Of a DNA stretch of 64,000 nucleotides, positions 1 to 64,000 are shown one piece after another (within the stretch, counting starts at the first letter, position 1; every line of letters starts with the position of its first letter). The notes beneath the pieces are model-generated. The model was not told the DNA's origin and made no database searches. It saw only the letters and a program-made list of their open reading frames with translations. Location of the stretch: assembly GCA_903918755.1 (NCBI GenBank), contig CAIXFN010000028.1:62001-126000 (forward strand), given 5' to 3'. The translations under genes were made by a program, and so were the position numbers. Source of the DNA: an uncultured Pedosphaera sp. (GTDB lineage: Bacteria; Verrucomicrobiota; Verrucomicrobiia; Limisphaerales; Pedosphaeraceae).

Positions 1-398
1 GAACTGGGCATGGTCGCCACGCCGACCTTTTCCACCAATTTTTGCTTCGCATCGCGCACCACCACAAACGTGGCCGCGTTTTTCTTCAGAAACTCTTCCA
101 TGTCCGCTTTGTTCTCATCCACGTTGATCGCGATGATCACAAAGCCCTGTGGTCCGTATTGCTTTTGCAACTCCTCCATGACGGGGAAGGATTCCCGGCA
201 GGGATCACACCAGGAGGCCCAAAAATCCAGCAGCACCACCTTGTCCTTCAAGGTGTCCGGCAGTTTCCCCTCCAGTTTGAAGGGCGCGAGGTCCGGGGCA
301 TCGTCGCCGGCCTTGAGGGCCGCGGCCACGGTGAGGGCACTGCAAAGGCCGCCCAGGAGGAGGGCCAGCAGATAATTTCTAAGAGGTCGTGTACGCAT
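1..398 (-). CDS. Thioredoxin/TlpA-like redox protein (3' end outside window)
   Basis: The gene reads leftwards from an ATG at 398 and runs off the window edge. The N-terminus (MRTRPLRNYLLALLLGG) is a signal peptide or anchor, so the protein should act in the periplasm. The thioredoxin fold follows: DFWASWCDPC carries the redox CxxC pair, and VATMPSS carries the expected cis-proline loop. The family reduces or transfers disulfides; the substrate is unknown. Its start overlaps the end of apbE by 20 nt, so it belongs to the DUF3570-ApbE-thioredoxin unit. That combination recurs in other Gram-negative bacteria and suggests a flavin/thiol redox function at the outer membrane. About 130 codons are visible and only the last helix is missing. 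Confidence 0.88.
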   Translation of the reverse strand, partial: MRTRPLRNYLLALLLGGLCSALTVAAALKAGDDAPDLAPFKLEGKLPDTLKDKVVLLDFWASWCDPCRESFPVMEELQKQYGPQGFVIIAINVDENKADMEEFLKKNAATFVVVRDAKQKLVEKVGVATMPS

Positions 399-1377
399 AA
401 AATCCAGGGGACATGTGGCGCGTGGTTTCCGTGGTCAGGCAGCCCTCCGCGCCCGGGCAGAGCCGCATCATTTGCAAACCTTCCGCCGGTCCCAGCACAA
501 ACGCCGCGGTGGACAAGATTCCGGCAAAAGTGCAGTTCGGGGCGATGACCGAAACCGCGAGGGTGCCATTGTCCACCGGGTACCCGGTCCGGGGATCCAG
601 GAGATGGCCATAGCGGCGCCCTTCGCAGACAAAGTTACGCATGTAGTTGCCGGAAGTGGCCACCGCGTGGTTGGTCACCGCCACCCCCGTCCAGCAGCGG
701 GCGGGATTGACCGGGTCCTGGAGGCCGATGTGCCAGGCGCCCCGTTCCGGGGGTTCGCCGTGCACGCGCACGTCCTGCCCGAAATCCACCAACACGTCCG
801 GAATACCGCGTTCCAACGCCAGGCCAATTACACGGTCAACGGCGTATTCCTTGCCGATGCCCCCGAAGTCGAGCGCCATGCCCGCCCGCGGGAGAAAGAG
901 CCCGCCCGGCCGACGCTGCAATTTGCGCCAGCCGACCAACTCCCGCGCCGCCTGGACGGCGGCATCGGAAGGAATTACAGGGGCCTCCGCCTTCCAGTTC
1001 CACAACTGGATCAGCGGCAGGGCGGTGGGATCGAATACGCCCCGGGTAAAAAAGATCATTTCCTGGCAGAGATTTAAAATCCCCTCCGTTTCGGGATCCA
1101 CCTCCACCCAGTGCCGGCCCGCCGCGGCGTTGATCCGGCAGATCAGACTGTCCGGCAGAAAGCGCGAATACCGCGCCTCGAAGGCCGCCACCCACTCCAG
1201 CACCTCCGCCTGGAACGCCCGGGCCAGGGCCGGTTGCGTGGTCCGGAAGTTCACCCGGCAGAGGGTGCTCATGGCCTGGAAGCTCAGCTGGTAAAAGCCC
1301 GCGGTGGCGGTCTGCCGCGCCGACCGACTCACGCGTTCCCGCACCGTGGGATTAGTTTGGGGGAGCGTCAAAACCAT
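379..1377 (-). CDS. apbE: FAD:protein FMN transferase (ApbE family)
   Basis: ApbE attaches FMN covalently to a Ser/Thr of extracytoplasmic flavoproteins, using FAD as donor. Family signatures are visible: DFGGIGKEYAVD in mid-protein, the SGNYMRNF segment, and HLLDPRTGYPVDN towards the C-terminus. About 332 residues from the chosen ATG matches the family. An upstream in-frame ATG exists at 1404. I chose the one at 1377 because it overlaps the end of the DUF3570 gene by only 10 nt. There is no clear signal peptide, so secretion is uncertain. It sits between an outer-membrane barrel gene and a thioredoxin-like gene, and the flavinylated partner is not encoded nearby in the window. Confidence 0.9.
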   Translation of the reverse strand: MVLTLPQTNPTVRERVSRSARQTATAGFYQLSFQAMSTLCRVNFRTTQPALARAFQAEVLEWVAAFEARYSRFLPDSLICRINAAAGRHWVEVDPETEGILNLCQEMIFFTRGVFDPTALPLIQLWNWKAEAPVIPSDAAVQAARELVGWRKLQRRPGGLFLPRAGMALDFGGIGKEYAVDRVIGLALERGIPDVLVDFGQDVRVHGEPPERGAWHIGLQDPVNPARCWTGVAVTNHAVATSGNYMRNFVCEGRRYGHLLDPRTGYPVDNGTLAVSVIAPNCTFAGILSTAAFVLGPAEGLQMMRLCPGAEGCLTTETTRHMSPGFYAYTTS

Positions 1378-2597
1378 AGGCGCGCGCCGACGGAATAAAC
1401 ACACGCGGCCGGGTAGGCGCTTTGATCGGTCACCCCGTCCAGTCCCCGCATGGTGTAGCGGCGAAAACTCGCATCCAACGTCAGCCAGTCCACCACTCGC
1501 CAGTTCAGATTGACGCCGCCGGTAAACGTTTCCATCGCGGACAACCGGTAATCCGAGGTGAAATAAGGCGGGGGCGTGGCCAAATCATCAAAATGGGTGG
1601 CATAGAAATCCGCGCTGGTCTGCCGGTAATACCGAACCAAGGGAGCCACCACGACGTGCCGGCCCAGTTTTTGGTACCACGCCAATTCCCAGGTGTGCGC
1701 GGTGATGCCGAACGAATCAACGAACAAGCGGTAGGAACCCTCGACACTGGCCTGCAAAGGCGTGACGGCCTGGGTCAGTCCCAGATAAGTGATAAAGCGG
1801 TTGCGATGCCGCGGCAATTGTTCGCCTTTCAAGGCCAGATCACTGGTGGGATCCTGATAGTAAGGCGACCCGTTCAAATTATCAAACAGCACGCCCTTGT
1901 ATTGGTCGTCCAGATAACCGCGGGAATTGCCGTAAGTGAAATTGGCCGTGAACACCGTCTTGGGCCCCAGCAATTGATTCACCCCGATGAGAAAGTCGTC
2001 GGCATCCTTGTGCGCGATATGGTGCAGGAATTTGTTGGGGAAAATCTCATCCATATCATGCGACCAGCCCAGATTGAGCGTCGTATTTTTGGCGTTGAGA
2101 TCCACCGCGTAGTTCAAAGCGAGGCCCTTGGAAATGTAATCGTGCTCCGTGCTGTAGGAGAGTTGCGGACTGATCCGGTGGTTGCCGATCGTGAATGTCG
2201 GCTCCAGCGAACCGGCCCAGCGGATGTCGGTGAGCGAGCTGGTCTGGACCGAGGTGCTGAACGGACCGGAGGGGCCGCCCAAACCGGGAGGAAGCGGATT
2301 CGTCACTTGCGAGGGCGGTGGCCCGCCGGCGGGAGAGGCGCCCGAAATGGCATCGTGCACAAAAGAACCCCGGAGACTGACCCACGGGGAAAGTTTGGTA
2401 TCGAAGAGGAAGGTCTGGGTTTGCACCTGAATGCGACCGGCATCCTCCTGATAGCTTTCATACCGGTAGGCCACCACATCCTCGGCCCGCGCCCGCACGG
2501 CGTGATGGAGGCAAAGCGCCAGGGCGGCAATCAGGCCGGTCAGCAGCCGCAGAGGGGATCCCGGGGCGCCAAAATTGGGAGCAGCAGTGGAAGGCAT
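1368..2597 (-). CDS. DUF3570 outer-membrane beta-barrel protein
   Basis: This 409-residue protein has an N-terminal signal segment (around residues 16-38, LRLLTGLIAALALCLHH) and then long alternating hydrophobic/polar strands rich in Tyr, Thr and Asn. It ends in an aromatic residue (SVGARLWF), as outer-membrane barrels do. The pattern VAYRYESYQEDAGRIQVQ and the conserved link to apbE and a thioredoxin gene match DUF3570. The biochemical role is unknown. An association with envelope redox or flavinylation is inferred from neighbours only. It is the first gene of the three-gene minus-strand unit. The short lipoprotein (DUF4266) that often accompanies this family was not found just upstream. Confidence 0.8.
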   Translation of the reverse strand: MPSTAAPNFGAPGSPLRLLTGLIAALALCLHHAVRARAEDVVAYRYESYQEDAGRIQVQTQTFLFDTKLSPWVSLRGSFVHDAISGASPAGGPPPSQVTNPLPPGLGGPSGPFSTSVQTSSLTDIRWAGSLEPTFTIGNHRISPQLSYSTEHDYISKGLALNYAVDLNAKNTTLNLGWSHDMDEIFPNKFLHHIAHKDADDFLIGVNQLLGPKTVFTANFTYGNSRGYLDDQYKGVLFDNLNGSPYYQDPTSDLALKGEQLPRHRNRFITYLGLTQAVTPLQASVEGSYRLFVDSFGITAHTWELAWYQKLGRHVVVAPLVRYYRQTSADFYATHFDDLATPPPYFTSDYRLSAMETFTGGVNLNWRVVDWLTLDASFRRYTMRGLDGVTDQSAYPAACVYSVGARLWF

Positions 2598-2902
2598 AAA
2601 CTACGCTATATGTACCCGAATTCGGATGGTTTTAAAAACAAACTTTGGCTCTTTACGCGGAGCCGGCTGCCGGATCGTCATGGGTTTCACCACCAGCCAT
2701 TCCGCAGCGGTCCGGACGCTGCCTGGTGCCCCGCCACAAAATGACTCGTCACAACCCGGGCGTGGTTGGGAGCTTTGCGGCCACGGGGTGAATTTATGGC
2801 AAAGAGCGCCGCCGGAGTCAATGTGCGTTTGCCCGCACAGGAAAATCTCGCTTTCCCCCGCCAAACCTTTCCACTGCGCGCGCGCCATGCTAAAGTCCGG
2901 TC

Positions 2903-3559
2903 ATGCATTGCGTGGTAACCGCGGGACCCACTTACGAAGCGCTGGACGACGTACGGCGTCTGACCAATTTCTCCACCGGCCGTCTGGGTACGGAACTGGC
3001 CGAATTTCTGACGACGCGCGGTCACGCGGTAACCCTCCTGCGGGGCGAGCAGGCCACCTGGCGAGACACGGGCAGCGTGCCATCGGTGGTGCCTTTCAGC
3101 ACCACCCGGGATTTGCAGGAAAAGTTGCAAGCCCTGGCCCCCGCCCAAGTCCAGGCGGTTTTTCATGCGGCGGCCGTGAGCGATTTCACGTTCGGCAAAG
3201 TCTGGTTGCGCTCCGCCGCGGGCGAATTGAGTGAGGTCAAGGCGGGGAAAATTTCCACCCGGGCGGGCACTTTGCTCGCGGAATTGCTGCCGACCCCGAA
3301 AATCATCGCGCAACTGCGCAACTGGTTTCCGACCGCTTTGCTGGCCGGCTGGAAGTACGAGGTCGAGGGGGGGCGGGAAGGAGTTCTCCAACTGGCGGAA
3401 CGCCAATTTGCCGAAAGCCGCACGGATCTCTGCGTGGTGAACGGCCGGGCGTATGGCGAGGGCTTTGGCCTGGCGCGGCCCGGCGGTGCCTGCGAGCACT
3501 GCGCGACCCGATTTGATTTGTTTGCGAAATTGGAACATTGCTTGTCGCTTCCCAAGTAG
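2903..3559 (+). CDS. CoaB-like phosphopantothenoylcysteine synthetase domain protein
   Basis: The 218-residue protein begins MHCVVTAGPTYEALDDVRRL and continues TNFSTGRLG, the nucleotide-binding signature of the CoaB half of the Coa biosynthesis flavoprotein. AAAVSDF in the middle and a Lys-rich stretch (EVKAGKIST) also match the family. CoaB forms 4'-phosphopantothenoyl-cysteine from phosphopantothenate, cysteine and CTP. Here it stands alone without the CoaC decarboxylase domain, so it may be the CoaB half of a split pair or a paralogue with another substrate. It is monocistronic and divergent from the DUF3570 unit, with about 300 bp between them in which I recognise no gene. Family assignment is good; the exact substrate is unproven. 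Confidence 0.8.
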   Translation: MHCVVTAGPTYEALDDVRRLTNFSTGRLGTELAEFLTTRGHAVTLLRGEQATWRDTGSVPSVVPFSTTRDLQEKLQALAPAQVQAVFHAAAVSDFTFGKVWLRSAAGELSEVKAGKISTRAGTLLAELLPTPKIIAQLRNWFPTALLAGWKYEVEGGREGVLQLAERQFAESRTDLCVVNGRAYGEGFGLARPGGACEHCATRFDLFAKLEHCLSLPK

Positions 3560-3623
3560 GACGCACGAGCTGCGCAAATGTTCCCCCCCGGTCCCCGGGC
3601 CACCGGACCGGCCTCCTCGCCCC

Positions 3624-4907
3624 TCAGTGGCGGACCTTTTGGAACAGGAGAAAATTCACCACCCAACCCGAGCCCAGGGTGGCGAGGGCGAAGATCCCGA
3701 GCAGGGTCTCGGCAGCGTCGAGATAGTGGCGGCCCAGCGAGAATAAAAGCAGATCGCAAAGTCCGACCACCGCCACAACGGCGGTGTAAATGGCCATCGT
3801 CACCCGCGGCCAACCGGCGGCACAGCGGAAGATGCCGGTCATGGGCAGGATGAGAAAACCCGCCACGAGCGCAACGAGCAGCCAGAGTGAATCGCGACCA
3901 TAGACCAGGCAACCGGCCAGGGACAGCAGCAGCGCCACCACGCAAACCGCCAGCCAGTTGCTCGCCAATGTTTCCTCCGCGGAAAGTGCCAGCCGCCCGA
4001 ACCGGTTCATGCGCAACGCCAGATTGAAAAAGGGACTGGCCACCCAGGTCATCAGGGCAAAGACTCCATACAGGATGCGGAGGGGTAGAATCCAGGGCGC
4101 CAGGGTTGGATGGCTGTGCGCCAATTGGCCCAGCAGAAGATTGCCCACGTAAGCCCCCACCAGGATGCCCCACTGGGCCCGATCCCGCAGCCGGGCCATG
4201 GCGAGAAAATAGCGGAGCATCAGGGCGTAAAGCACATTGCGCGCCTTGAGGGCTTCCACGATTCCCCGGCGGGCCCATTCGTTATCCGGATCCAGGCGCA
4301 GGGCTTCGCGAAAATGTTCCAAAGCCCGCCGCGGTTCCCCCCGCTCGAGGAGGGTCCAGCCCTGGTTGGCGTGCGTCAGGGAGTTGTCCGGGTTACGCGC
4401 GAGCGCCGCATCAATGGCCTGGCCGGCTTCCGCTTTGCGCCCCAACTTCACCAGCGCCACGGCCGCCAGATTCGCGCAGCCGACATGCTCCGCATCAAAC
4501 TGCAAACCCGTTTCCGCCGCCGCCAGCGCCGCGGGCCAGCGCCGTTCGTTGAGGTGGATTTCCGCCACGAGCGCGAAATAGTCCGCGTCATGGGGGTCCA
4601 GACGGACGGCCTCCTGCGCCGCGACGAGGGCCTCCTCCTCCCGGTTGCGGAGCAGAAAGACCCGGGCCAGGGCATAGTGGGCAAAGGAAAAATCGGGCGC
4701 CAGGGCCACGGCGTGTTGGGCCGCGGCGGTCGCCTCCGGGAATTGCTCCCGTTGCGCCAGGCACAGCGCCAGCAAGGCGTGGCCATACGGATCATCCGGG
4801 GAGTTGCCCAGCGCCAGCCGGAGTTCGGCCTCCGCCAGGTCGTGCCGGCCCTGCTGAAAGAGCAGGAGGGCGCGTTCAAGGTGAGGGTTCATGGGCGGGG
4901 TCGGCAA
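3624..4907 (-). CDS. TPR-repeat integral membrane protein
   Basis: The first about 215 of 427 residues are tandem tetratricopeptide repeats (for example HLERALLLFQQGRHDLAEAE and NQGWTLLERGEPRRALEHF). The C-terminal half holds several hydrophobic helices (ILPLRILYGVFALMTWV, WLAVCVVALLLSLAG, LLVALVAGFLILP, AVVAVVGLCDLLLFSL). TPRs are protein-protein docking scaffolds, so this is probably a membrane-anchored adaptor. It lies 27 bp downstream of the TPR-AAA ATPase gene on the same strand, and the two probably work together. No enzymatic motif is seen. The specific role is unknown. Confidence 0.75.
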   Translation of the reverse strand: MPTPPMNPHLERALLLFQQGRHDLAEAELRLALGNSPDDPYGHALLALCLAQREQFPEATAAAQHAVALAPDFSFAHYALARVFLLRNREEEALVAAQEAVRLDPHDADYFALVAEIHLNERRWPAALAAAETGLQFDAEHVGCANLAAVALVKLGRKAEAGQAIDAALARNPDNSLTHANQGWTLLERGEPRRALEHFREALRLDPDNEWARRGIVEALKARNVLYALMLRYFLAMARLRDRAQWGILVGAYVGNLLLGQLAHSHPTLAPWILPLRILYGVFALMTWVASPFFNLALRMNRFGRLALSAEETLASNWLAVCVVALLLSLAGCLVYGRDSLWLLVALVAGFLILPMTGIFRCAAGWPRVTMAIYTAVVAVVGLCDLLLFSLGRHYLDAAETLLGIFALATLGSGWVVNFLLFQKVRH

Positions 4908-4934
4908 CGGGGCGGGCGGGCGGGCCGCCGGCGC

Positions 4935-6296
4935 TCAGATTTTTAGATACTGCAGGATGTCATCGTAAATCCCCCCCTGATTGGAGTAGAGGGCGTAATT
5001 GCGCGCGGTGGCGAACCATTCCCGGGTGGTCGGTTTCAACCCGCTCCCGGCGGCCAGCAGGTCCTTGGTGGTCAGCGGTTTGGGCACGCCGGTTTGCATC
5101 GCCTCCTGCAGTTTGCGCTCGACCGCCACGTCCACGAGAGCCTGCAAATCCGCCCCGGAAAAATGCTCGGTTTTTTTCGCCACCTGGTCGTAGTCAATTT
5201 CCGCCAGCGGCTTGCCCCGGCATTGCAGGCGCAGAATCCCGGCCCGGGCCGCGGCATCCGGGGGCGGCACGAAAAGGATACGATCAAACCGCCCGGGCCG
5301 GCGAAACGCGGAATCCAGATGCCACGGGGCGTTGGTGGCGGCCAAAATCAGAACGCCTTCATTCGCGGCCTTGACCCCGTCCATTTCCGCCAGGAATTGA
5401 TTAATCAACTGCCGCCCGGCGTGGTGGCGCATATCGCCGCGGCTGGCGCCGAGGGCGTCGACTTCGTCAAAGAAAAGGACACAGGGCCGGTGCGCGCGGG
5501 CCTGCTCGAACAAATCATGCAGATTGCGTTCGCTGTTGCCGATCCACATATCCAGCACATCGTTGATGCCCACGGCGATGAAGCCGGCGTCAATTTCCCC
5601 GGCGGTGGCGCGCGCCAGAAAGGTTTTCCCGCAGCCGGGCGGGCCGTACATCAGAATCCCGCCGCCGATCGGCTTGCCATAAGCCTGGTACAATTCGGCA
5701 TGAGTCAGGGGATGGATGATTTTGAGGCGGATTTCCTCCTTCACCTTTTCCATGCCGCCGACGTCCGCAAATTTGACCTCCGGGCGCTCAATTTCGGTTT
5801 CCAAATCGTCCGGGACATCATCGTGGGCCGCGCGCACCCGCCCATCCACCACCTCGCTGTCCGCCGGGTCCGCGGAGATGCCCAACCGACGCGCAAATTC
5901 GGGATCCGCCGCCGCCGGTTCCAACTCCACTCCGCGATGGTATTGGGCCACCGCCTGTTCCACTTCCCCCACCCCCACGAGGAGACGGGCATGCAGCACA
6001 AAAGCCCGGGCGGGAGCCGCGGGGCTTTTCAGAAGGTCCTCAATCATCACCAGCCCATGGCTGTGCTTGCCTTGCGCGTAAAACGCCCGGGCCAGACCGA
6101 GCTTGAGCGGCAAGCTGTTCGGACCCAGGGCCAGCGCGGCCCGGTACTCGCTCTCCGCCTCCGGAAACCGGCCCAACCCCAGCAGGCTTTCCGCCAGATG
6201 CTGGCGGAGCGGCAGGTTGTTGGGGGACGAACGCAAGGCTTCCCGCAGCGACTGCAGGGGGTCATCGGCCGGGGGTGTCGGCGGCACCGGGTTCAC
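4935..6296 (-). CDS. TPR-AAA+ ATPase (CDC48/FtsH-type module)
   Basis: Residues 1-145 form TPR-like helices, followed by a linker and one AAA+ module. Walker A is GPPGCGKT (218-225), Walker B is VLFFDEVDALG (273-283), and the second region of homology is around ATNAPWHLDSAFRRPGRFD, with the two arginines expected for arginine fingers. The ending SGADLQALVDVAVERKL is the AAA lid. The protein should be a hexameric unfoldase or remodelling ATPase whose TPRs choose the partner. No protease domain (no HExxH) is present, so it is not FtsH. It is co-transcribed with a TPR membrane protein. The proteasome operon at 58.8-63.5 kb lacks an ATPase, but this protein lacks the coiled-coil/OB domains and exact C-terminal HbYX tail of proteasomal ATPases. 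Confidence 0.85.
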   Translation of the reverse strand: MNPVPPTPPADDPLQSLREALRSSPNNLPLRQHLAESLLGLGRFPEAESEYRAALALGPNSLPLKLGLARAFYAQGKHSHGLVMIEDLLKSPAAPARAFVLHARLLVGVGEVEQAVAQYHRGVELEPAAADPEFARRLGISADPADSEVVDGRVRAAHDDVPDDLETEIERPEVKFADVGGMEKVKEEIRLKIIHPLTHAELYQAYGKPIGGGILMYGPPGCGKTFLARATAGEIDAGFIAVGINDVLDMWIGNSERNLHDLFEQARAHRPCVLFFDEVDALGASRGDMRHHAGRQLINQFLAEMDGVKAANEGVLILAATNAPWHLDSAFRRPGRFDRILFVPPPDAAARAGILRLQCRGKPLAEIDYDQVAKKTEHFSGADLQALVDVAVERKLQEAMQTGVPKPLTTKDLLAAGSGLKPTTREWFATARNYALYSNQGGIYDDILQYLKI

Positions 6297-6750
6297 GCCG
6301 GGCCTCCCATCGCCGCTACCTTGGGTCGGCGGTCGAAACCCGCCGCCACACCTGGTTGGATGTTACTGGCTGTCATCGGCGGGATAGTAGCGCACCACCC
6401 CAACTTGACGAATAAATAAATCCAGGGTGTGCCGGCAAACGCGCATTGGCCGCAGGTCGGAAAAGTGTCAGCTTTGACCCAGAAGCACTGGTCAAGGTTC
6501 CCTGATCGTCGTCCCTTTACTTGGGTTGGCTCCGGAGGGCGATGCCTGGCCAGGCGGAAGCTTTCGTGGCCGATTCGGCGTTCGGTGCGAACGACATCGC
6601 CGGTTCTTGTCTGAGCCGGGGTGCCGGAGCGGAAGGTGGACCGCTCCGGCACCGTCACGTCCTTTTCCGCGGACAAACCGGAAACCACGACCCGATACTG
6701 ACCAAAATCCGCCCCGGAACCGCGTGTTTTCCCGGCGGGGCAACCCAGCC
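6297..6750. other. Non-coding spacer, no gene recognised
   Basis: The only ORFs here overlap neighbouring genes on other frames and have no recognisable domain. The one clear structure is the palindrome at 6620-6653, listed separately. Confidence 0.5.
6620..6653. terminator. Perfect 13-bp palindrome, possible terminator
   Basis: The arms 6620-6632 and 6641-6653 are exactly complementary (core GTGCCGGAGCGG) with an 8-nt loop. It lies 98 bp beyond the symporter stop codon. Neither flank has a U-tract, so it may be a Rho-dependent or processing hairpin. Confidence 0.45.
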
Positions 6751-8325
6751 TCATTTCCGCGTCCGCCGCTCCGCCACCTCGTCGGCGGCGCTCCGGCCAT
6801 CGCCAGACTGGCTGCCGGGCAGCAAAGCGCGGACGAGGAAGGCGACTCCCAGGGTAATCGTGGTGCCCAACAGCGCATACCAGGGCCAGAAAACCTCGGG
6901 CACGCCCGTCCCGGGATATTTGGGAAGCACCTGCACGGCGGTCATCACCAACAGCGAAGTCACCATGCCGCAAAGCACGGGCAAGGCCCGGCCTTTCCGC
7001 CAGAACACCGCCAGCAAAAGCCCGCCCAACAAGGCCCCGCTGGTCAAGCCGCGCAGGGAGAATGCGGCGTTGAGCACGAATTCCACCCTACGACTGAGGT
7101 AGGCGACCAGGATCAGGATCACCGCCCAAACCACGGTTGAGGATTTGCTGAGCTGCAGATAAAACGCGTCGCCGCCCCGGCCCCGCAGCAGCGCCTTCCC
7201 GATATCCATGGTGGAGACGGAGGCCAGGGAGGTCAGCGCCGAACTGACGGACGACATGGCCGCCGACAAAATGGCCACGATCAGGAAGCCGCGCAACACA
7301 TGCGGCACTTCCGTCATCATAAAAATGGGAAACACAAAATCGTTCGCCTTGATGCCGGACCCGGGCCGTGGTTCGGGCAGCGGAATCTGGAAGGCATGAT
7401 GCTGGTAAAACACCCACAGCATCGCGCCCGTCAGCAGGAAAATGAGAAACAGCGGGAAAATCACCACCGCGCTGAGCGCCAGGGCCTTGCGGCCATCGGC
7501 CACATTTTTGCAGGCCAGCACCCGCTGCACAATCAGTTGTTCCGCGCCATGCGATGACATCACCATCACCGTGCCGCCAATGATTCCCATCCAGACATTA
7601 ATGGGTGCCCCCAAACGAAACGCGGTGTTCAGCCAATGCAACTTTGCCCCGGCTCCGGCTTCCCGCAGGACTTCACCCACTCCCCCGGTGAAGAAACTGG
7701 GAATGTAGCACAGCGTGAAAATCCCCCCGGCCAGGAACAGACCAAACTGCACGGCGTCCGTCCAGATGACGGCTTTGACCCCACCGATGTAAGTGTAGAG
7801 CAACGACAGCAGGACAAACAACAGGATGGCCCCAAGAATGGGATCATGCGTGCCCCAGCCCAGCACCTGGTCGCCCAGCATTAATTTGATGGGAATGCTC
7901 GCCACATGAACGCGGACGCCAGCGGCCAGGGTTTCGCTCAGCAAAAAAAATCCGGCGGCGGTCTGCCGCGCCGCCGGCCCGAACGCGTTGGAAAACAACT
8001 CGTAGGGCGAATAAATCTCCCCGGTAAAATAATGCGGCACCATGATCACCGCCAGAATGATCCGGGCAATCACATAGCCCAGGATCATCTGCAGGAAGGC
8101 CATGTCGCCGCCAAAAGCCATGGCGGGAACGCCGATGATCGTGAGGGCGCTGGTTTCCGCCGCCACAATGGAAAGACCAATTCCCCACCAGGGAATGTTG
8201 CGACTGCCCAGGAAATAATCGCGGGTATTCCGCTGGTCCTTGCCGAACCAGACCCCGAGCAAAATGATGCCCCCCAGGTAGAGCAGAATCACCAGCCAGT
8301 CGGCCAGGTTGAAATGGCTGCTCAT
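6751..8325 (-). CDS. Sodium:solute symporter (SSS family)
   Basis: This is a 524-residue polytopic membrane protein with about 13 hydrophobic helices. It opens with WLVILLYLGGIILLGVWFG, followed by the conserved DYFLGSRNIPWWGIGLSI segment and ETSALTIIG, both typical of the SSS (vSGLT/PutP) fold, and LLYTYIGGVKAVIWTDAVQ in the middle. It co-transports a solute with Na+ at the inner membrane. The substrate (sugar, sialic acid or similar) cannot be read from sequence. I chose the start at 8325 over an upstream in-frame codon because it gives an ATGA overlap with the preceding propeller gene and removes a non-homologous leader. Confidence 0.88.
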   Translation of the reverse strand: MSSHFNLADWLVILLYLGGIILLGVWFGKDQRNTRDYFLGSRNIPWWGIGLSIVAAETSALTIIGVPAMAFGGDMAFLQMILGYVIARIILAVIMVPHYFTGEIYSPYELFSNAFGPAARQTAAGFFLLSETLAAGVRVHVASIPIKLMLGDQVLGWGTHDPILGAILLFVLLSLLYTYIGGVKAVIWTDAVQFGLFLAGGIFTLCYIPSFFTGGVGEVLREAGAGAKLHWLNTAFRLGAPINVWMGIIGGTVMVMSSHGAEQLIVQRVLACKNVADGRKALALSAVVIFPLFLIFLLTGAMLWVFYQHHAFQIPLPEPRPGSGIKANDFVFPIFMMTEVPHVLRGFLIVAILSAAMSSVSSALTSLASVSTMDIGKALLRGRGGDAFYLQLSKSSTVVWAVILILVAYLSRRVEFVLNAAFSLRGLTSGALLGGLLLAVFWRKGRALPVLCGMVTSLLVMTAVQVLPKYPGTGVPEVFWPWYALLGTTITLGVAFLVRALLPGSQSGDGRSAADEVAERRTRK

Positions 8326-9419
8326 GGTTGCCAGACAGCGATCTGCCCTTTGCCGCCCACCGCCCAACCGCGCCCCTCTGCCCAAGCCGCGGCATGAAAC
8401 GGCTGGCGGTCCACCAACTTCCAAGTCAGCCCGCCGTCCCCGCTGCGGCTGCTTCCCGAAGGACCCACGGCAAGCCAGGCGCCGTCACTGGTTAGAATCA
8501 CGGTTTCCTTGAGACCCGGCGGATCCGTGGGTGTGGCCGCGCGCCACGAGCGACCGCCGTCATCCGTCACCATCACGTTGGGCGAGGCTTGCTGTTCCTT
8601 TTTATGATCGCCACCCACGCCCATTCCGTGCCGGGCGTCCCGGAAGCGCAAGCCGAAGATGCCCGCGGTTTCCCCGGCTGGCATGGGCGTTTCCACGACG
8701 TCCCAGGTGTCGCCGCGATCTGCCGTGCGGAAGACCCGGGCCCGGGGGCCGCCACCGGAAGCCAGCCAGGCGAGCGCCGTGCCTTGAGTCACCAAAGCGG
8801 AGTTGCCGGCGGCAAAGGCCGCCTCGTTCGGCAGCATCGCCGGCAGCCGGGCCGGCGGCAAACGTTCCCACGTCTGGCCACCATCGCCCGTGCGCAGCAA
8901 AAACCATTTTCCCCCCACGGGATCGCCCATTACCAGTCCGTTCCGCGCGTCCCAAAAGGCAATGCCGTCGAGAAAGGCACCCGGTTCGGTGGTTTGAAAA
9001 ACCTGCGTCCAAGTATCACCGCCATCGGTGGTGCGAAATAAACGCGTCGCGCCGGCCTCGGCCAATCCCGCACTCATTAGGATCGCCGTGCGCGCGTCGA
9101 ACGCGGCCACACCCCGGAAATCGAGCTTTTCGGCCCCTGACACCGGCTTGCGCACCCAGGTGGTGCCACCGTTGAGCGTGCGCAGGCAAACGCCGCCGGA
9201 GCCGCCCACCCATACCACGTTGGAACTCACCGCCGCCACGGCGCGGAAGCTCGTGTTCGTGTCGATTACCGGACTGACCTGGGGCACCCAACCGGCTTGG
9301 ACCAGGGCCGTCCCGGCGGTCAACCAGAGTCCCAGACAGCCCGTGGCGAGCAACCGGGGCAGGAGTGCTCGACGGGGGTTGGATAAGGCAGGAAAAATCA
9401 TGAGTTCAGGCGGTCGCAC
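8322..9419 (-). CDS. Secreted Ycf48/BNR-type beta-propeller protein
   Basis: A signal segment (LLATGCLGLWLTAGTALVQA) is followed by repeated propeller blades with the BNR/Ycf48 pattern: TLNGGTTWVRK, TTDGGDTWTQVF, TGDGGQTWERLP, TADRGDTWDVVE, DDGGRSWRAA, SGDGGLTWKLV. Such propellers are binding modules. Related proteins are annotated as photosystem stability factors or glycosyl-hydrolase-like proteins without proven catalysis. The stop overlaps the start of the symporter (ATGA), so the two are translationally coupled and may serve uptake of the same compound. The start could also be seven codons further in (MIFPALSNP). Confidence 0.75.
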   Translation of the reverse strand: MRPPELMIFPALSNPRRALLPRLLATGCLGLWLTAGTALVQAGWVPQVSPVIDTNTSFRAVAAVSSNVVWVGGSGGVCLRTLNGGTTWVRKPVSGAEKLDFRGVAAFDARTAILMSAGLAEAGATRLFRTTDGGDTWTQVFQTTEPGAFLDGIAFWDARNGLVMGDPVGGKWFLLRTGDGGQTWERLPPARLPAMLPNEAAFAAGNSALVTQGTALAWLASGGGPRARVFRTADRGDTWDVVETPMPAGETAGIFGLRFRDARHGMGVGGDHKKEQQASPNVMVTDDGGRSWRAATPTDPPGLKETVILTSDGAWLAVGPSGSSRSGDGGLTWKLVDRQPFHAAAWAEGRGWAVGGKGQIAVWQP

Positions 9420-9573
9420 TGCCCTTCACCGTAAGCCAATTCCGGCCGCCCCTTCAATCCGCAAATCCGGCTTGGGTGCATGGCCCGCGGGTAACCCTGA
9501 CTTCTGGCACAACGGCCCCCGCCAAATCGCATTGAATCAGTTCGGAAACCCTTTAGTCTGGCGGAAATCTCTC

Positions 9574-11763
9574 ATGCGACATCGTGTTCCATTTTTGCGG
9601 GCACCGCTTTGGGCCCTCCTCACCGGCGGTTTATTGGCGACCGTCGGACGAGCGGCCGAACCGCCTGCCTCCGGCCTGCGGGCCTGGACCGATTACCGCG
9701 TCATCATGTGGGTCGGTGACAGCGCCGCCAAACAACCGGCCAAGCTGCCGCTCTTTTATCAGCGTTTGCGCGAAATGGGCGTCAATACCGCCATGGTCTA
9801 TGGCGACGGCGATCCGCAACCGTTGCTGGACAATCAATTTCCGTATTACGTGGAAAACCTGATCAACCGCGGGTTATGCCTGAAGTTCAATTCCAAGGTC
9901 ACCGACTGGGACAAATTCGTGACGGAATGGGTGAAGACCGGCCGTCCGGATGCCGCCCTGGTGCGCGATTACAGTTTGGAAGATCCCGCCTGGCGGGATT
10001 GGGCGCGCGGGGAAATACAACGGATCGCCCGCAAAAATCAACCGCATCACCCGCTGGCCTATGACATCCGCGACGAACTCTCCACCACGATTTCGGCGAA
10101 TCCCTTTGATTACGACTTCAGCCCGTCGACGCTCGGCAAATTCCGCATTTGGTTGCGCGGCCAGTACGCCGATCTGGCCGCGCTGAACCGCGAATGGGAA
10201 ACCAGCTTCGCCTCGTGGGAGGAAGTCAGACCGTTTACCACGGACGCGATCAAGAACCGGATGGCCAGCGGCGACGCGCAACCGCGTGGCCGACCGGATT
10301 GGCAGGCGGTGCAGGGCCTCCGGTTTGATCCGCGCACGGCGCGCCAATCCCCCACCCGCTGGAACTTCGCCCCATGGGCGGATTTTCGAACCTTCATGGA
10401 CAGTTCCCTGGCCGGGGCCCTGGCGGACCTCCGCGCCGCCGCGCATGGGGTCGATCCCGCCACGCCGGTCGGCATTGAAGGCACGCAAATGCCGGCGGCC
10501 TTCGGCGGTTACGATATGTGGCGACTCTCCCAGTCGTTGGATTGGGTGGAGCCTTATGATATCGGCAACGCCCGGGAAATCTTTGGCTCCTTCATGCCGG
10601 GCCGACCGCTGGTCACCACCCTTTTTGAGAACGACACCGCCCACGCCCGTCGGCGCTTGTGGCATCTGCTGCTGGAAGGCGACCGGGGGTGCATCGTTTG
10701 GTGGAGTGAGGATTGTCTCGATTGGCAGAGCCCCGACTTCGCCCTGACCCCGAAGGGCCGCGCGCTTGCCCCCGCCCTGCGGGAGATGACCACGCCGCTC
10801 GCGCAGCTCTTTCTGCGCGCCGAGCGCCTCCACGATCCGGTGTTCATCCACTACTCGCAGCCCAGCATCCAGGTGGACTGGCTGCTGGAATCCACCGTGG
10901 ATGGTTCGACCTGGCTGCGGCGGTTCTCCAGCTATGAGGCCGACCACAACCGGCAGGCCCGCGTGCGCAATGGCTGGCTGAAGGCCCTGCAGGATCTGGG
11001 GTTCGCCCCGCAGTTCCTGGCGGCTACCCAGATCGAAGGCGGCGCACTCTCCCGGCTGGGAAACGCCGCGCTGATCCTGCCCGCCTCCCACGCGCTGGCG
11101 GATCGTGAGACGGCACAGATCACCATTTTTCTGGAGTCGCCGCAAAATCCAGGAATTACCCACGTGGTCCTGGCGGATGGCGTACCGGGTGCCTTTGAGG
11201 AGCACGGTAAATTACGTGCGTCCGCTGCCCTCGAGTCCCATTTTCCCGCCGCGGTTGATGGCCCGGACCTGAGCCGGGCGGCGCGGAACCGGGGTACCAC
11301 CAACGCCACCCTGAACGCGGATATCGCCCAGTACGCCGCGGCGCGACTCGCCGCCAAACCGGACTCCACGGCAGCGGCCTGGTCCGCCTGGCTGCGTCAG
11401 CAATTGGGGGATCTGCGCCCGGAAATCACGGTCACCGGGGATCCACATGTGCGCATCCATCGCTTCCGGGCGGGACGGAGCCAGTTAGTGGCGTTTGAAC
11501 GAAACGTGGATTACCAGATGAGCGAGGACTTGAAACAGGCCGGGGGTAACGAGAACCTTGAAAAGCCGGTGGCACTTACCGCCCGGCTGCCCCGACCCGG
11601 CCATGTTTACGATTTGCGGTCCCAAAAATACCTCGGCTCCACTGACGAAATACTTTTCACCCTGGACCCCTGGCAGCCTTCCCTGTTTGCGGTTCTGGAA
11701 CAAAAGGTTGCGGAAGCCGCGCTTCTCGAAACGCTGGCCCGGAGTTTGCCGGATCAAAAATAA
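9574..11763 (+). CDS. Secreted glycoside hydrolase, GH42 beta-galactosidase-like
   Basis: This 729-residue protein has a signal peptide (MRHRVPFLRAPLWALLTGG ... GRAAEP). The first domain reads as a GH42-like TIM barrel. YDIRDELS could hold the acid/base Glu after strand 4, and GIEGTQMPAAFGGYDMWR the nucleophile Glu after strand 7. A trimerisation-like domain (residues about 440-560, LGNAALILPASHALADRE) follows. It probably cleaves beta-galactosides or related plant/algal glycans in the periplasm or outside. I chose the start at 9574 because the upstream extension overlaps the opposite-strand propeller gene. Exact specificity is unknown. Confidence 0.72.
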   Translation: MRHRVPFLRAPLWALLTGGLLATVGRAAEPPASGLRAWTDYRVIMWVGDSAAKQPAKLPLFYQRLREMGVNTAMVYGDGDPQPLLDNQFPYYVENLINRGLCLKFNSKVTDWDKFVTEWVKTGRPDAALVRDYSLEDPAWRDWARGEIQRIARKNQPHHPLAYDIRDELSTTISANPFDYDFSPSTLGKFRIWLRGQYADLAALNREWETSFASWEEVRPFTTDAIKNRMASGDAQPRGRPDWQAVQGLRFDPRTARQSPTRWNFAPWADFRTFMDSSLAGALADLRAAAHGVDPATPVGIEGTQMPAAFGGYDMWRLSQSLDWVEPYDIGNAREIFGSFMPGRPLVTTLFENDTAHARRRLWHLLLEGDRGCIVWWSEDCLDWQSPDFALTPKGRALAPALREMTTPLAQLFLRAERLHDPVFIHYSQPSIQVDWLLESTVDGSTWLRRFSSYEADHNRQARVRNGWLKALQDLGFAPQFLAATQIEGGALSRLGNAALILPASHALADRETAQITIFLESPQNPGITHVVLADGVPGAFEEHGKLRASAALESHFPAAVDGPDLSRAARNRGTTNATLNADIAQYAAARLAAKPDSTAAAWSAWLRQQLGDLRPEITVTGDPHVRIHRFRAGRSQLVAFERNVDYQMSEDLKQAGGNENLEKPVALTARLPRPGHVYDLRSQKYLGSTDEILFTLDPWQPSLFAVLEQKVAEAALLETLARSLPDQK

Positions 11764-11764
11764 A

Positions 11765-11785
11765 CCCCGCCGGCTCCCGGCGGGG
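11765..11785 (+). terminator. Intrinsic-type hairpin after the hydrolase gene
   Basis: A 9-bp perfect G+C stem (CCCCGCCGG / CCGGCGGGG) with a 3-nt loop begins 2 nt after the stop codon. The U-tract is poor (TCTAT), so termination efficiency is uncertain. The rest of the convergent spacer up to 12025 shows no gene. A 7-bp stem GTCAGCG/CGCTGAC near 11990-12015 may end the opposite operon. Confidence 0.55.
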
Positions 11786-12025
11786 TCTATCCCCATTCTC
11801 CCTCCCTGGTCGGATCGAATGACCCGTAAGATCTAAAATGGACGCCCAACTTGACTTGGTTCCGGCGCTTCCCTCCGGGTGGTGTTAAGTTGTCGGCGAG
11901 AACTTAGCAGCTATCATGCCACCGTAAAGAAGCAGGCCTATCAGGTACTTACAGATCGACCGTTCCAAGCCGGGCGGGCCGTTCACGCCCGTCAGCGTCA
12001 TTTTCACGCGCTGACCCCGCCCGTC

Positions 12026-12454
12026 CTAGAGATATCGATAAGGCTTTTCCATCGGGAAAGAGTTGGGGAGATGGCGAATTTCGCGGACCACGCCATCGGT
12101 CAATAGGACCTCCACGATGTCAAAACGGATTTTGACTGACGGGTTTTTCAGCAAGCGGAGGTAATCCAGCGCGGTCTGGGACAGGAGCCGGCGTTTACGC
12201 GCGTTCACGGCCGCCGCGGGCCGCGTCCATTCCTCGGAAGAACGGGTCTTGACCTCGACAAACGCCAGACAATCGCCGTCGCGGAAAATCAGATCGATTT
12301 CGCCCCGGCGCGAACGGTAGTTGGCGGTAAGGAATTTCAACCCGAGCCCGCGCAGGTGCTTCCGGGCCGCCGCCTCACCGATGGCCCCGTGCTGGTGGGC
12401 CAGCGGCCGCGGCCGGCCGGCCCACCAGGCTTGGAACCGCCGCCAGAGATTCAT
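12026..12454 (-). CDS. yraN: UPF0102 (YraN) family putative endonuclease-fold protein
   Basis: The 142-residue protein matches the YraN family throughout: GAIGEAAARKHLRGLGLKFL, then NYRSRRGEIDLIFRDGDCLAFVEVKTR. The latter carries the E-x-D-L-I ... F-V-E-V-K motif of restriction-endonuclease-like folds. Function is unproven; a DNA-processing role is often suggested. The start at 12454 gives an ATGA overlap with rnhB, the classic rnhB-yraN pairing. It is the last gene of the LPS operon. Confidence 0.9.
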   Translation of the reverse strand: MNLWRRFQAWWAGRPRPLAHQHGAIGEAAARKHLRGLGLKFLTANYRSRRGEIDLIFRDGDCLAFVEVKTRSSEEWTRPAAAVNARKRRLLSQTALDYLRLLKNPSVKIRFDIVEVLLTDGVVREIRHLPNSFPMEKPYRYL

Positions 12455-13137
12455 GGCACAAGGTCGGTAGGGGGGAACAATTCCAGGTTGATCGCCACCG
12501 GACGGAAGGGGGCAAAGCTGCGCCGATGGATGGGACAAGGGCCCAACGCGGCAATCGCGGCCAGGTGTTGCGGCGTGCCGTAGCCCTTGTGCTCCGCAAA
12601 GCCATAGCCGGGATAGGCCTGGTCGTATTCCAGCATCAACCGGTCCCGCGTTACTTTGGCCAGCACACTGGCCGCGGCGATCGAATAACTCCGGGCATCG
12701 CCCTTCACCAAGGGGGTGTTGGGGAGCAATAGGGATTTGACCGGCCGCCCGTCCACCAACGCATGCTCCGGGGCGGGGTCCAATTGCGCCAATGCCTGCC
12801 GCATGCCCAGATGGGCGGCTTGCAGAATGTTAATGCGGTCAATGACCTCGACGTCCACCACCGCCACGCCACGTTGAATTTCCGCGCTCCCCATGATGAC
12901 GGCAAAAAAACGGTCGCGCTGCTCCGCGCTCAGCTGCTTGGAATCGTTCAATCCGCGCAAAGCGGCGGGCAACCCGGAAGCGAGCCACCCGTGCGGAAAC
13001 ATCACCGCCGCCGCCACCACGGGTCCCGCCAGTGGACCACAACCCGCCTCATCCACGCCGGCCACAAACTGCAACCCCTGACGCCAGAGTTCGCGCTCGA
13101 AGCCGAGCCGGTTCGTAAATGTTTTGCCCTCTGCCAT
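12451..13137 (-). CDS. rnhB: Ribonuclease HII
   Basis: RNase HII removes ribonucleotides and RNA primers from RNA-DNA hybrids. The signature GVDEAGCGPLAGPVVAAAV contains the first acidic pair (Asp-Glu), ALVDGRPV supplies a further catalytic Asp, and SYSIAAASVLAKVTRDR is the conserved substrate-binding helix followed by the fourth acidic residue in MLEYD. At 228 residues it is of normal length. It lies 30 bp after lptB and overlaps yraN by 4 nt. Confidence 0.95.
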   Translation of the reverse strand: MAEGKTFTNRLGFERELWRQGLQFVAGVDEAGCGPLAGPVVAAAVMFPHGWLASGLPAALRGLNDSKQLSAEQRDRFFAVIMGSAEIQRGVAVVDVEVIDRINILQAAHLGMRQALAQLDPAPEHALVDGRPVKSLLLPNTPLVKGDARSYSIAAASVLAKVTRDRLMLEYDQAYPGYGFAEHKGYGTPQHLAAIAALGPCPIHRRSFAPFRPVAINLELFPPTDLVP

Positions 13138-13167
13138 GCGTTTGGATCGCCCGCCCGGGCGCCATTA

Positions 13168-13950
13168 CTACATGTTAAATTCCGGACCGAGATAAATCTC
13201 CCGGGCGCGCGGGTCATCCACCATGCGGTTCGCCGCCCCTTCATAAACCACTTCCCCGTGATGGATCAGGTAGGCGCGATCCACCAATTTCAGGGTTTCC
13301 CGGACGTTGTGGTCCGTGATCAGGATGCCCAACCCGCGTTGCTGCAATCGGCGCACAATTTTTTGCACCTCATAGACCGCGATGGGATCAATGCCGCTGA
13401 AGGGCTCATCCAGGAGGAGCAGCTTGGGACTCGTGACCAACGCCCGGGTGATTTCCAAACGCCGCTTCTCGCCGCCGCTTAACATGTAAGCCTTGCTGGC
13501 GGAAAGCCGGGTCAGGTCCAATTCATCCAGCAGGTATTTGAGCCGCAATTTGCGCTCCGCGGCATCCATCCGGCAGGTCTCCAGAATGGCCAGAATGTTT
13601 TCCTCCACCGTCAGTTTGCGGAAGATGGAGGGCTCCTGCGTCAGGTAACCAATCCCCAGCCGCGCCCGTTGGTGCATGGGCAGCCGGGTCATGTCGCGGC
13701 CTTGAAAATTCACGCTGCCGGCGTCCGGTTTCACGAGGCCCACCACCATGTTGAAGGTGGTGGTTTTCCCGGCGCCGTTCGGCCCCAGCAGACCCACGAT
13801 CTCCCCCGCCGCCACCCGGATGGACACGCCGTTCACCACCCGCCGCTGCCGGTATTCCTTGATCAGTTTATCTGTGCTCAGCAAGGCCGCGGGATCCCCG
13901 CCACCGGGACCGGCCGGGAGAGGTGAAGTCTGGGTTAGCGAAGCGCTCAT
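13168..13950 (-). CDS. lptB: LPS export ABC transporter ATP-binding protein
   Basis: The 260-residue ABC ATPase has Walker A GPNGAGKTTTFNMVVG, Q-loop YLTQEPSIFRKLTVEEN (the QEPSIF form typical of LptB), signature LSGGEKRRLEITRAL, Walker B LLLLDEPFSGIDPIAV and the H-switch DHNVRETL. It powers extraction of LPS from the inner membrane with LptF/LptG, which are not in this window. It is translationally coupled (ATGA) to the LptA/LptC-like gene, as in other Gram-negative bacteria. The N-terminal about 25 residues are an extension rich in Pro/Gly. Confidence 0.95.
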   Translation of the reverse strand: MSASLTQTSPLPAGPGGGDPAALLSTDKLIKEYRQRRVVNGVSIRVAAGEIVGLLGPNGAGKTTTFNMVVGLVKPDAGSVNFQGRDMTRLPMHQRARLGIGYLTQEPSIFRKLTVEENILAILETCRMDAAERKLRLKYLLDELDLTRLSASKAYMLSGGEKRRLEITRALVTSPKLLLLDEPFSGIDPIAVYEVQKIVRRLQQRGLGILITDHNVRETLKLVDRAYLIHHGEVVYEGAANRMVDDPRAREIYLGPEFNM

Positions 13951-15974
13951 GGGGCGGTGGTGTTGGAACCGGCCGCCGCCGCCGGGGCATTCGTCCGACT
14001 GGCACGGGCTGCGGCCAGATTGATGCGCACTTGCGTCCGCCGGCTTTCGCCCAGGATGAACGAACCGAGGGCATGATTGTAGATGATCCGGTCCTGGAAG
14101 GATGTCACCCCCGGCCGGTGCAGAATGGGATCACCCATCAACCGCGCCAGGTCATTGGTACCGGTATAGAGCAGCGTGCGCCCAAACGCGGTGGCATCGT
14201 CCTTCCAGAGCGCCACCTGGCCTTCGGCCGTCGCCGTCTGCACGCGGTTGGTGGTGGGGAAGAATTGCGCCTGGACGGAATCCGCGCTCAGCCCCAGCCG
14301 GGAAGGCGTCATATGGTTGGTAGTGATCGTGGTCTGGGTGCCCTGCACCAGCCCCTCCGCCCGGATGGCTGCCAGCAAATTGTTGGTCCGCATGGTGATG
14401 TCCAGATGCTGACTGCGGAAATCCCGCTCCACCGAACGGCCCCGGGCGTCCGGAGTCGGCAGAAGGTGCACGTAAACATTGGTGTCCGCCCGCAGTCCGC
14501 TGATTTGCCGTTCCGGCGTGAGACGCACCTGCAGCGTGCCCGCTTCCAGCGTGGCGCGCACCACGTCGGCCGTCAGCAACCCGGCCCGAACTTCCCGGCG
14601 GAAAGTGAGCAACCCGGCGGCGTAATCGTAATCGTCCGCCACCACCTCGATAAATTGATTGGCCCCCGCGGGTTGGCCGGCCACCGTGCGGTTGGTGCCG
14701 AAGGCGGACGTGGGCAGTTTGAGATAGGCGTTCGTCCGGGCTTCCAGGACCTGGTCCTGGTTGTTGTAGGCCAGCCGCCCGGCGCGGAGCACCCGGTCGT
14801 CCGCCTGCCAGAACGCATTCCCCGTCAGTTCCATCCGGCCGGATGCCTGGGTGTAAACCGCCCGGGCGGCGGAAGCGCGACTGTTCCGCGCCGGGTCCAC
14901 GAGGATGATGACGTTGGTCTCGGCCAGCACTTGCTCCATCGGGCCATTGGTGGCCGGCATGAAAAATGTCATCCGCTCCGCATAGATCTCCGTCAAATCC
15001 GTGGGCCGGACTTCCCCCACCGGAACCCCCGGCTTCGGCGCGGGTGCGGCAAACCAACCGCCGGCGTCCGCGGAATTGGGTCGCGGAAACTTGAGATAGG
15101 CCTCCCCCACGGACCGTATGGTATGCCGCGCCTGATCAAAGAAAAAAACTGTTCCGCTGGCCTCCGTCAAACCGTCCACGTAACGGGGACCGCCGGTCAA
15201 CTCGACCAACTTCTCGTCGCCCCGCGCGGTGTAAACCGCGTGCCGACCGGTCGCCCGCCCGCCCGTCCCCTTGCGGATGATCACCACGTTCTGGTCCGCG
15301 TCAATGCGCTCGACGGAATTCGTGGACGAGCGATGAATTTCCATCAAGTCACATTGCAACTCAATCTGGTCGTCGCCTCCATGAACCCGGCCGGAGTAGG
15401 TGATCAACTCAGCGCCCCGGTCGTAAATAAATTGGTCGGAATAGATTTCCAGGACCTGGTTGGTCCCGGCCGCGGTGGCGGGTTTGGCGCCGGTGGTGCC
15501 GGCCACCAAAGCGCGTTGGATGGTGGTGTGGACCTGGTTCGAAACCATCAGGATGGAATTCGTGCCATGCTTCTCCCATTGGAACCCCACGCCGGACATC
15601 CGCAACCGGCCGTCCGCGGAATGCATTTCCAGCGGGCCCGCGGAGTTGGCGGTGAAATTGGTGGTGTTAAAGTTGCAATCCGGTGCCTCAATGGTGATTT
15701 CCGCCTGGTTCGTGGTTCCGGTTTCCGGAAACGTCTCAATCTTCAGGACTTTGGCGACATAACGCTTGTCACCCGCCGGGCGCAACTGCTTGCCGGTGAT
15801 CTTGGTCTTGATCTGGCCCTGGTGAACACCTTCGTAGGTCTCAGCGGGAATCACAAAGTCGTTCGCCACCTGGGCCCGGCCGCCCACTACGGACCCGCCG
15901 AGCAACAGCAGGGCCAGAATCCAACCCGCCTGCGCCCGGCGCCGGGCCTTGCCGACAAAATTATTGAGCTCCAT
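13947..15974 (-). CDS. Large OstA/LptA-LptC-like LPS transport protein
   Basis: This is a 675-residue protein with an N-terminal membrane/signal helix (AGWILALLLLGGSVVGG). Repeated beta-jellyroll type segments follow (for example LEIYSDQFIYDRGAELITYSG, IEVVADDYDYAAGLLTFRRE). The LptA/LptC/LptD-N (OstA) family uses such segments to form the periplasmic LPS bridge. Ordinary LptA is about 180 and LptC about 190 residues, so this looks like a multi-jellyroll fusion of LptC and LptA functions. Position between kdsC and lptB supports the role. I chose the start at 15974, 4 nt after kdsC ends. Domain boundaries were judged by eye. Confidence 0.8.
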   Translation of the reverse strand: MELNNFVGKARRRAQAGWILALLLLGGSVVGGRAQVANDFVIPAETYEGVHQGQIKTKITGKQLRPAGDKRYVAKVLKIETFPETGTTNQAEITIEAPDCNFNTTNFTANSAGPLEMHSADGRLRMSGVGFQWEKHGTNSILMVSNQVHTTIQRALVAGTTGAKPATAAGTNQVLEIYSDQFIYDRGAELITYSGRVHGGDDQIELQCDLMEIHRSSTNSVERIDADQNVVIIRKGTGGRATGRHAVYTARGDEKLVELTGGPRYVDGLTEASGTVFFFDQARHTIRSVGEAYLKFPRPNSADAGGWFAAPAPKPGVPVGEVRPTDLTEIYAERMTFFMPATNGPMEQVLAETNVIILVDPARNSRASAARAVYTQASGRMELTGNAFWQADDRVLRAGRLAYNNQDQVLEARTNAYLKLPTSAFGTNRTVAGQPAGANQFIEVVADDYDYAAGLLTFRREVRAGLLTADVVRATLEAGTLQVRLTPERQISGLRADTNVYVHLLPTPDARGRSVERDFRSQHLDITMRTNNLLAAIRAEGLVQGTQTTITTNHMTPSRLGLSADSVQAQFFPTTNRVQTATAEGQVALWKDDATAFGRTLLYTGTNDLARLMGDPILHRPGVTSFQDRIIYNHALGSFILGESRRTQVRINLAAARASRTNAPAAAAGSNTTAP

Positions 15975-15978
15975 AGAA

Positions 15979-16521
15979 TCAGGCCGAGTGGCCCGCCACA
16001 ATTGCATCCCATTTACCCTGCGCCTTCAGCACCAGATCCACGACTTCGCGCACCGCCCCCCGCCCGCCCGGGGCGGACGTCACATAATGGGAGAGGGCCT
16101 TGGCCTCGGCAATGGCGTCCGCCACGGTGGCCGCCACGCCCGCGCGCTTCAGCACGCCCAGATCCACCACGTCATCCCCCATGAACGAAATCTGCTCCCA
16201 GGTGAGCCCGGTCCGGGCCAGCAAACGCTCGACGGCCACCACCTTGCCTTCCTTGGTCTGCTCCAGAAAATCGATTTTCAACTCCTCCGCGCGCAACGTG
16301 GTGGCGCCCGAAAACCGGGCGGAGACCCAACCCACTTGGATGCCGGCCTGGCGCAACATCATCATCCCCAACCCATCCCGGATATGGAAACGTTTCGTTT
16401 CCGATGGCTGACCGATCAAAATGGAGGAATCGGTGAGGATGCCGTCCACATCGCAGAGAAAAAGCCGCACTTTGGTCAGGCGCGCCGCCAACTCCGTCGC
16501 GGGGATGTTGTATTCAGCCAT
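15979..16521 (-). CDS. kdsC: 3-deoxy-D-manno-octulosonate 8-phosphate phosphatase
   Basis: KdsC is a HAD phosphatase that turns KDO-8-phosphate into KDO for lipid A core synthesis. LFLCDVDGILTDSSILIG holds the nucleophile Asp and general acid Asp (DVDG[I/V]LTD), ISAR-type VSARFSG is motif II, and ISFMGDDVVDLGVL is the metal-binding motif. At 180 residues it is standard for the cap-less tetrameric class. It sits 3 nt after kdsA in the same operon. Confidence 0.94.
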   Translation of the reverse strand: MAEYNIPATELAARLTKVRLFLCDVDGILTDSSILIGQPSETKRFHIRDGLGMMMLRQAGIQVGWVSARFSGATTLRAEELKIDFLEQTKEGKVVAVERLLARTGLTWEQISFMGDDVVDLGVLKRAGVAATVADAIAEAKALSHYVTSAPGGRGAVREVVDLVLKAQGKWDAIVAGHSA

Positions 16522-16524
16522 GGC

Positions 16525-17349
16525 TCAAGGGAGTCCGCGCACCAGCGCGTGTAATTTAACCAGCACCGCCAGCACTTTTGGCATCTCGGCCAGCGGGATC
16601 ATATTCGGACCGTCGCTCAACGCCTGGTCGGGATTGGGGTGAGTTTCGATGAACACCCCCTGGGCACCCGCCGCCACCGCACTGCGCGCCAGGACCGGCG
16701 CAAATTCCCGCTGCCCGCTCGATTTATCCCCGCCGCCGCCCGGCAATTGCACCGAATGCGTGGCATCAAAAATCACCGGATAACCGCATCGCCGCATGAT
16801 CGGGATGGAGCGCATGTCCGCGACGAGATTGTTATAGCCAAAAGTCGTCCCCCGTTCGGTCAGGAGCAATTTCTTGCCGCCCGCATGCTCCGCCTTTTTC
16901 ACCACCGGACCCATTTCCGCCGGGGAAAGGAACTGACCCTTCTTGATGTTGACAATTTTCCCGGTCCGGGCGGCGGCGGCGATGAGATCCGTCTGGCGGC
17001 ACAGGAAGGCCGGGATTTGCAGCACATCCACGACCTGCGCCGCGGCGGCCACCTGTTCTTCCGTATGCACATCGGTCAGGACCGGCACCCCCAGTTTGGA
17101 CCGCACACGGCCCAAAACCGCCAACCCCTCCGCGAGGCCCGGGCCGCGGAAGGAAGTGTTGGAAGTCCGGTTCGCCTTGTCATAACTCGCCTTGAAAACG
17201 TAGGTCACCCCGAGCCGGCGGCAAACTTTTTGCAAAAAAGCCCCCACCTCCAGGCAAAGCTCTTCGGATTCAATCGCGCAGGGACCGCCGATCAGCACCA
17301 GGCGGCGCGGCGAGTTCAGGGAATTCCAGATCACAGAATCTTTCAGCAC
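16525..17349 (-). CDS. kdsA: 2-dehydro-3-deoxyphosphooctonate aldolase (KDO-8-P synthase)
   Basis: KdsA condenses phosphoenolpyruvate with arabinose 5-phosphate. The 274-residue barrel contains [35 protein letters not shown] and [13 protein letters not shown], all family hallmarks. The Cys in GGPCAIES is the residue used by metal-dependent (class II, Aquifex-like) enzymes; metal-independent enzymes have Asn there. The start codon is GTG at 17349, only 8 nt below a good -10 box, so the mRNA may be leaderless. It is the first gene of the kdsA-kdsC-lpt-rnhB-yraN operon. Confidence 0.94.
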
Positions 17350-17356
17350 AGAACCG

Positions 17357-17385
17357 GTTCTATCAGTTTTGGTGCCGGGTGTAAA
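17357..17385 (-). promoter_or_regulatory. Sigma70-type promoter of the kdsA operon
   Basis: Reading leftwards, TTTACA (17380-17385) and TAGAAC (17357-17362) are 17 bp apart. Transcription would begin at about 17350, essentially at the GTG start of kdsA. Confidence 0.5.
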
Positions 17386-17538
17386 TGACCGTAAATCCCA
17401 CCCCCACCCTCCGATTTTTTCGGGATTGGGGCCGTCCTCCCGGGCTACGCCGGACGGTTCCCCGGCACTGCCGCAAGCTCAACCGCCGCCCGTTTGCCCT
17501 GGGCACCGCTTGGCACCGATCGTGCTCAGAGATGTCTC

Positions 17539-17694
17539 ATGATGAACAAAGCATCATTTCATTGGTTTGCGTTTTGGCTGCCGGTGAGCGGTTTGATCGG
17601 CTGGTTGCTTACCCGGGCGGGATTGCGAATACCGCTCGGCTACCAGGATGGCAATGGGTTCCATCGCGGAATTCAGGACGAAAGCGCCGAATAA
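17539..17694 (+). CDS. Doubtful 51-residue membrane-segment ORF
   Basis: This short ORF in the 470-bp spacer between kdsA and aroF begins with two consecutive ATGs and encodes one hydrophobic stretch (WFAFWLPVSGLIGWLLT) followed by a polar tail. I see no ribosome site, no homologue and no operon partner, so it may be chance. Nothing else recognisable lies between 17396 and 17821. Confidence 0.2.
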   Translation: MMNKASFHWFAFWLPVSGLIGWLLTRAGLRIPLGYQDGNGFHRGIQDESAE

Positions 17695-17821
17695 ACGGTG
17701 GCGCCGGCCCCCCCGCGGTGGCGTCCAGTTGGACGACCCCACCCGCCTCGGACCCGGCCCGAAGGCCGGCAGTCCGAGCAAACCGATAGATGCTGTCCCG
17801 GGCCGGGCGGTTAGTCCCCGC

Positions 17822-18841
17822 TCACTCGCGGCCCGCCGCGGCCAGAAACGGCTTCAACTCCGTCATCAAGCGGGCGAACATTTCCAGCGACAGTTGTTGC
17901 GCGGCATCACTGAGCGCCTTCGCCGGATTGGGGTGAACTTCAATCAATAGGGCGTCCGCGCCCATGGCCACCGCGCCCTTGCACATGGACATGACCAGAT
18001 CCGCCCGGCCCGCGCCCTGGCTGGGATCAATCACGATGGGCGAATGCGATTCCTTCTTGATGATCGGAATGGTGGAAAGATCCAGCGTGTTCCGGGTGTA
18101 GGTTTCGAAGGTGCGAATGCCGCGTTCGCAGAACAACAGGTTGGGGTTGTTATTGGACAGGACGTATTCGCCCGCCAGCAACCACTCCTCGATCCGCATC
18201 GAAAGCCCGCGTTTCAACAAGACCGGTTTGCCCGTCTTGGCCGCGGCGATCAGCAACTGGAAATTCTGGGAATTGCGTGCGCCGATCTGGATGATGTCCG
18301 TGTACTCCGCCACCATCTCCGCGTGGTCCTCGGACAACAATTCCGTGATGATCCCCAGTCCGGTTTCCTGGCGGGCCTTGTCCAGCAATTTCAAGCCTTT
18401 GAGGCCCAGGCCCTGGAACTCATAGGGCGAGGTGCGCGGTTTGAAGGCGCCGCCCCGCAGAATGGTCGCCCCGGCCGCTTTAACGGCGTGCGCGGTCTTC
18501 AACAACTGGTCCTCGCTCTCCACGGAGCAGGGTCCGGCCATGATCTGGACTTTTTTGCCACCGATGATGGTGCCGCGGACGTCGATGGTCGAATTGGCCG
18601 GGTGCGCTTCGCGACTCACGAGCTTGTAGCGCTTCTGCACCGGCATCACGCTTTCGACCGCGTTGGGGAAATTGGTCGGCAGGCTTTCCAGCGATTGGTG
18701 GGTCAACTCATCGCCGATGGCGCCAATGACCGTCCGGGCCACGCCGCGCATGATGTGCGGGATGTAACCGAGCCGTTTGATCTCGCGGACCACGGCGGCC
18801 TCTTCGCGTTTGCTGATTTTAGGTTTGAGGACAATGATCAT
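17822..18841 (-). CDS. aroF: 3-deoxy-7-phosphoheptulonate (DAHP) synthase, AroF type I-beta
   Basis: This enzyme makes the first committed step of the shikimate pathway, joining phosphoenolpyruvate and erythrose 4-phosphate. Residues 1-70 are a ferredoxin-like/ACT-like regulatory domain (MIIVLKPKISKREEAAVVRE), as in the Thermotoga enzyme. The barrel carries IMAGPCSVESEDQL with the metal-binding Cys, GGAFKPRTSPYEFQGLG, and a late HSPIVIDPSQGAGRADLV with the metal-binding His. At 339 residues it is normal for the class. The upstream leader (18842-19060) looks like a ribosome-mediated attenuator driven by Phe, Tyr and Trp codons. The gene appears monocistronic in the window. Confidence 0.95.
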   Translation of the reverse strand: MIIVLKPKISKREEAAVVREIKRLGYIPHIMRGVARTVIGAIGDELTHQSLESLPTNFPNAVESVMPVQKRYKLVSREAHPANSTIDVRGTIIGGKKVQIMAGPCSVESEDQLLKTAHAVKAAGATILRGGAFKPRTSPYEFQGLGLKGLKLLDKARQETGLGIITELLSEDHAEMVAEYTDIIQIGARNSQNFQLLIAAAKTGKPVLLKRGLSMRIEEWLLAGEYVLSNNNPNLLFCERGIRTFETYTRNTLDLSTIPIIKKESHSPIVIDPSQGAGRADLVMSMCKGAVAMGADALLIEVHPNPAKALSDAAQQLSLEMFARLMTELKPFLAAAGRE

Positions 18842-18880
18842 ACTTTATTGATGCTCTCTGGGTTGGGCCGGGGTCGCCAC

Positions 18881-18908
18881 AAAAAAAACCGCAGGTGGTG
18901 ACCTGCGG
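18881..18908 (-). terminator. Attenuator terminator in the aroF leader
   Basis: On the minus strand the arms CCGCAGGT (18901-18908) and ACCTGCGG (18889-18896) form a perfect 8-bp stem with a 4-nt loop, followed at once by eight U residues (18881-18888). It ends about 40 nt before the aroF start codon, so it would abort the aroF transcript. Its 5' arm also pairs with codons 26-28 of the leader peptide (18937-18944 with 18904-18911, 8 bp), which is an antiterminator. Confidence 0.85.
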
Positions 18909-18930
18909 CTGGGTTGGGAATTTTTGGTGA

Positions 18931-19020
18931 CTAGCGCAGCCGCACACGCCAATCCGCCGGGCTAAAGCAATAACGCCAGCCCGTCCGGCAGCCTGCAAAA
19001 TAAAATCGGCTTGAATGCAC
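18931..19020 (-). CDS. Aromatic amino acid leader peptide (29 aa) of aroF
   Basis: This ORF is GTG-initiated and ends at TAG, 22 nt before the attenuator stem. It encodes MHSSRFYFAGC, then RTGWRYCF, then SPADWRVRLR. Seven of 29 residues are aromatic (F6, Y7, F8, W15, Y17, F19, W24), a composition suited to sensing all three end products of the shikimate pathway. A stalled ribosome would free 18937-18944 to pair with the terminator 5' arm; a ribosome that reaches the stop codon would cover it. A second hairpin (CGGGCT 18978-18983 with AGCCCG 18958-18963) encloses codons 15-19. There is no Shine-Dalgarno sequence, and the predicted transcription start is within a few nt of GTG, so translation may be leaderless. 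Confidence 0.75.
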   Translation of the reverse strand: MHSSRFYFAGCRTGWRYCFSPADWRVRLR

Positions 19021-19029
19021 TGTAAGGGG

Positions 19030-19057
19030 AAAGTACCAAACCCACCGCTCCTGTCAA
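19030..19057 (-). promoter_or_regulatory. Promoter of the aroF leader
   Basis: TTGACA (19052-19057) is a perfect -35 box. TACTTT (19030-19035) follows after a 16-bp spacer as a weak -10. The predicted start falls at about 19022, immediately before the leader peptide GTG. Confidence 0.55.
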
Positions 19058-19104
19058 GTTCGCGGAAAATGACTGATTCTCCCCGAGGTGGGAAGATTAG
19101 ACAG

Positions 19105-19196
19105 GATGGACAGGATTTTCAGGATGAAAGATGGACACGCGCCGCGCGGCTGGAGCCTTATTCCGGTCCATCATTCACAATCCTGTAAATCCTGTC
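19105..19196. repeat. 92-bp hairpin-ended repeat, copy 1
   Basis: The element begins GATGGACAGGATTTTCAGG and ends AATCCTGTAAATCCTGTC. Those ends are near-perfect inverted repeats (about 16 of 17 positions), so the unit can fold as a hairpin. A second copy lies 58 bp downstream. No coding potential is seen. Confidence 0.8.
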
Positions 19197-19253
19197 TCAA
19201 TTCCGGGCTTCATAATTTTGGCTTCATGCGCGCTGGTTCGAACGTTTCGATGG

Positions 19254-19345
19254 GATGGACAGGATTTTCAGGATGAGAGATGGACACGCGCCGCTCGGCT
19301 GGGGCCTTATTCCGGTCCATCATGTTCAATCCGGTAAATCCTGTC
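19254..19345. repeat. 92-bp hairpin-ended repeat, copy 2
   Basis: This is a direct repeat of the element at 19105-19196 with roughly 90% identity, including the internal GATGGACACGCGCCGC. It sits about 120 bp before the next gene. It is probably a dispersed REP/MITE-like family of the genome. Confidence 0.8.
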
Positions 19346-19468
19346 CAAATGCCGTTTGATTCTTCGCGCTCTTTGCGACCTTCAGTTCAAAAATCTCGTC
19401 TGCATCCGCCGCCCAAGCGACGCTTTCGCCCCTTGATTACCGAATCGCCCGTTGTACTATCTCGCCCC

Positions 19469-22400
19469 ATGCTTAAGACTCAACTCTGGCCCGGCATGAA
19501 CCGGGTGGCGCTCGGCTTGACCCTGCTGGGCGCGGTTTCCGGCCACGCCGCGGAACCGGCCATCGATGCCGAACTGGCCATCAAACAATTTCAAGTGCCC
19601 CCCGGCTTCAAGATCGAATTATGGGCCACCGAACCCCAGTTGATGAATCCCGTCGCCTTCGGCTTTGATGAGCGCGGCCGGGTTTACGTGGTCGAAACGT
19701 TCCGCTACGGCACCAGCGTTTACGACATCCGCGACCACATGAACATGTACAACGACGATCTCGCCTCGCGCACGGTGGAGGATCGTCTGGCCATGGTGAA
19801 GAAATACCTGGGAGCGGAGGTCGGCAAAATGGCGGTGGAATCCGAAGTCGTCCGCCTGCTGGAAGACCGCGCGGGGAAAGGCCGGGCGGATCAATCCACC
19901 GTTTTTGCCGATGGCTTCAACACCCTCGCCGACGGCGTCGCCGCCGGCGTGCTGGCGCGCAAGGACAAAGTTTACCTCGCGAACCTCCCCAACCTCTGGC
20001 TGTTGCAGGACACCAACCATGACGGCAAAGCCGATGTCCGGACTTCGCTGAGCTACGGCTATGGCGTGCATTTCAACCTCACCGGCCATGATCTGCACGG
20101 GCTGCGGATGGGTCCGGATGGCAAATTGTATTTCTCCATGGGCGACCGCGGCATCCATGTTCGAACGAGGGAAGGCACGTTGCTGGATTACCCGGACATG
20201 GGCGGCGTGTTGCGTTGCAACCCGGACGGCTCCGGCCTGGAGATGTTTGCCTACGGCCTGCGCAATCCCCAGGAACTCGCCTTTGACGATCACGGCAATT
20301 TGTTCACCGGGGACAATAATTGCGATCACGGGGACGCCGCGCGTCTGGTTTATGTGGTGGAAGGTGGCGACACCGGTTGGCGCACCCCGAACCAGTTCAG
20401 CGAGACGACCCCGGCGGGCGTGTGGAACGCCGAGAATCTCTGGCACCTTCAGTATCCCGGCCAGGCCGCCTACATTCTGCCCCCGGCGGCCCATGTCGCC
20501 AACGGTCCCTCCGGATTCACGCACTATCCCGGCACCGGCTTTTCCCCGGCCTATCGCGATCACTTTTTCCTCTGCGATTTCCGCGGGTCCAGTGGCAACA
20601 GCGGCGTGCATTCGTTCGCGGTCGAACAAAACGGCGCGACGTTCAAAATGGTGGATCACAAAAACTTCTTCTGGGGCGTGCTGGCCACCGACGCTGATTT
20701 CAGCCCGGACGGCCAATTGTATGTGACCGATTGGGTGCAGGGCTGGCCCCAGTCCGCCCACGGCCGCATCTACCGCTGCTTCGATCCGGCCAACGTGAAC
20801 AGCCCGCTGGTGTTGGAAACCAAAAAATTGATCGCCGAGGGCATGACCAAACGTTCGCTGCAGGAATTGGCCGCCCTCCTCGCCCACTCCGATCAACGAG
20901 TGCGCCAGGAAGCGCAATTTGAACTCGCCGACCGCGGCACCTCCGGCGCCAAAGTCCTGGAAACCGCCGCTGCCAAATCCCCGAATCAACTGGCCCGCCT
21001 CCATGGCATTTGGGGCCTCGGCCAACTCGCGGCCCGCGCCCATCATTCCCTTGCCCCGGTGGCGAAACAGCTCGCAGATCCCGATCCGGAAGTCCGCGCC
21101 CAGGCCGCCAAGGTCGTGGGTGACGGCCATTATGCCCCGGCTGCTGCCGCGTTGATCACTTTGCTGGCCGATTCCGAACCGCGGGCGCAGTTTTTCAGCG
21201 CCATCAGCCTCGGCAAACTGGCCACGCCGGACGCCGTGGACCCGCTGCTGGAAATGCTGCGGCAGAATGCGGACAAGGATGTTTATCTCCGGCACGCCGG
21301 AGTCATGGGCCTGCTCGGCACCGCGCCCCGCGCCCGCCTGATCACGGCCGCCAGCGATAGCTCGCCCGCGGTTCGCATGGCGGTGTTGCTCGCCATGCGC
21401 CGCAGTGAAATGCCGGAGATCGCCACGTTCCTGCACGATACCGACCCGTTGATCGTGCTGGAAGCGGCGCGGGCCATCAATGACGTGGCCATCCCGGCCG
21501 CGTTGCCCGAACTGGCGTCGCTAGCCCGCCACCCGCGCAAGAATGATCCGCTGGATTGGCGCGTCGTCAATGCCGGTTACCGGGTCGGTCGCCCGGAAAA
21601 TGCCACGCTCCTCGCCCACCTGGCCGGGGATGAAGGTGCCAGTGAAAAGGTCCGCGCGGAAGCCTTGCGCGATCTGGAAACCTGGGCCGCCCCCACTCCC
21701 CGTGACCGGTTGACGGGCCTGTGGCAGCCGTTGTCGGGCCGCGATAGTCAACCGGCTGTCGCCGCCCTGCGTCCGGTGATTGCCGAACTGGTGGAAAAAT
21801 CCCCCGCCCCGGTGCAAATCGCCGCCATGCATGCCGCCCGCCAACTCGGCTTGAAGGAAGCCGGCCCGGCGATGGTGATCGTCGTGGCCAATCCTAAAGC
21901 GCGCGCCAATGTGCGCGTGGAGGCGCTCAAAGCCCTGGAAGCCATGCACGATCCGGGCGTCGCGGAAGCCGTGAAACTCGCGGTGGCGGATGAAAATCAA
22001 ACCGTCCGCACCGAGGGTAACCGCGTGCAGGCGATGCTCCAACCCGGCGATGCCACGGGCAACCTGGCGGCCGTTCTGGAAAAGGGCTCGCTGCCCGAAA
22101 AGCAGGGCGCCCTGGCCACACTGGGCAAATTGACCGACACCGGGGCCGAATCGTTGCTGGCCGGGTGGGTGACCAAACTGGGCGCCGGACAGGTGGAAAA
22201 AGAATTGCAGTTCGACGTCCTGCAGGCCGCGGCGCAGCATCCGAATGCCGCCGCCATCCAGGATGAACTCAAAAAATACCTGGCCGGTCATCCCACCGGC
22301 GATCCGTTCGCCGGCTTCCGCGAGACGCTTTACGGCGGCGATGCTGAAGCCGGTCGCAAGGTCTTCCTGGAAAAGCCGGAAGCCGCCTGCACCCGCTGCC

Positions 22401-22762
22401 ATAAAATCAATGGTTCGGGCGGTGAGGTCGGACCGGAATTGACCGGCATCATCACCCGGCACGACCGCGAGTACATCCTGGAGTCGATCCTGTACCCGAA
22501 CAAACAGATCGCCGCCGGGTTTGAAAGCGTGCTCATCAAATTGAAGAACGGCGAATTGTACGCCGGCATCGTGAAAAGCGAAGACGCCACCGACTTGGTG
22601 CTCAATGCCAACGACGACGGCATCTTCAAGATCATGAAATTCAAAGTCGCCGACATCGAATCCCGGCAGCGTGGCCAGTCCGCCATGCCCGAAGGACTCG
22701 GCCAGGTGCTCTCGAAAGCGGACATCCGCAACCTCGTGGAATTCCTGGCCAACGTGAAGTAA
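19469..22762 (+). CDS. Secreted NHL-propeller/HEAT protein with C-terminal cytochrome c domain
   Basis: This is a 1097-residue export protein (signal GLTLLGAVSGHAAEP). Residues about 35-430 form a PQQ-dehydrogenase-like/NHL propeller (FKIELWATEPQLMNPVAF, DLHGLRMGPDGKLYFSMGD, GLRNPQELAFDDHGNLF). Residues about 450-940 are HEAT-like repeats (RAQAAKVVGDGHYAPAAAAL). A heme c site CTRCH lies near residue 973 in the GSGGEVGPELTGI context. This is the large membrane-bound dehydrogenase type common in Planctomycetes and Verrucomicrobia. The substrate is unknown; carbohydrate oxidation is often guessed. The start at 19469 was chosen for its signal peptide; a second Met lies nine codons in. Confidence 0.85.
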   Translation: MLKTQLWPGMNRVALGLTLLGAVSGHAAEPAIDAELAIKQFQVPPGFKIELWATEPQLMNPVAFGFDERGRVYVVETFRYGTSVYDIRDHMNMYNDDLASRTVEDRLAMVKKYLGAEVGKMAVESEVVRLLEDRAGKGRADQSTVFADGFNTLADGVAAGVLARKDKVYLANLPNLWLLQDTNHDGKADVRTSLSYGYGVHFNLTGHDLHGLRMGPDGKLYFSMGDRGIHVRTREGTLLDYPDMGGVLRCNPDGSGLEMFAYGLRNPQELAFDDHGNLFTGDNNCDHGDAARLVYVVEGGDTGWRTPNQFSETTPAGVWNAENLWHLQYPGQAAYILPPAAHVANGPSGFTHYPGTGFSPAYRDHFFLCDFRGSSGNSGVHSFAVEQNGATFKMVDHKNFFWGVLATDADFSPDGQLYVTDWVQGWPQSAHGRIYRCFDPANVNSPLVLETKKLIAEGMTKRSLQELAALLAHSDQRVRQEAQFELADRGTSGAKVLETAAAKSPNQLARLHGIWGLGQLAARAHHSLAPVAKQLADPDPEVRAQAAKVVGDGHYAPAAAALITLLADSEPRAQFFSAISLGKLATPDAVDPLLEMLRQNADKDVYLRHAGVMGLLGTAPRARLITAASDSSPAVRMAVLLAMRRSEMPEIATFLHDTDPLIVLEAARAINDVAIPAALPELASLARHPRKNDPLDWRVVNAGYRVGRPENATLLAHLAGDEGASEKVRAEALRDLETWAAPTPRDRLTGLWQPLSGRDSQPAVAALRPVIAELVEKSPAPVQIAAMHAARQLGLKEAGPAMVIVVANPKARANVRVEALKALEAMHDPGVAEAVKLAVADENQTVRTEGNRVQAMLQPGDATGNLAAVLEKGSLPEKQGALATLGKLTDTGAESLLAGWVTKLGAGQVEKELQFDVLQAAAQHPNAAAIQDELKKYLAGHPTGDPFAGFRETLYGGDAEAGRKVFLEKPEAACTRCHKINGSGGEVGPELTGIITRHDREYILESILYPNKQIAAGFESVLIKLKNGELYAGIVKSEDATDLVLNANDDGIFKIMKFKVADIESRQRGQSAMPEGLGQVLSKADIRNLVEFLANVK

Positions 22763-22779
22763 ACGGTCTCTTGTAATAA

Positions 22780-22810
22780 CGCCCCCGGCCGGCCCGCGCC
22801 GCCGGGGGCG
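22780..22810 (+). terminator. Strong GC hairpin after the cytochrome gene
   Basis: A 10-bp perfect stem (CGCCCCCGGC / GCCGGGGGCG) with an 11-nt loop lies 17 bp after the stop codon, without a U-tract. The remainder up to 23018 shows no gene. Confidence 0.5.
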
Positions 22811-23018
22811 AACGCCGCGGCAGCCCCGGTTCGGAGTTCCGCCTTCAGGCGCTCCCTGCATCCGCCTACCAAAAACCAGCCCTCCCGCCCGTCGCTTTCC
22901 CCTCCCCAAACCCACCCAGCCCGCCGCCCCCACGCCCGCCGCCTCCCGGCACTGCCCGCCCGCATCAGCGCCAAAGTTTCGCTGTCTTTTTCCCCGGATC
23001 GCATTACATTTTGCCCCG

Positions 23019-25484
23019 ATGCGATTGCAAGTTTACGGGCTTCTTGGGGCGTTGTGGGCCGCCGCGGTCGGCCCGGCCGGAGCGACGGGCATTAGGCCCG
23101 AACAGGCGCAGCTTTTGCCACCACCGGCGGATCACGTGGTGGACTTCGCCAAGGAAATCCGCCCGATCCTGGAGGAGCGCTGCCTCAAGTGCCACGGTCG
23201 GGGCCGCGATCAGGGCGGGTTCCGCCTGGATTCGCGCGAAACGCTGCTCAAGGGCGGCGATTCGGGAGCCGCCGTCGAGCCCGGAAAGAGTGTCGCCAGC
23301 CACTTGATCGAACTCGTCCAGGGCTTTGATCCGGACAATGTCATGCCCAAGAAGGGCACGCGCCTCACGCCGGTCCAGATCGGCCTGCTCCGCGCCTGGA
23401 TTGATCAGGGTCTCAAATGGGAGGAGAGCATTTCCCTGGGCCGCGCCCAGCCGGCCAATTTGCTCCCCCGCGAACCGCAACTGCCCCCGGGTCCCGCCGA
23501 CGCCAATCCGGTGGACCGCCTGTTGCAGCCTTATTATGCCGCGCATGGGATCAAACCCGCGGAGCCGGTAAGTGACCGGCAATATGCCCGGCGGGTGTAC
23601 CTGGATGTGATCGGCCTGCTGCCGCCCCCGGCCACTCTGGACAGTTTCGTCGCGGACGCTCGCCCCGACAAACGCGCGCGGCTCGTCCGCGCCCTGCTGG
23701 CGGATCAACCCGCCTACGCCCAGCACTGGATCACCTTTTGGAATGATGCCTTGCGGAATGATTACCGCGGCACCGGCTATATCGACGGCGGCCGGGAACA
23801 GATCACCGGCTGGCTGTATTCCGCGCTGGCCACCAACATGTCGTTTGACCGCTTCGTGGCCGAACTCGTCAATCCCACGCCGGGATCGGCGGGGTTCACG
23901 AAGGGGATCGTGTGGCGCGGTGTGGTGAACGCCAGTCAGACTCCGCAAATGCAGGCGGCGCAAAACATTGCGCAGGTCTTCATGGGGGTGAACCTCAAAT
24001 GCGCCTCCTGCCACGACAGTTTTATCAATGACCTCACGCTCGCCGATGCCTATGGCCTCGCGGGCGTCTATTCGGACCAGGCGCTGGAAATGGTCCGGTG
24101 CGACAAACCCACCGGCAAGAAGGCGGAACTGAAATTCCTCTATCCCGAATTGGGAGCCCTCGATCCGCATGCCGATAAAGCGACGCGCCTGCGTCAACTC
24201 GCCGGGATCATCACCAGCCGCCAGGATGCCCGGCTCACCCGGACGATTGTCAATCGGTTCTGGCAGCGCTTCCTGGGTCGCGGGCTCGTGGAACCGGTGG
24301 ACGAAATGGAAAAGCCCGCTTGGAATACCGAGCTGCTCGACTGGCTCGCCGCCGACCTGGCCAATCATGATTGCGACCTCAAGGAAACCATTTTCCGCAT
24401 TCTCACTTCCCGCGCCTATCAACTGCCCGCGGCGAGCTGGGATGAAAAGGACAGCGCCGAATACGTGTTCCCGGGCCCGACGGTCCGCCGCATGTCCGCC
24501 GAGCAATTCTGCGATGCCGTCAGTTTGGTGACCGACGTGTGGCGCGACGCCCCGGTGGCCCAGGTGAATTTTTCCCTCGGGCGTACCAACCAGAGTGTGC
24601 CGGCCCGTTTTGACGCCCAATGGGTGTGGTCCCAAACCAATGCCGCCCAGGCCGTTCCGCCCGGCACGGTGTACTTCCGCAAGACTTTCCAACTGACGGA
24701 AGTGCCTACCGAGGCGTTCGCGCTCGTCACGGCGGATAACAGTTACACGCTGTATGTGAATGGGAAAAAGGCCGGCGCCGGGAGCAGTCACACGCAGATT
24801 GACGCCATCAATTTCCGCGGTTTGCTGGTCCCCGGGGAAAACATGCTCGCGGTGAGCGCCGTGAATGGCGGGGACGGCCCTAATCCGGCCGGGTTGTTTC
24901 TGTATGCGTACGTGCGCCGGGAGCAAAAGACCGGGCCGCCGGAAGTGCTCGATTTCGGCACGGACGCCTCCTGGCAACAAACCGAGAACAAGACGAAAGA
25001 CTGGGAAAAACGGGACTTCGCCGCCACCAATTGGTCGCCCGCCATCGTGCTCGGGCCGATGGGCTCCGGCCCCTGGCCGGTTACCGCGCAATTTCAAAGC
25101 GCCCTCGCCACCCCCGGCGAGATGGGCCGGGTCCGCGCGTCGCTCGTGAATGCGGACACGCTGATGGTAGCGCTGGGCCGGCCGAACCGGGAACAGGTCG
25201 TCACCACCCGTCCCTCGGCCGCCACCACGCTGCAAGCTCTGGAATTGACCAACGGCCATGAATTGGCCGAGCAACTCAAGAACGGCGCTGTCAAAGCCCT
25301 GGCCGAAGCCGCCCCGCCCGAGCAATTGATCAGCGGGGTTTATGCCAAGGCGCTGGGCCGTTCCCCGACCGCGACGGAACTGCAACTGGCGCGCGAACTC
25401 GTGGGCCAGCCTGCGCAGGCCGCCGGCGTGGAGGACTTGCTCTGGGCCGTCACCATGTTGCCGGAATTTCAACTGATTTACTGA
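23019..25484 (+). CDS. Planctomycete-type cytochrome C / DUF1549 / DUF1553 protein
   Basis: This is an 821-residue secreted protein. After a signal peptide it has a PSCyt1-type heme site CLKCH (residues 55-59), then a DUF1549 region (YARRVYLDVIGLLPPPATL), a second CASCH motif, and a DUF1553 region (LTRTIVNRFWQRFLGRGLVEPVDE). A lectin-like jellyroll insert (TVYFRKTFQLTEVPTEAFALV) sits between the two halves of DUF1553. The family is very abundant in Planctomycetes and Verrucomicrobia and nearly always precedes a DUF1501 gene, as here (7-bp gap). Function is unproven; it is linked to extracellular polysaccharide breakdown and electron transfer. Confidence 0.9.
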   Translation: MRLQVYGLLGALWAAAVGPAGATGIRPEQAQLLPPPADHVVDFAKEIRPILEERCLKCHGRGRDQGGFRLDSRETLLKGGDSGAAVEPGKSVASHLIELVQGFDPDNVMPKKGTRLTPVQIGLLRAWIDQGLKWEESISLGRAQPANLLPREPQLPPGPADANPVDRLLQPYYAAHGIKPAEPVSDRQYARRVYLDVIGLLPPPATLDSFVADARPDKRARLVRALLADQPAYAQHWITFWNDALRNDYRGTGYIDGGREQITGWLYSALATNMSFDRFVAELVNPTPGSAGFTKGIVWRGVVNASQTPQMQAAQNIAQVFMGVNLKCASCHDSFINDLTLADAYGLAGVYSDQALEMVRCDKPTGKKAELKFLYPELGALDPHADKATRLRQLAGIITSRQDARLTRTIVNRFWQRFLGRGLVEPVDEMEKPAWNTELLDWLAADLANHDCDLKETIFRILTSRAYQLPAASWDEKDSAEYVFPGPTVRRMSAEQFCDAVSLVTDVWRDAPVAQVNFSLGRTNQSVPARFDAQWVWSQTNAAQAVPPGTVYFRKTFQLTEVPTEAFALVTADNSYTLYVNGKKAGAGSSHTQIDAINFRGLLVPGENMLAVSAVNGGDGPNPAGLFLYAYVRREQKTGPPEVLDFGTDASWQQTENKTKDWEKRDFAATNWSPAIVLGPMGSGPWPVTAQFQSALATPGEMGRVRASLVNADTLMVALGRPNREQVVTTRPSAATTLQALELTNGHELAEQLKNGAVKALAEAAPPEQLISGVYAKALGRSPTATELQLARELVGQPAQAAGVEDLLWAVTMLPEFQLIY

Positions 25485-25491
25485 TCCGCCT

Positions 25492-26934
25492 ATGAATGCC
25501 GCCCCTTCCTGGAATCGCCGGGACTTTCTCAAAACCGCCGGAGCCGCCACCTTGTCCGCCCTGGCGGCCGGTTTCCCCCGCGCGCTGAACGCCGAAACCA
25601 TCGAAAAAATCCAGCCCACCGCCGACACCGTCATCGTGCTCTGGATGGCAGGCGGCATGGCCTCCACCGAGACGTTTGATCCGAAACGTTACACCGCCTA
25701 CGAAAACGGCCTCCCGTCCAGCAAGGTGCTGTCCACCTTCCCCAGCATTGATACCGCGGTGGACGGTATCAAAATCTCGCAAGGCCTCGAAAAAATTGCG
25801 TCCGTGATGGATCGCGGCACCCTGATTCGCTCCTACACCGCGGGCGATCTCGGGTTCATCCTGCATTCCCGGCACCAGTTTCAATGGCACACCGGTTATG
25901 CGCCGCCGCAGACCGTCGCCGCCCCGCACATCGGTTCCGTCATCGCCCGCACACTCGGCCCGCGCGATCCCGCCATGCCCGCGTTCATCGACATCGGCCA
26001 GCGGTTCGATCTCGGCGAAGGCGAGGAACTGAAAGCCTTCCACACCGCCGGCTTCCTCGGCAGCGAATACGGTCCCTTCCTCATCGCCAACCCCGAACAG
26101 GCCGTGGAAAGCGTGCGCCCGCCCACCGGCATGAGCCCCGGCCGGTTTGAAAACCGGGAGAAGTTTTACCGCCAACTGGCCCAGCAAAGCCCCGTCGGAC
26201 AGTACGGCAGCGATTACCAGCAACAATCCCTCCTGCGTTCGCTGGACAACGCGCACCGCCTGCTGAGCTCGCCCGCCGCCAAGGCGTTCGACCTCACCCT
26301 CGAACCCAAGGACAGCTACGACAAATACAATACCGGTCGTTTTGGTATCGGCTGCCTCCTGGCCCGCCGCCTCACCGAGGCAGGCGCGCGGTTCATCGAG
26401 CTGACCACCGAGTACATCCCGTTTGTGAACTGGGACACCCATGAAAACGGGCATACCCGGCTGGCGGATTTGAAAAAATCCATCGATGCCCCCATCGCCC
26501 AGCTCGTGCTGGACCTGGAAGAACGCGGGCTGCTGGACCGGACCCTGATCGTCCTGGCCAGCGAATTCAGCCGCGACATGCTGGTGGAAGGCAAACCCGA
26601 CAACGGCGTCAAAAACCAGGTCACCGTCCCCGACATCATCAACGATCCGAAATATTACGGCATGCACCGGCATTTCACCGATGCCGGGAGCGTCCTGCTC
26701 TTCGGTGGCGGCATGAAAAAGGGTCATTTGCATGGCAAAACCGCCGACGAACGCCCCTGCAAAACCCTCGAAGGCCGGGTCATCATCGAGGACCTGCACG
26801 CCACGATTTACCAGGCCATGGGCATCTCCCCGAAGCTCAGCTACGAGATCGAAAAACGGCCCTTTTACACCACCCGGGACGGCAGCGGCAAACCCGTCAA
26901 CGAAGTGTTCGCCCGGATGCCAAAAAAAGTTTAA
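25492..26934 (+). CDS. DUF1501 protein, Tat-type signal
   Basis: The 480-residue protein starts MNAAPSWNRRDFLKTAGAAT, a twin-arginine signal (RRDFLK), so it should be exported folded. The body resembles the alkaline-phosphatase/sulfatase superfamily: VIVLWMAGGMASTETFDP near the start, FVNWDTHENGHTRLADLKK and LIVLASEFSRD later carry candidate metal ligands. It lies 7 bp after the DUF1549/DUF1553 gene, and the two are one transcription unit. The two families form a widespread gene couple with no demonstrated substrate. Confidence 0.9.
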   Translation: MNAAPSWNRRDFLKTAGAATLSALAAGFPRALNAETIEKIQPTADTVIVLWMAGGMASTETFDPKRYTAYENGLPSSKVLSTFPSIDTAVDGIKISQGLEKIASVMDRGTLIRSYTAGDLGFILHSRHQFQWHTGYAPPQTVAAPHIGSVIARTLGPRDPAMPAFIDIGQRFDLGEGEELKAFHTAGFLGSEYGPFLIANPEQAVESVRPPTGMSPGRFENREKFYRQLAQQSPVGQYGSDYQQQSLLRSLDNAHRLLSSPAAKAFDLTLEPKDSYDKYNTGRFGIGCLLARRLTEAGARFIELTTEYIPFVNWDTHENGHTRLADLKKSIDAPIAQLVLDLEERGLLDRTLIVLASEFSRDMLVEGKPDNGVKNQVTVPDIINDPKYYGMHRHFTDAGSVLLFGGGMKKGHLHGKTADERPCKTLEGRVIIEDLHATIYQAMGISPKLSYEIEKRPFYTTRDGSGKPVNEVFARMPKKV

Positions 26935-26953
26935 AAAACAACCCTTGCATTCT

Positions 26954-26978
26954 CCCGAAAAGTGCATAAGCTTTCGGG
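26954..26978. terminator. Hairpin between DUF1501 and the tRNA gene
   Basis: CCCGAAA (26954-26960) and TTTCGGG (26972-26978) form a 7-bp stem with an 11-nt loop, 19 bp after the stop codon. The same stretch may hold the tRNA promoter (TTGCAT at 26945). Confidence 0.4.
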
Positions 26979-26990
26979 GTCGGTCAGGTA

Positions 26991-27067
26991 GCGAGCGTAG
27001 CTCAGTCTGGTAGAGCATCACCTTGCCAAGGTGAACGTCGAGGGTTCGAATCCCTTCGCTCGCTCCA
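26991..27067 (+). tRNA. tRNA-Gly (anticodon GCC)
   Basis: The 77-nt gene has the acceptor pair GCGAGCG/CGCTCGC, a D-arm AGCTCAGTCTGGTAGAGC, the anticodon loop TTGCCAA (anticodon GCC), a T-arm GAGGGTTCGAATCCCTT and an encoded CCA end. All stems pair. The AT-richer accessory region begins immediately after its 3' end, a usual place for integration. I did not find a second copy of the tRNA 3' end that would mark a right attachment site. Confidence 0.97.
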
Positions 27068-27208
27068 TTTTATTTCCAGCCGGTTTTCCCACCTTAAACG
27101 ATTGATAATCAACGGCTTCGCCGTTGAGATACCCCCCTGTAAGCACGCTTTGCCCAAAAAGAGCCTGCGTGACGATTACATGACTGGAGAGGAGTTTGCC
27201 GGACAAAT

Positions 27209-27358
27209 ATGCTATTCTTAGGGGAAGCTATGCAAATACCGGGATTACCCAAAACGGTGGGGTTTGGAGTCAGCAGCGCCACGATTAAAGGCCACTATGT
27301 CTCTGGGGCCATCCAGTTTTGGATGCTGAAAGGAAAATGTGTACGTGAAGGAGAATGA
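27209..27358 (+). CDS. Possible 49-residue small protein
   Basis: This ORF starts MLFLGEAMQIPGLPKTVG and continues ATIKGHYVSGAIQFWMLKGK. It has a plausible composition and could also start at the internal Met (42 residues). It lies in the first part of the tRNA-Gly island, upstream of the nucleotidyltransferase. No family is recognised; it may be a small gene or chance. The remaining sequence from 27068 to 27482 shows nothing else. Confidence 0.25.
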   Translation: MLFLGEAMQIPGLPKTVGFGVSSATIKGHYVSGAIQFWMLKGKCVREGE

Positions 27359-27482
27359 ACAGAGCGCCTCGACACTGGCGTGCGCTATTCAAATTCATGT
27401 TTGGCGTTTTGGCGTTTTTCCGCGAAGATCGCTCTGGCAAACTTTAGGCATGAGGTGTATAAAATTGTGCTTTAAGACTCGC

Positions 27483-28604
27483 ATGCGCAAATTCGAGCCA
27501 TTTGAAACCGTGCATCACCTCGCCGAGGAGTGTGGAGCAAGGTGGCAGGGCTATGGCGCGGTGGTGCTAGCCACCCGTCGCGGCGAGCGACAACTTCGGA
27601 GGGCGCTTCTCTCAAAGAAAGAAAACAAGCGTCTTTTGGATTACGATTCCGGGTTGATATTGTTCGGGTCGTTTGCCCGGTTTGAAATGACTGGCGGGAG
27701 CGATTTTGACTGGTCCTTGCTGGTGGACGGAGTGGTCAATAATGACCATGCAACCCAAGCACAACGTATTAGCGATTCCTTGGAGTCAGCAAGACTGACC
27801 CCACCTGGATCAAGCGGAACGTTTGGTAACCTGGTCTTTTCGCATGATTTGGTGCATCGGATCGGAGGCGGTGCCGATTCAAACACAAATCTCACTAGGC
27901 GAATGCTAATGCTGCTGGAATCACGTCCATTCGAACTGACTAAAGACAATTCGTGCCAGCAGGTGTGGACCAACGTTTTGTCAAACATCCTGCAACGATA
28001 CTTTGAGCAGGAAGTTCATTTTTCCCCACTCCATGAGTGCAAGGTGCCACGCTTTCTCCTGAACGACGTGACCCGATACTGGAGAACAATCTGCGTGGAC
28101 TATGCGGCGAAACACCGCGAGCAGGATGGGAAGAAATGGGCGATGCGAAACGCGAAACTGCGACTGAGCCGAAAACTACTCTTTGCCAGTGGATTGGCCT
28201 TTTGCTTAAATTGCGAACTGTGTCCACCCGCAGATGCTCTGCGAGGACGGGGTGCAAGGAGTCCACAACCTTTTATTGAATCAGCGATGAGCTTTGCGCG
28301 CACGCCGGCATTGGAATATCTGGCAGTGTTCGTTGATAAACATGTGAAGGAGCAGACAAAACGAAAGCAATTAGCCAGGCTGATTTTTGGCTCGTATAAT
28401 CAGTGGCTCATGTTGATCATGGACAACCGCGTTCGCAAACATTTGGAGGGACTGAGCCATCAAGATGCCAAGCAGGACATTACGTTTAACAAAGTTCGCA
28501 GGATTGGGAAAGATTTTGCGCAGGGGCTGCAGTTGCTCTTTTTTAATCGCAATCAGGACGAAGATCCAATTGCAAATCTGTGTCTAGATTATGTCGGATT
28601 CTAA
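27483..28604 (+). CDS. Pol-beta-fold nucleotidyltransferase
   Basis: The 373-residue protein has the minimal nucleotidyltransferase signature GSFARFEMTGGSDFDWSLLV (residues 62-81): the GS turn followed by the catalytic D-x-D (D74, D76). The third acidic residue is not assigned with certainty. The C-terminal two thirds are helical and of unknown class. Such enzymes move AMP or another nucleotide to RNA, protein or antibiotics. Upstream in-frame starts exist (27339, 27450). I chose 27483 because TATAAA at 27458 looks like a -10 box before it. The gene overlaps the TIM-barrel gene by 14 nt, so the two act together. Its lower GC indicates acquisition by transfer. Defence or toxin function is a guess from context. 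Confidence 0.7.
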   Translation: MRKFEPFETVHHLAEECGARWQGYGAVVLATRRGERQLRRALLSKKENKRLLDYDSGLILFGSFARFEMTGGSDFDWSLLVDGVVNNDHATQAQRISDSLESARLTPPGSSGTFGNLVFSHDLVHRIGGGADSNTNLTRRMLMLLESRPFELTKDNSCQQVWTNVLSNILQRYFEQEVHFSPLHECKVPRFLLNDVTRYWRTICVDYAAKHREQDGKKWAMRNAKLRLSRKLLFASGLAFCLNCELCPPADALRGRGARSPQPFIESAMSFARTPALEYLAVFVDKHVKEQTKRKQLARLIFGSYNQWLMLIMDNRVRKHLEGLSHQDAKQDITFNKVRRIGKDFAQGLQLLFFNRNQDEDPIANLCLDYVGF

Positions 28605-29346
28605 GGCCCACTCAAAAAAAGTTGGATTCTCCACCGGAGCCTTGGAGTGCGGAGATTATCGTTCTGCGCTGACATGGCTTCGGAGACATCACTTTGACAC
28701 TGTCGAACTCTCGGCGCTACGTCTTACTGAACTTCGACCCCTCCTTCGGGATTTGAACAACCTTCCGGTTAGCCACTTTACCTATGTTTCATTTCATGCA
28801 CCGAGTTCATTTGAAAAGGCCGAAGAACGACTCGTGGTGAAAGAGCTTGAGCATGTTTACAAACGCGGTTGGAACATTATTGTGCATCCCGATATGATCA
28901 GGATGCCTGCGCTTTGGCGGCGCTTTGGAAAGCAGTTGCTTTTGGAAAACATGGACCGCCGGAAACCCGTGGGCCGAACAGCTGATGAATTGGAATTGCT
29001 TTTTTCAGAGTTGCCGGATGCGAGACTTTGCCTCGATGTGGCGCACGCCCGTCAATTAGATACTACCTTGACCGAGTTGACGGACATGGTAAAACGTTTT
29101 GGGAAACGCATCGCCGAGGTGCATATCAGCGAATTGGATTCGGACTGTAAGCATCAGCCCATGTCCTGGTGCGCGGTGAATGATTACCAAACTTTAGCTT
29201 GGAGCAGCATAGCCTCGGGAGTACCCGTGATCATAGAATCCATGCTGAACGGACAACGGGCGGCGTTACGAAACGACGAGTATTTGTTGGCCTGCGATGC
29301 ATCACATAGGAGTCTGCGCAAAAAGAGCAAGACTCATGCAAAATAG
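28591..29346 (+). CDS. TIM-barrel protein, EndoIV/xylose-isomerase-like (AP2Ec) superfamily
   Basis: The 251-residue protein reads as an (alpha/beta)8 barrel of the PF01261 type. Strand ends carry candidate metal ligands: YVSFHAPSSF, NIIVHPDMI, LLLENMDRR, LCLDVAHAR (D-x-x-H) and IAEVHISELD, then PVIIESML. Members bind divalent metals and act as AP endonucleases, sugar isomerases or epimerases; the reaction cannot be told from sequence. It overlaps the nucleotidyltransferase by 14 nt. A coupled transferase plus metal-dependent hydrolase or isomerase in a mobile island is unusual and could be a modify-and-reverse pair or a defence module. Confidence 0.7.
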   Translation: MSDSKAHSKKVGFSTGALECGDYRSALTWLRRHHFDTVELSALRLTELRPLLRDLNNLPVSHFTYVSFHAPSSFEKAEERLVVKELEHVYKRGWNIIVHPDMIRMPALWRRFGKQLLLENMDRRKPVGRTADELELLFSELPDARLCLDVAHARQLDTTLTELTDMVKRFGKRIAEVHISELDSDCKHQPMSWCAVNDYQTLAWSSIASGVPVIIESMLNGQRAALRNDEYLLACDASHRSLRKKSKTHAK

Positions 29347-29399
29347 TGTTGCGAACCTCGCTCTGCCGTAGTCTGTGGATACGCAAATGCTGTGGAGTT

Positions 29400-29730
29400 A
29401 GCGAACACAGTCCGGTCCGCTACATACGCGCGCGAGCGGCGCGCCAAACCAAGATTATCGAAATCGCCCAAAGCTCGGTTGCCGACCGCAAACTGTGGAC
29501 GGTGGAGCAATTCCTGATGATGTTGCGAGAGGGCTGAAATTGCGGTTTCCGACGGGCATCGCTGCCCAAACATTTCGGCTCCGATTTCTCATATTGACTC
29601 AAAGATTCGCACCAAGCATGATGACATCGAGTCTTTTCTTAAAGTTAATGCATATACACAAATCAAATATATCAGTAGACGATCGCCATCTGAAGACCAG
29701 AGAGGGACGATTGTTCAAGTAAAATGGTAA
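29400..29730 (+). pseudogene. Decayed gene fragment with frameshift
   Basis: One frame reads KIIEIAQSSVADRKL then WTVEQFLMMLREG and stops at about 29537. The next frame continues with natural-looking sequence (SHIDSKIRTKHDDIESFL, then KVNAYTQIKYISRR) to a TAA at 29728-29730. No start codon fits the second part. The join suggests a single gene broken by a frameshift. Its family is not recognised. It occupies most of the 480-bp gap before the DUF262 gene. Confidence 0.4.
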
Positions 29731-29830
29731 AAAGGAAAACATTCCAGCTAAATTCAGAAACTACAATCTTTCCCCATCACTTCGCCAAACGCTAAATGAG
29801 TCGTGGGAATCAGCGGGCTAGAGCACAAGT

Positions 29831-30928
29831 ATGAGCCACCAACGAGAACTCCCCATGGTCAATTCAACGAAGCTTGAACTGCAACTAAAGGAGCAGCGCC
29901 GGACGGTCGACTTTGATACATTTGATATGCAAACTCAGGAACTCATCCGCATGGTCGAGGCGGGTGAAATCGGAGTCGCTCCCGTGTACCAGCGTAAATT
30001 CAGATGGGACGACAAAAGATGCTCCCAACTCATCGAATCCCTGATGCTTGGCATTCCAGTCCCAAGTCTTATGATGGCAACAAATGATGACAATTCATGG
30101 GAAGTTGTCGATGGCGTACAACGGTTGAGCACCATCGTAAAATTTGCGGGCTCAGATAAACTTCGAGACAAATTAAAAATTGGGGATGCTTTAACATTTT
30201 CCGAACTGCAAAAATTGACTGATTTCGACGGGTTGGGCTATTTAGACATGCCATCTCATCTTCAACTTCATTTCAGGACAAGACCAATGAAAGTTGTAAC
30301 GCTCAACGATAAGAGCGATACAATAGTTCGATACGATCTCTTTGAACGCCTTAACACCGGAGGCGTAGCGTTGAGCGCCCAAGAGATTAGGGACTGTGTT
30401 TATCAAGGGGCATTTTCAGCCAAATTGGAGGAACTTGCGGCAACCTCCGACTTTCGTCGGATACTTAAGTTGACCCCACTGCAGCAGAGAGACGGGACGG
30501 CAGAGGAGTGTGTACTTCGCTTTTTCGCTTTCCTTCACAGATATAAAGAGTTTGACCACAGCGTCACCCACTTCCTTAATACCTTTATGGAAGAGTCAAC
30601 TGCCCACTTTGATTTCGCTTCGAACGAATTAATCTTTCGGAACACTTTCAGTGAGTTGTCCAAAGCGTTTCCAAAAGGTTTGAGCCGAACCGATAACAGG
30701 ACGACAACGCCTCTAAATCTTTTCGAAGCTGTATCCGTGGGGGCAGCCCTTGCTTTGAGCAAGAATGACCATATCGTGTTAGATGGACTTGCGGGCTGGA
30801 TGGCCCACCCAAAACTCCGTGAATACACGACAGGAGCAACCAATAGCCGCAAAGCTGTGAAGGGCCGGATAGAGTTTTGCAGAGATCGTTTTTTAGGAAG
30901 AGTCTATGTGGACCCAATTGAGGATTGA
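29831..30928 (+). CDS. DUF262 (GmrS/ParB-like nuclease fold) protein
   Basis: The 365-residue protein has the DUF262 signatures PVYQRKFRWDDKR (QRxFRW at residues 54-59) and WEVVDGVQRLSTIVKF (DGxQRL at 94-99), which form the ParB/Srx-type nucleotide-binding site. RYDLFERLNTGGVALSAQEIR is the conserved helix after it. DUF262 proteins hydrolyse NTPs or cut DNA, as in GmrSD type IV restriction of modified phage DNA. The DUF1524 HNH partner domain is absent. Instead the gene overlaps a HEPN gene by 23 nt. Low GC and position suggest a mobile defence pair. Confidence 0.85.
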   Translation: MSHQRELPMVNSTKLELQLKEQRRTVDFDTFDMQTQELIRMVEAGEIGVAPVYQRKFRWDDKRCSQLIESLMLGIPVPSLMMATNDDNSWEVVDGVQRLSTIVKFAGSDKLRDKLKIGDALTFSELQKLTDFDGLGYLDMPSHLQLHFRTRPMKVVTLNDKSDTIVRYDLFERLNTGGVALSAQEIRDCVYQGAFSAKLEELAATSDFRRILKLTPLQQRDGTAEECVLRFFAFLHRYKEFDHSVTHFLNTFMEESTAHFDFASNELIFRNTFSELSKAFPKGLSRTDNRTTTPLNLFEAVSVGAALALSKNDHIVLDGLAGWMAHPKLREYTTGATNSRKAVKGRIEFCRDRFLGRVYVDPIED

Positions 30929-31553
30929 AGTCCACGAACAGTTTGCAGCAGTCGAAGCCTTTTTTAAGGCTACACGAGGTATCGATAAATCGATAGAGCA
31001 AACGGCAAAAGGCTTGGCGTTTGTTCATATGTATGCCGCTTATGAAAGCACCGTTCGGGCGATTGTCAGGACTGCGATTGCCCAAATTGAAGCACATGGG
31101 CATAAACTCGAAGATCTCACCCCTTCGCTTATGGCTCTTTTTCTTGATCAGCACCTCACCAGACTTCAGGACAGCGGGAAGAAGGATATTTGGGATGCCC
31201 GAATCCAGATTTTCGAACAACTTTTTTCTGGATATCCGGCGAAAGTGAGCAACACCGTATTCCCTAATGATGGTAACCACTTCCGACAGAATCAGCTAAA
31301 GACCATCTTTAGGATTCTCGGTCTCAAGCGGATGCCTGCGCGCCGACGAAGACACCTCCAAAAGGTAGATGAAGTGGTTCACCGCCGAAATGCAGTCGCC
31401 CACGGCGAAGAGACCGCCGGTGCTGTTGGCAGGTGCTATTCTAGAACAGATGTTTTGCATACAATTCAACAAATTAGAAGCGTATGCTTATTGTTGGTTT
31501 CCGAAGCGGAAAAGCAGTGTTTGGATAAGCCCAGACACTGCAGAAGACGATGA
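30906..31553 (+). CDS. HEPN-domain putative ribonuclease (MAE_28990/MAE_18760 type)
   Basis: The 215-residue all-alpha protein carries the HEPN RNase motif R-x4-H in HRRNAVAHGEE (R161, H166). The N-terminal helix GLAFVHMYAAYESTVRAIV is like that of the MAE_28990/MAE_18760 HEPN group. HEPN proteins cut RNA and often cause abortive infection. It overlaps the DUF262 gene, which may restrain or direct it. The stop codon lies only 7 bp from an IS element, and the basic tail (KPRHCRRR) may be a replacement created by a deletion next to the IS. Family call is good; activity is inferred. Confidence 0.75.
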   Translation: MWTQLRIEVHEQFAAVEAFFKATRGIDKSIEQTAKGLAFVHMYAAYESTVRAIVRTAIAQIEAHGHKLEDLTPSLMALFLDQHLTRLQDSGKKDIWDARIQIFEQLFSGYPAKVSNTVFPNDGNHFRQNQLKTIFRILGLKRMPARRRRHLQKVDEVVHRRNAVAHGEETAGAVGRCYSRTDVLHTIQQIRSVCLLLVSEAEKQCLDKPRHCRRR

Positions 31554-31560
31554 TTTTCTA

Positions 31561-31578
31561 AGAGCGTGTTTTGAAAAT
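31561..31578. repeat. Left terminal inverted repeat of the IS
   Basis: This sequence is the exact complement of 32456-32473 and lies 7 bp past the HEPN stop codon. Confidence 0.9.
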
Positions 31579-31582
31579 GCCC

Positions 31583-32406
31583 TCATGCCGCTTTTGCAAG
31601 GCGCCTAATCATGATGCGAATCATACAAATCCGAAGCATGGCTTCGCTATGATCGGCGCGGACCTCGTAGTCACGGCACAATCGCCGCGACTTGTAGAAC
31701 CAGCCAAAAGTGCGTTCGACGATCCATCTCTTGGGAAGCACGTGGAAACCCTTGGCCTTGTCACAACGCCGGACGACTTCGAGTTTGAGCCTGCCGTAGG
31801 GACGGAGTTGTTTGACCCATTGCACCAATGGCCCCAAGTAGCCGCCATCCGCCCAGATCATTTGCAGTCGCCCGAAGCGGCTCACCAAGTTTTCAATCAG
31901 GGGCTTGGCAGCGGTGCGGTCTTGGACATCGGCGGTGGTAATCGTCAGACCCATAATCAAGCCGAGGGAGTCCACGGCCAGATGGCGCTTGCGGCCTTTG
32001 ACGTTTTTGCCCGCTTCATAGCCGCGTTCGCCCGCTTGATCAGGGGCTTTGACCGACTGGCTGTCAATAATGGCCGCCGTCGGTGCCACCTGGCGTCCCG
32101 TGGTTTTGCGTACCCAATCCGCAAGGTGTCGTGGATGAAATTCCACGTCCAGTCCTGGCTCCACTTCCGATAATAGCCGTAAACTGTTTGCCACGGCGGG
32201 AAGTCCCCCGGCAGCAGCCGCCAAGCTCCGCCGGCGCGAACTTGGTAGAAAATCGCGTTGACCAAACTGCGGCGGTCGAGTTCGACCGGTCGACCCCGCT
32301 TGCCCTTCCCCGATTTGGGCGCGGGAACCAGCGCTTCGATTTGGTCCCACTCTTCATCAGTCAAGTCCGTTGGATACTTAGTCGGATGCGTTTGCATCCG
32401 ATTCAT
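31583..32406 (-). CDS. IS5-family transposase in two frames (frameshift near 32135)
   Basis: The first frame (start 32406) encodes PTDLTDEEWDQIEALVP and AIFYQVRAGGAWRLLPGDFP up to WNFIHDTL. Homology then continues one base back in the second frame (ADWVRKTTGRQVAP, AIIDSQSVKA, IWADGGYLGPL, RWIVERTFGWF) to a stop at 31583. DDE residues are Asp in AIIDSQ, Asp in WADGGY and Glu in WIVERT. The shift is -1 and lies around 32130-32140. No textbook slippery heptamer is obvious there, so it may be a programmed shift of a weak type or a mutation. The transposase is otherwise intact. Confidence 0.85.
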
Positions 32407-32455
32407 TTATAGTAGTCGCAACCCTTGTACAATAACGTTAAAGTAAAAATCTCCG

Positions 32456-32473
32456 ATTTTCAAAACACGCTCT
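32456..32473. repeat. Right terminal inverted repeat of the IS
   Basis: This sequence is the exact complement of 31561-31578 and abuts the older IS fragment. Confidence 0.9.
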
Positions 32474-32611
32474 CAGGAAAGCAGTACACGATGAGTTCCC
32501 ATTGCGCGTCGGTCAGGTCTGATGTATATCGCATCCCAAGTTTGTAGCGGGCTGCGTTTCAAAGCACGAGTTATCGTTAAAGTTATTTTCAAATAGTTTT
32601 CAAACAGGCTC
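32474..32611 (-). pseudogene. Remnant of an older IS5-like element (transposase N-terminus)
   Basis: From an ATG at 32534 the minus strand encodes MRYTSDLTDAQWELIVYCFP, a typical IS5-type transposase N-terminus, cut off where the younger IS begins. The outer end (32590-32611) reads GAGCCTGTTTGAAAACTATT, an IS5-type inverted repeat related to that of the younger element. The rest of the older element is missing on the other side, which implies deletion. Confidence 0.8.
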
Positions 32612-33538
32612 TAATAACACAACTAATGAAAGTATACCGCTTTCTACCAAGTAGCACAAATCCCCATGAGGGCGAACCTGGGCACCTGCAAGGTCGTTGA
32701 CAGTTTAGCACCCCCAAATCGTCGCTGGCATCGCCCCGACAACTTCATCGTTACCATGGTTAGCGTCTGCAATGTTCTTTGCCAATTCCCCGTTAAATTC
32801 CTACCAGAGGAATACGAAATCCCAAATCCCGTGCTAATACCAAACCGGGGCTGGCCCGGCCGCGGCGCAAGATCAAACAGCCGCACCGGCCAACCGCGGC
32901 TTTTGCCCGTTCCGAAACCTCTTCTTGGTTCCGGGCGGACTCGCTCTTTGACATATTGCAATAGAACGCGGCCATCGCCGGCCAACCACACGCCGAAGCG
33001 GATGCCCGGAGCGGCCCCAGCCGCGTGCCGCTGCCCAACAGTCACCGGCAGCGCACGCGGCAACTTGGGCCCCTGATCCCCCCGCAATCCCGACTCAATC
33101 AGTCGGGTTTCACTAGTGCAAAAGAGCGCCACCCAGAATTCCCGCCAGATTAGTCCAACCCGTCGGTTTCGGGACGGCCTGAAGGGCCGCGATTCTTACC
33201 TGTCCGCCATCCTGTCCCCCATAGCTCTTGAGCGAAGAGGGAAGCCTCATGGGCGACGGCGGAAGCCCAGCCTAAACAGGCTGGGATTTCGGGAGATTTA
33301 TACCAGCGCCCTGAAAGCGGCGCGACACCTCTGCGGCGCAATCAAACATCGGAGACACTTGTGTCGCCCCTAAACAAACTTAATCCAGTTTCCCGCACAA
33401 TTGTGCGCGAAGCGGGAAGCCGGGTCCACCCTGCGGACACTTAATCCAGTTTTGCTTTCACCACGACTGCCAGAGGCGCAGCAGTCCAGGCCTGCCCCGT
33501 GAATCCCAACCTGCCTCCCCCGCCGTCTCCCCATACGC
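32612..33538. other. Gene-free region with degenerate repeats
   Basis: Several ORFs of up to about 160 codons overlap here in different frames. None has a recognisable domain, a signal or consistent codon use. The right part (33360-33470) holds two copies of the short motif TTAATCCAGTTT that recurs through 33.4-34.9 kb. The region reads as decayed mobile DNA. Confidence 0.5.
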
Positions 33539-33819
33539 GGCCTTTGTGACCTGTTGTGGCCAAGATCCCCTCCCTTCGGTGTCCAGCTTCCACAAGGTTA
33601 ATCCAGTTTCGTGGGATCGCTCTGTCCGAACCCTCACCCCCCGCCACGGTCCCGGCGCCTCCGCGTGAAACCCCTGGTTGCCTTTTGCGAACCGGGCGCA
33701 ACTTGTCGGCAAAAATTCGGGTCTGGTCGGGTTTGTGGTGCTTCCCATCCGTGAGCCGTTACCTCTGTGAAAAGTCCCCTCCCTTCGGTGTCCAGGTTCC
33801 GGACACTTAATCCAGTTTC
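33539..33819. repeat. 280-bp direct repeat, copy A
   Basis: It starts GGCCTTTGTGACCTG and ends GACACTTAATCCAGTTTC. Copy B (34499-34778) has the same landmarks in order: GGCCAAGATCCCCTCCC, CTTCCACAAGGTTAATCCAG, CTGTCCGAACCCTC, AAAGTCCCCTCC. The antitoxin/toxin genes lie between the copies. Confidence 0.8.
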
Positions 33820-33903
33820 CGGCCGGTTTCTGCCACCCCCCGGGAAAGGCGACGGACCCTCGCGCCAAACCTGGGCCGCTGATCGGCCGAACTTCCTTGC
33901 AGC

Positions 33904-33964
33904 ATCGCCAGCCCGATTGCCAGCGGGTCAAAAGGACTTGCGGCCTCCCCGTTGCGGAGTAATG
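33904..33964. repeat. 60-bp dispersed repeat, copy 1
   Basis: ATCGCCAGCCCGATTGCC and GTCAAAAGGACTTGCGGCC recur at 36667-36728. This copy ends 7 bp before the antitoxin start codon and may carry its promoter region. Confidence 0.7.
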
Positions 33965-33971
33965 TCTGAAT

Positions 33972-34184
33972 ATGCAATCGTTGAACGAAATCGAGCGGGC
34001 AGCGATGAAACTCCCCGATGGTGACCGGGCTTCCCTGGCTGCACGCTTGCTGGATTCTCTGCCAGCGGTTCTTTTTGATGAGGATGAGGGCCTCGCCGAG
34101 GCCATCCGTCGGGACGCCGAGATGGACCGCGACCCGGCGGCCTCGATCACACTTGAGGAGTTGAGACGCCTCGTGAAGGCCTGA
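33972..34184 (+). CDS. Antitoxin of a putative addiction module (TIGR02574 type)
   Basis: The 70-residue acidic helical protein (MQSLNEIERAAMKLPDGDR, then ASLAARLLDSL) matches the short 'addiction module component' antitoxins that precede ParE/RelE toxins. It would bind and neutralise the toxin and probably repress the operon. The toxin gene begins 10 bp after its stop codon. The pair is enclosed by 280-bp direct repeats, which suggests it arrived or is maintained as a cassette. Confidence 0.85.
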   Translation: MQSLNEIERAAMKLPDGDRASLAARLLDSLPAVLFDEDEGLAEAIRRDAEMDRDPAASITLEELRRLVKA

Positions 34185-34194
34185 ATGTTCGGCC

Positions 34195-34491
34195 ATGCGT
34201 TTGAGCTTTAACCGGCTGGTACCCAAGGAGCTCCGGAGCGCTTTGACGCATTACCACAACGCCGTCGGTCCCCATCTGGCCCAACGGTTTTACGATGAGT
34301 TCGAAGAGCCTATTGCTGCCATCCCGAGGAATCCCAAGCGCTTTCACCACCTGCCTGACTCGGGATATCTCCGGGCCAACTTCCCGACCTTTCCGTACCA
34401 CCTCTTGTTCCGCGAAACCACCGAGGGCATCCGCGTGCATGTCTTAAGGCCGCATCGGCGGCACCCTGGCTACGGTCTGGGCAGGGATTAA
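34195..34491 (+). CDS. ParE/RelE-family toxin
   Basis: The 98-residue basic protein has the ParE/RelE fold pattern: LVPKELRSALTHYHNAVG (helix 1), FYDEFEEPIAAIPRNPKRF, then strands YLRANFPTFPYHLLFRE and IRVHVLRPHRRHPGYG. The latter holds the C-terminal conserved Arg/His-Arg residues. ParE toxins poison gyrase; RelE toxins cut ribosome-bound mRNA. The sequence does not decide between them. It is paired with the antitoxin 10 bp upstream. Confidence 0.87.
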   Translation: MRLSFNRLVPKELRSALTHYHNAVGPHLAQRFYDEFEEPIAAIPRNPKRFHHLPDSGYLRANFPTFPYHLLFRETTEGIRVHVLRPHRRHPGYGLGRD

Positions 34492-34498
34492 GGCGCCT

Positions 34499-34778
34499 GG
34501 CCTTTGTGACCTGACCTCTTGTGGCCAAGATCCCCTCCCCTCGGTGTCCATCCAGCTTCCACAAGGTTAATCCAGTTTCGTTGGACCACCCTGTCCGAAC
34601 CCTCGCCGATCTCCGCGCCACCGCGAGAAAGCCCCTTGTTCCCTTTCGCGGCTTTTTTACCCGCATCTTCGCCGCTAAGAATTCGGGTTTGTTCGGATTT
34701 GTGGCGCTTCCCCTCCGCTTGCTCTGTGAAAAGTCCCCTCCTTTGGGAGTCCAGGTTCCGGACACTTAATCCAGTTTC
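34499..34778. repeat. 280-bp direct repeat, copy B
   Basis: It begins 8 bp after the toxin stop codon and is about 80% identical to copy A by eye. It ends in GGACACTTAATCCAGTTTC; a further partial copy of that end follows at about 34868-34885. No gene is seen from 34779 to 34945. Confidence 0.8.
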
Positions 34779-34945
34779 ATACGATTCAACCTGCCCGGCG
34801 TCCTGTCCGGCGACTTGTCCGGCGAAGCCATGGCGAAGTCGGAAGCTCCCAGCGAAGTCGGGTCCAGGTCCCGGACACTTAATCCAACTTCCGACCGCTT
34901 TCTGCCAACCCCCGGCTGGAGAGAGCACCCCGGTCTCAAACAGTC

Positions 34946-36421
34946 CTAAAAATCCACCTGCTTGGCAAACGGGGGCGCCAGCGCGATAAAATCATGGCCG
35001 CTCATGACAGGTCCGATGCGCCGCGACGAAACCTCGAGCAGGTAAACGAACCCTCCGAAACCAAAAAGCACCTCCTCCTCCCCTTGCGGGAAGACGGCTT
35101 GCTCGACTCCCATTTTACCAGCCGGGTCTTTAAACCGCAGAACCGGATGCATTCCGCCAAAAACCAGCATCTGGCTGCCCCAACCATAACGGACGGAAAC
35201 CTGCGAATCCCCACTCTTATGGTTCCAGTATCGAACCTGATCCCAGCTCGACGCATTCCCTGCCTGACCGTAATGATTGGCAAAATCGGATGGCCGGTTC
35301 GTCAACCAGCGGTAGGCAACAGCCGGCTCCAGCAGGATTTCCAAATATCCCTTTTCTGACTTTACGTAGACAATGGACTCCGTGGCGGACCAAGCGACGC
35401 GGCTATCGGAATCGTAACTAAAGGACGGTACCTCCTTAAACTGGCCGGTGGTGCGGTCGAAGACCCGCAGTTTATCCGGCCCGCGGTTGAAGAACGCGGA
35501 GTATCGCAGGCCGGGACTAAAATCCATCTCGGGTGCCAGGCAGGAGAATCCCACGTCCGGAATGGGTTGGTTGGTTCCATGGGCGAAGAGAAAGTACTGG
35601 TCATTCGTGCCGCGATACAGAACCTGCGTCAAATCGGCGGACACGACATATTGTTGAACCGCAAAAGGGACCACCACTTGATGGTTCCGGCCCGCCACGT
35701 CTTCCGCCTCGAGTTGTCCACCCTTGCCGACCGCGACCACCATCAGCGACGGTTGCTTCGACCAATGCGCGTTGGGTGAAAACTCCCGCACCTCTTTGTG
35801 GGGCAGGCCGATGGCGAAATAAAGCGGTCCAAGAACGGCATAAGCCGCCAGATTGGACCAGAAGACGCCCTTGGCGATGGTCGCGAGCGTGACCGGGAGA
35901 CCGGTCTTTCGGACGATTCTGCGGGCATAGAGGAATTCCGCCAGACACGTCGCCGTGAAATAGACCAAAACAAAGAGGACGAGGAAGAAGGGATAGGCGC
36001 GAAATCTGCGGTCCAGTTCGGTTGGCAGGAACCAGCCCGTCAGCGCCTCGTTCAAAATCAGGGCGGGAATGCCGGCGACCAGGGACCAGACATTGGCCAT
36101 AAACCACATCGGCCAAAGTTCGCCGAATCTCATCCCGATAAATCGACTCATTATCGGCGCTTCAACCGTCGCGTTGAAAAGCAGCAACGGGAGGTAAATC
36201 CCCACGCCCCAGACAAGCGCAATCGGCAGGTCAATGCCATCGGCCCGGGCCGCAAACGGATAAAGCCAGCAGAAGAGTATGACCCAGAGCCAGCGCAGGC
36301 GCAGTGTGCTCAAACCGCGCCCCCCTGGTCGAGCGGCGGAACTCGGCGGGGTGGGCGCGTTGGGCTGTGCACTGGGCGACCCCATGGCGAAAACTTCTTG
36401 GTTGCGCAGCCTTGAATTCAC
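34946..36421 (-). CDS. Membrane protein with C-terminal propeller-like domain, unknown function
   Basis: The 491-residue protein has a Pro-rich cytoplasmic start and at least five hydrophobic segments in the first 230 residues (LRWLWVILFCWLYPF, LIALVW-like GIDLPIALVWGVGIYLPLLL, FFLVLFVLVYFTATCL, GVFWSNLAAYAVLGPLYFAI). The soluble second half has repeated short strands (VLYRGTNDQYFLFAHG, SRVAWSATESIVYVKSEKGY) resembling a propeller. The listed start is GTG; an ATG 12 codons in (36385) is more likely. No family is recognised. It is GC-rich like the core genome, so the accessory region ends near here. Confidence 0.6.
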   Translation of the reverse strand: MNSRLRNQEVFAMGSPSAQPNAPTPPSSAARPGGRGLSTLRLRWLWVILFCWLYPFAARADGIDLPIALVWGVGIYLPLLLFNATVEAPIMSRFIGMRFGELWPMWFMANVWSLVAGIPALILNEALTGWFLPTELDRRFRAYPFFLVLFVLVYFTATCLAEFLYARRIVRKTGLPVTLATIAKGVFWSNLAAYAVLGPLYFAIGLPHKEVREFSPNAHWSKQPSLMVVAVGKGGQLEAEDVAGRNHQVVVPFAVQQYVVSADLTQVLYRGTNDQYFLFAHGTNQPIPDVGFSCLAPEMDFSPGLRYSAFFNRGPDKLRVFDRTTGQFKEVPSFSYDSDSRVAWSATESIVYVKSEKGYLEILLEPAVAYRWLTNRPSDFANHYGQAGNASSWDQVRYWNHKSGDSQVSVRYGWGSQMLVFGGMHPVLRFKDPAGKMGVEQAVFPQGEEEVLFGFGGFVYLLEVSSRRIGPVMSGHDFIALAPPFAKQVDF

Positions 36422-36666
36422 AAGTCCGGGTTTTCGGCCAAATCCCGGCCGGTCTTGGTGCGGAAATGGGAGATAATTTGCCTCGCCGCCGGTGTTCGCT
36501 TCCGCTCCTGTTGGGTTTGCAAATGAGACCGTTGGTGAGCAGCGAATGACATTGAAGCGGTACGCTACACCGGCACCGAGATTGCAATCAATCAGTTTGC
36601 AGTCCGATAATTGGTTACATTGAAAGCGGCACCCCGGTCCGTCAGTCCGGCAAACTTCTTTACGGA

Positions 36667-36728
36667 ATCGCCAGCCCGATTGCCCGCGGGGTCAAAAGGA
36701 CTTGCGGCCCCAGCACTGCGGCGTAAAG
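36667..36728. repeat. 60-bp dispersed repeat, copy 2
   Basis: This matches 33904-33964 at most positions. It lies in the 510-bp spacer before the DUF3052 gene; the rest of that spacer (36422-36931) holds only the promoter below. Confidence 0.7.
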
Positions 36729-36810
36729 TTCGATTACCTAAATCGGCACCAATCGTCTTGAGATCTGCGGATTTTTCGAGAGTGAGTTTCCAAGCGGCGT
36801 CGCACAAAGT

Positions 36811-36839
36811 TTGAAATGGGACAGAATATCTACTATACT
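36811..36839 (+). promoter_or_regulatory. Sigma70-type promoter upstream of the DUF3052 gene
   Basis: TTGAAA (36811-36816) and TATACT (36834-36839) are separated by exactly 17 bp. The start codon of the next gene is 92 bp downstream. Confidence 0.6.
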
Positions 36840-36931
36840 TAGCAAAACCGCAGTGGTTTTTACCGGGATATTGCGAATGGCGATCGCCGGCCGGCTTTCG
36901 GTTGACGACCGGCCCTCCCCACTTGACCAAC

Positions 36932-37354
36932 ATGAAATCCACCCCCAATTGTTCGAGCGCTGCACTGTCGAAAAAGCTCGGGTTTAAACCGGGCACCTGC
37001 GCGGTCGCCATTGGCGCCCCGGCCGATTACCCAAAGTGGCTGGCGCCACTGCCGGAGGGCGTCGTTTTTTCACCCGCCGTCACGGCGGACATAGAGATCG
37101 TCCACCTGTTCGTCACGGTGGCCGCCGAACTTCAGGGGCAATTGGTTGGCTTGCGTCACCAGGTTAAACCCGACGCCGCGGTGTGGGTCTCCTGGCCGAA
37201 GAAGTCCGCGAAAGTTACCACCGATATCACCGAAAATACGATCCGGGAATTGGCGCTCCCGTTGGGCTTTGTGGATATCAAGGTTTGCGCCGTCAGCGAG
37301 GTTTGGTCCGGCCTCAAGCTGGTTATCCGCACCGCCCTGCGCTCGCCGCCCTGA
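36932..37354 (+). CDS. DUF3052 family protein
   Basis: The 140-residue protein (SKKLGFKPGTCAVAIGAP, VKPDAAVWVSWPKKSAKV, PLGFVDIKVCAVSEVWSGLK) matches DUF3052, small proteins with a methyltransferase-like Rossmann core lacking the usual cofactor motif. Function is unknown. I chose the Met at 36932 because conservation begins there, although an in-frame Met lies ten codons upstream. It is monocistronic and convergent with the beta-lactamase-fold gene. Confidence 0.8.
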   Translation: MKSTPNCSSAALSKKLGFKPGTCAVAIGAPADYPKWLAPLPEGVVFSPAVTADIEIVHLFVTVAAELQGQLVGLRHQVKPDAAVWVSWPKKSAKVTTDITENTIRELALPLGFVDIKVCAVSEVWSGLKLVIRTALRSPP

Positions 37355-37390
37355 TTTGGCCATCCGTTGCATCCCGCGCGGTCGCGCGCC

Positions 37391-38563
37391 TCACGGAGCA
37401 TCATTTTTGAATACCTGGGTGGCGGTCTTGAGGAACAAATCGCGCGCCGCCCACTGGTCGCCACTGGTGCATTGCACCATGAAAATGGCCACCATTCCGG
37501 TGGCCGGATTGACCGAGAGATCGGTGCCGTAAGCGCCATCGTGACCGAACATGCCATTGCGCAAGTGATACCCGAGGCTGTAATTCACCCGGGTCGTGCC
37601 GGTTTGCTCCTTCCGCAATTCTTCCATCGCCGCATGGGAAAGGTAGCGTTTGCCGTCCAGTTCGCCGTCGTTGGCCAGTAGGAGTCCGTAACGCAGGATG
37701 TCGTGGGTGGTGGAAAACAGACCACCCGCCGCTTCAGGAAAGCGGTGCACCCGGTCGCTGTAAGGTTTGGTCAGGAAGCCGATGCCGCCCCGGGCATAGC
37801 CATTTTTATCCTGATTCGGACCGTACGCACCCGCCAGCCGGGCGATCTGCGCTTCCCCGGGCCAAAAGGTTGTCTCGGTCATTCCCAGCGGGTCGAAGAA
37901 CCGCTTTTGCAGAAAATCCTCGTACGACTGACCGGAAAGGAGTTCCACGATCCGCGCGGCGATGTTCATCCCTTGATTGCCGTATTGATACTTCTCGCCG
38001 GGCTGCCATTGCAGCGGACCGGTCACCGAGCTCAACGCCCGGACTCTTAGCGGCGTACTATCCGCACCGGTCAATCGCTGCACTTCGGACGAGCCGGTCA
38101 GGCCGCTGGTGTGGCTCAAAATATGGCGAATCGTGACCGGGCGCGCCAGGGGCTTGAGTAGAACGTGGGCCGCGTCCTTTTCCTCGATCACCATCCATTG
38201 GTTGAGTTGCGGAAGAAACTTCGTCACCGGATCGTCCAGGCTGATCTTGCTTTCGTCCACCAGCATCATGATAGACGCGCCCACGAACATTTTGCTCATT
38301 GAGGCGATCCAAAACACATTTTCTTCACTGATGGGTTGCTGCCCCTCCACATCGGCGTAGCCGAGCCGATTCCGGTGGTGAATCCGGCCGGTTTTGTCCG
38401 CGATGATGCCGATGTATCCCGCGAGTTTGTAGCTGTCCAGGTACGGCTGCAGGGCTGCGGTCACTGCGGGACTGGCGGGGGCTTCGGCGGCCGCGGCGAC
38501 TCGGGCGGGGCCGGCAAACACCAGCGCCAAACAAAAGAGCGTCAGAATGTTACGGTTTTTCAT
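37391..38563 (-). CDS. Serine hydrolase, class C beta-lactamase fold (PF00144)
   Basis: The 390-residue secreted protein (signal ILTLFCLALVFAGPA) has the S-x-x-K motif in IASMSKMF (S88, K91) and the Y-x-N motif in KYQYGNQG (Y194, N196). Late in the sequence MFGHDGAYGTDL stands where the third (KTG-like) motif lies. Such proteins are beta-lactamases, DD-peptidases or esterases; the substrate is not predictable. It is divergent from the BlaI/BlaR1-like pair with a shared 350-bp region, so regulation by that system is possible, although the dyads lie nearer the blaI-like gene. Confidence 0.85.
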   Translation of the reverse strand: MKNRNILTLFCLALVFAGPARVAAAAEAPASPAVTAALQPYLDSYKLAGYIGIIADKTGRIHHRNRLGYADVEGQQPISEENVFWIASMSKMFVGASIMMLVDESKISLDDPVTKFLPQLNQWMVIEEKDAAHVLLKPLARPVTIRHILSHTSGLTGSSEVQRLTGADSTPLRVRALSSVTGPLQWQPGEKYQYGNQGMNIAARIVELLSGQSYEDFLQKRFFDPLGMTETTFWPGEAQIARLAGAYGPNQDKNGYARGGIGFLTKPYSDRVHRFPEAAGGLFSTTHDILRYGLLLANDGELDGKRYLSHAAMEELRKEQTGTTRVNYSLGYHLRNGMFGHDGAYGTDLSVNPATGMVAIFMVQCTSGDQWAARDLFLKTATQVFKNDAP

Positions 38564-38842
38564 GGCAGGGTTCGCGGGGTACTAATGATTGGTTAATTAA
38601 GCGTGCTGGCTGATGGGGCGAGCTTAATGGCCGACGAACGCCACGGCAACCTCCGGCTGACCCGCCGGTTCACGCCCTGGGCCGGTTCGAGTGTCCAGGC
38701 CGTTCCGCCGTAACCAAAATGCGCTGCGGCAGGGAAAAATTCGGATCCAGCCCGCCTTTTTCCACGGGCCGGAACTCTTTATTGACGGATAAAAGCCTTA
38801 TTTTACGGCCCTTTTGCGTTCGCACGAAACTTTCCGTCCACA

Positions 38843-38858
38843 AACTAAAGTTTTAGTT
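38843..38858. promoter_or_regulatory. BlaI-type dyad operator 1
   Basis: AACTAAA-GT-TTTAGTT is a perfect 7-2-7 inverted repeat containing the ACTA/TAGT half-sites typical of BlaI/MecI binding sites. It touches the -35 box. Confidence 0.7.
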
Positions 38859-38884
38859 GACGGAATCCGAAAAAAACGTAGACT
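38857..38884 (+). promoter_or_regulatory. Promoter of the blaI-blaR1-like operon
   Basis: TTGACG (38857-38862) and TAGACT (38879-38884) are separated by 16 bp, between the two dyads. The 38564-38842 part of the spacer shows no gene. Confidence 0.6.
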
Positions 38885-38889
38885 TCTGA

Positions 38890-38908
38890 AACTAATTCGT
38901 TCTTAGTT
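38890..38908. promoter_or_regulatory. BlaI-type dyad operator 2
   Basis: AACTAA and TTAGTT face each other across 7 bp, 4 bp before the start codon. Occupation would block transcription start, giving autorepression. Confidence 0.6.
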
Positions 38909-38912
38909 CATT

Positions 38913-39302
38913 ATGCCACGTAAAAAAGCAACGATGTTGACCAACGCCGAGCACCGGATCATGGAGGTCATTTGGGCCCGGGGTTCCGCCACGGTAGCCG
39001 AGGTGGTCGAGGCCCTGGAAGGCAAGGACGCCTACAACACCATCCTGACCTTCATCCGCATCCTCAAAGCCAAGGGTTACCTGGCCAGCCGCAAAGAGGG
39101 GCGGGCGCACGTCTTCACCCCCCTGGTGGATCGCGACACGGTGGCCCGGAAGGCGGCCCGGCAGTTGGTGTCCCGGTTTTTCTCCGGTTCCCCCGGCGAA
39201 CTGGTGCTGTCTTTCCTGCGGGATGACGAACTCAGCGCGGAAGAGCTGCAGGAAATCAAGAAGCTGATCCTGAATTCGGAAAAGGAGGAAGAGGAGGAAT
39301 GA
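38913..39302 (+). CDS. BlaI/MecI-family transcriptional repressor
   Basis: The 129-residue winged-helix protein (LTNAEHRIMEVIWARGSATVAEVVEALEG... NTILTFIRILKAKGYLASRKEGRAHVFTPLV) matches BlaI/MecI from end to end, then ends in an acidic tail (EKEEEEE). It should bind the two dyads upstream and be inactivated by proteolysis through the membrane protease encoded next. The stop overlaps the protease start by 4 nt (ATGA). The inducing signal is unknown. Confidence 0.93.
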   Translation: MPRKKATMLTNAEHRIMEVIWARGSATVAEVVEALEGKDAYNTILTFIRILKAKGYLASRKEGRAHVFTPLVDRDTVARKAARQLVSRFFSGSPGELVLSFLRDDELSAEELQEIKKLILNSEKEEEEE

Positions 39303-41482
39303 ACACCGCGCTGGTCGGAGTCTGTGAAAAGCTGGCCGTCGCCACCGCCAACGGTCTTTACCAGGGCGTCCTGGTGACCCTGCTCGCGGCCCTGGTTCTG
39401 CGCCTGCTCGGCCGCACCAATGCCGCCACCCGGCATGCTTATTGGCTCGGAGTGCTGCTCTTTGTCGCCGCCCTGATTCCCGCACATTGGTGGCTGGCCA
39501 GCCGGACGCGCACCGATTCCGCAACGGGCACCACCGCGGGGCACACCCCCCCGGTCATTCAGGTCGTGACGGAGCCGGACGCAGAGCGCCCACTCCCTGA
39601 AGCGCCCGCCGTCACGGTGGGGGGCGCCGCCGAGGAAGCAACCACATTATCCGGCCTGACGGAGGTGGCGGAAAGCCCCAGCTCCCCCCGCGCAATTCCG
39701 GAGGATGCGGTGACGGACGGAGAATCCAAGGCGATCGACCCCGCCCTCCGCCCCGCGCGGGAGTCGAACTGGAATCTCATCCCCTCCCTCCCGCGGATGA
39801 CCTTCCGCAACCTGGAAGCCCCGGCGCATCTGCCGTCCTGGCTCTCTTTGACGCTGATTGCCGCCTGGGCCTTGCTGGCCGCGCTCCGCGGCGGGATGAT
39901 TGTGCGCGGTCTCCGCGAAATCCGGCGCACCAAGGCGGCGGCCACGGAGCCCGGCGAACGGCTGGTGGCGATCTTTGACGGGTTGAACGCGCCCTCCACC
40001 GCGCGTCGGCCAGTGCGGTTGGGGGTTTCGTCCGACCAGCGCACCGCCGTCGTCCTGGGTTTTGTCCATCCGGTCGTGCTGGTGCCGACCGTCCTAGAGC
40101 AAAACACGAACGATGCCGAACTGGAACATGTGCTCCGCCACGAACTGGCGCACGTGGAGCGGCGGGACGATTGGTGGAATCTGGCCCAACAAACGGTTCA
40201 AGCGGCCCTCTTCTTCCATCCCGCCGTGTGGTGGATCGCCACCCGCCTGACCCTCGAGCGGGAAATCGCCTGTGATGACCACGTGCTGGCGACCGCCCAC
40301 CGGCCCCGCGATTACGCCCTCACGCTGGCGAACCTGGCCGGACGCCTGAGCCCCCGCCAACCATCCCTTTCTCCCGGAGTTTCCGCTAACCGTAGTCAAC
40401 TGCAACAAAGGATAATTATGATACTAAACAAAAACCGCAATCACTCGCCCCGCCTGGCCACGCGCCGGCTGGGATTCATCACCACCGCGACCGCCCTGGT
40501 CGCCGCCCTGGCCCTGGGCGCCGGTCCCCGGCTCGTCCTGGCCCAATCCTCCGCCGACACCGCCCCCACTCCGCCGGCGGCGCCCCCGGCGCCAGCGGCA
40601 CTGCCCGCCACGCCGGCCATCCCGGAACCGCCAACCGCGGTAAGCTCACCCCTCCCGCCGCGCCCCGGAGTCGCCATCGCCGGTGCCCCGGCCGCCGCCG
40701 CGCTCGCGGACGATCTGCCTGGCGATTCCGGTCCGCGCCCGAAGGGCGCGCACGCGGGGTACGCGACCACCCCGCTTCCGCTGGTGGCCGTGGTTCCAGC
40801 CACCCCAACCACTCCGCCCACTCCGGCCGCTCCGGCGCTGGCACCCGTCGCGATGGATCCCGCGTATCTCAAACCCGTAGCCGTCCCGGGAGCCCGGCTC
40901 CGCGGCCGCGCCTCATCGGTCGAAGAACGCTTGGACCGGATCGAGCGGATGCTGGAAGAACTGGCCGCCCGGGACGGCAAGCGGCTCCGCTCCCGCAATG
41001 ATGCCTTTTCGGCGGATGCGGCGGATGCCAACGCCAAAGCCGTCACCGGCAAGCTGGCGGTCGATCACGCCAAACGGGCCGCCGAGGCGGACCAAATCAC
41101 CATCGAAGGAGACCGACTCACTTTGAGCACGCGGCAACGCGATGCGGAAATCGCCCGGCGCGACGCCGTATTCGCCCAGCGCGATGCCCAAATGGCCAAA
41201 CGGGACGCGGAGATGGCCCAGCGGGATGCTGAAATGGCCGCGCGGGATGCCGCCCAATTCAGGCACCAGGATCTGGCCAAACTGAAGTCCGATCTGGCCG
41301 GTTTGGAAACCGAGGTACCCCGGCAAACCCTCCAGGCGCTACGGGTGGCGCATGAGTCCCTGGCTCGGCAGATGAAAGACATCGAGCACCAGATGCAGAA
41401 GCTGGAGCGGGATCTGGATCAGAAGCAACACCTGCGCATTGAACTGGATGAAAAGCCGGAGCCCAAGAGCGTGAAGCCGTAA
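39299..41482 (+). CDS. M56 (BlaR1-like) membrane metalloprotease with coiled-coil tail
   Basis: The 727-residue protein has N-terminal membrane helices (GVLVTLLAALVLRLLG, YWLGVLLFVAALIPAHWWL), a further helix at about 182-200, and the zinc protease site HVLRHELAHVERRDDWW (HExxH at 281-285) with EIACDDHVL downstream. The penicillin-binding sensor of classical BlaR1 is absent. In its place is an Ala/Pro-rich linker after one more helix (about 400-415), then a charged coiled coil with seven-residue repeats (RDAEMAQ, RDAEMAA, about 615-650). It presumably cleaves the BlaI-like repressor in response to another envelope signal. Confidence 0.88.
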   Translation: MNTALVGVCEKLAVATANGLYQGVLVTLLAALVLRLLGRTNAATRHAYWLGVLLFVAALIPAHWWLASRTRTDSATGTTAGHTPPVIQVVTEPDAERPLPEAPAVTVGGAAEEATTLSGLTEVAESPSSPRAIPEDAVTDGESKAIDPALRPARESNWNLIPSLPRMTFRNLEAPAHLPSWLSLTLIAAWALLAALRGGMIVRGLREIRRTKAAATEPGERLVAIFDGLNAPSTARRPVRLGVSSDQRTAVVLGFVHPVVLVPTVLEQNTNDAELEHVLRHELAHVERRDDWWNLAQQTVQAALFFHPAVWWIATRLTLEREIACDDHVLATAHRPRDYALTLANLAGRLSPRQPSLSPGVSANRSQLQQRIIMILNKNRNHSPRLATRRLGFITTATALVAALALGAGPRLVLAQSSADTAPTPPAAPPAPAALPATPAIPEPPTAVSSPLPPRPGVAIAGAPAAAALADDLPGDSGPRPKGAHAGYATTPLPLVAVVPATPTTPPTPAAPALAPVAMDPAYLKPVAVPGARLRGRASSVEERLDRIERMLEELAARDGKRLRSRNDAFSADAADANAKAVTGKLAVDHAKRAAEADQITIEGDRLTLSTRQRDAEIARRDAVFAQRDAQMAKRDAEMAQRDAEMAARDAAQFRHQDLAKLKSDLAGLETEVPRQTLQALRVAHESLARQMKDIEHQMQKLERDLDQKQHLRIELDEKPEPKSVKP

Positions 41483-41503
41483 ACTCCGCAAAATATCGTC
41501 CCC

Positions 41504-41541
41504 GGGTGGGGGAGCGGGGGATTTTTCCTGCTCCCCCACCC
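41504..41541 (+). terminator. 12-bp hairpin after the BlaR1-like gene
   Basis: GGGTGGGGGAGC (41504-41515) and GCTCCCCCACCC (41530-41541) pair perfectly with a 14-nt loop, 21 bp after the stop codon. There is no U-tract. Confidence 0.55.
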
Positions 41542-41581
41542 TCCTACCCAGCACCTTCCCAGCCACCAACTGCCTGCCCGC

Positions 41582-42733
41582 ATGAAAACCGACGCTTCCC
41601 ATCCGACTGAAGGCGGGGTCACCCCACCGGTCCACCTCGAATTCATCCAGAACCAGCTCGCCAACCCCGAGTCCTCCGCGGTCGCGGTCAACGAGATCGA
41701 GCACTACCATCGCGCCATCTTCATGCATCATCATGCGATGGATTGGGAGCAGGCCCGCCAGAAAGCCCAAACCCACACCGAACGCCTGGCTTTTTTGGAG
41801 GGCCGTCTCAAGGATACCGAGGTGCGGCTCCGCGAACTCCCGGGACTGGTGCCGGTGATGGTGGAGGGCCGCGAAGACACGGCGCCGAGCGCGCCGTGGA
41901 ATGCCTGGGACCGGGGGATGTTTGCCCTCTGCGCGCTGGGCATCGCGGGCCTGATCGCCTTTGGTATTTCCAACATCTCTTTCAATTTGCTGGAGTCCGG
42001 ATTCATCACGTTCCGGGAGAATCCCTGGCGCGCCTATCTTTGGACCGCCCTCCTGCCCGTGGGCGCCCTCGCAATCAAAGTCGGTTGGGATTGTTTGCGG
42101 GAACGGCGCGCGCGCGAGCTCTATCTCTGGTCCTGCCTCGTGCTCGGGGTGGCTGGATTGCTGGCCTGGGTGGGAGCCTACGCCAGCCTCTATCCGACGT
42201 TGTCCAAAGGGATTAACGACCAGATCGCCACCCTTTCGGTATTTGATGCCCCGGCCACCGCCGGGGCGCGCCCCGCCGGTTTCAATTTCGCCGGCGCCAA
42301 ATGGATTGACGTCATCACCGTGGGCGGTCAGGCCATCGCCGAAATTTTTCTTTCGGCGGTGTTGGGGATGTATCTGACGAACCTCTACGCCCGGCACCGC
42401 CCCGTCCAACTCGTGGCCGATCCCTCCAGCCGGCAGTGGGAACAACAACGCGAGGAATTGATCGTAAACATTGCCCGGGAGCGGCAGGGATTGGGCGAAG
42501 CGAACGGCACGATCGCCCGACTGGAAAATCAACTGGCTGCCCTCGTCGCCTATGGCAAATCGATGTTCCACCGCGAGGCCGCGCGGCGGCAGGATCAAAC
42601 CCAAAAGCGGCAGTTGATTTTGGAGCAGTTGTCCGCCCATGTGCGGCATCACCTCGAACCGGCGGAAGTGGATCACGGCGTCCCCGGAACCGCCACCGTG
42701 AGCGCTTCCCCGTACCGAAACAACGGGGCTTAA
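41582..42733 (+). CDS. Four-helix membrane protein with coiled coils, unknown family
   Basis: The 383-residue protein has an N-terminal soluble region with a helical, coiled-coil-like stretch (residues about 35-88). It has about four transmembrane helices (GMFALCALGIAGLIAFGI, YLWTALLPVGALAIKVGW, LYLWSCLVLGVAGLLAWVG, QAIAEIFLSAVLGMYL) and then a C-terminal coiled coil (residues about 280-360). No motif assigns an activity. The next gene starts 21 bp downstream and encodes a secreted protein, so the two probably form an envelope complex. Confidence 0.6.
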   Translation: MKTDASHPTEGGVTPPVHLEFIQNQLANPESSAVAVNEIEHYHRAIFMHHHAMDWEQARQKAQTHTERLAFLEGRLKDTEVRLRELPGLVPVMVEGREDTAPSAPWNAWDRGMFALCALGIAGLIAFGISNISFNLLESGFITFRENPWRAYLWTALLPVGALAIKVGWDCLRERRARELYLWSCLVLGVAGLLAWVGAYASLYPTLSKGINDQIATLSVFDAPATAGARPAGFNFAGAKWIDVITVGGQAIAEIFLSAVLGMYLTNLYARHRPVQLVADPSSRQWEQQREELIVNIARERQGLGEANGTIARLENQLAALVAYGKSMFHREAARRQDQTQKRQLILEQLSAHVRHHLEPAEVDHGVPGTATVSASPYRNNGA

Positions 42734-42754
42734 AATCCGAATCTCAACACCTCT

Positions 42755-44137
42755 ATGCGCATCCTGGCTTCCCTGCTCTGCCTCTGCTTTTGTCTGGGCT
42801 CCGGCCTCGCGGTCGTCGCGGCCGCGCCCCCGGATTCGGCCTCCACCCCGGGCCAACCGGGCAACACCAACCGAAGCACCCCGGACCGGGACACCCTGGT
42901 CGTGGGCATTTCCCCGTTCCTCGACGCGGCGGTGAAGGATGCGGTTTTCCGCAGCCTCGTACGCCTGATCGTGGCCGACCTGCCGCTCAAATCGAAACTG
43001 GAAATCCACGACGCCTATAATCTGCGACTCATTGCCCGGGTGGCGATTCCGGATTTGCCGGTCTTCCACAGCCCGAAGACGCGCGCCAACCAGTTCGCCG
43101 GAGCCATCGGCGAACTCAAACAGTTTCTGGCCCGCGACAATGCCCGGCCCGAGGGCGCCCGGCCGGGCAGTTTTACGGCGGCCATCCGGCTCCCGCAGTT
43201 TTGTGAGTTTCTGACCCAGGACCACCCGCCCACGGAGGATGCCGGAAGACCGGCCGTCCTGCTGATCGGCAGCCCTTTGTATGAAGATGCCCGGGAGCCC
43301 GCCTTCTCCATGGTGGGTGGTTATTTCCCGTCCGACGGCCATTTGCGCGCCTCCCGGGAACAGTCGGTCTACGGCCTCAATCAGGTGGAGCATAGCCCGC
43401 CCGGACCACAAGTTTACTGGGCTTATTTCGGCGATCCCTGGCTGAGCGATCTCCACCGGGAAAAGGTGGCCCGCTTCTGGACCTTGTACTTGGAACGACG
43501 GGGCGGACGCCTGGCCTCGTTCTCCGCCGACCTTGCCACCGCCCTGGCCGCATTCACCGCGGGATTGCCCGGCCAGACCGCCGCGGCGCATGGTTGGACC
43601 GCCGATTCGCGGACGACCAAGCTGGAAATGCTGCGCGCCAGCCGGACAGTCCAGCAGGTCGATTGGCTGACTGGGGAAGCGCCCGAGTCCAGTCCGCCCC
43701 CGACCCAGATGGTCGGCCCCCTCAAGATCGGGATTCGTTGGAGTGAGGACATTGATCTGGACCTCTATGCGGCACCCGGCCGCGAGGCCGAGTTCCTGTT
43801 CTTTCAGCACCCGCGTTCCTCCGAAGGCTATTATTTCAAGGACCAGCGGTCGTCACCCGGCCGGGAATATGAATTCATCGAGTTTGAAACTCCGGTGGAC
43901 GTGCGGCAACTGCGGGCCTTTGTAAACTTCTACGAAGGTTCCCGCCCGGGGGGGCCGCACGGGGAAGTGCGGATTGAATTTCAGAACCGGATTTACAGCG
44001 GCCGGTTTTCCATCGCCGCCGCCACCGGCAATGAAGGTCGGTCCGGCCAGTCGCAAGGAGCTCACTGGACCAAGATTCCGGTCCTGGACATCCTGGGAAT
44101 CAGCGCCCCGCCGACCCAGGCCGCCGCCTCCCACTGA
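42755..44137 (+). CDS. Secreted protein with C-terminal DLDLY beta-domain, unknown function
   Basis: The 460-residue protein has a clear signal peptide (ILASLLCLCFCLGSGLAVVAA). The first 290 residues resemble a Rossmann-like or vWA-like domain (RPAVLLIGSPLYEDARE). The last about 140 residues begin KIGIRWSEDIDLDLYAAPG, reminiscent of the W-x-x-D-D-L-D-L-x-V start of YfaP/DUF2135-type and TerD-type beta-sandwich domains. Neighbour and strand tie it to the four-helix membrane protein. I cannot name a function. Confidence 0.55.
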   Translation: MRILASLLCLCFCLGSGLAVVAAAPPDSASTPGQPGNTNRSTPDRDTLVVGISPFLDAAVKDAVFRSLVRLIVADLPLKSKLEIHDAYNLRLIARVAIPDLPVFHSPKTRANQFAGAIGELKQFLARDNARPEGARPGSFTAAIRLPQFCEFLTQDHPPTEDAGRPAVLLIGSPLYEDAREPAFSMVGGYFPSDGHLRASREQSVYGLNQVEHSPPGPQVYWAYFGDPWLSDLHREKVARFWTLYLERRGGRLASFSADLATALAAFTAGLPGQTAAAHGWTADSRTTKLEMLRASRTVQQVDWLTGEAPESSPPPTQMVGPLKIGIRWSEDIDLDLYAAPGREAEFLFFQHPRSSEGYYFKDQRSSPGREYEFIEFETPVDVRQLRAFVNFYEGSRPGGPHGEVRIEFQNRIYSGRFSIAAATGNEGRSGQSQGAHWTKIPVLDILGISAPPTQAAASH

Positions 44138-44194
44138 GCAGGAGAAACGGGCGGCACTTCGCTCAGGGAAACTGTCAAGAATCCCGGGCCCGGC

Positions 44195-46504
44195 CTACGG
44201 CTTGGCCGGAGGGGCGTCGGCTTGGCGCGTGAGGGTGAAATCCAGCACCGCAAAGCCGTCGATCTGGAAATACTCCGTGACAATCTCCACGGTCTGGTCG
44301 GCCGCCAGCACCAACTCGGCCTTGTCCTTGGTCGGCCCGTGCCAGGTCCAGTTATCGATGAGGGGCCGGCCATCGACGCTCACGCGAACGCCGTCATCAC
44401 TTTGTGTCTCCAGCAGCCAGGTCCCTTTCGCCAGCGGCAGCCGGGTCCGGGCCAGCAGGCCGAAATGGTCCCGGCCCAACTTGGCAGAGCTCACGGCTTC
44501 GGGGAGGGCCAACTCCCCCGGTCCGCGCATGCCAAAGGGCAGCGACAATTCGTCCAATGGCACCGTCACCGCAGCGGGTGCAGTGGCCAGTTGATGATAG
44601 CCGGCCAGATTGGTGCGCGGATCCGTTGCCGGGGTCCATTTGAAAAAAGTCGTTTGCCAGCGGGTGGCCAGTAGGGTGCCAGAGCGTTCGGCCAGGAGCC
44701 GGGTCCCGGTTTTCACACGCAGGGTGTAGGGATGAACTCCCGGCGCCACCGCCGTGACGGCGATCCGCAATTCATCCGACTTCCCCGGCACCGGGGTGGG
44801 AACGGCCCGCACCTGGTCGCCGCTGATTTCGACGCGTGTCTCCGCGGCGGGCACTTTGAGCACTTCGTAATCCGCCTTGCCGCCGACGGATTGCACCAGG
44901 CGCACCAGCGGTTCGGCATGATCCCACGGGCCCCATTCGGTCATGATGATGTTCTGGCGACCGCGTAATTCCGCGCGGGCGCCCACGGGATGCTTTTTGC
45001 CGTAAACGGGATAAACCGGGAAGACCGCACCGGCCACTTTGCGGGCGTCATCGCGGGTCACCTGGTAGGCCGGTTCCGTGAGCAGTTCGCGCCCCACATT
45101 GACGAGTTGATTTGAGCCCAGCACCACTTCCCCGGGCCCGCGGAATTGGAACGCCAGGGTGTCGCCCGCAAACCGGTTGCCGGCGATCACCGAACCCGTT
45201 GAGGCATACCCGTTCGCCTTGGCCCAACCGCGCTTCTCAAAGTCGGGATTGGCGCCGCCCCAAAGATGCACCCCGCACCGGTTGCTGGTAAATGAGTTTT
45301 CGAAGACCAGGTTGTCCCCGCCATGGTCAATGTTGACACCGCCCCGTTCCAGCCCGTAGCCCATGTCACCGTTGGCGGTGAACTCATTGCCAGCGATGCG
45401 CGTTTCCCGGGAGTAGCCCGCCCAGACCCCGCAGATGGCATTCCCCACCACCCGGTTGCCCAGGTACTGGTTGCCGAAGGAAAACGTGTTCTCGATGCCA
45501 TGAGCCGCGGCATAAGAGAGATCATTACTAATGACGAGATTGTCCGAATTGCCGCGGCGGCGGTACCATTCCAGCGGATGCTCGCCCACCTCGCCGAGCG
45601 CCTCCCGCCCCGCAAAACCAAAGAAACCGTCACCGCCGTGAGTCACCGAATTTTCCGCAAAGACGTTCCGGTTGTTTTGCTCGAACACGAAAATGCCCGC
45701 GGAATCCTGGCCCCGGTTGTACACCCCGTGGCTGTAGCCGCGCATGCAAAAATCGAGCGCGTTGCGGCTGATTACGTTGCTGCTGCACCGCCAGAGGGCC
45801 ACGCCCCAGCCGGAATTGAAGGAGAAATCATTGTCATAGATTTTGGCGCCGGTCACGCGATCCAGGCACAAGGCATTCTGGCCATGGCGAACCAGCGAAT
45901 CGCGAACCGTCACCCCGGCCGATTCCTCGATATATAACGCGGAACCGTAGTTTTTCAGCCATTCATGTTCGTCGTTATTGTGACCGAAAAGCCAGTCGCC
46001 CCCATCCTCGGCCAGCGGGGTGGATTTCAGGTACGCCCGCCGGTTATCCGAGGCATCCGTTTTTTCCAAAGTCAGCCCATCCGCCTTGGTAGCCCATATT
46101 CCGCACCAAAAGCCGCTGATTTGCGCCCCGCGGATAGTGACGCTCGAGTGGCCGTTCAGCCGGATGCCGTACCCCCGGTATTCATCCGGCCGGTTGTCCT
46201 TCGGGGATCCCCGCAGGATCGAACCCGGCGCAAACTCGATTTCAATCCCGGCCGCGCCGATCTGGATAACCCCCGTTTCGTTGGTATCGCACAGAACCGT
46301 TCCCGGCGGAATCACGATTTGGCAGGACTGGGTGATAACGGTTCCGGGGGTCGTGATGCGCAGCAGGGGCAAATCTGCGGCGGCGGCTTCGTTAATCGCC
46401 AGCATTCCCAAGATGCCGGCCAGCGCAACGCCGCGGGTGGACTGCTTGGGGATAAACCGGATGAGTTGAAAAAAAGGGTGAGAAAATCTACCGGAGCACG
46501 TCAT
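44195..46504 (-). CDS. Right-handed beta-helix protein with C-terminal PA14 domain
   Basis: The 769-residue exported protein has many parallel beta-helix repeats of the NosD/CASH type (NVISRNALDFC, NVFAENSVTHGGDGFFG, NQYLGNRVVGNAICGVWAGYS reads as three turns). Such folds bind or cleave polysaccharides. The final about 150 residues form a PA14-like sugar-binding domain (LPLAKGTWLLETQSDDGVRV, DGRPLIDNWTWHGP). The start at 46504 was preferred because residues before it do not look like a leader. It probably acts on extracellular glycans, in line with the other secreted enzymes of the window. Confidence 0.78.
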   Translation of the reverse strand: MTCSGRFSHPFFQLIRFIPKQSTRGVALAGILGMLAINEAAAADLPLLRITTPGTVITQSCQIVIPPGTVLCDTNETGVIQIGAAGIEIEFAPGSILRGSPKDNRPDEYRGYGIRLNGHSSVTIRGAQISGFWCGIWATKADGLTLEKTDASDNRRAYLKSTPLAEDGGDWLFGHNNDEHEWLKNYGSALYIEESAGVTVRDSLVRHGQNALCLDRVTGAKIYDNDFSFNSGWGVALWRCSSNVISRNALDFCMRGYSHGVYNRGQDSAGIFVFEQNNRNVFAENSVTHGGDGFFGFAGREALGEVGEHPLEWYRRRGNSDNLVISNDLSYAAAHGIENTFSFGNQYLGNRVVGNAICGVWAGYSRETRIAGNEFTANGDMGYGLERGGVNIDHGGDNLVFENSFTSNRCGVHLWGGANPDFEKRGWAKANGYASTGSVIAGNRFAGDTLAFQFRGPGEVVLGSNQLVNVGRELLTEPAYQVTRDDARKVAGAVFPVYPVYGKKHPVGARAELRGRQNIIMTEWGPWDHAEPLVRLVQSVGGKADYEVLKVPAAETRVEISGDQVRAVPTPVPGKSDELRIAVTAVAPGVHPYTLRVKTGTRLLAERSGTLLATRWQTTFFKWTPATDPRTNLAGYHQLATAPAAVTVPLDELSLPFGMRGPGELALPEAVSSAKLGRDHFGLLARTRLPLAKGTWLLETQSDDGVRVSVDGRPLIDNWTWHGPTKDKAELVLAADQTVEIVTEYFQIDGFAVLDFTLTRQADAPPAKP

Positions 46505-46546
46505 GGTAGAATCCTGCCAGAACCTGGCTCCTTCCGCCAAACAATA

Positions 46547-47410
46547 TCAAGGATCCGTTACCAGAACGACGCGAAAGCCCACGTAGGCGCTCCGGCTTCG
46601 CGCCACGGATTGACCACGGGCGGCCGAACGACAATAGCTGGCCGGAGCATCCCAAAAGCCGCCGCGGAATTTGCGCAACGGTTCCCGGGGGCGTCGCCCC
46701 GGACTGCGTCCGGGGTCACTGACCGACGGATCCAGTCCGTCCTGACACCATTCCGCGACATTGCCATGCATATCGTACAAGCCCCAAGGATTGGGCAGCT
46801 TCAGTCCCACGGGATGCGTCATTCCGCCACTATTCGCGGCATACCAGGCGTAATCAGCCAGCCGACTGTAGCCGGGATCATCGCCGTAACTGAAAGTATT
46901 GGTGGTACCGGCGCGGCACGCATATTCCCGCTCCGCCTCGGTCGGTAGTCGGTAGGCCGCGTTCGTGGCGATCCGCCCGGCGGCCCGTTCACGCCGGGTC
47001 AAAAGTGCGCAATAATTCGTGGCGTCACCCCAACTTACCCCTTCCACGGGGCGGCTCAAATCTCCGGCAAAGTAGCTGGGATTGGTCCCCATCACCGCCA
47101 GATATTCCCCTTGAGTCACCGGGTATTTGCCCAGCCCAAATCCCCGTCCGATCGTTACCGAGGTGGGCGCTCCCTCCTTGGGTGAGCGGTCCGGCTCATT
47201 GGCAGGACTGCCCATCCGAAAAGTTCCCGGCGGGAGGAAGACTAAGTTGGTCGGCGCTGGGAGAGCGATGGGTGCCAGATTGGTCGTCGGCGTCTGGGCC
47301 CAACCAGGAGACCCATTTACCAGAGCCATCCAGCCCAAGAGCATGAGCCAACTGATGTGAAGTGGTCTTCGCGTGCGCCGATATTCGCCGCAAGAAGCCC
47401 GACTTGTCAA
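46547..47410 (-). CDS. Formylglycine-generating-enzyme (FGE-sulfatase) fold protein
   Basis: The 287-residue secreted protein shows the SUMF1/FGE-sulfatase pattern: LVFLPPGTFRMGSPANEPDR, GLGKYPVTQGEYLAVMG, PVEGVSWGDATNYCALLT, YRLPTEAEREYACRAGT, LYDMHGNVAEWCQD and RGGFWDAPASYCRSAARG. True FGE needs a catalytic Cys pair near the end; here only ASYCRSA is evident, so it may be a ligand-binding or other SUMF1-fold member. It lies 42 bp before the beta-helix gene on the same strand and may be co-transcribed. No sulfatase gene of the classical CxPxR type is adjacent. Confidence 0.85.
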   Translation of the reverse strand: MTSRASCGEYRRTRRPLHISWLMLLGWMALVNGSPGWAQTPTTNLAPIALPAPTNLVFLPPGTFRMGSPANEPDRSPKEGAPTSVTIGRGFGLGKYPVTQGEYLAVMGTNPSYFAGDLSRPVEGVSWGDATNYCALLTRRERAAGRIATNAAYRLPTEAEREYACRAGTTNTFSYGDDPGYSRLADYAWYAANSGGMTHPVGLKLPNPWGLYDMHGNVAEWCQDGLDPSVSDPGRSPGRRPREPLRKFRGGFWDAPASYCRSAARGQSVARSRSAYVGFRVVLVTDP

Positions 47411-47456
47411 CCGGACCGGCTGAGGTTAGCGTCCTCTTTAACTAACAGCCAAGCCT

Positions 47457-49766
47457 ATGCGCTATCACCGAGTTTTGTTGACGGTCCTGCTCTTTGCTGT
47501 CACCGCCCGACTCGTCGCCGGGGCCGAGCCAAAACTGGCCGTCGTTTCCAAGGTGGAATGGCAACCTTTCAGCGCGCAAATCCGGCGCCTGATCGAGGCA
47601 ACCGATTACCTGGGAGTTCCCCTGCAACCCGCGGACCGGGATAAACTGGAGCAACTGCTCACCACGGGAAAGGACGCGGCTGACAGCGAAGCGGCGCAAG
47701 CCATCCTGGATGCATATTGTCTTTTGGGGGTGGACATCAATCCGGAATCACGGGTGAAAGTAGCGCCGGGTCGGGCAAAACCAGAACTGGTGGAGCAAGG
47801 TTGGCGGACATTTTTGGTGAAGGTGCAGAACGAAGCCGGGGTCACGGCCGAATTGCAGGTGGTGAGTCCCCAGGCCCGGTCCGGGTTCTCCGGCGGCTCA
47901 TATAGCACCCGGTCCGACCATTATTTCCGCGGGCGAACCGCATCCGCCCCGGCGGATCCGTGGCTCGACCTGCAACTGAACAACAGCGCGCCCTTGAAAC
48001 GGGAATTGGACGGCTCGGCGCTGGAATACCATTTGCTCCAGCTTTACAGCCGGGATACCGGACAACGGGAGGCCAAACTGCAGTTCAACGTCGGCCAGGG
48101 CTCGCAGGACATCGGCTTCCGGAATGACGCGGACATCCTCTTCACGGCCCGGCCGAGCCGGATGGTGAAACTGCGGGTCCGGGATGAAAACGACCGCCCC
48201 ACCACCGCCGCGTTCATCATCCGGGACCGGCAGGGCAATATCCACCCATCCCTCGCGAAACGGCTGGCGCCGGATTTCAGCTTTCATCCGCAAATTTATC
48301 GCGCCGATGGCGAATCACTGCGCCTGCCCGACGGAGTTTACACCGTGGAGTGCGCGCGGGGACCGGAATCCCAAGGGCGCACGCAAACGCTGACGGTGGA
48401 CGGCCAGCACCACGAATTTTCCTTCCGCGTGGAACGCTGGATTGATCCCGCACTATCCGGCTGGTGGTCGGGGGATCATCATATCCATGCCGCAGGTTGC
48501 GCGCATTACACCAAACCCTCCGAGGGGGTGCTGGCGGGAGATATGATGCGGCATTGCCTGGGGGAGGACTTGAAAATCGGGGCGAACCTGACCTGGGGAC
48601 CCTGTTTTGATTTCCAGAAGCAGTTCTTCACCGGCCAGATCGACAAGGTTTCCCAATACCCGTACCTGCTGCGTTACGACGTGGAGGTCTCGGGCTTTGG
48701 CTCCCACAATTCCGGGCACCTCTGCCTGTTGCGGTTGCGGGAGCAAATGTATCCCGGCGGCGAATCGAAGGATCATTGGCCCACCGAGGGCCTGAACACG
48801 TTACGGTGGGCGAAGCGACAGGGAGCCGTGGTGGGTCCCGCTCATTCCGGCTGGGGACTGGAAGTGGCGACCGCCGAACTGCCCAATTACGTCGTGCCAC
48901 CGTTCAACGGCATCGGCGCCAACGAATACATTGTGGATGTCACCCATCTCGTCCCCGGGCCGGGCGGCGAATTGGTCCCGGCAGTGGACTTCATGTCCAC
49001 GGTGGATACGCCGTACGTTTGGGAGTTGAACATGTGGTACCACACCCTGAACGCGGGCTTTCGCACCCGCATCAGTGGCGAAACCGATTTTCCCTGCATC
49101 TACGGCGAACGCGTGGGCCTGGGTCGCTCGTATGTGAAACTCGAGGGCAAGCTGGACTATGACCAATGGTGCGAAGGCATTCGGCAGGGGCGCAATTACG
49201 TCGGGGATGGCCGCAGTCACCTCATGGATTTTCGCGCGAACGATGTGCTCATGGGGTTCAACGGCAGCGAACTCCGGCTCGCGGCCCCCGGGGAAATCAC
49301 CCTCACAGCGAATGTCGCCGCCCGGTTGAATGATCAACCCAATCCGCAAATCAAAGCCCTGCCCTACGATCAGAAGCCGTATTGGGCTGTGGAACGCGCC
49401 CGCATCGCGGGAACGGGGCGCGTGCCGGTGGAGGTGATTGTAAACGGTTACCCGGTCAGCCGCACCGAGATCGACGCCGACGGCCGCGTCACGGCCCAAA
49501 CTTTCTCCGTCAAAATTACCCGCAGTAGTTGGGTGGCCCTCCGCATTCTCCCTTCCTCCCATACCAATCCGATCTTCGTCCTGGTGGATGGGCAACCTAT
49601 TCGCGCTGCCAAGCGCAGCGTGGAGTGGTGCCTGCAGGGCGTGGACCGGTGCTGGTCGCAAAAGGAGCGCTTTCTCAAGCCTGCGGAGTTGGCGGGCGCC
49701 CGGGCGGATTATGAACATGCGCGCCAGGTTTACCGCCAGCGGATCAGCGAATGCGCGACGGATTAG
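47457..49766 (+). CDS. CehA/McbA-type PHP metallohydrolase, secreted
   Basis: The 769-residue protein has a signal peptide (VLLTVLLFAVTARLVAG) and an N-terminal Ig/beta region (about 75-325). A PHP-type catalytic core follows, starting SGWWSGDHHIHAAGCAH with the metal-binding H-x-H. Later come GSHNSGHLCLL and GAVVGPAHSGWG with further His ligands. CehA-like enzymes hydrolyse esters, carbamates or phosphoesters with divalent metals. The substrate is unknown. It is monocistronic, divergent from the FGE-fold gene with a 46-bp spacer. Confidence 0.8.
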   Translation: MRYHRVLLTVLLFAVTARLVAGAEPKLAVVSKVEWQPFSAQIRRLIEATDYLGVPLQPADRDKLEQLLTTGKDAADSEAAQAILDAYCLLGVDINPESRVKVAPGRAKPELVEQGWRTFLVKVQNEAGVTAELQVVSPQARSGFSGGSYSTRSDHYFRGRTASAPADPWLDLQLNNSAPLKRELDGSALEYHLLQLYSRDTGQREAKLQFNVGQGSQDIGFRNDADILFTARPSRMVKLRVRDENDRPTTAAFIIRDRQGNIHPSLAKRLAPDFSFHPQIYRADGESLRLPDGVYTVECARGPESQGRTQTLTVDGQHHEFSFRVERWIDPALSGWWSGDHHIHAAGCAHYTKPSEGVLAGDMMRHCLGEDLKIGANLTWGPCFDFQKQFFTGQIDKVSQYPYLLRYDVEVSGFGSHNSGHLCLLRLREQMYPGGESKDHWPTEGLNTLRWAKRQGAVVGPAHSGWGLEVATAELPNYVVPPFNGIGANEYIVDVTHLVPGPGGELVPAVDFMSTVDTPYVWELNMWYHTLNAGFRTRISGETDFPCIYGERVGLGRSYVKLEGKLDYDQWCEGIRQGRNYVGDGRSHLMDFRANDVLMGFNGSELRLAAPGEITLTANVAARLNDQPNPQIKALPYDQKPYWAVERARIAGTGRVPVEVIVNGYPVSRTEIDADGRVTAQTFSVKITRSSWVALRILPSSHTNPIFVLVDGQPIRAAKRSVEWCLQGVDRCWSQKERFLKPAELAGARADYEHARQVYRQRISECATD

Positions 49767-49994
49767 CGGTAGGCGAATCCTCCCCGCGCGCGTTTTTACT
49801 ACCCGCCTGCGGCGCAGCAATTGGCAAATTCGGGTTAGCCGCCCCCGCCGGAGAAGCGCAAATTGACTCCAGCTTATGGGTGAATCAGGCTCGCAATCAT
49901 CGGCCCGCGCCAGCGTCCTTCCGGCATGCATTCCGGAGGGTCGGCTGGCGGTGTGGCCGGCGGGCCAATGATTCCCCCGGCCTACTTTTACCTT

Positions 49995-51437
49995 ATGAGC
50001 CATCCCCAGCCCCGCCCCTCCGTCAGCTATAGCTTTGTCATTCGGCTGAGTTATCCCAACCGCATCGGCATGTTCGCCAAACTTACCCAGGTCATCGGCC
50101 GCGAAGGCGGTGATCTCGGCGCGGTGGACATTGTCAATCCCGATGCCAAACGCATGACCCGGGACATCACCGTTCGCGCGCGGGATGAGGCGCACATGGA
50201 GACCATTGTCGCCGCGATCCACAAGATCAAGGACGTGACCGTGGCCCACGTCTCCGACCAGGTGTTCCTATTGCACCTGGGGGGCAAGATTTCCATCCAG
50301 AACAAGGTGCAGGTCACCACGCGGGAATCCCTGTCCATGGCGTACACCCCCGGGGTCGCGCGGGTATGCACCGCCATCGCGGAGAAAAAATCCAAGGCCT
50401 GGCAGCTCACCATCAAGGGCAACTCCGTGGCCGTCATCAGCGACGGCTCGGCGGTGCTGGGTCTGGGAAACATTGGTCCGGAAGCCGCGATGCCGGTCAT
50501 GGAAGGCAAAGCGATGCTCTTCAAGGAATTTGGCGGCATTGACGCCTACCCGATCTGCCTGAACACGCAGGATACCGAGGAAATTATCAAGACCGTGGCC
50601 AACCTTTGCGTGGGCTTTGGCGGGGTCAATTTGGAGGACATTTCCGCCCCGCGCTGCTTCGAGATCGAGGAGCGCCTGCAGGCCATGCTGGACATCCCCA
50701 TTTTCCATGACGACCAGCATGGCACGGCCGTGGTCGCCCTCGCCGCCCTCATGAATGCCGCGCGCCTGGCCGCCAAGCCGCTGGCGGGAATGCGGGTGGT
50801 GATTCTGGGGGCGGGAGCCGCCGGTACCGCCATCGCGGTGATGCTGTCCAACGCGGGCATCAAAGACATCGTGGTGTGCGATCGCCAGGGCATTCTAAAC
50901 GGCAAGACCCGCACCGATCTGAACCCGGCGAAAGTCAAACTCGCCGCCGCCACCAATCCCCGCGGGCTAAGCGGGAGCGTGGAGGTGGCCCTCAAAAAAG
51001 CCAACGTCCTGATCGGGGTTTCTGGTCCGGCATTGATTGAGGCAAAATCGCTCAAACTCATGGCTCCCAAGCCGATCGTTTTCGCGCTGGCCAATCCCAT
51101 TCCCGAAATCATGCCGGAGGAAGCGGCGGAAACGGCCTGGATCGTGGCCACGGGCCGGAGCGATTACCCCAACCAGATCAACAATGTGCTCGCCTTCCCC
51201 GGCATCTTTCGGGGCGCGCTGGATGTCCGCGCCAGCCGCGTCAACGAAGCGATGAAACTGGCCGCGGCCGAAGCCATCGCGAGTTGTATTTCTCCGAAGG
51301 AACTGAGTCCGGAATACATCATTCCCAGCGTGTTTAACCGCGACGTGGCCAAACGCGTCGCCGCCGCGGTCACGGCTGCCGCCATCAAGACCGGGGTGGC
51401 CCGGAAAGGCGCGGGCGGCAAAGCGCCGAAGGGATAA
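49995..51437 (+). CDS. NAD(P)-dependent malic enzyme with N-terminal ACT domain
   Basis: Malic enzyme oxidatively decarboxylates malate to pyruvate. The first about 85 residues form an ACT domain (SFVIRLSYPNRIGMFAKLTQ), probably an allosteric sensor. The catalytic part has YTPGVARVC, DGSAVLGLGNIGPEAAMPVMEGK, PIFHDDQHGTA and the Rossmann motif VILGAGAAGTAIA, all typical of the short bacterial (MaeB-like) type. There is no phosphotransacetylase domain. I chose the start at 49995 because the 23 codons upstream are not homologous. It is monocistronic. Confidence 0.93.
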   Translation: MSHPQPRPSVSYSFVIRLSYPNRIGMFAKLTQVIGREGGDLGAVDIVNPDAKRMTRDITVRARDEAHMETIVAAIHKIKDVTVAHVSDQVFLLHLGGKISIQNKVQVTTRESLSMAYTPGVARVCTAIAEKKSKAWQLTIKGNSVAVISDGSAVLGLGNIGPEAAMPVMEGKAMLFKEFGGIDAYPICLNTQDTEEIIKTVANLCVGFGGVNLEDISAPRCFEIEERLQAMLDIPIFHDDQHGTAVVALAALMNAARLAAKPLAGMRVVILGAGAAGTAIAVMLSNAGIKDIVVCDRQGILNGKTRTDLNPAKVKLAAATNPRGLSGSVEVALKKANVLIGVSGPALIEAKSLKLMAPKPIVFALANPIPEIMPEEAAETAWIVATGRSDYPNQINNVLAFPGIFRGALDVRASRVNEAMKLAAAEAIASCISPKELSPEYIIPSVFNRDVAKRVAAAVTAAAIKTGVARKGAGGKAPKG

Positions 51438-51519
51438 GGCACGGTGGCGGGCGGGCGGTGGCGGAGCGGACTTAGGGCTGGCTTCAGCAGCAGCCTTTGG
51501 CTAGGCTGGGGCACCGATT

Positions 51520-52452
51520 ATGATCACGGAACACGCGAGTGAGTGGCTCGGAAAACCGGTCAAATTGTTTGATCCGGTGAAGGCGGCCGACAAAGCCTTG
51601 GATTGTGCGGGCACCATTTACCGGCTGGCGCTGGGGTGGGATTCCAAACTGGATTTCCCGGCTTTGTTCGCGGAGTTTCTCAATCAGCCGAACGTGGCAG
51701 AGACAAAAGCCCTCATCATCGGGCATTTCTTCAAAGAGTCCCCCGCCGACGGCGGGGAAGAGGTGGTGGAGTTGCTCGTTTCCGCCCGAACGAAACTGCC
51801 CCTCCTGCAGGGGATCTTCATCGGCGACCTCATCTCGGAGGAGTGCGAAGTCTCCTGGATCGAGCTGACGGATGTCTCCCCGCTGTTCACGGCTTACCCC
51901 CAACTGGAACATCTGCGTCTGCGCGGCACCGGCCAACTCAGCCTGGGCCGGCGTTGCGCCCATGATAAATTGAAATCGTTGACCATCGAAACCGGTGGTT
52001 TGCCGCCGGCCTTGTGGCAGGAAGTTCTCGCCGCCCAGTTGCCGGCCCTGGAAACCTTGGAACTTTGGTTGGGAACCTCCATGTATGGGGGTGACGTCAC
52101 GCTGGCCGATTTGGAACCGTTGTTGCAGGGCCGCCGCTTTCCCGCCCTCCGCCACCTCGGCTTGCGAAATAGCGAAATCGCGGATCAGATCGCCGCCGCC
52201 CTGCCTCAAGCCAGAGTGCTGGAGCAATTGCAGACTCTGGACCTGTCGCTGGGCACGCTCGGCGACGAGGGTGGTCAGGCGCTGCTCGACAATCCAGCCC
52301 TTCGCCACTTGCAAATGCTTGATCTGCACCGGCATTTCCTGTCCAACGCAATGATGACCGCGTTGCAGAAAGCTTATCCCAGCGTCGATTTGGCGGATCC
52401 CCAAAACAGCAAGACCGATTCGGATGACCGTTACGTCGCGGTCGGTGAATAA
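51520..52452 (+). CDS. STM4015-family leucine-rich-repeat-like protein
   Basis: The 310-residue protein resembles the STM4015 family: an N-terminal AIIF-type start (KLFDPVKAADKALDCAGTIY) and repeated LRR-like turns (YPQLEHLRLRGTGQLSLGR, LPALETLELWLGTSMYGG, FPALRHLGLRNSEIADQIA, LEQLQTLDLSLGTLGDEGG). LRRs bind proteins, so it may hold the peptide or protein substrate for the modifying enzymes encoded next to it. It overlaps the STM4014-like ATP-grasp gene by 29 nt, so the two are coupled. Confidence 0.8.
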   Translation: MITEHASEWLGKPVKLFDPVKAADKALDCAGTIYRLALGWDSKLDFPALFAEFLNQPNVAETKALIIGHFFKESPADGGEEVVELLVSARTKLPLLQGIFIGDLISEECEVSWIELTDVSPLFTAYPQLEHLRLRGTGQLSLGRRCAHDKLKSLTIETGGLPPALWQEVLAAQLPALETLELWLGTSMYGGDVTLADLEPLLQGRRFPALRHLGLRNSEIADQIAAALPQARVLEQLQTLDLSLGTLGDEGGQALLDNPALRHLQMLDLHRHFLSNAMMTALQKAYPSVDLADPQNSKTDSDDRYVAVGE

Positions 52453-53641
52453 GCCCGGATCAGCGGAATTTGGATTGTTCTGCAATCCGGAATCCCGCCG
52501 GGTCGAAGGATTCAGCCAGGCGCTCGGCCGCACGCTTCGGCAACACCCGCAACTGATCCCCTGGCAGTGGGTCCTGGAAGGGAGGCCGTGGGAGGAGTTG
52601 CTCCAACAGCGGCCCAATTACTTGCGGTTGGAATCTCCCGGCCGAAATTGGACCATCGAACAGCAACTGTTGGTGCGGGGCGCGGACCTGGCCGACGAGG
52701 AATCCGCCAACGGCTGGCGTCGCCTCCCGGCTGCCGCAGCTTCGGCCCTGGCCAATGATCCCGGGCGTCTACTGCCCCTGCGCCAATGGTTTCTTGCCTG
52801 GCGGCGGATTCTGCTCGGGTTGGCGGACTGGGCGAAGCGACTCGGCCTGGATTCCAACTGGCTCTGCCCACCCGCCGATGTGATCTGCCAGTTCGACAAA
52901 CCGGCGTGTCAAAAGGAATTGGAAAAGGCCGGGTTGCCCGTTCCGCCGGCCCTTGGGGTACCGCGGAACTTCGATGAGCTTTGGGAAATGATGCGCCAAT
53001 CCGGCACCCGCCGGATCTTTCTAAAACCCGCCCACGGCTCTTCTGCCTCCGGCGTGGTGGCCTTCGAATCTCGTCGTACCGACCTCCAGGCCTTCTCCAC
53101 GGTTTCAATGATTTCGTCCAGCGATGGAACGCGCCTGTACAATCAACGCCGGATTCAGACTTATCGGGGGGCGCAAGCGGTCCGCCAATTGGTGGACGCG
53201 GTCTGTGCTGAACGTTGTCTGGCCCAAGTGTGGATTCCCAAGGCGGGACTTTCGGGCGGACCTTTTGATTTGCGGGTGGTCGTCATCGGAGGTCGGGCGC
53301 GGCAGGTAATGGTCCGGCTAGGAAAAGGTCCCATGACCAACTCCCAGTTGCTGGGTGGCAAGGGCGAAGTGGCCGTGGTCCGCGAGCGGATGGGCCCAGA
53401 AGCCTGGGAACGGATGCTCGCCCTGGGCGAACAGGCGATGACCAAGTGCTTCCCCGCAAGTCTTTATGCCGGTTTGGATATCTTGGTTGAGCCCGATTTC
53501 CGCACGGCCCGCATATTGGAAATCAACAGCTTCGGGGATCTGCTGCCCCGCCTGCTCCACGAAGGCCGCGACACTTATACCTGGGAAGTGGAAGCAGCGG
53601 TACGGCGCCGGAAGGTTCAGGTCTCCACCAAAGGGGCGTAA
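52424..53641 (+). CDS. STM4014-family ATP-grasp-like protein
   Basis: The 405-residue protein has the ATP-grasp layout. CQFDKPACQKELEKAGLPVPPALG is the start of the ATP-binding part, RIFLKPAHGSSASGVV carries the ATP-binding Lys and Gly-rich loop, FDLRVVVIGGRARQVMVRLG is the RxxV strand, and GLDILVEPDFRTARILEINSFGD holds metal-binding Asp/Glu-x-Asn. ATP-grasp enzymes join a carboxylate to an amine via acyl phosphate. Together with the radical SAM genes it suggests peptide or small-molecule modification. Its 3' end overlaps the convergent DUF6745 gene by 25 nt. Confidence 0.82.
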   Translation: MTVTSRSVNKPGSAEFGLFCNPESRRVEGFSQALGRTLRQHPQLIPWQWVLEGRPWEELLQQRPNYLRLESPGRNWTIEQQLLVRGADLADEESANGWRRLPAAAASALANDPGRLLPLRQWFLAWRRILLGLADWAKRLGLDSNWLCPPADVICQFDKPACQKELEKAGLPVPPALGVPRNFDELWEMMRQSGTRRIFLKPAHGSSASGVVAFESRRTDLQAFSTVSMISSSDGTRLYNQRRIQTYRGAQAVRQLVDAVCAERCLAQVWIPKAGLSGGPFDLRVVVIGGRARQVMVRLGKGPMTNSQLLGGKGEVAVVRERMGPEAWERMLALGEQAMTKCFPASLYAGLDILVEPDFRTARILEINSFGDLLPRLLHEGRDTYTWEVEAAVRRRKVQVSTKGA

Positions 53642-54564
53642 TCGTCCGGGTCATCAAATCCCGCCGTCCACGCCACGGCCTGGCGGCAGCTTTTCATGGT
53701 GGGCGGCACCCGCACCAGATACTGCCGTCCGGTGGAGGGACAGAAAACGGATACAACCACAATCGGTTCATCTTCGGGCAAGAGCACCCGCAACAATTGG
53801 CGTTTCCCACCCGGATCCCGATCTTCATCGATTACTTTGGCGGACACCTCCCGGAGAAATTTTTCGAAACCCAGGCGCTCGATCATGACTCGTCGCAACT
53901 CGACATTGCGCTCCGCGAGAATGCCAGCACCGGAGAGCGTTTCCGGGGCAAACGCGATTTGCGGTGTCACCGGCACCCCGCGCCACCGCAAGCCGACCCC
54001 GTTACAGGATTCGGGAAGGCGGGTGATTTTAGTTCCGCCAATATCCACCCACGAGGCGATCCGAATGGCAGGTGGCAGTTGGTCGATCCGGTGGCAACCG
54101 CGCAGGTCCAGGGAAGACAGCGGCCCCAAGCTGGCGGGAATTCGCCGGAGGGCGGTGCAACCACGGGCCCGCACCGAGCCATGAACCACGTGGGCATCCT
54201 CGGGCCAGTCCCGAAGAGCGGTGGAACCGTCCAAGCGGAGAAAGTTCACCCGCAGCCCCGCCGGCAAACTTTCCAGGCGGGTGCAATTGGTCAGGATCAG
54301 CGAATTAACCGCTAAATCAGGCGGGAGTTCGGCGATTTGCTGGCAATCGGTCAGATCGAGTTTGAAATCCACGACCAACCCAGGAGGCAAGGCTGTCAAA
54401 GGTTGTCCGGTCAGGGATAACGAGTAGCAATGCAGACCGGCGGGCAAAACAACCGGTTGCTTGAGGGCGGCCATTCCCAGGTCAAGAATCCCCGTGGTCA
54501 CATCCGCGGGGGCCCGACCCGCGCGGATCAATTCCGCAGCTTCCCTGGCAGCAAGTTTCGGCAT
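53617..54564 (-). CDS. DUF6745-type protein with leucine-rich-like repeats
   Basis: The 315-residue protein has about 130 residues of short repeats (LTGQPLTALPPGLVVDFKLD, CTRLESLPAGLRVNFLRLDG, GCTALRRIPASLGPLSSLDL). Its C-terminal domain ends VSVFCPSTGRQYLVRVPP then SCRQAVAWTAGF and YAPLVET, which I recognise as DUF6745-like. No enzyme motif is seen. Proteins of this kind often occur next to the small QGDV/QREY protein found here 15 bp upstream. The gene is last in the STM4013-STM4012-STM4011 minus-strand operon. Confidence 0.7.
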   Translation of the reverse strand: MPKLAAREAAELIRAGRAPADVTTGILDLGMAALKQPVVLPAGLHCYSLSLTGQPLTALPPGLVVDFKLDLTDCQQIAELPPDLAVNSLILTNCTRLESLPAGLRVNFLRLDGSTALRDWPEDAHVVHGSVRARGCTALRRIPASLGPLSSLDLRGCHRIDQLPPAIRIASWVDIGGTKITRLPESCNGVGLRWRGVPVTPQIAFAPETLSGAGILAERNVELRRVMIERLGFEKFLREVSAKVIDEDRDPGGKRQLLRVLLPEDEPIVVVSVFCPSTGRQYLVRVPPTMKSCRQAVAWTAGFDDPDDYAPLVET

Positions 54565-54579
54565 AGGACACGACCTCCG

Positions 54580-54918
54580 CTAATCGACCACCCGCCGGAT
54601 GGCCTGGGGGGAGTATTCCCGTTGGATACGCACCTCGTAATTGCCCCGGGGAAGGGTCACCGGTTTATGTTCTTCATGGAGCACGGTGGCCGAATTCGCC
54701 AGAACCTGGAGATACAGCCCAGCGCCAACCGAGAACACCTGGGCGGAACCCGGATCTTGCAACCGATGCGCATGTCCGGTCGCTTCCCCTTCCGCCAGCA
54801 CCGGTCGTCGATCAACGCGCGTACCGGTGGGTGGGTTGGGGAGGGCAATGATGAAAACGTCCCCCTGCCGCCAAAGCGGAGTGGCCGGTTTGGAGAAGAT
54901 CCTGGGTAACTTCCACAT
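54580..54918 (-). CDS. Small conserved protein (QGDV...QREY type), DUF6745 partner
   Basis: The 112-residue protein has a compact beta pattern: PLWRQGDVFIIALPN, LAEGEATGHAHRLQ, LYLQVLANSATVLHEEHKP and NYEVRIQREYSPQAIRRV. The conserved His residues (TGHAH, EEHKP) could bind metal. I know it as a small companion of DUF6745 proteins without assigned function. The start at 54918 is chosen because the long upstream extension lies inside the radical SAM gene. It sits 31 bp after STM4011 and 15 bp before the DUF6745 gene. Confidence 0.7.
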   Translation of the reverse strand: MWKLPRIFSKPATPLWRQGDVFIIALPNPPTGTRVDRRPVLAEGEATGHAHRLQDPGSAQVFSVGAGLYLQVLANSATVLHEEHKPVTLPRGNYEVRIQREYSPQAIRRVVD

Positions 54919-54949
54919 CGGGGCAAAATAGCCTGATAAAGTGACCAAA

Positions 54950-55819
54950 TCAAGTCCGGCCGCGAGCGGGAATTCGCTCCAGCAATCCTTCCCCGAAGAC
55001 CTCCGCCAGGCCGAGTTCCTCCAAATGCACGTAGCCAATATGGCAGCCACAGGTTGCCGCCGGACAAACGCGGGGACGCAATGCCGCGGCAAAACCCGGC
55101 TCGTAGATATTGCCAATCACTTCCTTGACGAAGTGACAGCGCCGGATGGCACCGTCCCCGTCCACACTGAACACCGTGTGGCCGGTCCGGCACGGGCGCC
55201 CTTGGCTCGGATGGCGCTGGTTATTGACCGGGAAGAGCGGATCAAATTGGGTAAGATAAGACACCTCCGCTGCCGAGTAATAGTCGGGCTGGTCTTTGAA
55301 GGCATTCACCCAGACATAAACTCCCGGAAGCAAACCCTGGCGCAGGGCGGCGAGGGAGGGCAGCGCTTCGCGGGTCCCGACCATCCCCACACTGTAGCGG
55401 ATGCCGTATCGGTCCAGCGCCTGACACTGCCGGAGGAAGAGATCCAACTTCACTTCCTTGGGATGAAAAGTGCACCATAGCGCCAATTTCGCCGGATCCG
55501 CCTCAGGCACCCAATCAAGCGAGCCGGAAAGATTCGTCTGGATGGCCACCCGCCGGACATTGTTCCGCTGGCTGAGGATCGCCAGCGCCCGCTGGTAATA
55601 CCGATGCGTAAGGGCCTCGCCCCAGGGAGTGAACAGAACTCCGATCTCCTCCGGCCGCTCCGCCACCCAGTTCGTGAACCGCTCCAGACAGCGGGAATCC
55701 CGTCGCAATTCTTCCCGGGTGTTTACAGTTTTGGCAAACGGACAATAACCACAGTCGTAATTGCAACTCGAGAGCGGCCCCCGGTACAGGATGGACCAGG
55801 ATGTCCGCGGAGGGTTCAT
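54950..55819 (-). CDS. STM4011-family radical SAM protein
   Basis: The 289-residue enzyme begins SWSILYRGPLSSCNYDCGYC, with the C-x3-C-x2-C cluster that binds the SAM-cleaving 4Fe-4S centre. A C-terminal Cys group (GRPCRTGHTV, IRRCHF, CPAATCGCHIGY) resembles a SPASM/twitch-like auxiliary cluster site, common in peptide-modifying enzymes. The substrate is unknown. It is coupled by an ATGA overlap to the STM4012-like gene. Confidence 0.88.
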   Translation of the reverse strand: MNPPRTSWSILYRGPLSSCNYDCGYCPFAKTVNTREELRRDSRCLERFTNWVAERPEEIGVLFTPWGEALTHRYYQRALAILSQRNNVRRVAIQTNLSGSLDWVPEADPAKLALWCTFHPKEVKLDLFLRQCQALDRYGIRYSVGMVGTREALPSLAALRQGLLPGVYVWVNAFKDQPDYYSAAEVSYLTQFDPLFPVNNQRHPSQGRPCRTGHTVFSVDGDGAIRRCHFVKEVIGNIYEPGFAAALRPRVCPAATCGCHIGYVHLEELGLAEVFGEGLLERIPARGRT

Positions 55820-57144
55820 CGCAATTCAAACCGGGCCATTTTCGCACGCACGACCGGTGACGCCAGCCAGGGGCCCAAAACATCGGAGACTTCCAAGCCA
55901 CGGGCATTCAACCGCAGGCAGCCATCCAATTCCTCCGCCAATTGTTCGTCCACCAACTCCTGCAACTGGGGAAAATCAGCGGCGGGCGAGCGGCCAAAAA
56001 ACGCCGCATAGGCGGGGCCATCAAGGCCTTCGGCGCGCAAGAGGGATTTTAGCAAATAGCGGCGTTTCTGTTCGCTGAGGTCGAGTTCAAACCCGTAATC
56101 CGCCTGGGCGAAATCAGCCCGTCCGCGCTGGTTGAAATCACGGATGACCTCCAGGATGCCCGAACGCCCCACCGCAAACTCCGTGGAGTAGTGCAACGCG
56201 GCGGTATAGGAACGGGCGCCCGCTCCCAGGCCGACCAAACCATCCTCCTGGCAGCAATAGATAGGGCCTTCGGGCGCGGCATACGAATCCCGGCGAAACA
56301 GCCGTAGCGAGATTTGCCGGTAGCCCTGCGCCAACAGGTAGTCCCGTCCCGCACGATAGAATACCAGTCGTTCATCCGGGGATTGCCAAGCTTTGCCATC
56401 CAACTGGGTTAAGGGCCGGACATAGAGGGGGTAGAGGTAGAGCTCTTGCGGAGAGAATTCGAGCACCCCCACCAGGGACTGCCGCCAGGAGGCCAGGGTC
56501 TGGCCGGGAATGCCGTAAATCAGGTCGAGATTGAGGCAGGGAAAACCGACCGCGCTGAGGAGTTCCAGCGCCCGTTGCAATTCGCCGACCGGTTGGCTGC
56601 GGCCCAGCGTCCGCAATTCCGCGGGAATCAGGCTCTGCACCCCAAGACTCATGCGGGTGACGCCTTGCTCCCGCAAGAACTCGAGCTTGGCCGCGTCCAC
56701 CGTGGCGGGCGAGGCCTCGATGGCCCGGGGAAGGTGGTCGGTCGCCCCGCGAAAAAAACTCCGGAGAATTTCAAATAGGCGTTGAAGTTCGGCCAGGGAC
56801 AAAAAGGTTGGAGTTCCACCCCCGATGGCCCAGCGCGCCATCCGGGCCGACTCCCCGAGCGAGGCGGCCACCACCTCCGCCTGAACGGCCAACGCATCCA
56901 AATATTGGCGGACCAGGTCGCCGCCAGGGTGGGTGGTGGTGAAGAGATTGCAAAAGCCGCAGCGCATTTCACAAAAAGGCACGTGCGCGTAGAGAAAAAG
57001 TGATTGTTTGTCCTCCCGCTCCCAAACCTCCGCGAGGGAGCGCGGCTTGGCCAGTCGGCGGTAGGCCGTCTTGTGGGGATAGGCATAGGCATAGCTTTGA
57101 AAAGCCCCGCCCGCTTTCAAGAGTGCCCGCAGCGTCCCACTCAT
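55816..57144 (-). CDS. STM4012-family (HemN-like) radical SAM protein
   Basis: The 442-residue protein resembles coproporphyrinogen III dehydrogenase (HemN/HemW). YAHVPFCEMRCGFCNLFTT has the C-x3-C-x2-C cluster, and WAIGGGTPTFLSLAELQRLF (GGGTP) binds SAM. TRMSLGVQSL and LNLDLIYGIPGQTLASWR also follow the HemN pattern. The family is a distinct branch found with STM4011 and STM4013 and is not thought to be the haem enzyme. The start at 57144 gives an ATGA overlap with STM4013. It is the second gene of the minus-strand operon. Confidence 0.9.
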   Translation of the reverse strand: MSGTLRALLKAGGAFQSYAYAYPHKTAYRRLAKPRSLAEVWEREDKQSLFLYAHVPFCEMRCGFCNLFTTTHPGGDLVRQYLDALAVQAEVVAASLGESARMARWAIGGGTPTFLSLAELQRLFEILRSFFRGATDHLPRAIEASPATVDAAKLEFLREQGVTRMSLGVQSLIPAELRTLGRSQPVGELQRALELLSAVGFPCLNLDLIYGIPGQTLASWRQSLVGVLEFSPQELYLYPLYVRPLTQLDGKAWQSPDERLVFYRAGRDYLLAQGYRQISLRLFRRDSYAAPEGPIYCCQEDGLVGLGAGARSYTAALHYSTEFAVGRSGILEVIRDFNQRGRADFAQADYGFELDLSEQKRRYLLKSLLRAEGLDGPAYAAFFGRSPAADFPQLQELVDEQLAEELDGCLRLNARGLEVSDVLGPWLASPVVRAKMARFELR

Positions 57145-57950
57145 GCCGTTCCTCCGGTCCGGCCGGGCACAATCACTTCCGCGTAGGGCACCGTCCAAAC
57201 CACCGGATGAGCCAAGCGGTGCCCACGCCAGCCGTCCTCCCCGTAAGCGGTGCCATGATCCGATAGCAACAGGCAAAACGTCGGGCGACGCTTACGCGCC
57301 AGCGCCACCAGCAAGACCGGGAGTTGCCCGTCCACATAACGCAGCGCCGCCGCATGACTTGCCACTGAATCGGTTTCCGCTCCCGGCAAATAATGGCAGT
57401 TGGGTTGGTGCAGGGCCGAGACATTGATAAAGAGAAAGGTGGGGCGGTCGGTTTCGCCGGCGAGCAGTTCCGCGGCCAGTTCAAATTGGTGCCGGCTCGA
57501 ATCCGGCTCGGTCACCCCAAAGCGGGTCTCCCAATAGGCGCACTCGAACAATCCGGGAAGCACGCGGCCCAAGGGATCCTTCCGGTTGAAAAACCCGACC
57601 CCGCCAATGCAAATCGTCCGCCACCCCTCCGCCCGGAAACCGGTAATGATATCCGGCGCGTCAAAAATCTTGGTGCCCTGCCCCATGGTCTCACTCCCCA
57701 TAAACCGGGCGCCAAACAAACGCGGGGGCGCTTCTCCCGGTCGGGCGGGAGTAGGCAGGAAACCGGCGAAAAACGCCTGATGGGCGGCCAGGGTGAAACT
57801 GCCCGGCGAATGGCGCTCCTCCCAGCCTTGCGGCAGCAAACGGGCCAGCACAGGCGTCCGGCCCTCCCGCCATTCTGCCGTTGCCACATCAAAGCGCAAC
57901 GTGTCCAGCACGAGCATCAGAATGTCATGCGAACGGCAAATCTCATTCAT
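57141..57950 (-). CDS. STM4013-family sulfatase/phosphatase-like hydrolase
   Basis: The 269-residue protein has an alkaline-phosphatase superfamily core. ILMLVLDTLRFDVA holds the first metal-binding Asp, PGSFTLAAHQAFFAGFLPT holds the position of the nucleophile Thr, and LLLSDHGTAYGEDGWRGHRLAH carries the D-H-G and later His ligands. This is the STM4013/SEN3800 hydrolase family. It is the first gene of the minus-strand operon and overlaps STM4012 by 4 nt. The start at 57950 was chosen on homology; the upstream extension lacks it. The 350-bp region to 58301 shows no gene and may hold divergent promoters. Confidence 0.85.
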   Translation of the reverse strand: MNEICRSHDILMLVLDTLRFDVATAEWREGRTPVLARLLPQGWEERHSPGSFTLAAHQAFFAGFLPTPARPGEAPPRLFGARFMGSETMGQGTKIFDAPDIITGFRAEGWRTICIGGVGFFNRKDPLGRVLPGLFECAYWETRFGVTEPDSSRHQFELAAELLAGETDRPTFLFINVSALHQPNCHYLPGAETDSVASHAAALRYVDGQLPVLLVALARKRRPTFCLLLSDHGTAYGEDGWRGHRLAHPVVWTVPYAEVIVPGRTGGTA

Positions 57951-58301
57951 GTCGGGCCGATTCAATGGCCGCAGAATGACATTCCCAGGGTCCCGGGAAA
58001 AGCGTTTTTGCCAGCCACGAGCAGAGAGCGCGCAACCAACGCCTGGCAAAACGACAAAACGGCAAATCTGGGGGGAGGCGTCCATTTGCCACCCCTTCCG
58101 CGACGGATTCTGGGGTGTCAGGTTTGTGGTTCCGCGAATTTGCGCTCGCCCCCCGCCGAGGCCGGCGGCGAATCTGGGCCTCTGCCCAAGATCCCGCACC
58201 TTCGGGGCGCATGACTGGCAGCCCTTTGTTCTTGAAGTTGCGGTTCAACTTTCCCTAAAAACTGCCCCTGCAGGTTGGCGTCTCCCCCCTGCACCGCCAT
58301 C

Positions 58302-58769
58302 ATGACCGAAGAAGAACGTCTCATTGAAAAGCTGCAACTGATCGAAGCCCTTTATGCGGGGGCGGCGACCCCGGGGGAGCGGCAGGCCGCGGCCGCCGCC
58401 CGGGATCGCATTCGCGAGCGGTTAAAGTCGCAACAGCAAACCGATCCTCCGATTGAATACAGCTTTAAGCTGCGCGATCGGTGGTCGCACAAACTCTTGA
58501 TTGCCCTGATCCGCCGGTATCAACTCCGGCCGTACCGCTACCCCGGCCAGCGCTACACCACGGTGATGGTGCGGGCTCCCCGGAGTTTCGTCGACGAGGT
58601 GCTCTGGCCGGAGTTCACCCAGTTGAATCAGACGCTCGCCAATTTCCTGAATAGCGTGACGGACCGCGTGATCGCCCAGGGCATTCACGCGGACGCCGGC
58701 GAAGTCGAAGTGGCGACGGGCCAATTGTCCGACACCACCCCGGCAAGTTCGGGCTTTGAACAGTCTTGA
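58302..58769 (+). CDS. Small hypothetical protein with DUF2786-like N-terminus
   Basis: The 155-residue protein starts MTEEERLIEKLQLIEALYAG and continues with a helix (ERQAAAAARDRIRERL), somewhat like DUF2786. A basic alpha/beta domain follows (WSHKLLIALIRRYQLRPYRY, then TVMVRAPRSFVDEVLW). No activity is known. It is convergent with the proteasome operon (7 bp from the pafA stop) and divergent from the STM4013 gene. An upstream in-frame Met lies nine codons before the chosen start. Confidence 0.55.
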   Translation: MTEEERLIEKLQLIEALYAGAATPGERQAAAAARDRIRERLKSQQQTDPPIEYSFKLRDRWSHKLLIALIRRYQLRPYRYPGQRYTTVMVRAPRSFVDEVLWPEFTQLNQTLANFLNSVTDRVIAQGIHADAGEVEVATGQLSDTTPASSGFEQS

Positions 58770-58775
58770 ACTCGT

Positions 58776-60233
58776 TTACCGCAGCCCCGGCCGACCGTGG
58801 TGCGGACGCGGGGCCGCCGGAGCAGTGGGGCCACGCTTCATGGCGGCGTGAAATTCGGTGATCCAGGCGGACAGATCGGGTGGCGCGGGGTCAAATGGGT
58901 TCAGTAAGTTCAGCGGATTGATGCCGTCCACGCCGATGATTTCCCAGTCAATGGAATAGGGCGGAGCGAATTGCCGGAGGAGTTTCATCACCCCGGATCG
59001 GGCGTGCGCCCGGGAATTCCCGGGCGGCTCCATGATGGCGGCGGTGATCGCTTCCTCGGTCAAATGCCATCCCGGCGGTGTCTGGCTCAGGGCCTGACCC
59101 AGGCTCCGGGCCGGATCGATTTGGTGAAATTCCAAATCCTGCGCCTTGAGCCAGGCATCCTCCCAACTCAGCCCTTCCTGGGCCCGGAATTTTTCGAGCA
59201 ACCAATGCTTGGTAATCCAGTCCACCTGGCCGACGAGGGTTTCGGGCGCGGTGGCCAGGGCTTGCAACGTCGTTTCCCAGACCTGCAGGAGAAGGTCGGT
59301 CTCCGCATCCCGGCCCCGGAATTCGCCCTGCGCGGCGACCAAAAACCGCTGCAACAATTCCAACGCATCCCCCGTGTGACCGTCCGCCAGTTTGACTTCC
59401 CAGGGGCCGGTGATCTGGTGGGAGAGCGCCCGAAAAGTTTTCACGGCATCCGCCAGGACGATTTTCGGGAGGTGGTTGATCTCCAGCAAATCCAACATCA
59501 GCGAGGTGGTGCCGACCTTGAGCAGCAAGGTGTTGGGCAGGACGCTGGTGTCCCCATGCAGCAAGTGCAGGCGGCGATATTTGCGGGGGTCGCCCAACGG
59601 CTCATCCCGGGTGTTGATGATGGAGCGGTTGAACTGCACCCACTCATAGAGATCGTTGTTGATGTAATCGGCCCGCTGGCTCATTTGGAACAGGGCGTCC
59701 GTTCCCGGCCGGCTCATCTCCCCGCGCCATTCCGCCGCCTGCGTGCAGCCGACGCGACCGGCACCGGTGAACAGAAGTCGCAAGGTGAGAAAAGTCAGCA
59801 ACGAAAGCACGTTCGGCTCCGTCAGCGGGGCGGAACGGCGCACGAGGTAATTCTCATGACAACCGAAGGTGGCGCCGGTGTAGTGATCGATGTTGTTCCG
59901 GATGAAACTGACATCCTCTTCCAGGCCCAATTCCCGGACGGCGCGCAGGGTCAGGGCGTCGCCCGCGCGATCGTACCGCAGCAGGTCCAGCAGGGAGACA
60001 CATTCGGGGGTGCAATACTCCAAATGCCCCATGTCGATGTACACCCGGCCACCGTTAAACAGGAAGCCGCCGTTGCCGGGCGGTTCATCCCAATCGCGGT
60101 GGTGCACATCAATTAATCCGTATTCCTCCCGCGCAAAAATCCAGTCACGCACGCGCTCGACCGCGATGAAGGAGCCGGCGGGTGAATTGGTGAGGCACCC
60201 GTATTCCGTCTCCAATCCGGCGACACGATTCAT
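58776..60233 (-). CDS. pafA: UBact/Pup ligase PafA
   Basis: PafA phosphorylates the C-terminal Glu of the small modifier and joins it to a target lysine. The 485-residue protein has the carboxylate-amine ligase fold: VAGLETEYGCLT at the start (ATP/metal Glu residues 8 and 10), YIDMGHLEYCTPEC with the catalytic Asp, and FGCHENYLVRR. The short linker between the first strands and YID lacks the Dop loop, and that separates it from the Dop paralogue. It overlaps prcA by 4 nt (ATGA) and is the last gene of the operon. Family known from actinobacteria; use of UBact is inferred from the operon. Confidence 0.93.
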   Translation of the reverse strand: MNRVAGLETEYGCLTNSPAGSFIAVERVRDWIFAREEYGLIDVHHRDWDEPPGNGGFLFNGGRVYIDMGHLEYCTPECVSLLDLLRYDRAGDALTLRAVRELGLEEDVSFIRNNIDHYTGATFGCHENYLVRRSAPLTEPNVLSLLTFLTLRLLFTGAGRVGCTQAAEWRGEMSRPGTDALFQMSQRADYINNDLYEWVQFNRSIINTRDEPLGDPRKYRRLHLLHGDTSVLPNTLLLKVGTTSLMLDLLEINHLPKIVLADAVKTFRALSHQITGPWEVKLADGHTGDALELLQRFLVAAQGEFRGRDAETDLLLQVWETTLQALATAPETLVGQVDWITKHWLLEKFRAQEGLSWEDAWLKAQDLEFHQIDPARSLGQALSQTPPGWHLTEEAITAAIMEPPGNSRAHARSGVMKLLRQFAPPYSIDWEIIGVDGINPLNLLNPFDPAPPDLSAWITEFHAAMKRGPTAPAAPRPHHGRPGLR

Positions 60234-60976
60234 AACCCCAGACCCGCCCGATCGACCGCTTCATAACGCGCGGTCCGCGTCCCGGCCCGCGCCAGCCAGC
60301 CGATTTCCACCACCCGATCCTTCTCGAGGACGGCCGCCCGCCATCCCGCCCGGCGTTCGGCTTCGGGCGGCAGGGCCTCGCCAAAGGGTTTGTTTTCCAC
60401 CAGCAGCCACCAGGCTTGCAGGAACAACTCCGCGACCGCCGCGCGCTGCGTCAGTCCCGCGGTTTCCCGGCTCAGCCACGCCTGGGCGGCGGCCTCCGTC
60501 TCGGACTGGCTGGCCACCACCATGACTCCGCCGTGTTGTTGCCGGAAACCGCCGTCAAAATGGAGGCGGATCAGGGAGTCATTCGCCGGGGCGGTTCCTA
60601 GTTCCGCCAGCAGCAGTTCTATCAGGAACGGGGCGGTAAAGATCTGTTCAAAGTTGGTCTTCAGTTGCGGACTGAGGCCGAAACTCACCAGGCGCCGCAG
60701 GCTGACATCCTCTGGCGCCCGGGTGAAAGCCTCGGTATGCGCCGCATCAATCGCAGCCTGACGGATCCGCTCAATGTCCGCCGGGTGGCCCAAACCCGCG
60801 AGCGCCTGGCGGTCGAACAATTCGAAGACCTTGGTTTGACCGCCCCCGACCCCGAGCAACAGAATGCCTTCGGGCAGACTCGCGGCAAAGGCGGGTGACC
60901 CGCCCCGCAGTTGATCGCGGACGTATTCGCGGCGGTTCGCCACCGCCTCCAGCCACCGATAGGGTTCCTCAGTCAT
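60230..60976 (-). CDS. prcA: 20S proteasome alpha subunit
   Basis: The 248-residue protein has the Ntn-hydrolase fold without an N-terminal nucleophile: YVRDQLRGGSPAFAASL, GILLLGVGGGQTKVFELFDR (core strands), and LSPQLKTNFEQIF. Alpha rings gate the 20S chamber and dock the ATPase. It begins 3 nt after the beta stop codon and overlaps pafA by 4 nt. The sequence is divergent from actinobacterial PrcA, as is usual for UBact-type operons. Gene order supports the call strongly. Confidence 0.88.
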   Translation of the reverse strand: MTEEPYRWLEAVANRREYVRDQLRGGSPAFAASLPEGILLLGVGGGQTKVFELFDRQALAGLGHPADIERIRQAAIDAAHTEAFTRAPEDVSLRRLVSFGLSPQLKTNFEQIFTAPFLIELLLAELGTAPANDSLIRLHFDGGFRQQHGGVMVVASQSETEAAAQAWLSRETAGLTQRAAVAELFLQAWWLLVENKPFGEALPPEAERRAGWRAAVLEKDRVVEIGWLARAGTRTARYEAVDRAGLGL

Positions 60977-60979
60977 GCG

Positions 60980-61750
60980 TCAAAGGGCGAGCCATTCGGC
61001 CTGTTGTTCATCCCCCACCGTGCTCACTCCCGTGGGCCCCAGTAGCTTGATGGTGGCAAAACTGCGATTGGCCGGATTCACCCCGCCCGTGGCGGAATCG
61101 AACTCGGAGGCCACCATGAGCAGCCGCAGGGCAAACCGGACCGCCTCCGGCAGGCTCATCCGGGACGGCGGCGGCGTACCGTATTGCTCCTGAAAGCTCA
61201 TGATGCTGCGGATGGTGCCGGATCCCGAACCCGAGGCCACATGGCCCACCGCTTGAAACTGCGCGCCCAGGGGATCGTAGAAGTAGATTTGCGGTTTGGC
61301 CGGGGTCACGGATTGATCCAATGCGGCAAAGAGCGGCACCACGACTCCCACGCCCTGCATCGTCATGGGCAGGTTTTCCCGGAGCAGGCGCGCGATGGCG
61401 CGCACCTTGGCCGGCAGGCTCAACGGTTGCAGTTGGCTGCGCCGGTAATATTCAAAGGAGGTTTGCAACACCCGCGCCATCTCGAATGCGGTGGCCGGCA
61501 CGCCCGCAATGGCAAGCAGCGAGGTGGCGTCAATTTCCAACACCTTGTCCACGCGGTCCGTCACAATCAAATTACCCGCCGTGGCCCGGCGATCCCCGGC
61601 CATCAAGACCCCGTCGGCATAATGAAAGGCAAAAACCGTGGTGGCCTGGGTCTCCGTCGGGGCATTCGTGGAGGGAGCCGCCAGTGGGGCCAGCTTTTGC
61701 GCGGTTAACAGGGACAAAAAATCCCCTGCCATCCTAGGGGCGGCGTTCAT
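60980..61750 (-). CDS. prcB: 20S proteasome beta subunit (catalytic)
   Basis: The 256-residue precursor has a 36-residue propeptide, and cleavage before TTVFAFHYADG exposes Thr37 as nucleophile. Asp53 (in GDRRA) and Lys69 (DRVDKVLE) fall exactly at positions 17 and 33 of the mature chain, the catalytic Asp and Lys of proteasome beta subunits. SGSGSGTIRSIM and SATGGVNP match later conserved loops. So this is an active protease subunit. The start codon overlaps the UBact stop (ATGA), which couples their translation. Confidence 0.94.
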   Translation of the reverse strand: MNAAPRMAGDFLSLLTAQKLAPLAAPSTNAPTETQATTVFAFHYADGVLMAGDRRATAGNLIVTDRVDKVLEIDATSLLAIAGVPATAFEMARVLQTSFEYYRRSQLQPLSLPAKVRAIARLLRENLPMTMQGVGVVVPLFAALDQSVTPAKPQIYFYDPLGAQFQAVGHVASGSGSGTIRSIMSFQEQYGTPPPSRMSLPEAVRFALRLLMVASEFDSATGGVNPANRSFATIKLLGPTGVSTVGDEQQAEWLAL

Positions 61751-61920
61751 TGACCGGTGCGCTGACGATAGCGCTTGGCCTGATCCGGATCCACTTTGCG
61801 CATCCGCTTCAACAACTCCTCGGTATTGGGCTTATCCACCTTGGGACTGCCGGGTCCGTCACCACTGCCACCGGGACCGGAGGGTCCGGCCGGGCGCGTC
61901 TTTTGAGCTTGGTCGGGCAT
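61747..61920 (-). CDS. UBact (Pup-like protein modifier), 57 aa
   Basis: The short gene between dop and prcB encodes a disordered Gly/Pro-rich start (MPDQAQKTRPAGPSGPGG), then KPNTEELLKRM, then RKVDPDQAKRYRQRTGQ. The RKVDPDQAxRYRQRxG ending is the hallmark of UBact, the ubiquitin/Pup-like family of Gram-negative phyla. The terminal residue is Gln57, so Dop must deamidate it to Glu before PafA can ligate it. It starts 22 nt after dop and its stop overlaps prcB by 4 nt. At 57 residues it is in the family range. Use as a degradation tag is inferred. Confidence 0.93.
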   Translation of the reverse strand: MPDQAQKTRPAGPSGPGGSGDGPGSPKVDKPNTEELLKRMRKVDPDQAKRYRQRTGQ

Positions 61921-61942
61921 AAAAGTGATTCAACTATGACAT

Positions 61943-63457
61943 TTATTGCAACATCCGCAAATCATCCGGGGTCCGCGCCCGTTCAATGATCTCAGCATAA
62001 CGCGAAATGTCCTCCGGCGCGAATAAATCCAGCAGAGAAATGCGCACCGGCCCCTTCGCACCGCGCAAGGTGATGTGATCCCATTGGGCCGCTTCGACCT
62101 GGCCACGAAATTTCTGGATGCATTTGCCGCGCACCAGAGCCCGGGTGGTCGCGGGCGGTTCACTCAGTGCCCGGCGCACCGCAGCCTCCGCGGGCACGCC
62201 CCGCATGCCGCCAGCCTGCTCCAGGGCGTAATATAATCCGGCCGCCGGGTCCAACCGGTGGTATTCCAAATCGAGGCTTTGCAACCACGGGTCAGCGGAT
62301 TCGAGATTTTGATCCGCCTGAAATTCCCGGACCATCAGCAACTTGGCCACCCAGTCCAGGCGGTCCCGGCACCGCCGGTAATCGGTGGCCAAATCCTCCA
62401 GCACCAGTTCCCAATCCGCCACCAGGGCGGCGGTCTCGGGCGCGCTCAAATCGCAAGTCTGTCGCACCGCCGCGAGATACTCCCGCTGGACGGCCACCGC
62501 AGTGCTCGCGACACCCCCCGACAATTCCACCGGCCAACCAAAGGTCGGGTCCCGGGAAATCGCCGGCAAGGCGGCCAGCGGATTGGCCAGCCGCGGCCAC
62601 GACCGGAAGGGTTCCCGCGCGATGGCCTCCAAAACGAGGGCCATGGTGCCGACTTTCAACCGGGTGGCGAAGGGGGACATATTGGCATCCCCGATGATGA
62701 CATGAAACCGCCGGAACCGTTGCGGGTTCGCGTGCGGTTCATCCCGCGTGTTCACGATCGGCCGCCGCTGCATCGTGTCCACGCTTTGCAGTTCACTGAA
62801 AAAATCGCTGCGTTGGGCAATCTGAAAATCCGGCCGGAGGAAATGATCCTCCGTTTCCACCCCGAACTTGCCGGCGCCGGCGAAGATCTGCCGGGTGATC
62901 AGGAAAGCCTGAACGCCCTGAGCCAGCAGCGCCCAAGGCAGCGAGCGCGGGAGCAGATAGTTCTCGTGGCAACCGTAGCTGTGGCCCCGGAAATCGGTGT
63001 TGTTCTTGTAGAGCCGCACTGTCTGACCGCGCTCGACCGAAAGCTTTTCCGCGCAGGCCATCAGCAAGCGTTCCCCCGCGCGATCTTGGGCCAGCAGTTC
63101 ATCCAAGGTGGAACACTCCGGCGTGCAATACTCGGGATGGGCGTGGTCATTGTAAAAGCGGGCTCCGTTCGCCAGCACCAAGTCGCTCTTGATCTCCACG
63201 TAACTGAGTTCCCGCTGGGTGTCTTGGGCGAAGTAATTGGCTTCGTCGGTGTCCTGCCGCAATTCATCCACATGAAAGCCCCGCATATCCGCATGAGGAT
63301 CCTCGCTTTCGTAATCCCACCGCATCAGCACGCCCGGCGCGGCGGCACTGCGAACCAGGGCAATGGATTCCGCCACCACGTCCAGGTGCTCGTCCCCGTC
63401 CCGGGCGATTCCCATCTCCGTTTCCAGGCCAAAGACGATCGGTAAGGAGGGTTTCAT
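61943..63457 (-). CDS. dop: Depupylase/deamidase Dop
   Basis: Dop deamidates the C-terminal Gln of the modifier and also removes the modifier from tagged proteins. The 504-residue protein starts MKPSLPIVFGLETEMGIARD (Glu12 and Glu14 of the ligase fold). It has the long Dop-specific insert (about residues 45-95, SEDPHADMRGFHVDEL ... AQDTQRELSY) and then FYNDHAHPEYCTPECS with the catalytic Asp. The insert and the SYGCHENYLLPRSLP segment separate it from PafA. I chose the start at 63457; an upstream in-frame start lacks homology. It is the first gene of the operon in this window, and no ARC/Mpa ATPase gene precedes it on this strand before the divergent Fur gene. Confidence 0.93.
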   Translation of the reverse strand: MKPSLPIVFGLETEMGIARDGDEHLDVVAESIALVRSAAAPGVLMRWDYESEDPHADMRGFHVDELRQDTDEANYFAQDTQRELSYVEIKSDLVLANGARFYNDHAHPEYCTPECSTLDELLAQDRAGERLLMACAEKLSVERGQTVRLYKNNTDFRGHSYGCHENYLLPRSLPWALLAQGVQAFLITRQIFAGAGKFGVETEDHFLRPDFQIAQRSDFFSELQSVDTMQRRPIVNTRDEPHANPQRFRRFHVIIGDANMSPFATRLKVGTMALVLEAIAREPFRSWPRLANPLAALPAISRDPTFGWPVELSGGVASTAVAVQREYLAAVRQTCDLSAPETAALVADWELVLEDLATDYRRCRDRLDWVAKLLMVREFQADQNLESADPWLQSLDLEYHRLDPAAGLYYALEQAGGMRGVPAEAAVRRALSEPPATTRALVRGKCIQKFRGQVEAAQWDHITLRGAKGPVRISLLDLFAPEDISRYAEIIERARTPDDLRMLQ

Positions 63458-63597
63458 GCGGAATGGCCGGGACCTCCGGCCCCGCGCGGATGCAGGCGCA
63501 ACGGCATGCCCGGAACGTGCTTCAGGTGGGCCGGGAAGGCAATGGGGAAATTGGCCCGTTCCGGCAATCAAACGGCCGCTTCACACCTTAATGAGAT

Positions 63598-63612
63598 TTA
63601 GAATTATTCCAA
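63598..63612. promoter_or_regulatory. Per/Fur-type operator
   Basis: TTAGAAT-T-ATTCCAA is a 7-1-7 dyad, matching the known Per box (TTAGAATTATTCTAA in low-GC bacteria) at 14 of 15 positions. It ends 3 bp before the -35 box of the Fur-family gene, so autoregulation is likely. The divergent dop promoter region lies about 150 bp away. Confidence 0.75.
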
Positions 63613-63615
63613 ATA

Positions 63616-63643
63616 TTGACAAGTTGTGGAAACGTCATAAAAT
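63616..63643 (+). promoter_or_regulatory. Promoter of the Fur-family gene
   Basis: TTGACA (63616-63621) and TAAAAT (63638-63643) are separated by 16 bp. The start codon follows 9 bp after the -10 box, so the leader is very short or absent. Confidence 0.7.
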
Positions 63644-63652
63644 GTAGGCGTA

Positions 63653-64000
63653 ATGAGTGCTGATGACCATGCCAAAATCGAAACCTCGCTAAACCACCGT
63701 TTGGCGACCAGTGGATTCCGGTTCACGCCCCAGCGCCAGCATGTCTATGACGTGCTGATGCAAAAGCGGGACCATCCCACCGTGGAGGAGGTTTTCATCC
63801 GCGCCAAGACCGGCATGGCCGACATCTCCATGGCCACGGTTTACAACTGCCTGGACGCGCTCGTGAAATGCGGGCTGATCCGCCACGTGAATCTGGATCG
63901 GGGAGCCACCCGCTATTGCCCGAACATGAAGGAGCACTGCCACTTCTATTGCGAGGAGTGCAACGGGATTTTTGACATCGACTTTGTCGACGGCCCGGCC
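63653..64000 (+). CDS. PerR-like Fur-family regulator (3' end outside window)
   Basis: 116 residues are visible: a winged helix (LATSGFRFTPQRQHVYDVL, MADISMATVYNCLDAL) followed by the metal region LDRGATRYCPN, EHCHFYCEECNG and FDID. His41 (in DHPTVEE), Asp82, His95, His97 and Asp110 stand where PerR has its regulatory metal ligands, and C100/C103 form the first CxxC of the structural zinc site. That suggests peroxide sensing rather than iron sensing, but the C-terminus with the second CxxC is outside the window. The Per box upstream supports autorepression. Confidence 0.88.
   Translation, partial: MSADDHAKIETSLNHRLATSGFRFTPQRQHVYDVLMQKRDHPTVEEVFIRAKTGMADISMATVYNCLDALVKCGLIRHVNLDRGATRYCPNMKEHCHFYCEECNGIFDIDFVDGPA

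Follow-up and report, generated by a model that had tools for sequence, protein, structure and literature searches.

How is entry into aromatic amino acid synthesis controlled in an uncultured Pedosphaera sp., and could one short leader peptide report on phenylalanine, tyrosine, and tryptophan together? The question is raised by the DNA upstream of aroF, which presumably encodes a class I-beta enzyme, in a stretch of 64,000 nucleotides (the window). The gene (17822-18841, minus strand) encodes a 3-deoxy-7-phosphoheptulonate (DAHP) synthase of 339 aa with a ferredoxin-like N-terminal domain (NCBIfam NF006421; Pfam DAHP_synth_1 and DAHP_snth_FXD), and kdsA comes next after it. Comparison with related genomes and models of RNA folding make it very probable that aroF is governed by a ribosome-mediated transcription attenuator that reads charged tRNA-Phe, tRNA-Tyr, and tRNA-Trp together.

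All parts of the candidate element lie on the minus strand. It begins with a -35 element, TTGACA (19052-19057), and, after a 16-nt spacer, a -10 element, TACTTT (19030-19035), that ends 9 nt ahead of a GTG start codon at 19020. The leader ORF (18931-19020, TAG at 18933-18931) has 29 codons and translates up to its stop as (V)HSSRFYFAGCRTGWRYCFSPADWRVRLR, in full VHSSRFYFAGCRTGWRYCFSPADWRVRLR. Seven of its residues are aromatic (F6, Y7, F8, W15, Y17, F19, and W24). The first run, Phe-Tyr-Phe, occupies codons 6 to 8 (18997-19005), while W15, Y17, and F19 (18964-18978; codons -15, -13, and -11 counted back from the stop) are the presumed control codons, judged by a family-wide aromatic peak at -13 to -11. 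They are enclosed by a hairpin, P1 (CGGGCTGG/TTAGCCCG; 18958-18983), in which 18983-18976 pairs with 18965-18958, as indicated by folding and family tests. The last leader codons hold the antiterminator 5' strand TGCGGCTG (18937-18944), identified by sequence and pairing tests, and its exact complement CAGCCGCA (18904-18911) lies in and before the 5' arm of an intrinsic terminator (18881-18910). The terminator core is CCGCAGGT/cacc/ACCTGCGG followed by eight T (18908-18881), with the stem at 18908-18901/18896-18889, the loop at 18900-18897, and the T-run at 18888-18881. The original prediction had named the promoter, the GTG-started ORF with its seven aromatic residues, the 8-nt complementarity, and a perfect 8-bp terminator with U8, and direct reading of the minus strand bears out each of these to the base. 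The hairpin around the control codons and the near-zero 5' untranslated region of the leader go beyond it.

The promoter has a weak -10 hexamer (three of six positions match TATAAT) and is not listed by a generic promoter scan. The arrangement of TTGAC, 33-40 nt, a start codon, and an ORF of 18-42 codons occurs at seven places on the two strands of the window; only at the aroF leader is it followed by a terminator, and only there does the ORF have six or more aromatic residues. Terminator-like sites are about as frequent in the window as in shuffled versions of it (6 vs 5.5), and the aroF terminator has the longest stem among them. In the 7.19-Mb genome to which the window belongs, a model of the element (R1) has one strong match, at 96.3 bits, followed by one at 18.2, the window being itself one of the rows of the model. 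No such element, and no terminator-like hairpin within 350 nt upstream, was found at trpE, pabB, pheA, or the second DAHP synthase gene of this genome (G000:C39 49829-50716, locus L001), which is E. coli-like by reading of its sequence. The ORF rich in aromatic codons before trpE is the tail end of the gene upstream. Two 109-nt direct repeats of the ACAGGATTTACAGGATT kind (19097-19205 and 19246-19354; 88% alike, spacing 149) lie just upstream of the aroF promoter, and a divergent gene (19280-22762, plus strand) encodes a 1,160-aa protein with DUF7133, HEAT repeats, and a cytochrome c domain.

To place the leader among relatives, aroF loci were collected from two scans. A search with AroF gave matches in 94 of 97 genomes (E≤0.001), the weak matches looking like other members of the superfamily, including the KDO8P synthase of the window; close, nearly full-length AroF, read from the table, is present in 60 genomes including that of the window, with pieces in two more (G081 and G033). 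A second scan named 80 loci, mostly from Pedosphaera, Limisphaerales, Verrucomicrobiales, or Verrucomicrobia, and a few from Akkermansia, Omnitrophota, and Proteobacteria. Once duplicates were taken out, 90 distinct upstream regions remained. Fourteen of them have no ORF by the rule applied, three of these on contigs that end within 152 nt and one (L093) with its leader behind a tRNA gene; the ORFs of L081 and L104 were rejected by eye as implausible, which left 74 leaders chosen by rule. Seventeen loci picked because a leader was visible were added, for a set of 91. The alignment has 63 rows, 11 of the 74 leaders being left out, and 63 leaders went into R1, whose matches on those rows are by construction. 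ORF choice for the 74- and 91-leader sets rewarded aromatic codons; when the 74 were rerun without that term, 72 were unchanged.

The original prediction had proposed aligning the regions upstream of aroF as a check, and in this comparison aromatic leader peptides are conserved in relatives. Sorted by script, the leader is present in 50 of 58 genomes of the order, that of the window included, and absent by rule in eight (L021, L025, L029, L031, L161, L169, L121, and L177); a 59th, G021, has the leader MNSGSPRFMDRFAGWYFCRADLLAGLR by direct reading (L220), bringing the directly read total to 51 of 59. A survey of 116 genomes of the order with R1 gave matches in 72 at E≤0.001, several weak ones covering only the 3' part of the model; G091 has a model match only (E 4.9e-6). 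In the class outside the order, 5 of 36 loci carry the leader (L125 having been mis-placed by the start finder and L135 being doubtful), all in family f67 of another order. Six f67 genomes have a match; five of these carry the leader, and L141 has a terminator without one. The f67 leaders, such as MQGHRQHSFATAWFYYFSHCPRALC, are still aromatic, and they differ in the terminator (CCGTCCCGC...GCGGGGCGG) and also in the tail. No leader is present at second copies of the gene in four f67 genomes (L147-L150), and no leader with a terminator was seen at the other 31 class loci, L125 again not being properly placed. Across the phylum, no aromatic leader with a terminator was found in 27 loci scanned among the matches listed, the gene start being mis-set in at least two of them (L188 and L201); terminator-like hairpins occur at L184, L198, and L199, and an aromatic-rich ORF without one at L187.

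Several loci depart from this layout. L029 and L031 (family f37) keep the promoter and terminator, the aromatic leader is gone, and a short ORF runs into the terminator, which suggests a decayed or rewired attenuator. L081 and L161, which are identical in their upstream DNA, lack both leader and terminator, have a TTGACG promoter-like sequence immediately ahead of aroF, and look as if the attenuator had been deleted. In L131 (same class, family f82), 400 nt upstream of aroF, there is an aromatic-rich ORF, MVKNQVYFSLLWSYYFVSISRFCWGLNDPKKGPRTPVT, with no terminator visible; this is perhaps another type of control.

In the leaders themselves, 487 of 1,963 in-frame codons are aromatic (24.8% over the 74 leaders; 7 of 29 in the window); composition alone would give 9.7%, and the remaining five frames have 1.6-9.7%. 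These short ORFs are thus rich in codons for the products of the pathway, as in known attenuators, and the count is 482 of 1,973 when the ORF is picked regardless of aromatics. Over 91 leaders the aromatic share is 0.73, 0.85, and 0.68 at codons -13, -12, and -11, and at most 0.13 from codon -9 on, except for 0.18 at -6. None of 1,000 codon shuffles reached the peak of 0.85 at -12 (shuffle maximum 0.44), and at least one aromatic codon is found at -13 to -11 in 89 of the 91. All three of F, W, and Y are present in 61 of 74 leaders and fall within codons -16 to -10 in 54 of 91, a pattern that fits the predicted sensing of all three aromatic amino acids by one peptide. The residues interchange at -14 to -10 (F 18, W 16, and Y 13 at -14; Y 36, F 32, and W 9 at -12), as a pooled sensor would allow.

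An intrinsic terminator lies between the leader ORF and the gene, the exceptions being L010, whose hairpin has no T-run, and L015, L017, and L074, whose hairpins are unlike the rest. In the 74 leaders, pairing between the leader tail and the terminator arm is -18.5 kcal/mol, compared with -15.9 for swapped, -15.4 for synonymous, and -13.9 for shuffled versions, and the tail pairs better than its synonymous versions in 71. In the set of 91 this holds for 84 (7/8, 54/59, 2/3, 9/9, 7/7, and 5/5 by class), the advantage of the window's own tail over its synonymous versions being slight (-16.2 vs -15.5). The seven leaders of the GCCGCCGG-terminator lineages reach -25.6 on their own arms, where foreign tails give only -13.9 to -19.0, the CAGCCGC tails reaching the -19.0. 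On the AroF tree, which does not include f67, the GCCGCCGG label needs at least two changes; the starred branches force only one, and a single origin is possible. The window's class (CAGCCGC, eight leaders) pairs at -16.5 with its own arms, and TCGCCGC tails at -20.3 with the same arms. Partner specificity is not general, since classes other than GCCGCCGG have no such exclusiveness. The f67 tails exceed their synonymous versions in 5/5 (-12.9 vs -7.8), do no better on their own arms than on those of other classes (-11.7 to -14.7), and on f67 arms beat four of five foreign classes; folding of the whole f67 stretch gives a long, extended antiterminator, which in L143 consists of GCGGG/CCCGC and GTTGACG/CGTCAAC. 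The terminator itself has little covariation, with two of nine pairs changed on both sides, and was given no weight. On the covarying terminator/antiterminator pairs that the original prediction had asked for, the outcome is positive: pairing exceeds its controls, and the GCCGCCGG lineages supply one clear matched change. In the window's class, own tails are not favored over the tails of certain other classes.

The hairpin around the control codons also exceeds its controls. P1 scores 11.4 vs 9.45 for synonymous versions, with the natural sequence better in 74 of 91, and its own arms pair at -12.9 vs -10.6 when swapped, with the natural pair better in 66 of 89. Stems of at least five pairs occur in 89 of 91 leaders, with 79 distinct stem sequences; this figure is not telling by itself, and weight is placed on the scores against synonymous codons. 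Folding within the ORF has a mean z of -1.58 vs synonymous and -2.22 vs dinucleotide controls over the 74 leaders, and of only -0.41 vs synonymous in the window. P1 was tested sequence by sequence because length changes in the leader blur it in an alignment; MAFFT with RNAalifold recovered the terminator only. The window's P1 (18983-18958) does not overlap the antiterminator strand (18944-18937). Such absence of overlap is not universal, since the two overlap in L079 of the GCCGCCGG lineage.

The effect of ribosome position was modeled by moving a ribosome along the ORF one codon at a time, with up to 13 nt masked from the first base of the A site, and calculating the chance that upstream RNA holds the terminator 5' arm before the 3' arm is made. 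For the family this chance is about 0.8 with the A site at -20 to -11, 0.42 at -7, and 0.15 at the stop, and the mean at codon -12 is 0.81, compared with 0.54 when the region is shuffled. In the window it is 0.62-0.88 for codons 6-24 and 0.16-0.18 for codons 25-30; the change comes from codon 24 (0.62) to codon 25 (0.18), which puts W24 at the border. Codons -13 to -11 would thus mark roughly the limit up to which a stalled ribosome still keeps the antiterminator unmasked. In the folding models, antiterminator and terminator exclude each other and the outcome depends on where the ribosome stands, as in an attenuator. Both masking thresholds (>0.6 at -12, <0.3 at the stop) are passed by 68 of 91 leaders, and three of the five f67 leaders score only 0.35-0.44. 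When the ribosome is placed close to the beginning of the ORF, the arm is still held (mean about 0.76). In the classical trp type, a protector hairpin 1:2 sequesters the antiterminator strand. The window does not have this three-way arrangement (1:2, 2:3, 3:4), as no 1:2 hairpin sequesters its antiterminator strand.

TTGAC or a near form stands 34-40 nt before the start in the 74 leaders; this narrow spacing is partly conditioned, because the search rule favored it by requiring a start 30-45 or 33-41 nt after the -35 element. The distance from the end of the -10 element to the start codon is 6-9 nt in 66 of 74 leaders, and a four-base Shine-Dalgarno match is absent in 64 of 74. Given the spacing of the -35 and -10 elements to the start codon, transcription should begin at that codon or a few bases before it, and the leader mRNA is apparently leaderless or nearly so. 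An exception is L093, where the leader ORF lies about 20 nt behind a tRNA-Leu(gag) gene (L093 2225-2309) and no TTGAC promoter is seen; leader and tRNA may be co-transcribed.

The same device could in practice respond to Phe (or Tyr) only, with the Trp and other codons as passengers. Phe is the commonest aromatic residue (249 TTT and 64 TTC of 599 aromatic codons) and stands at codon -11 in 44 of 91 leaders, and the Phe-Tyr-Phe leader of Corynebacterium glutamicum aroR reportedly responds to limitation of Phe and not of Tyr (excerpts of PMC11802643). The interchange of all three residues at -14 to -10, and their joint presence within -16 to -10 in more than half of the leaders, speak for a pooled response instead, and we consider a response to a single amino acid unlikely, though a serious contender. 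Stalling might also depend on the nascent chain, perhaps on a C-terminal R-L-R, with a free aromatic amino acid or another ligand as the signal in place of uncharged tRNA. Codon -2 is L in 53 and codon -1 is R in 38 of 91 leaders, and an Arg-Leu-Arg motif has been linked to stalling in other leader peptides (excerpts of PMC8632094). An arrest peptide of this kind is nonetheless quite improbable, since the C-termini vary with the type of terminator (ending in RLR, GLP, RDA, or RALC), as base pairing would demand, and the residues of the cluster interchange within the aromatic class.

It is very improbable that the hairpin is a constitutive terminator behind an unrelated small protein gene, without any regulation: it does persist without a recognizable leader in L029, L031, and L141, but this is opposed by the stronger-than-control pairing of tail and arm and by where the aromatic codons lie with respect to the masking limit. 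To a riboswitch or T-box in the aroF leader we assign next to no probability. No supporting evidence was found. No family of Rfam release 15 matches here at gathering score; the only such match in the window is a tRNA (26991-27064), and a search of 18800-19100 at E≤10 returned only four weak, unrelated matches far under their cut-offs.

The reading that we prefer, a ribosome-mediated attenuator of aroF, takes its parts from the sequences and their comparison, namely, the ORF, the clustering and position of its aromatic codons, P1, the terminator, and the competing pairing. A mini-gene rich in F, Y, and W codons joined to a switchable stop signal implies that shortage of aromatics should turn DAHP synthase on. 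The transcription start would coincide with the GTG or lie about 3 nt from it at most, and the leader would be translated from a leaderless or nearly leaderless mRNA. When aromatics are plentiful, the ribosome would pass the control codons to the stop and cover the last six to eight codons; with the antiterminator strand masked, the terminator would form and transcription would end. When any one of the aromatics is short, the ribosome would stall at codons 15-19 and leave TGCGGCTG free to pair with CAGCCGCA in the terminator 5' arm, and RNA polymerase would read into aroF. The ribosome would open P1, which may act as a pause hairpin for RNA polymerase. We infer the start site, the stalling, the read-through, and the response to each amino acid from this layout.

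More tentatively, and at somewhat less than an even chance, the element may be an order-wide pooled sensor of total F, Y, and W for the entry enzyme of the pathway, with a leaderless peptide and default-on wiring. An untranslated leader would then allow read-through, and it would take a ribosome arriving at the stop codon to shut transcription off. With such wiring, a mutation of the start codon would raise aroF expression; in trp, a start-codon mutation lowers expression. If the proposed attenuator is real, amino acid synthesis in Verrucomicrobiota would have a regulator at the RNA level, and a single device would tie the first committed reaction of the aromatic pathway to its three end products. 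With so many variants, the rule relating control-codon position to antiterminator masking can be put to the test.

The original prediction also knew of no attenuator of this form described for AroF in Verrucomicrobia. This stands for the host: no leader-peptide attenuator in Verrucomicrobiota was found in the open-licence literature of PubMed Central among the matches listed, some judged by title, and the main texts of PMC11109978 and PMC6429828 contain neither aroF nor Verrucomicrob. In Actinobacteria, no conserved RNA structures were reported upstream of Phe or Tyr operons, as stated in excerpts of PMC1262725. The lack of a precedent does not extend to the kind of mechanism, which is known for DAHP synthase from C. 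glutamicum aroR and the Acholeplasma motif uORFC-13-1.

Attenuation of this class is an established mechanism, with DAHP synthase examples elsewhere. In the enterobacterial trpL and pheL leaders, segment 1:2 competes with the antiterminator; in the window, by contrast, P1 excludes the antiterminator strand, and direct masking of that strand would be left to a ribosome at the stop. Shared with trpL and pheL (named in excerpts of PMC11802643) are control codons, a terminator, and a competing antiterminator, with ribosome position deciding between them. One of the two closest published counterparts is the aroR-aroF attenuator of C. glutamicum (Neshat et al. 2014 as cited in PMC11802643; predicted in PMC4046766; named in PMC3890552), which likewise has a Phe-Tyr-Phe leader before a DAHP synthase gene and stalling-driven read-through under amino acid shortage. 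By its description there, it differs in belonging to another phylum and in combining Phe-Tyr-Phe with a response to Phe only, whereas Trp codons are also frequent in the leaders studied here. The second, the uORFC-13-1 motif upstream of aroF in Acholeplasma, known from 24 examples in one genus and environmental sequences, also combines an upstream ORF with Phe codon(s), an intrinsic terminator, and promoter elements within the motif; as described in excerpts of PMC8632094, it shows a ribosome-binding site and at least one Phe codon, whereas most of the present leaders have no four-base Shine-Dalgarno match and have many F, Y, and W codons. Leaderless peptides have a parallel in Streptomyces lividans, where several leaders are described as such, and attenuators of the ilvL type, as in S. 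lividans ilvL, similarly carry in one leader the codons for several products of a shared pathway, those products being branched-chain and not aromatic amino acids (excerpts of PMC8079986). Set beside these systems, what is new, as far as our searches go, is the host phylum, the conserved control region in which F, Y, and W are pooled, a P1 that does not protect the window's antiterminator, and the breadth of conservation.
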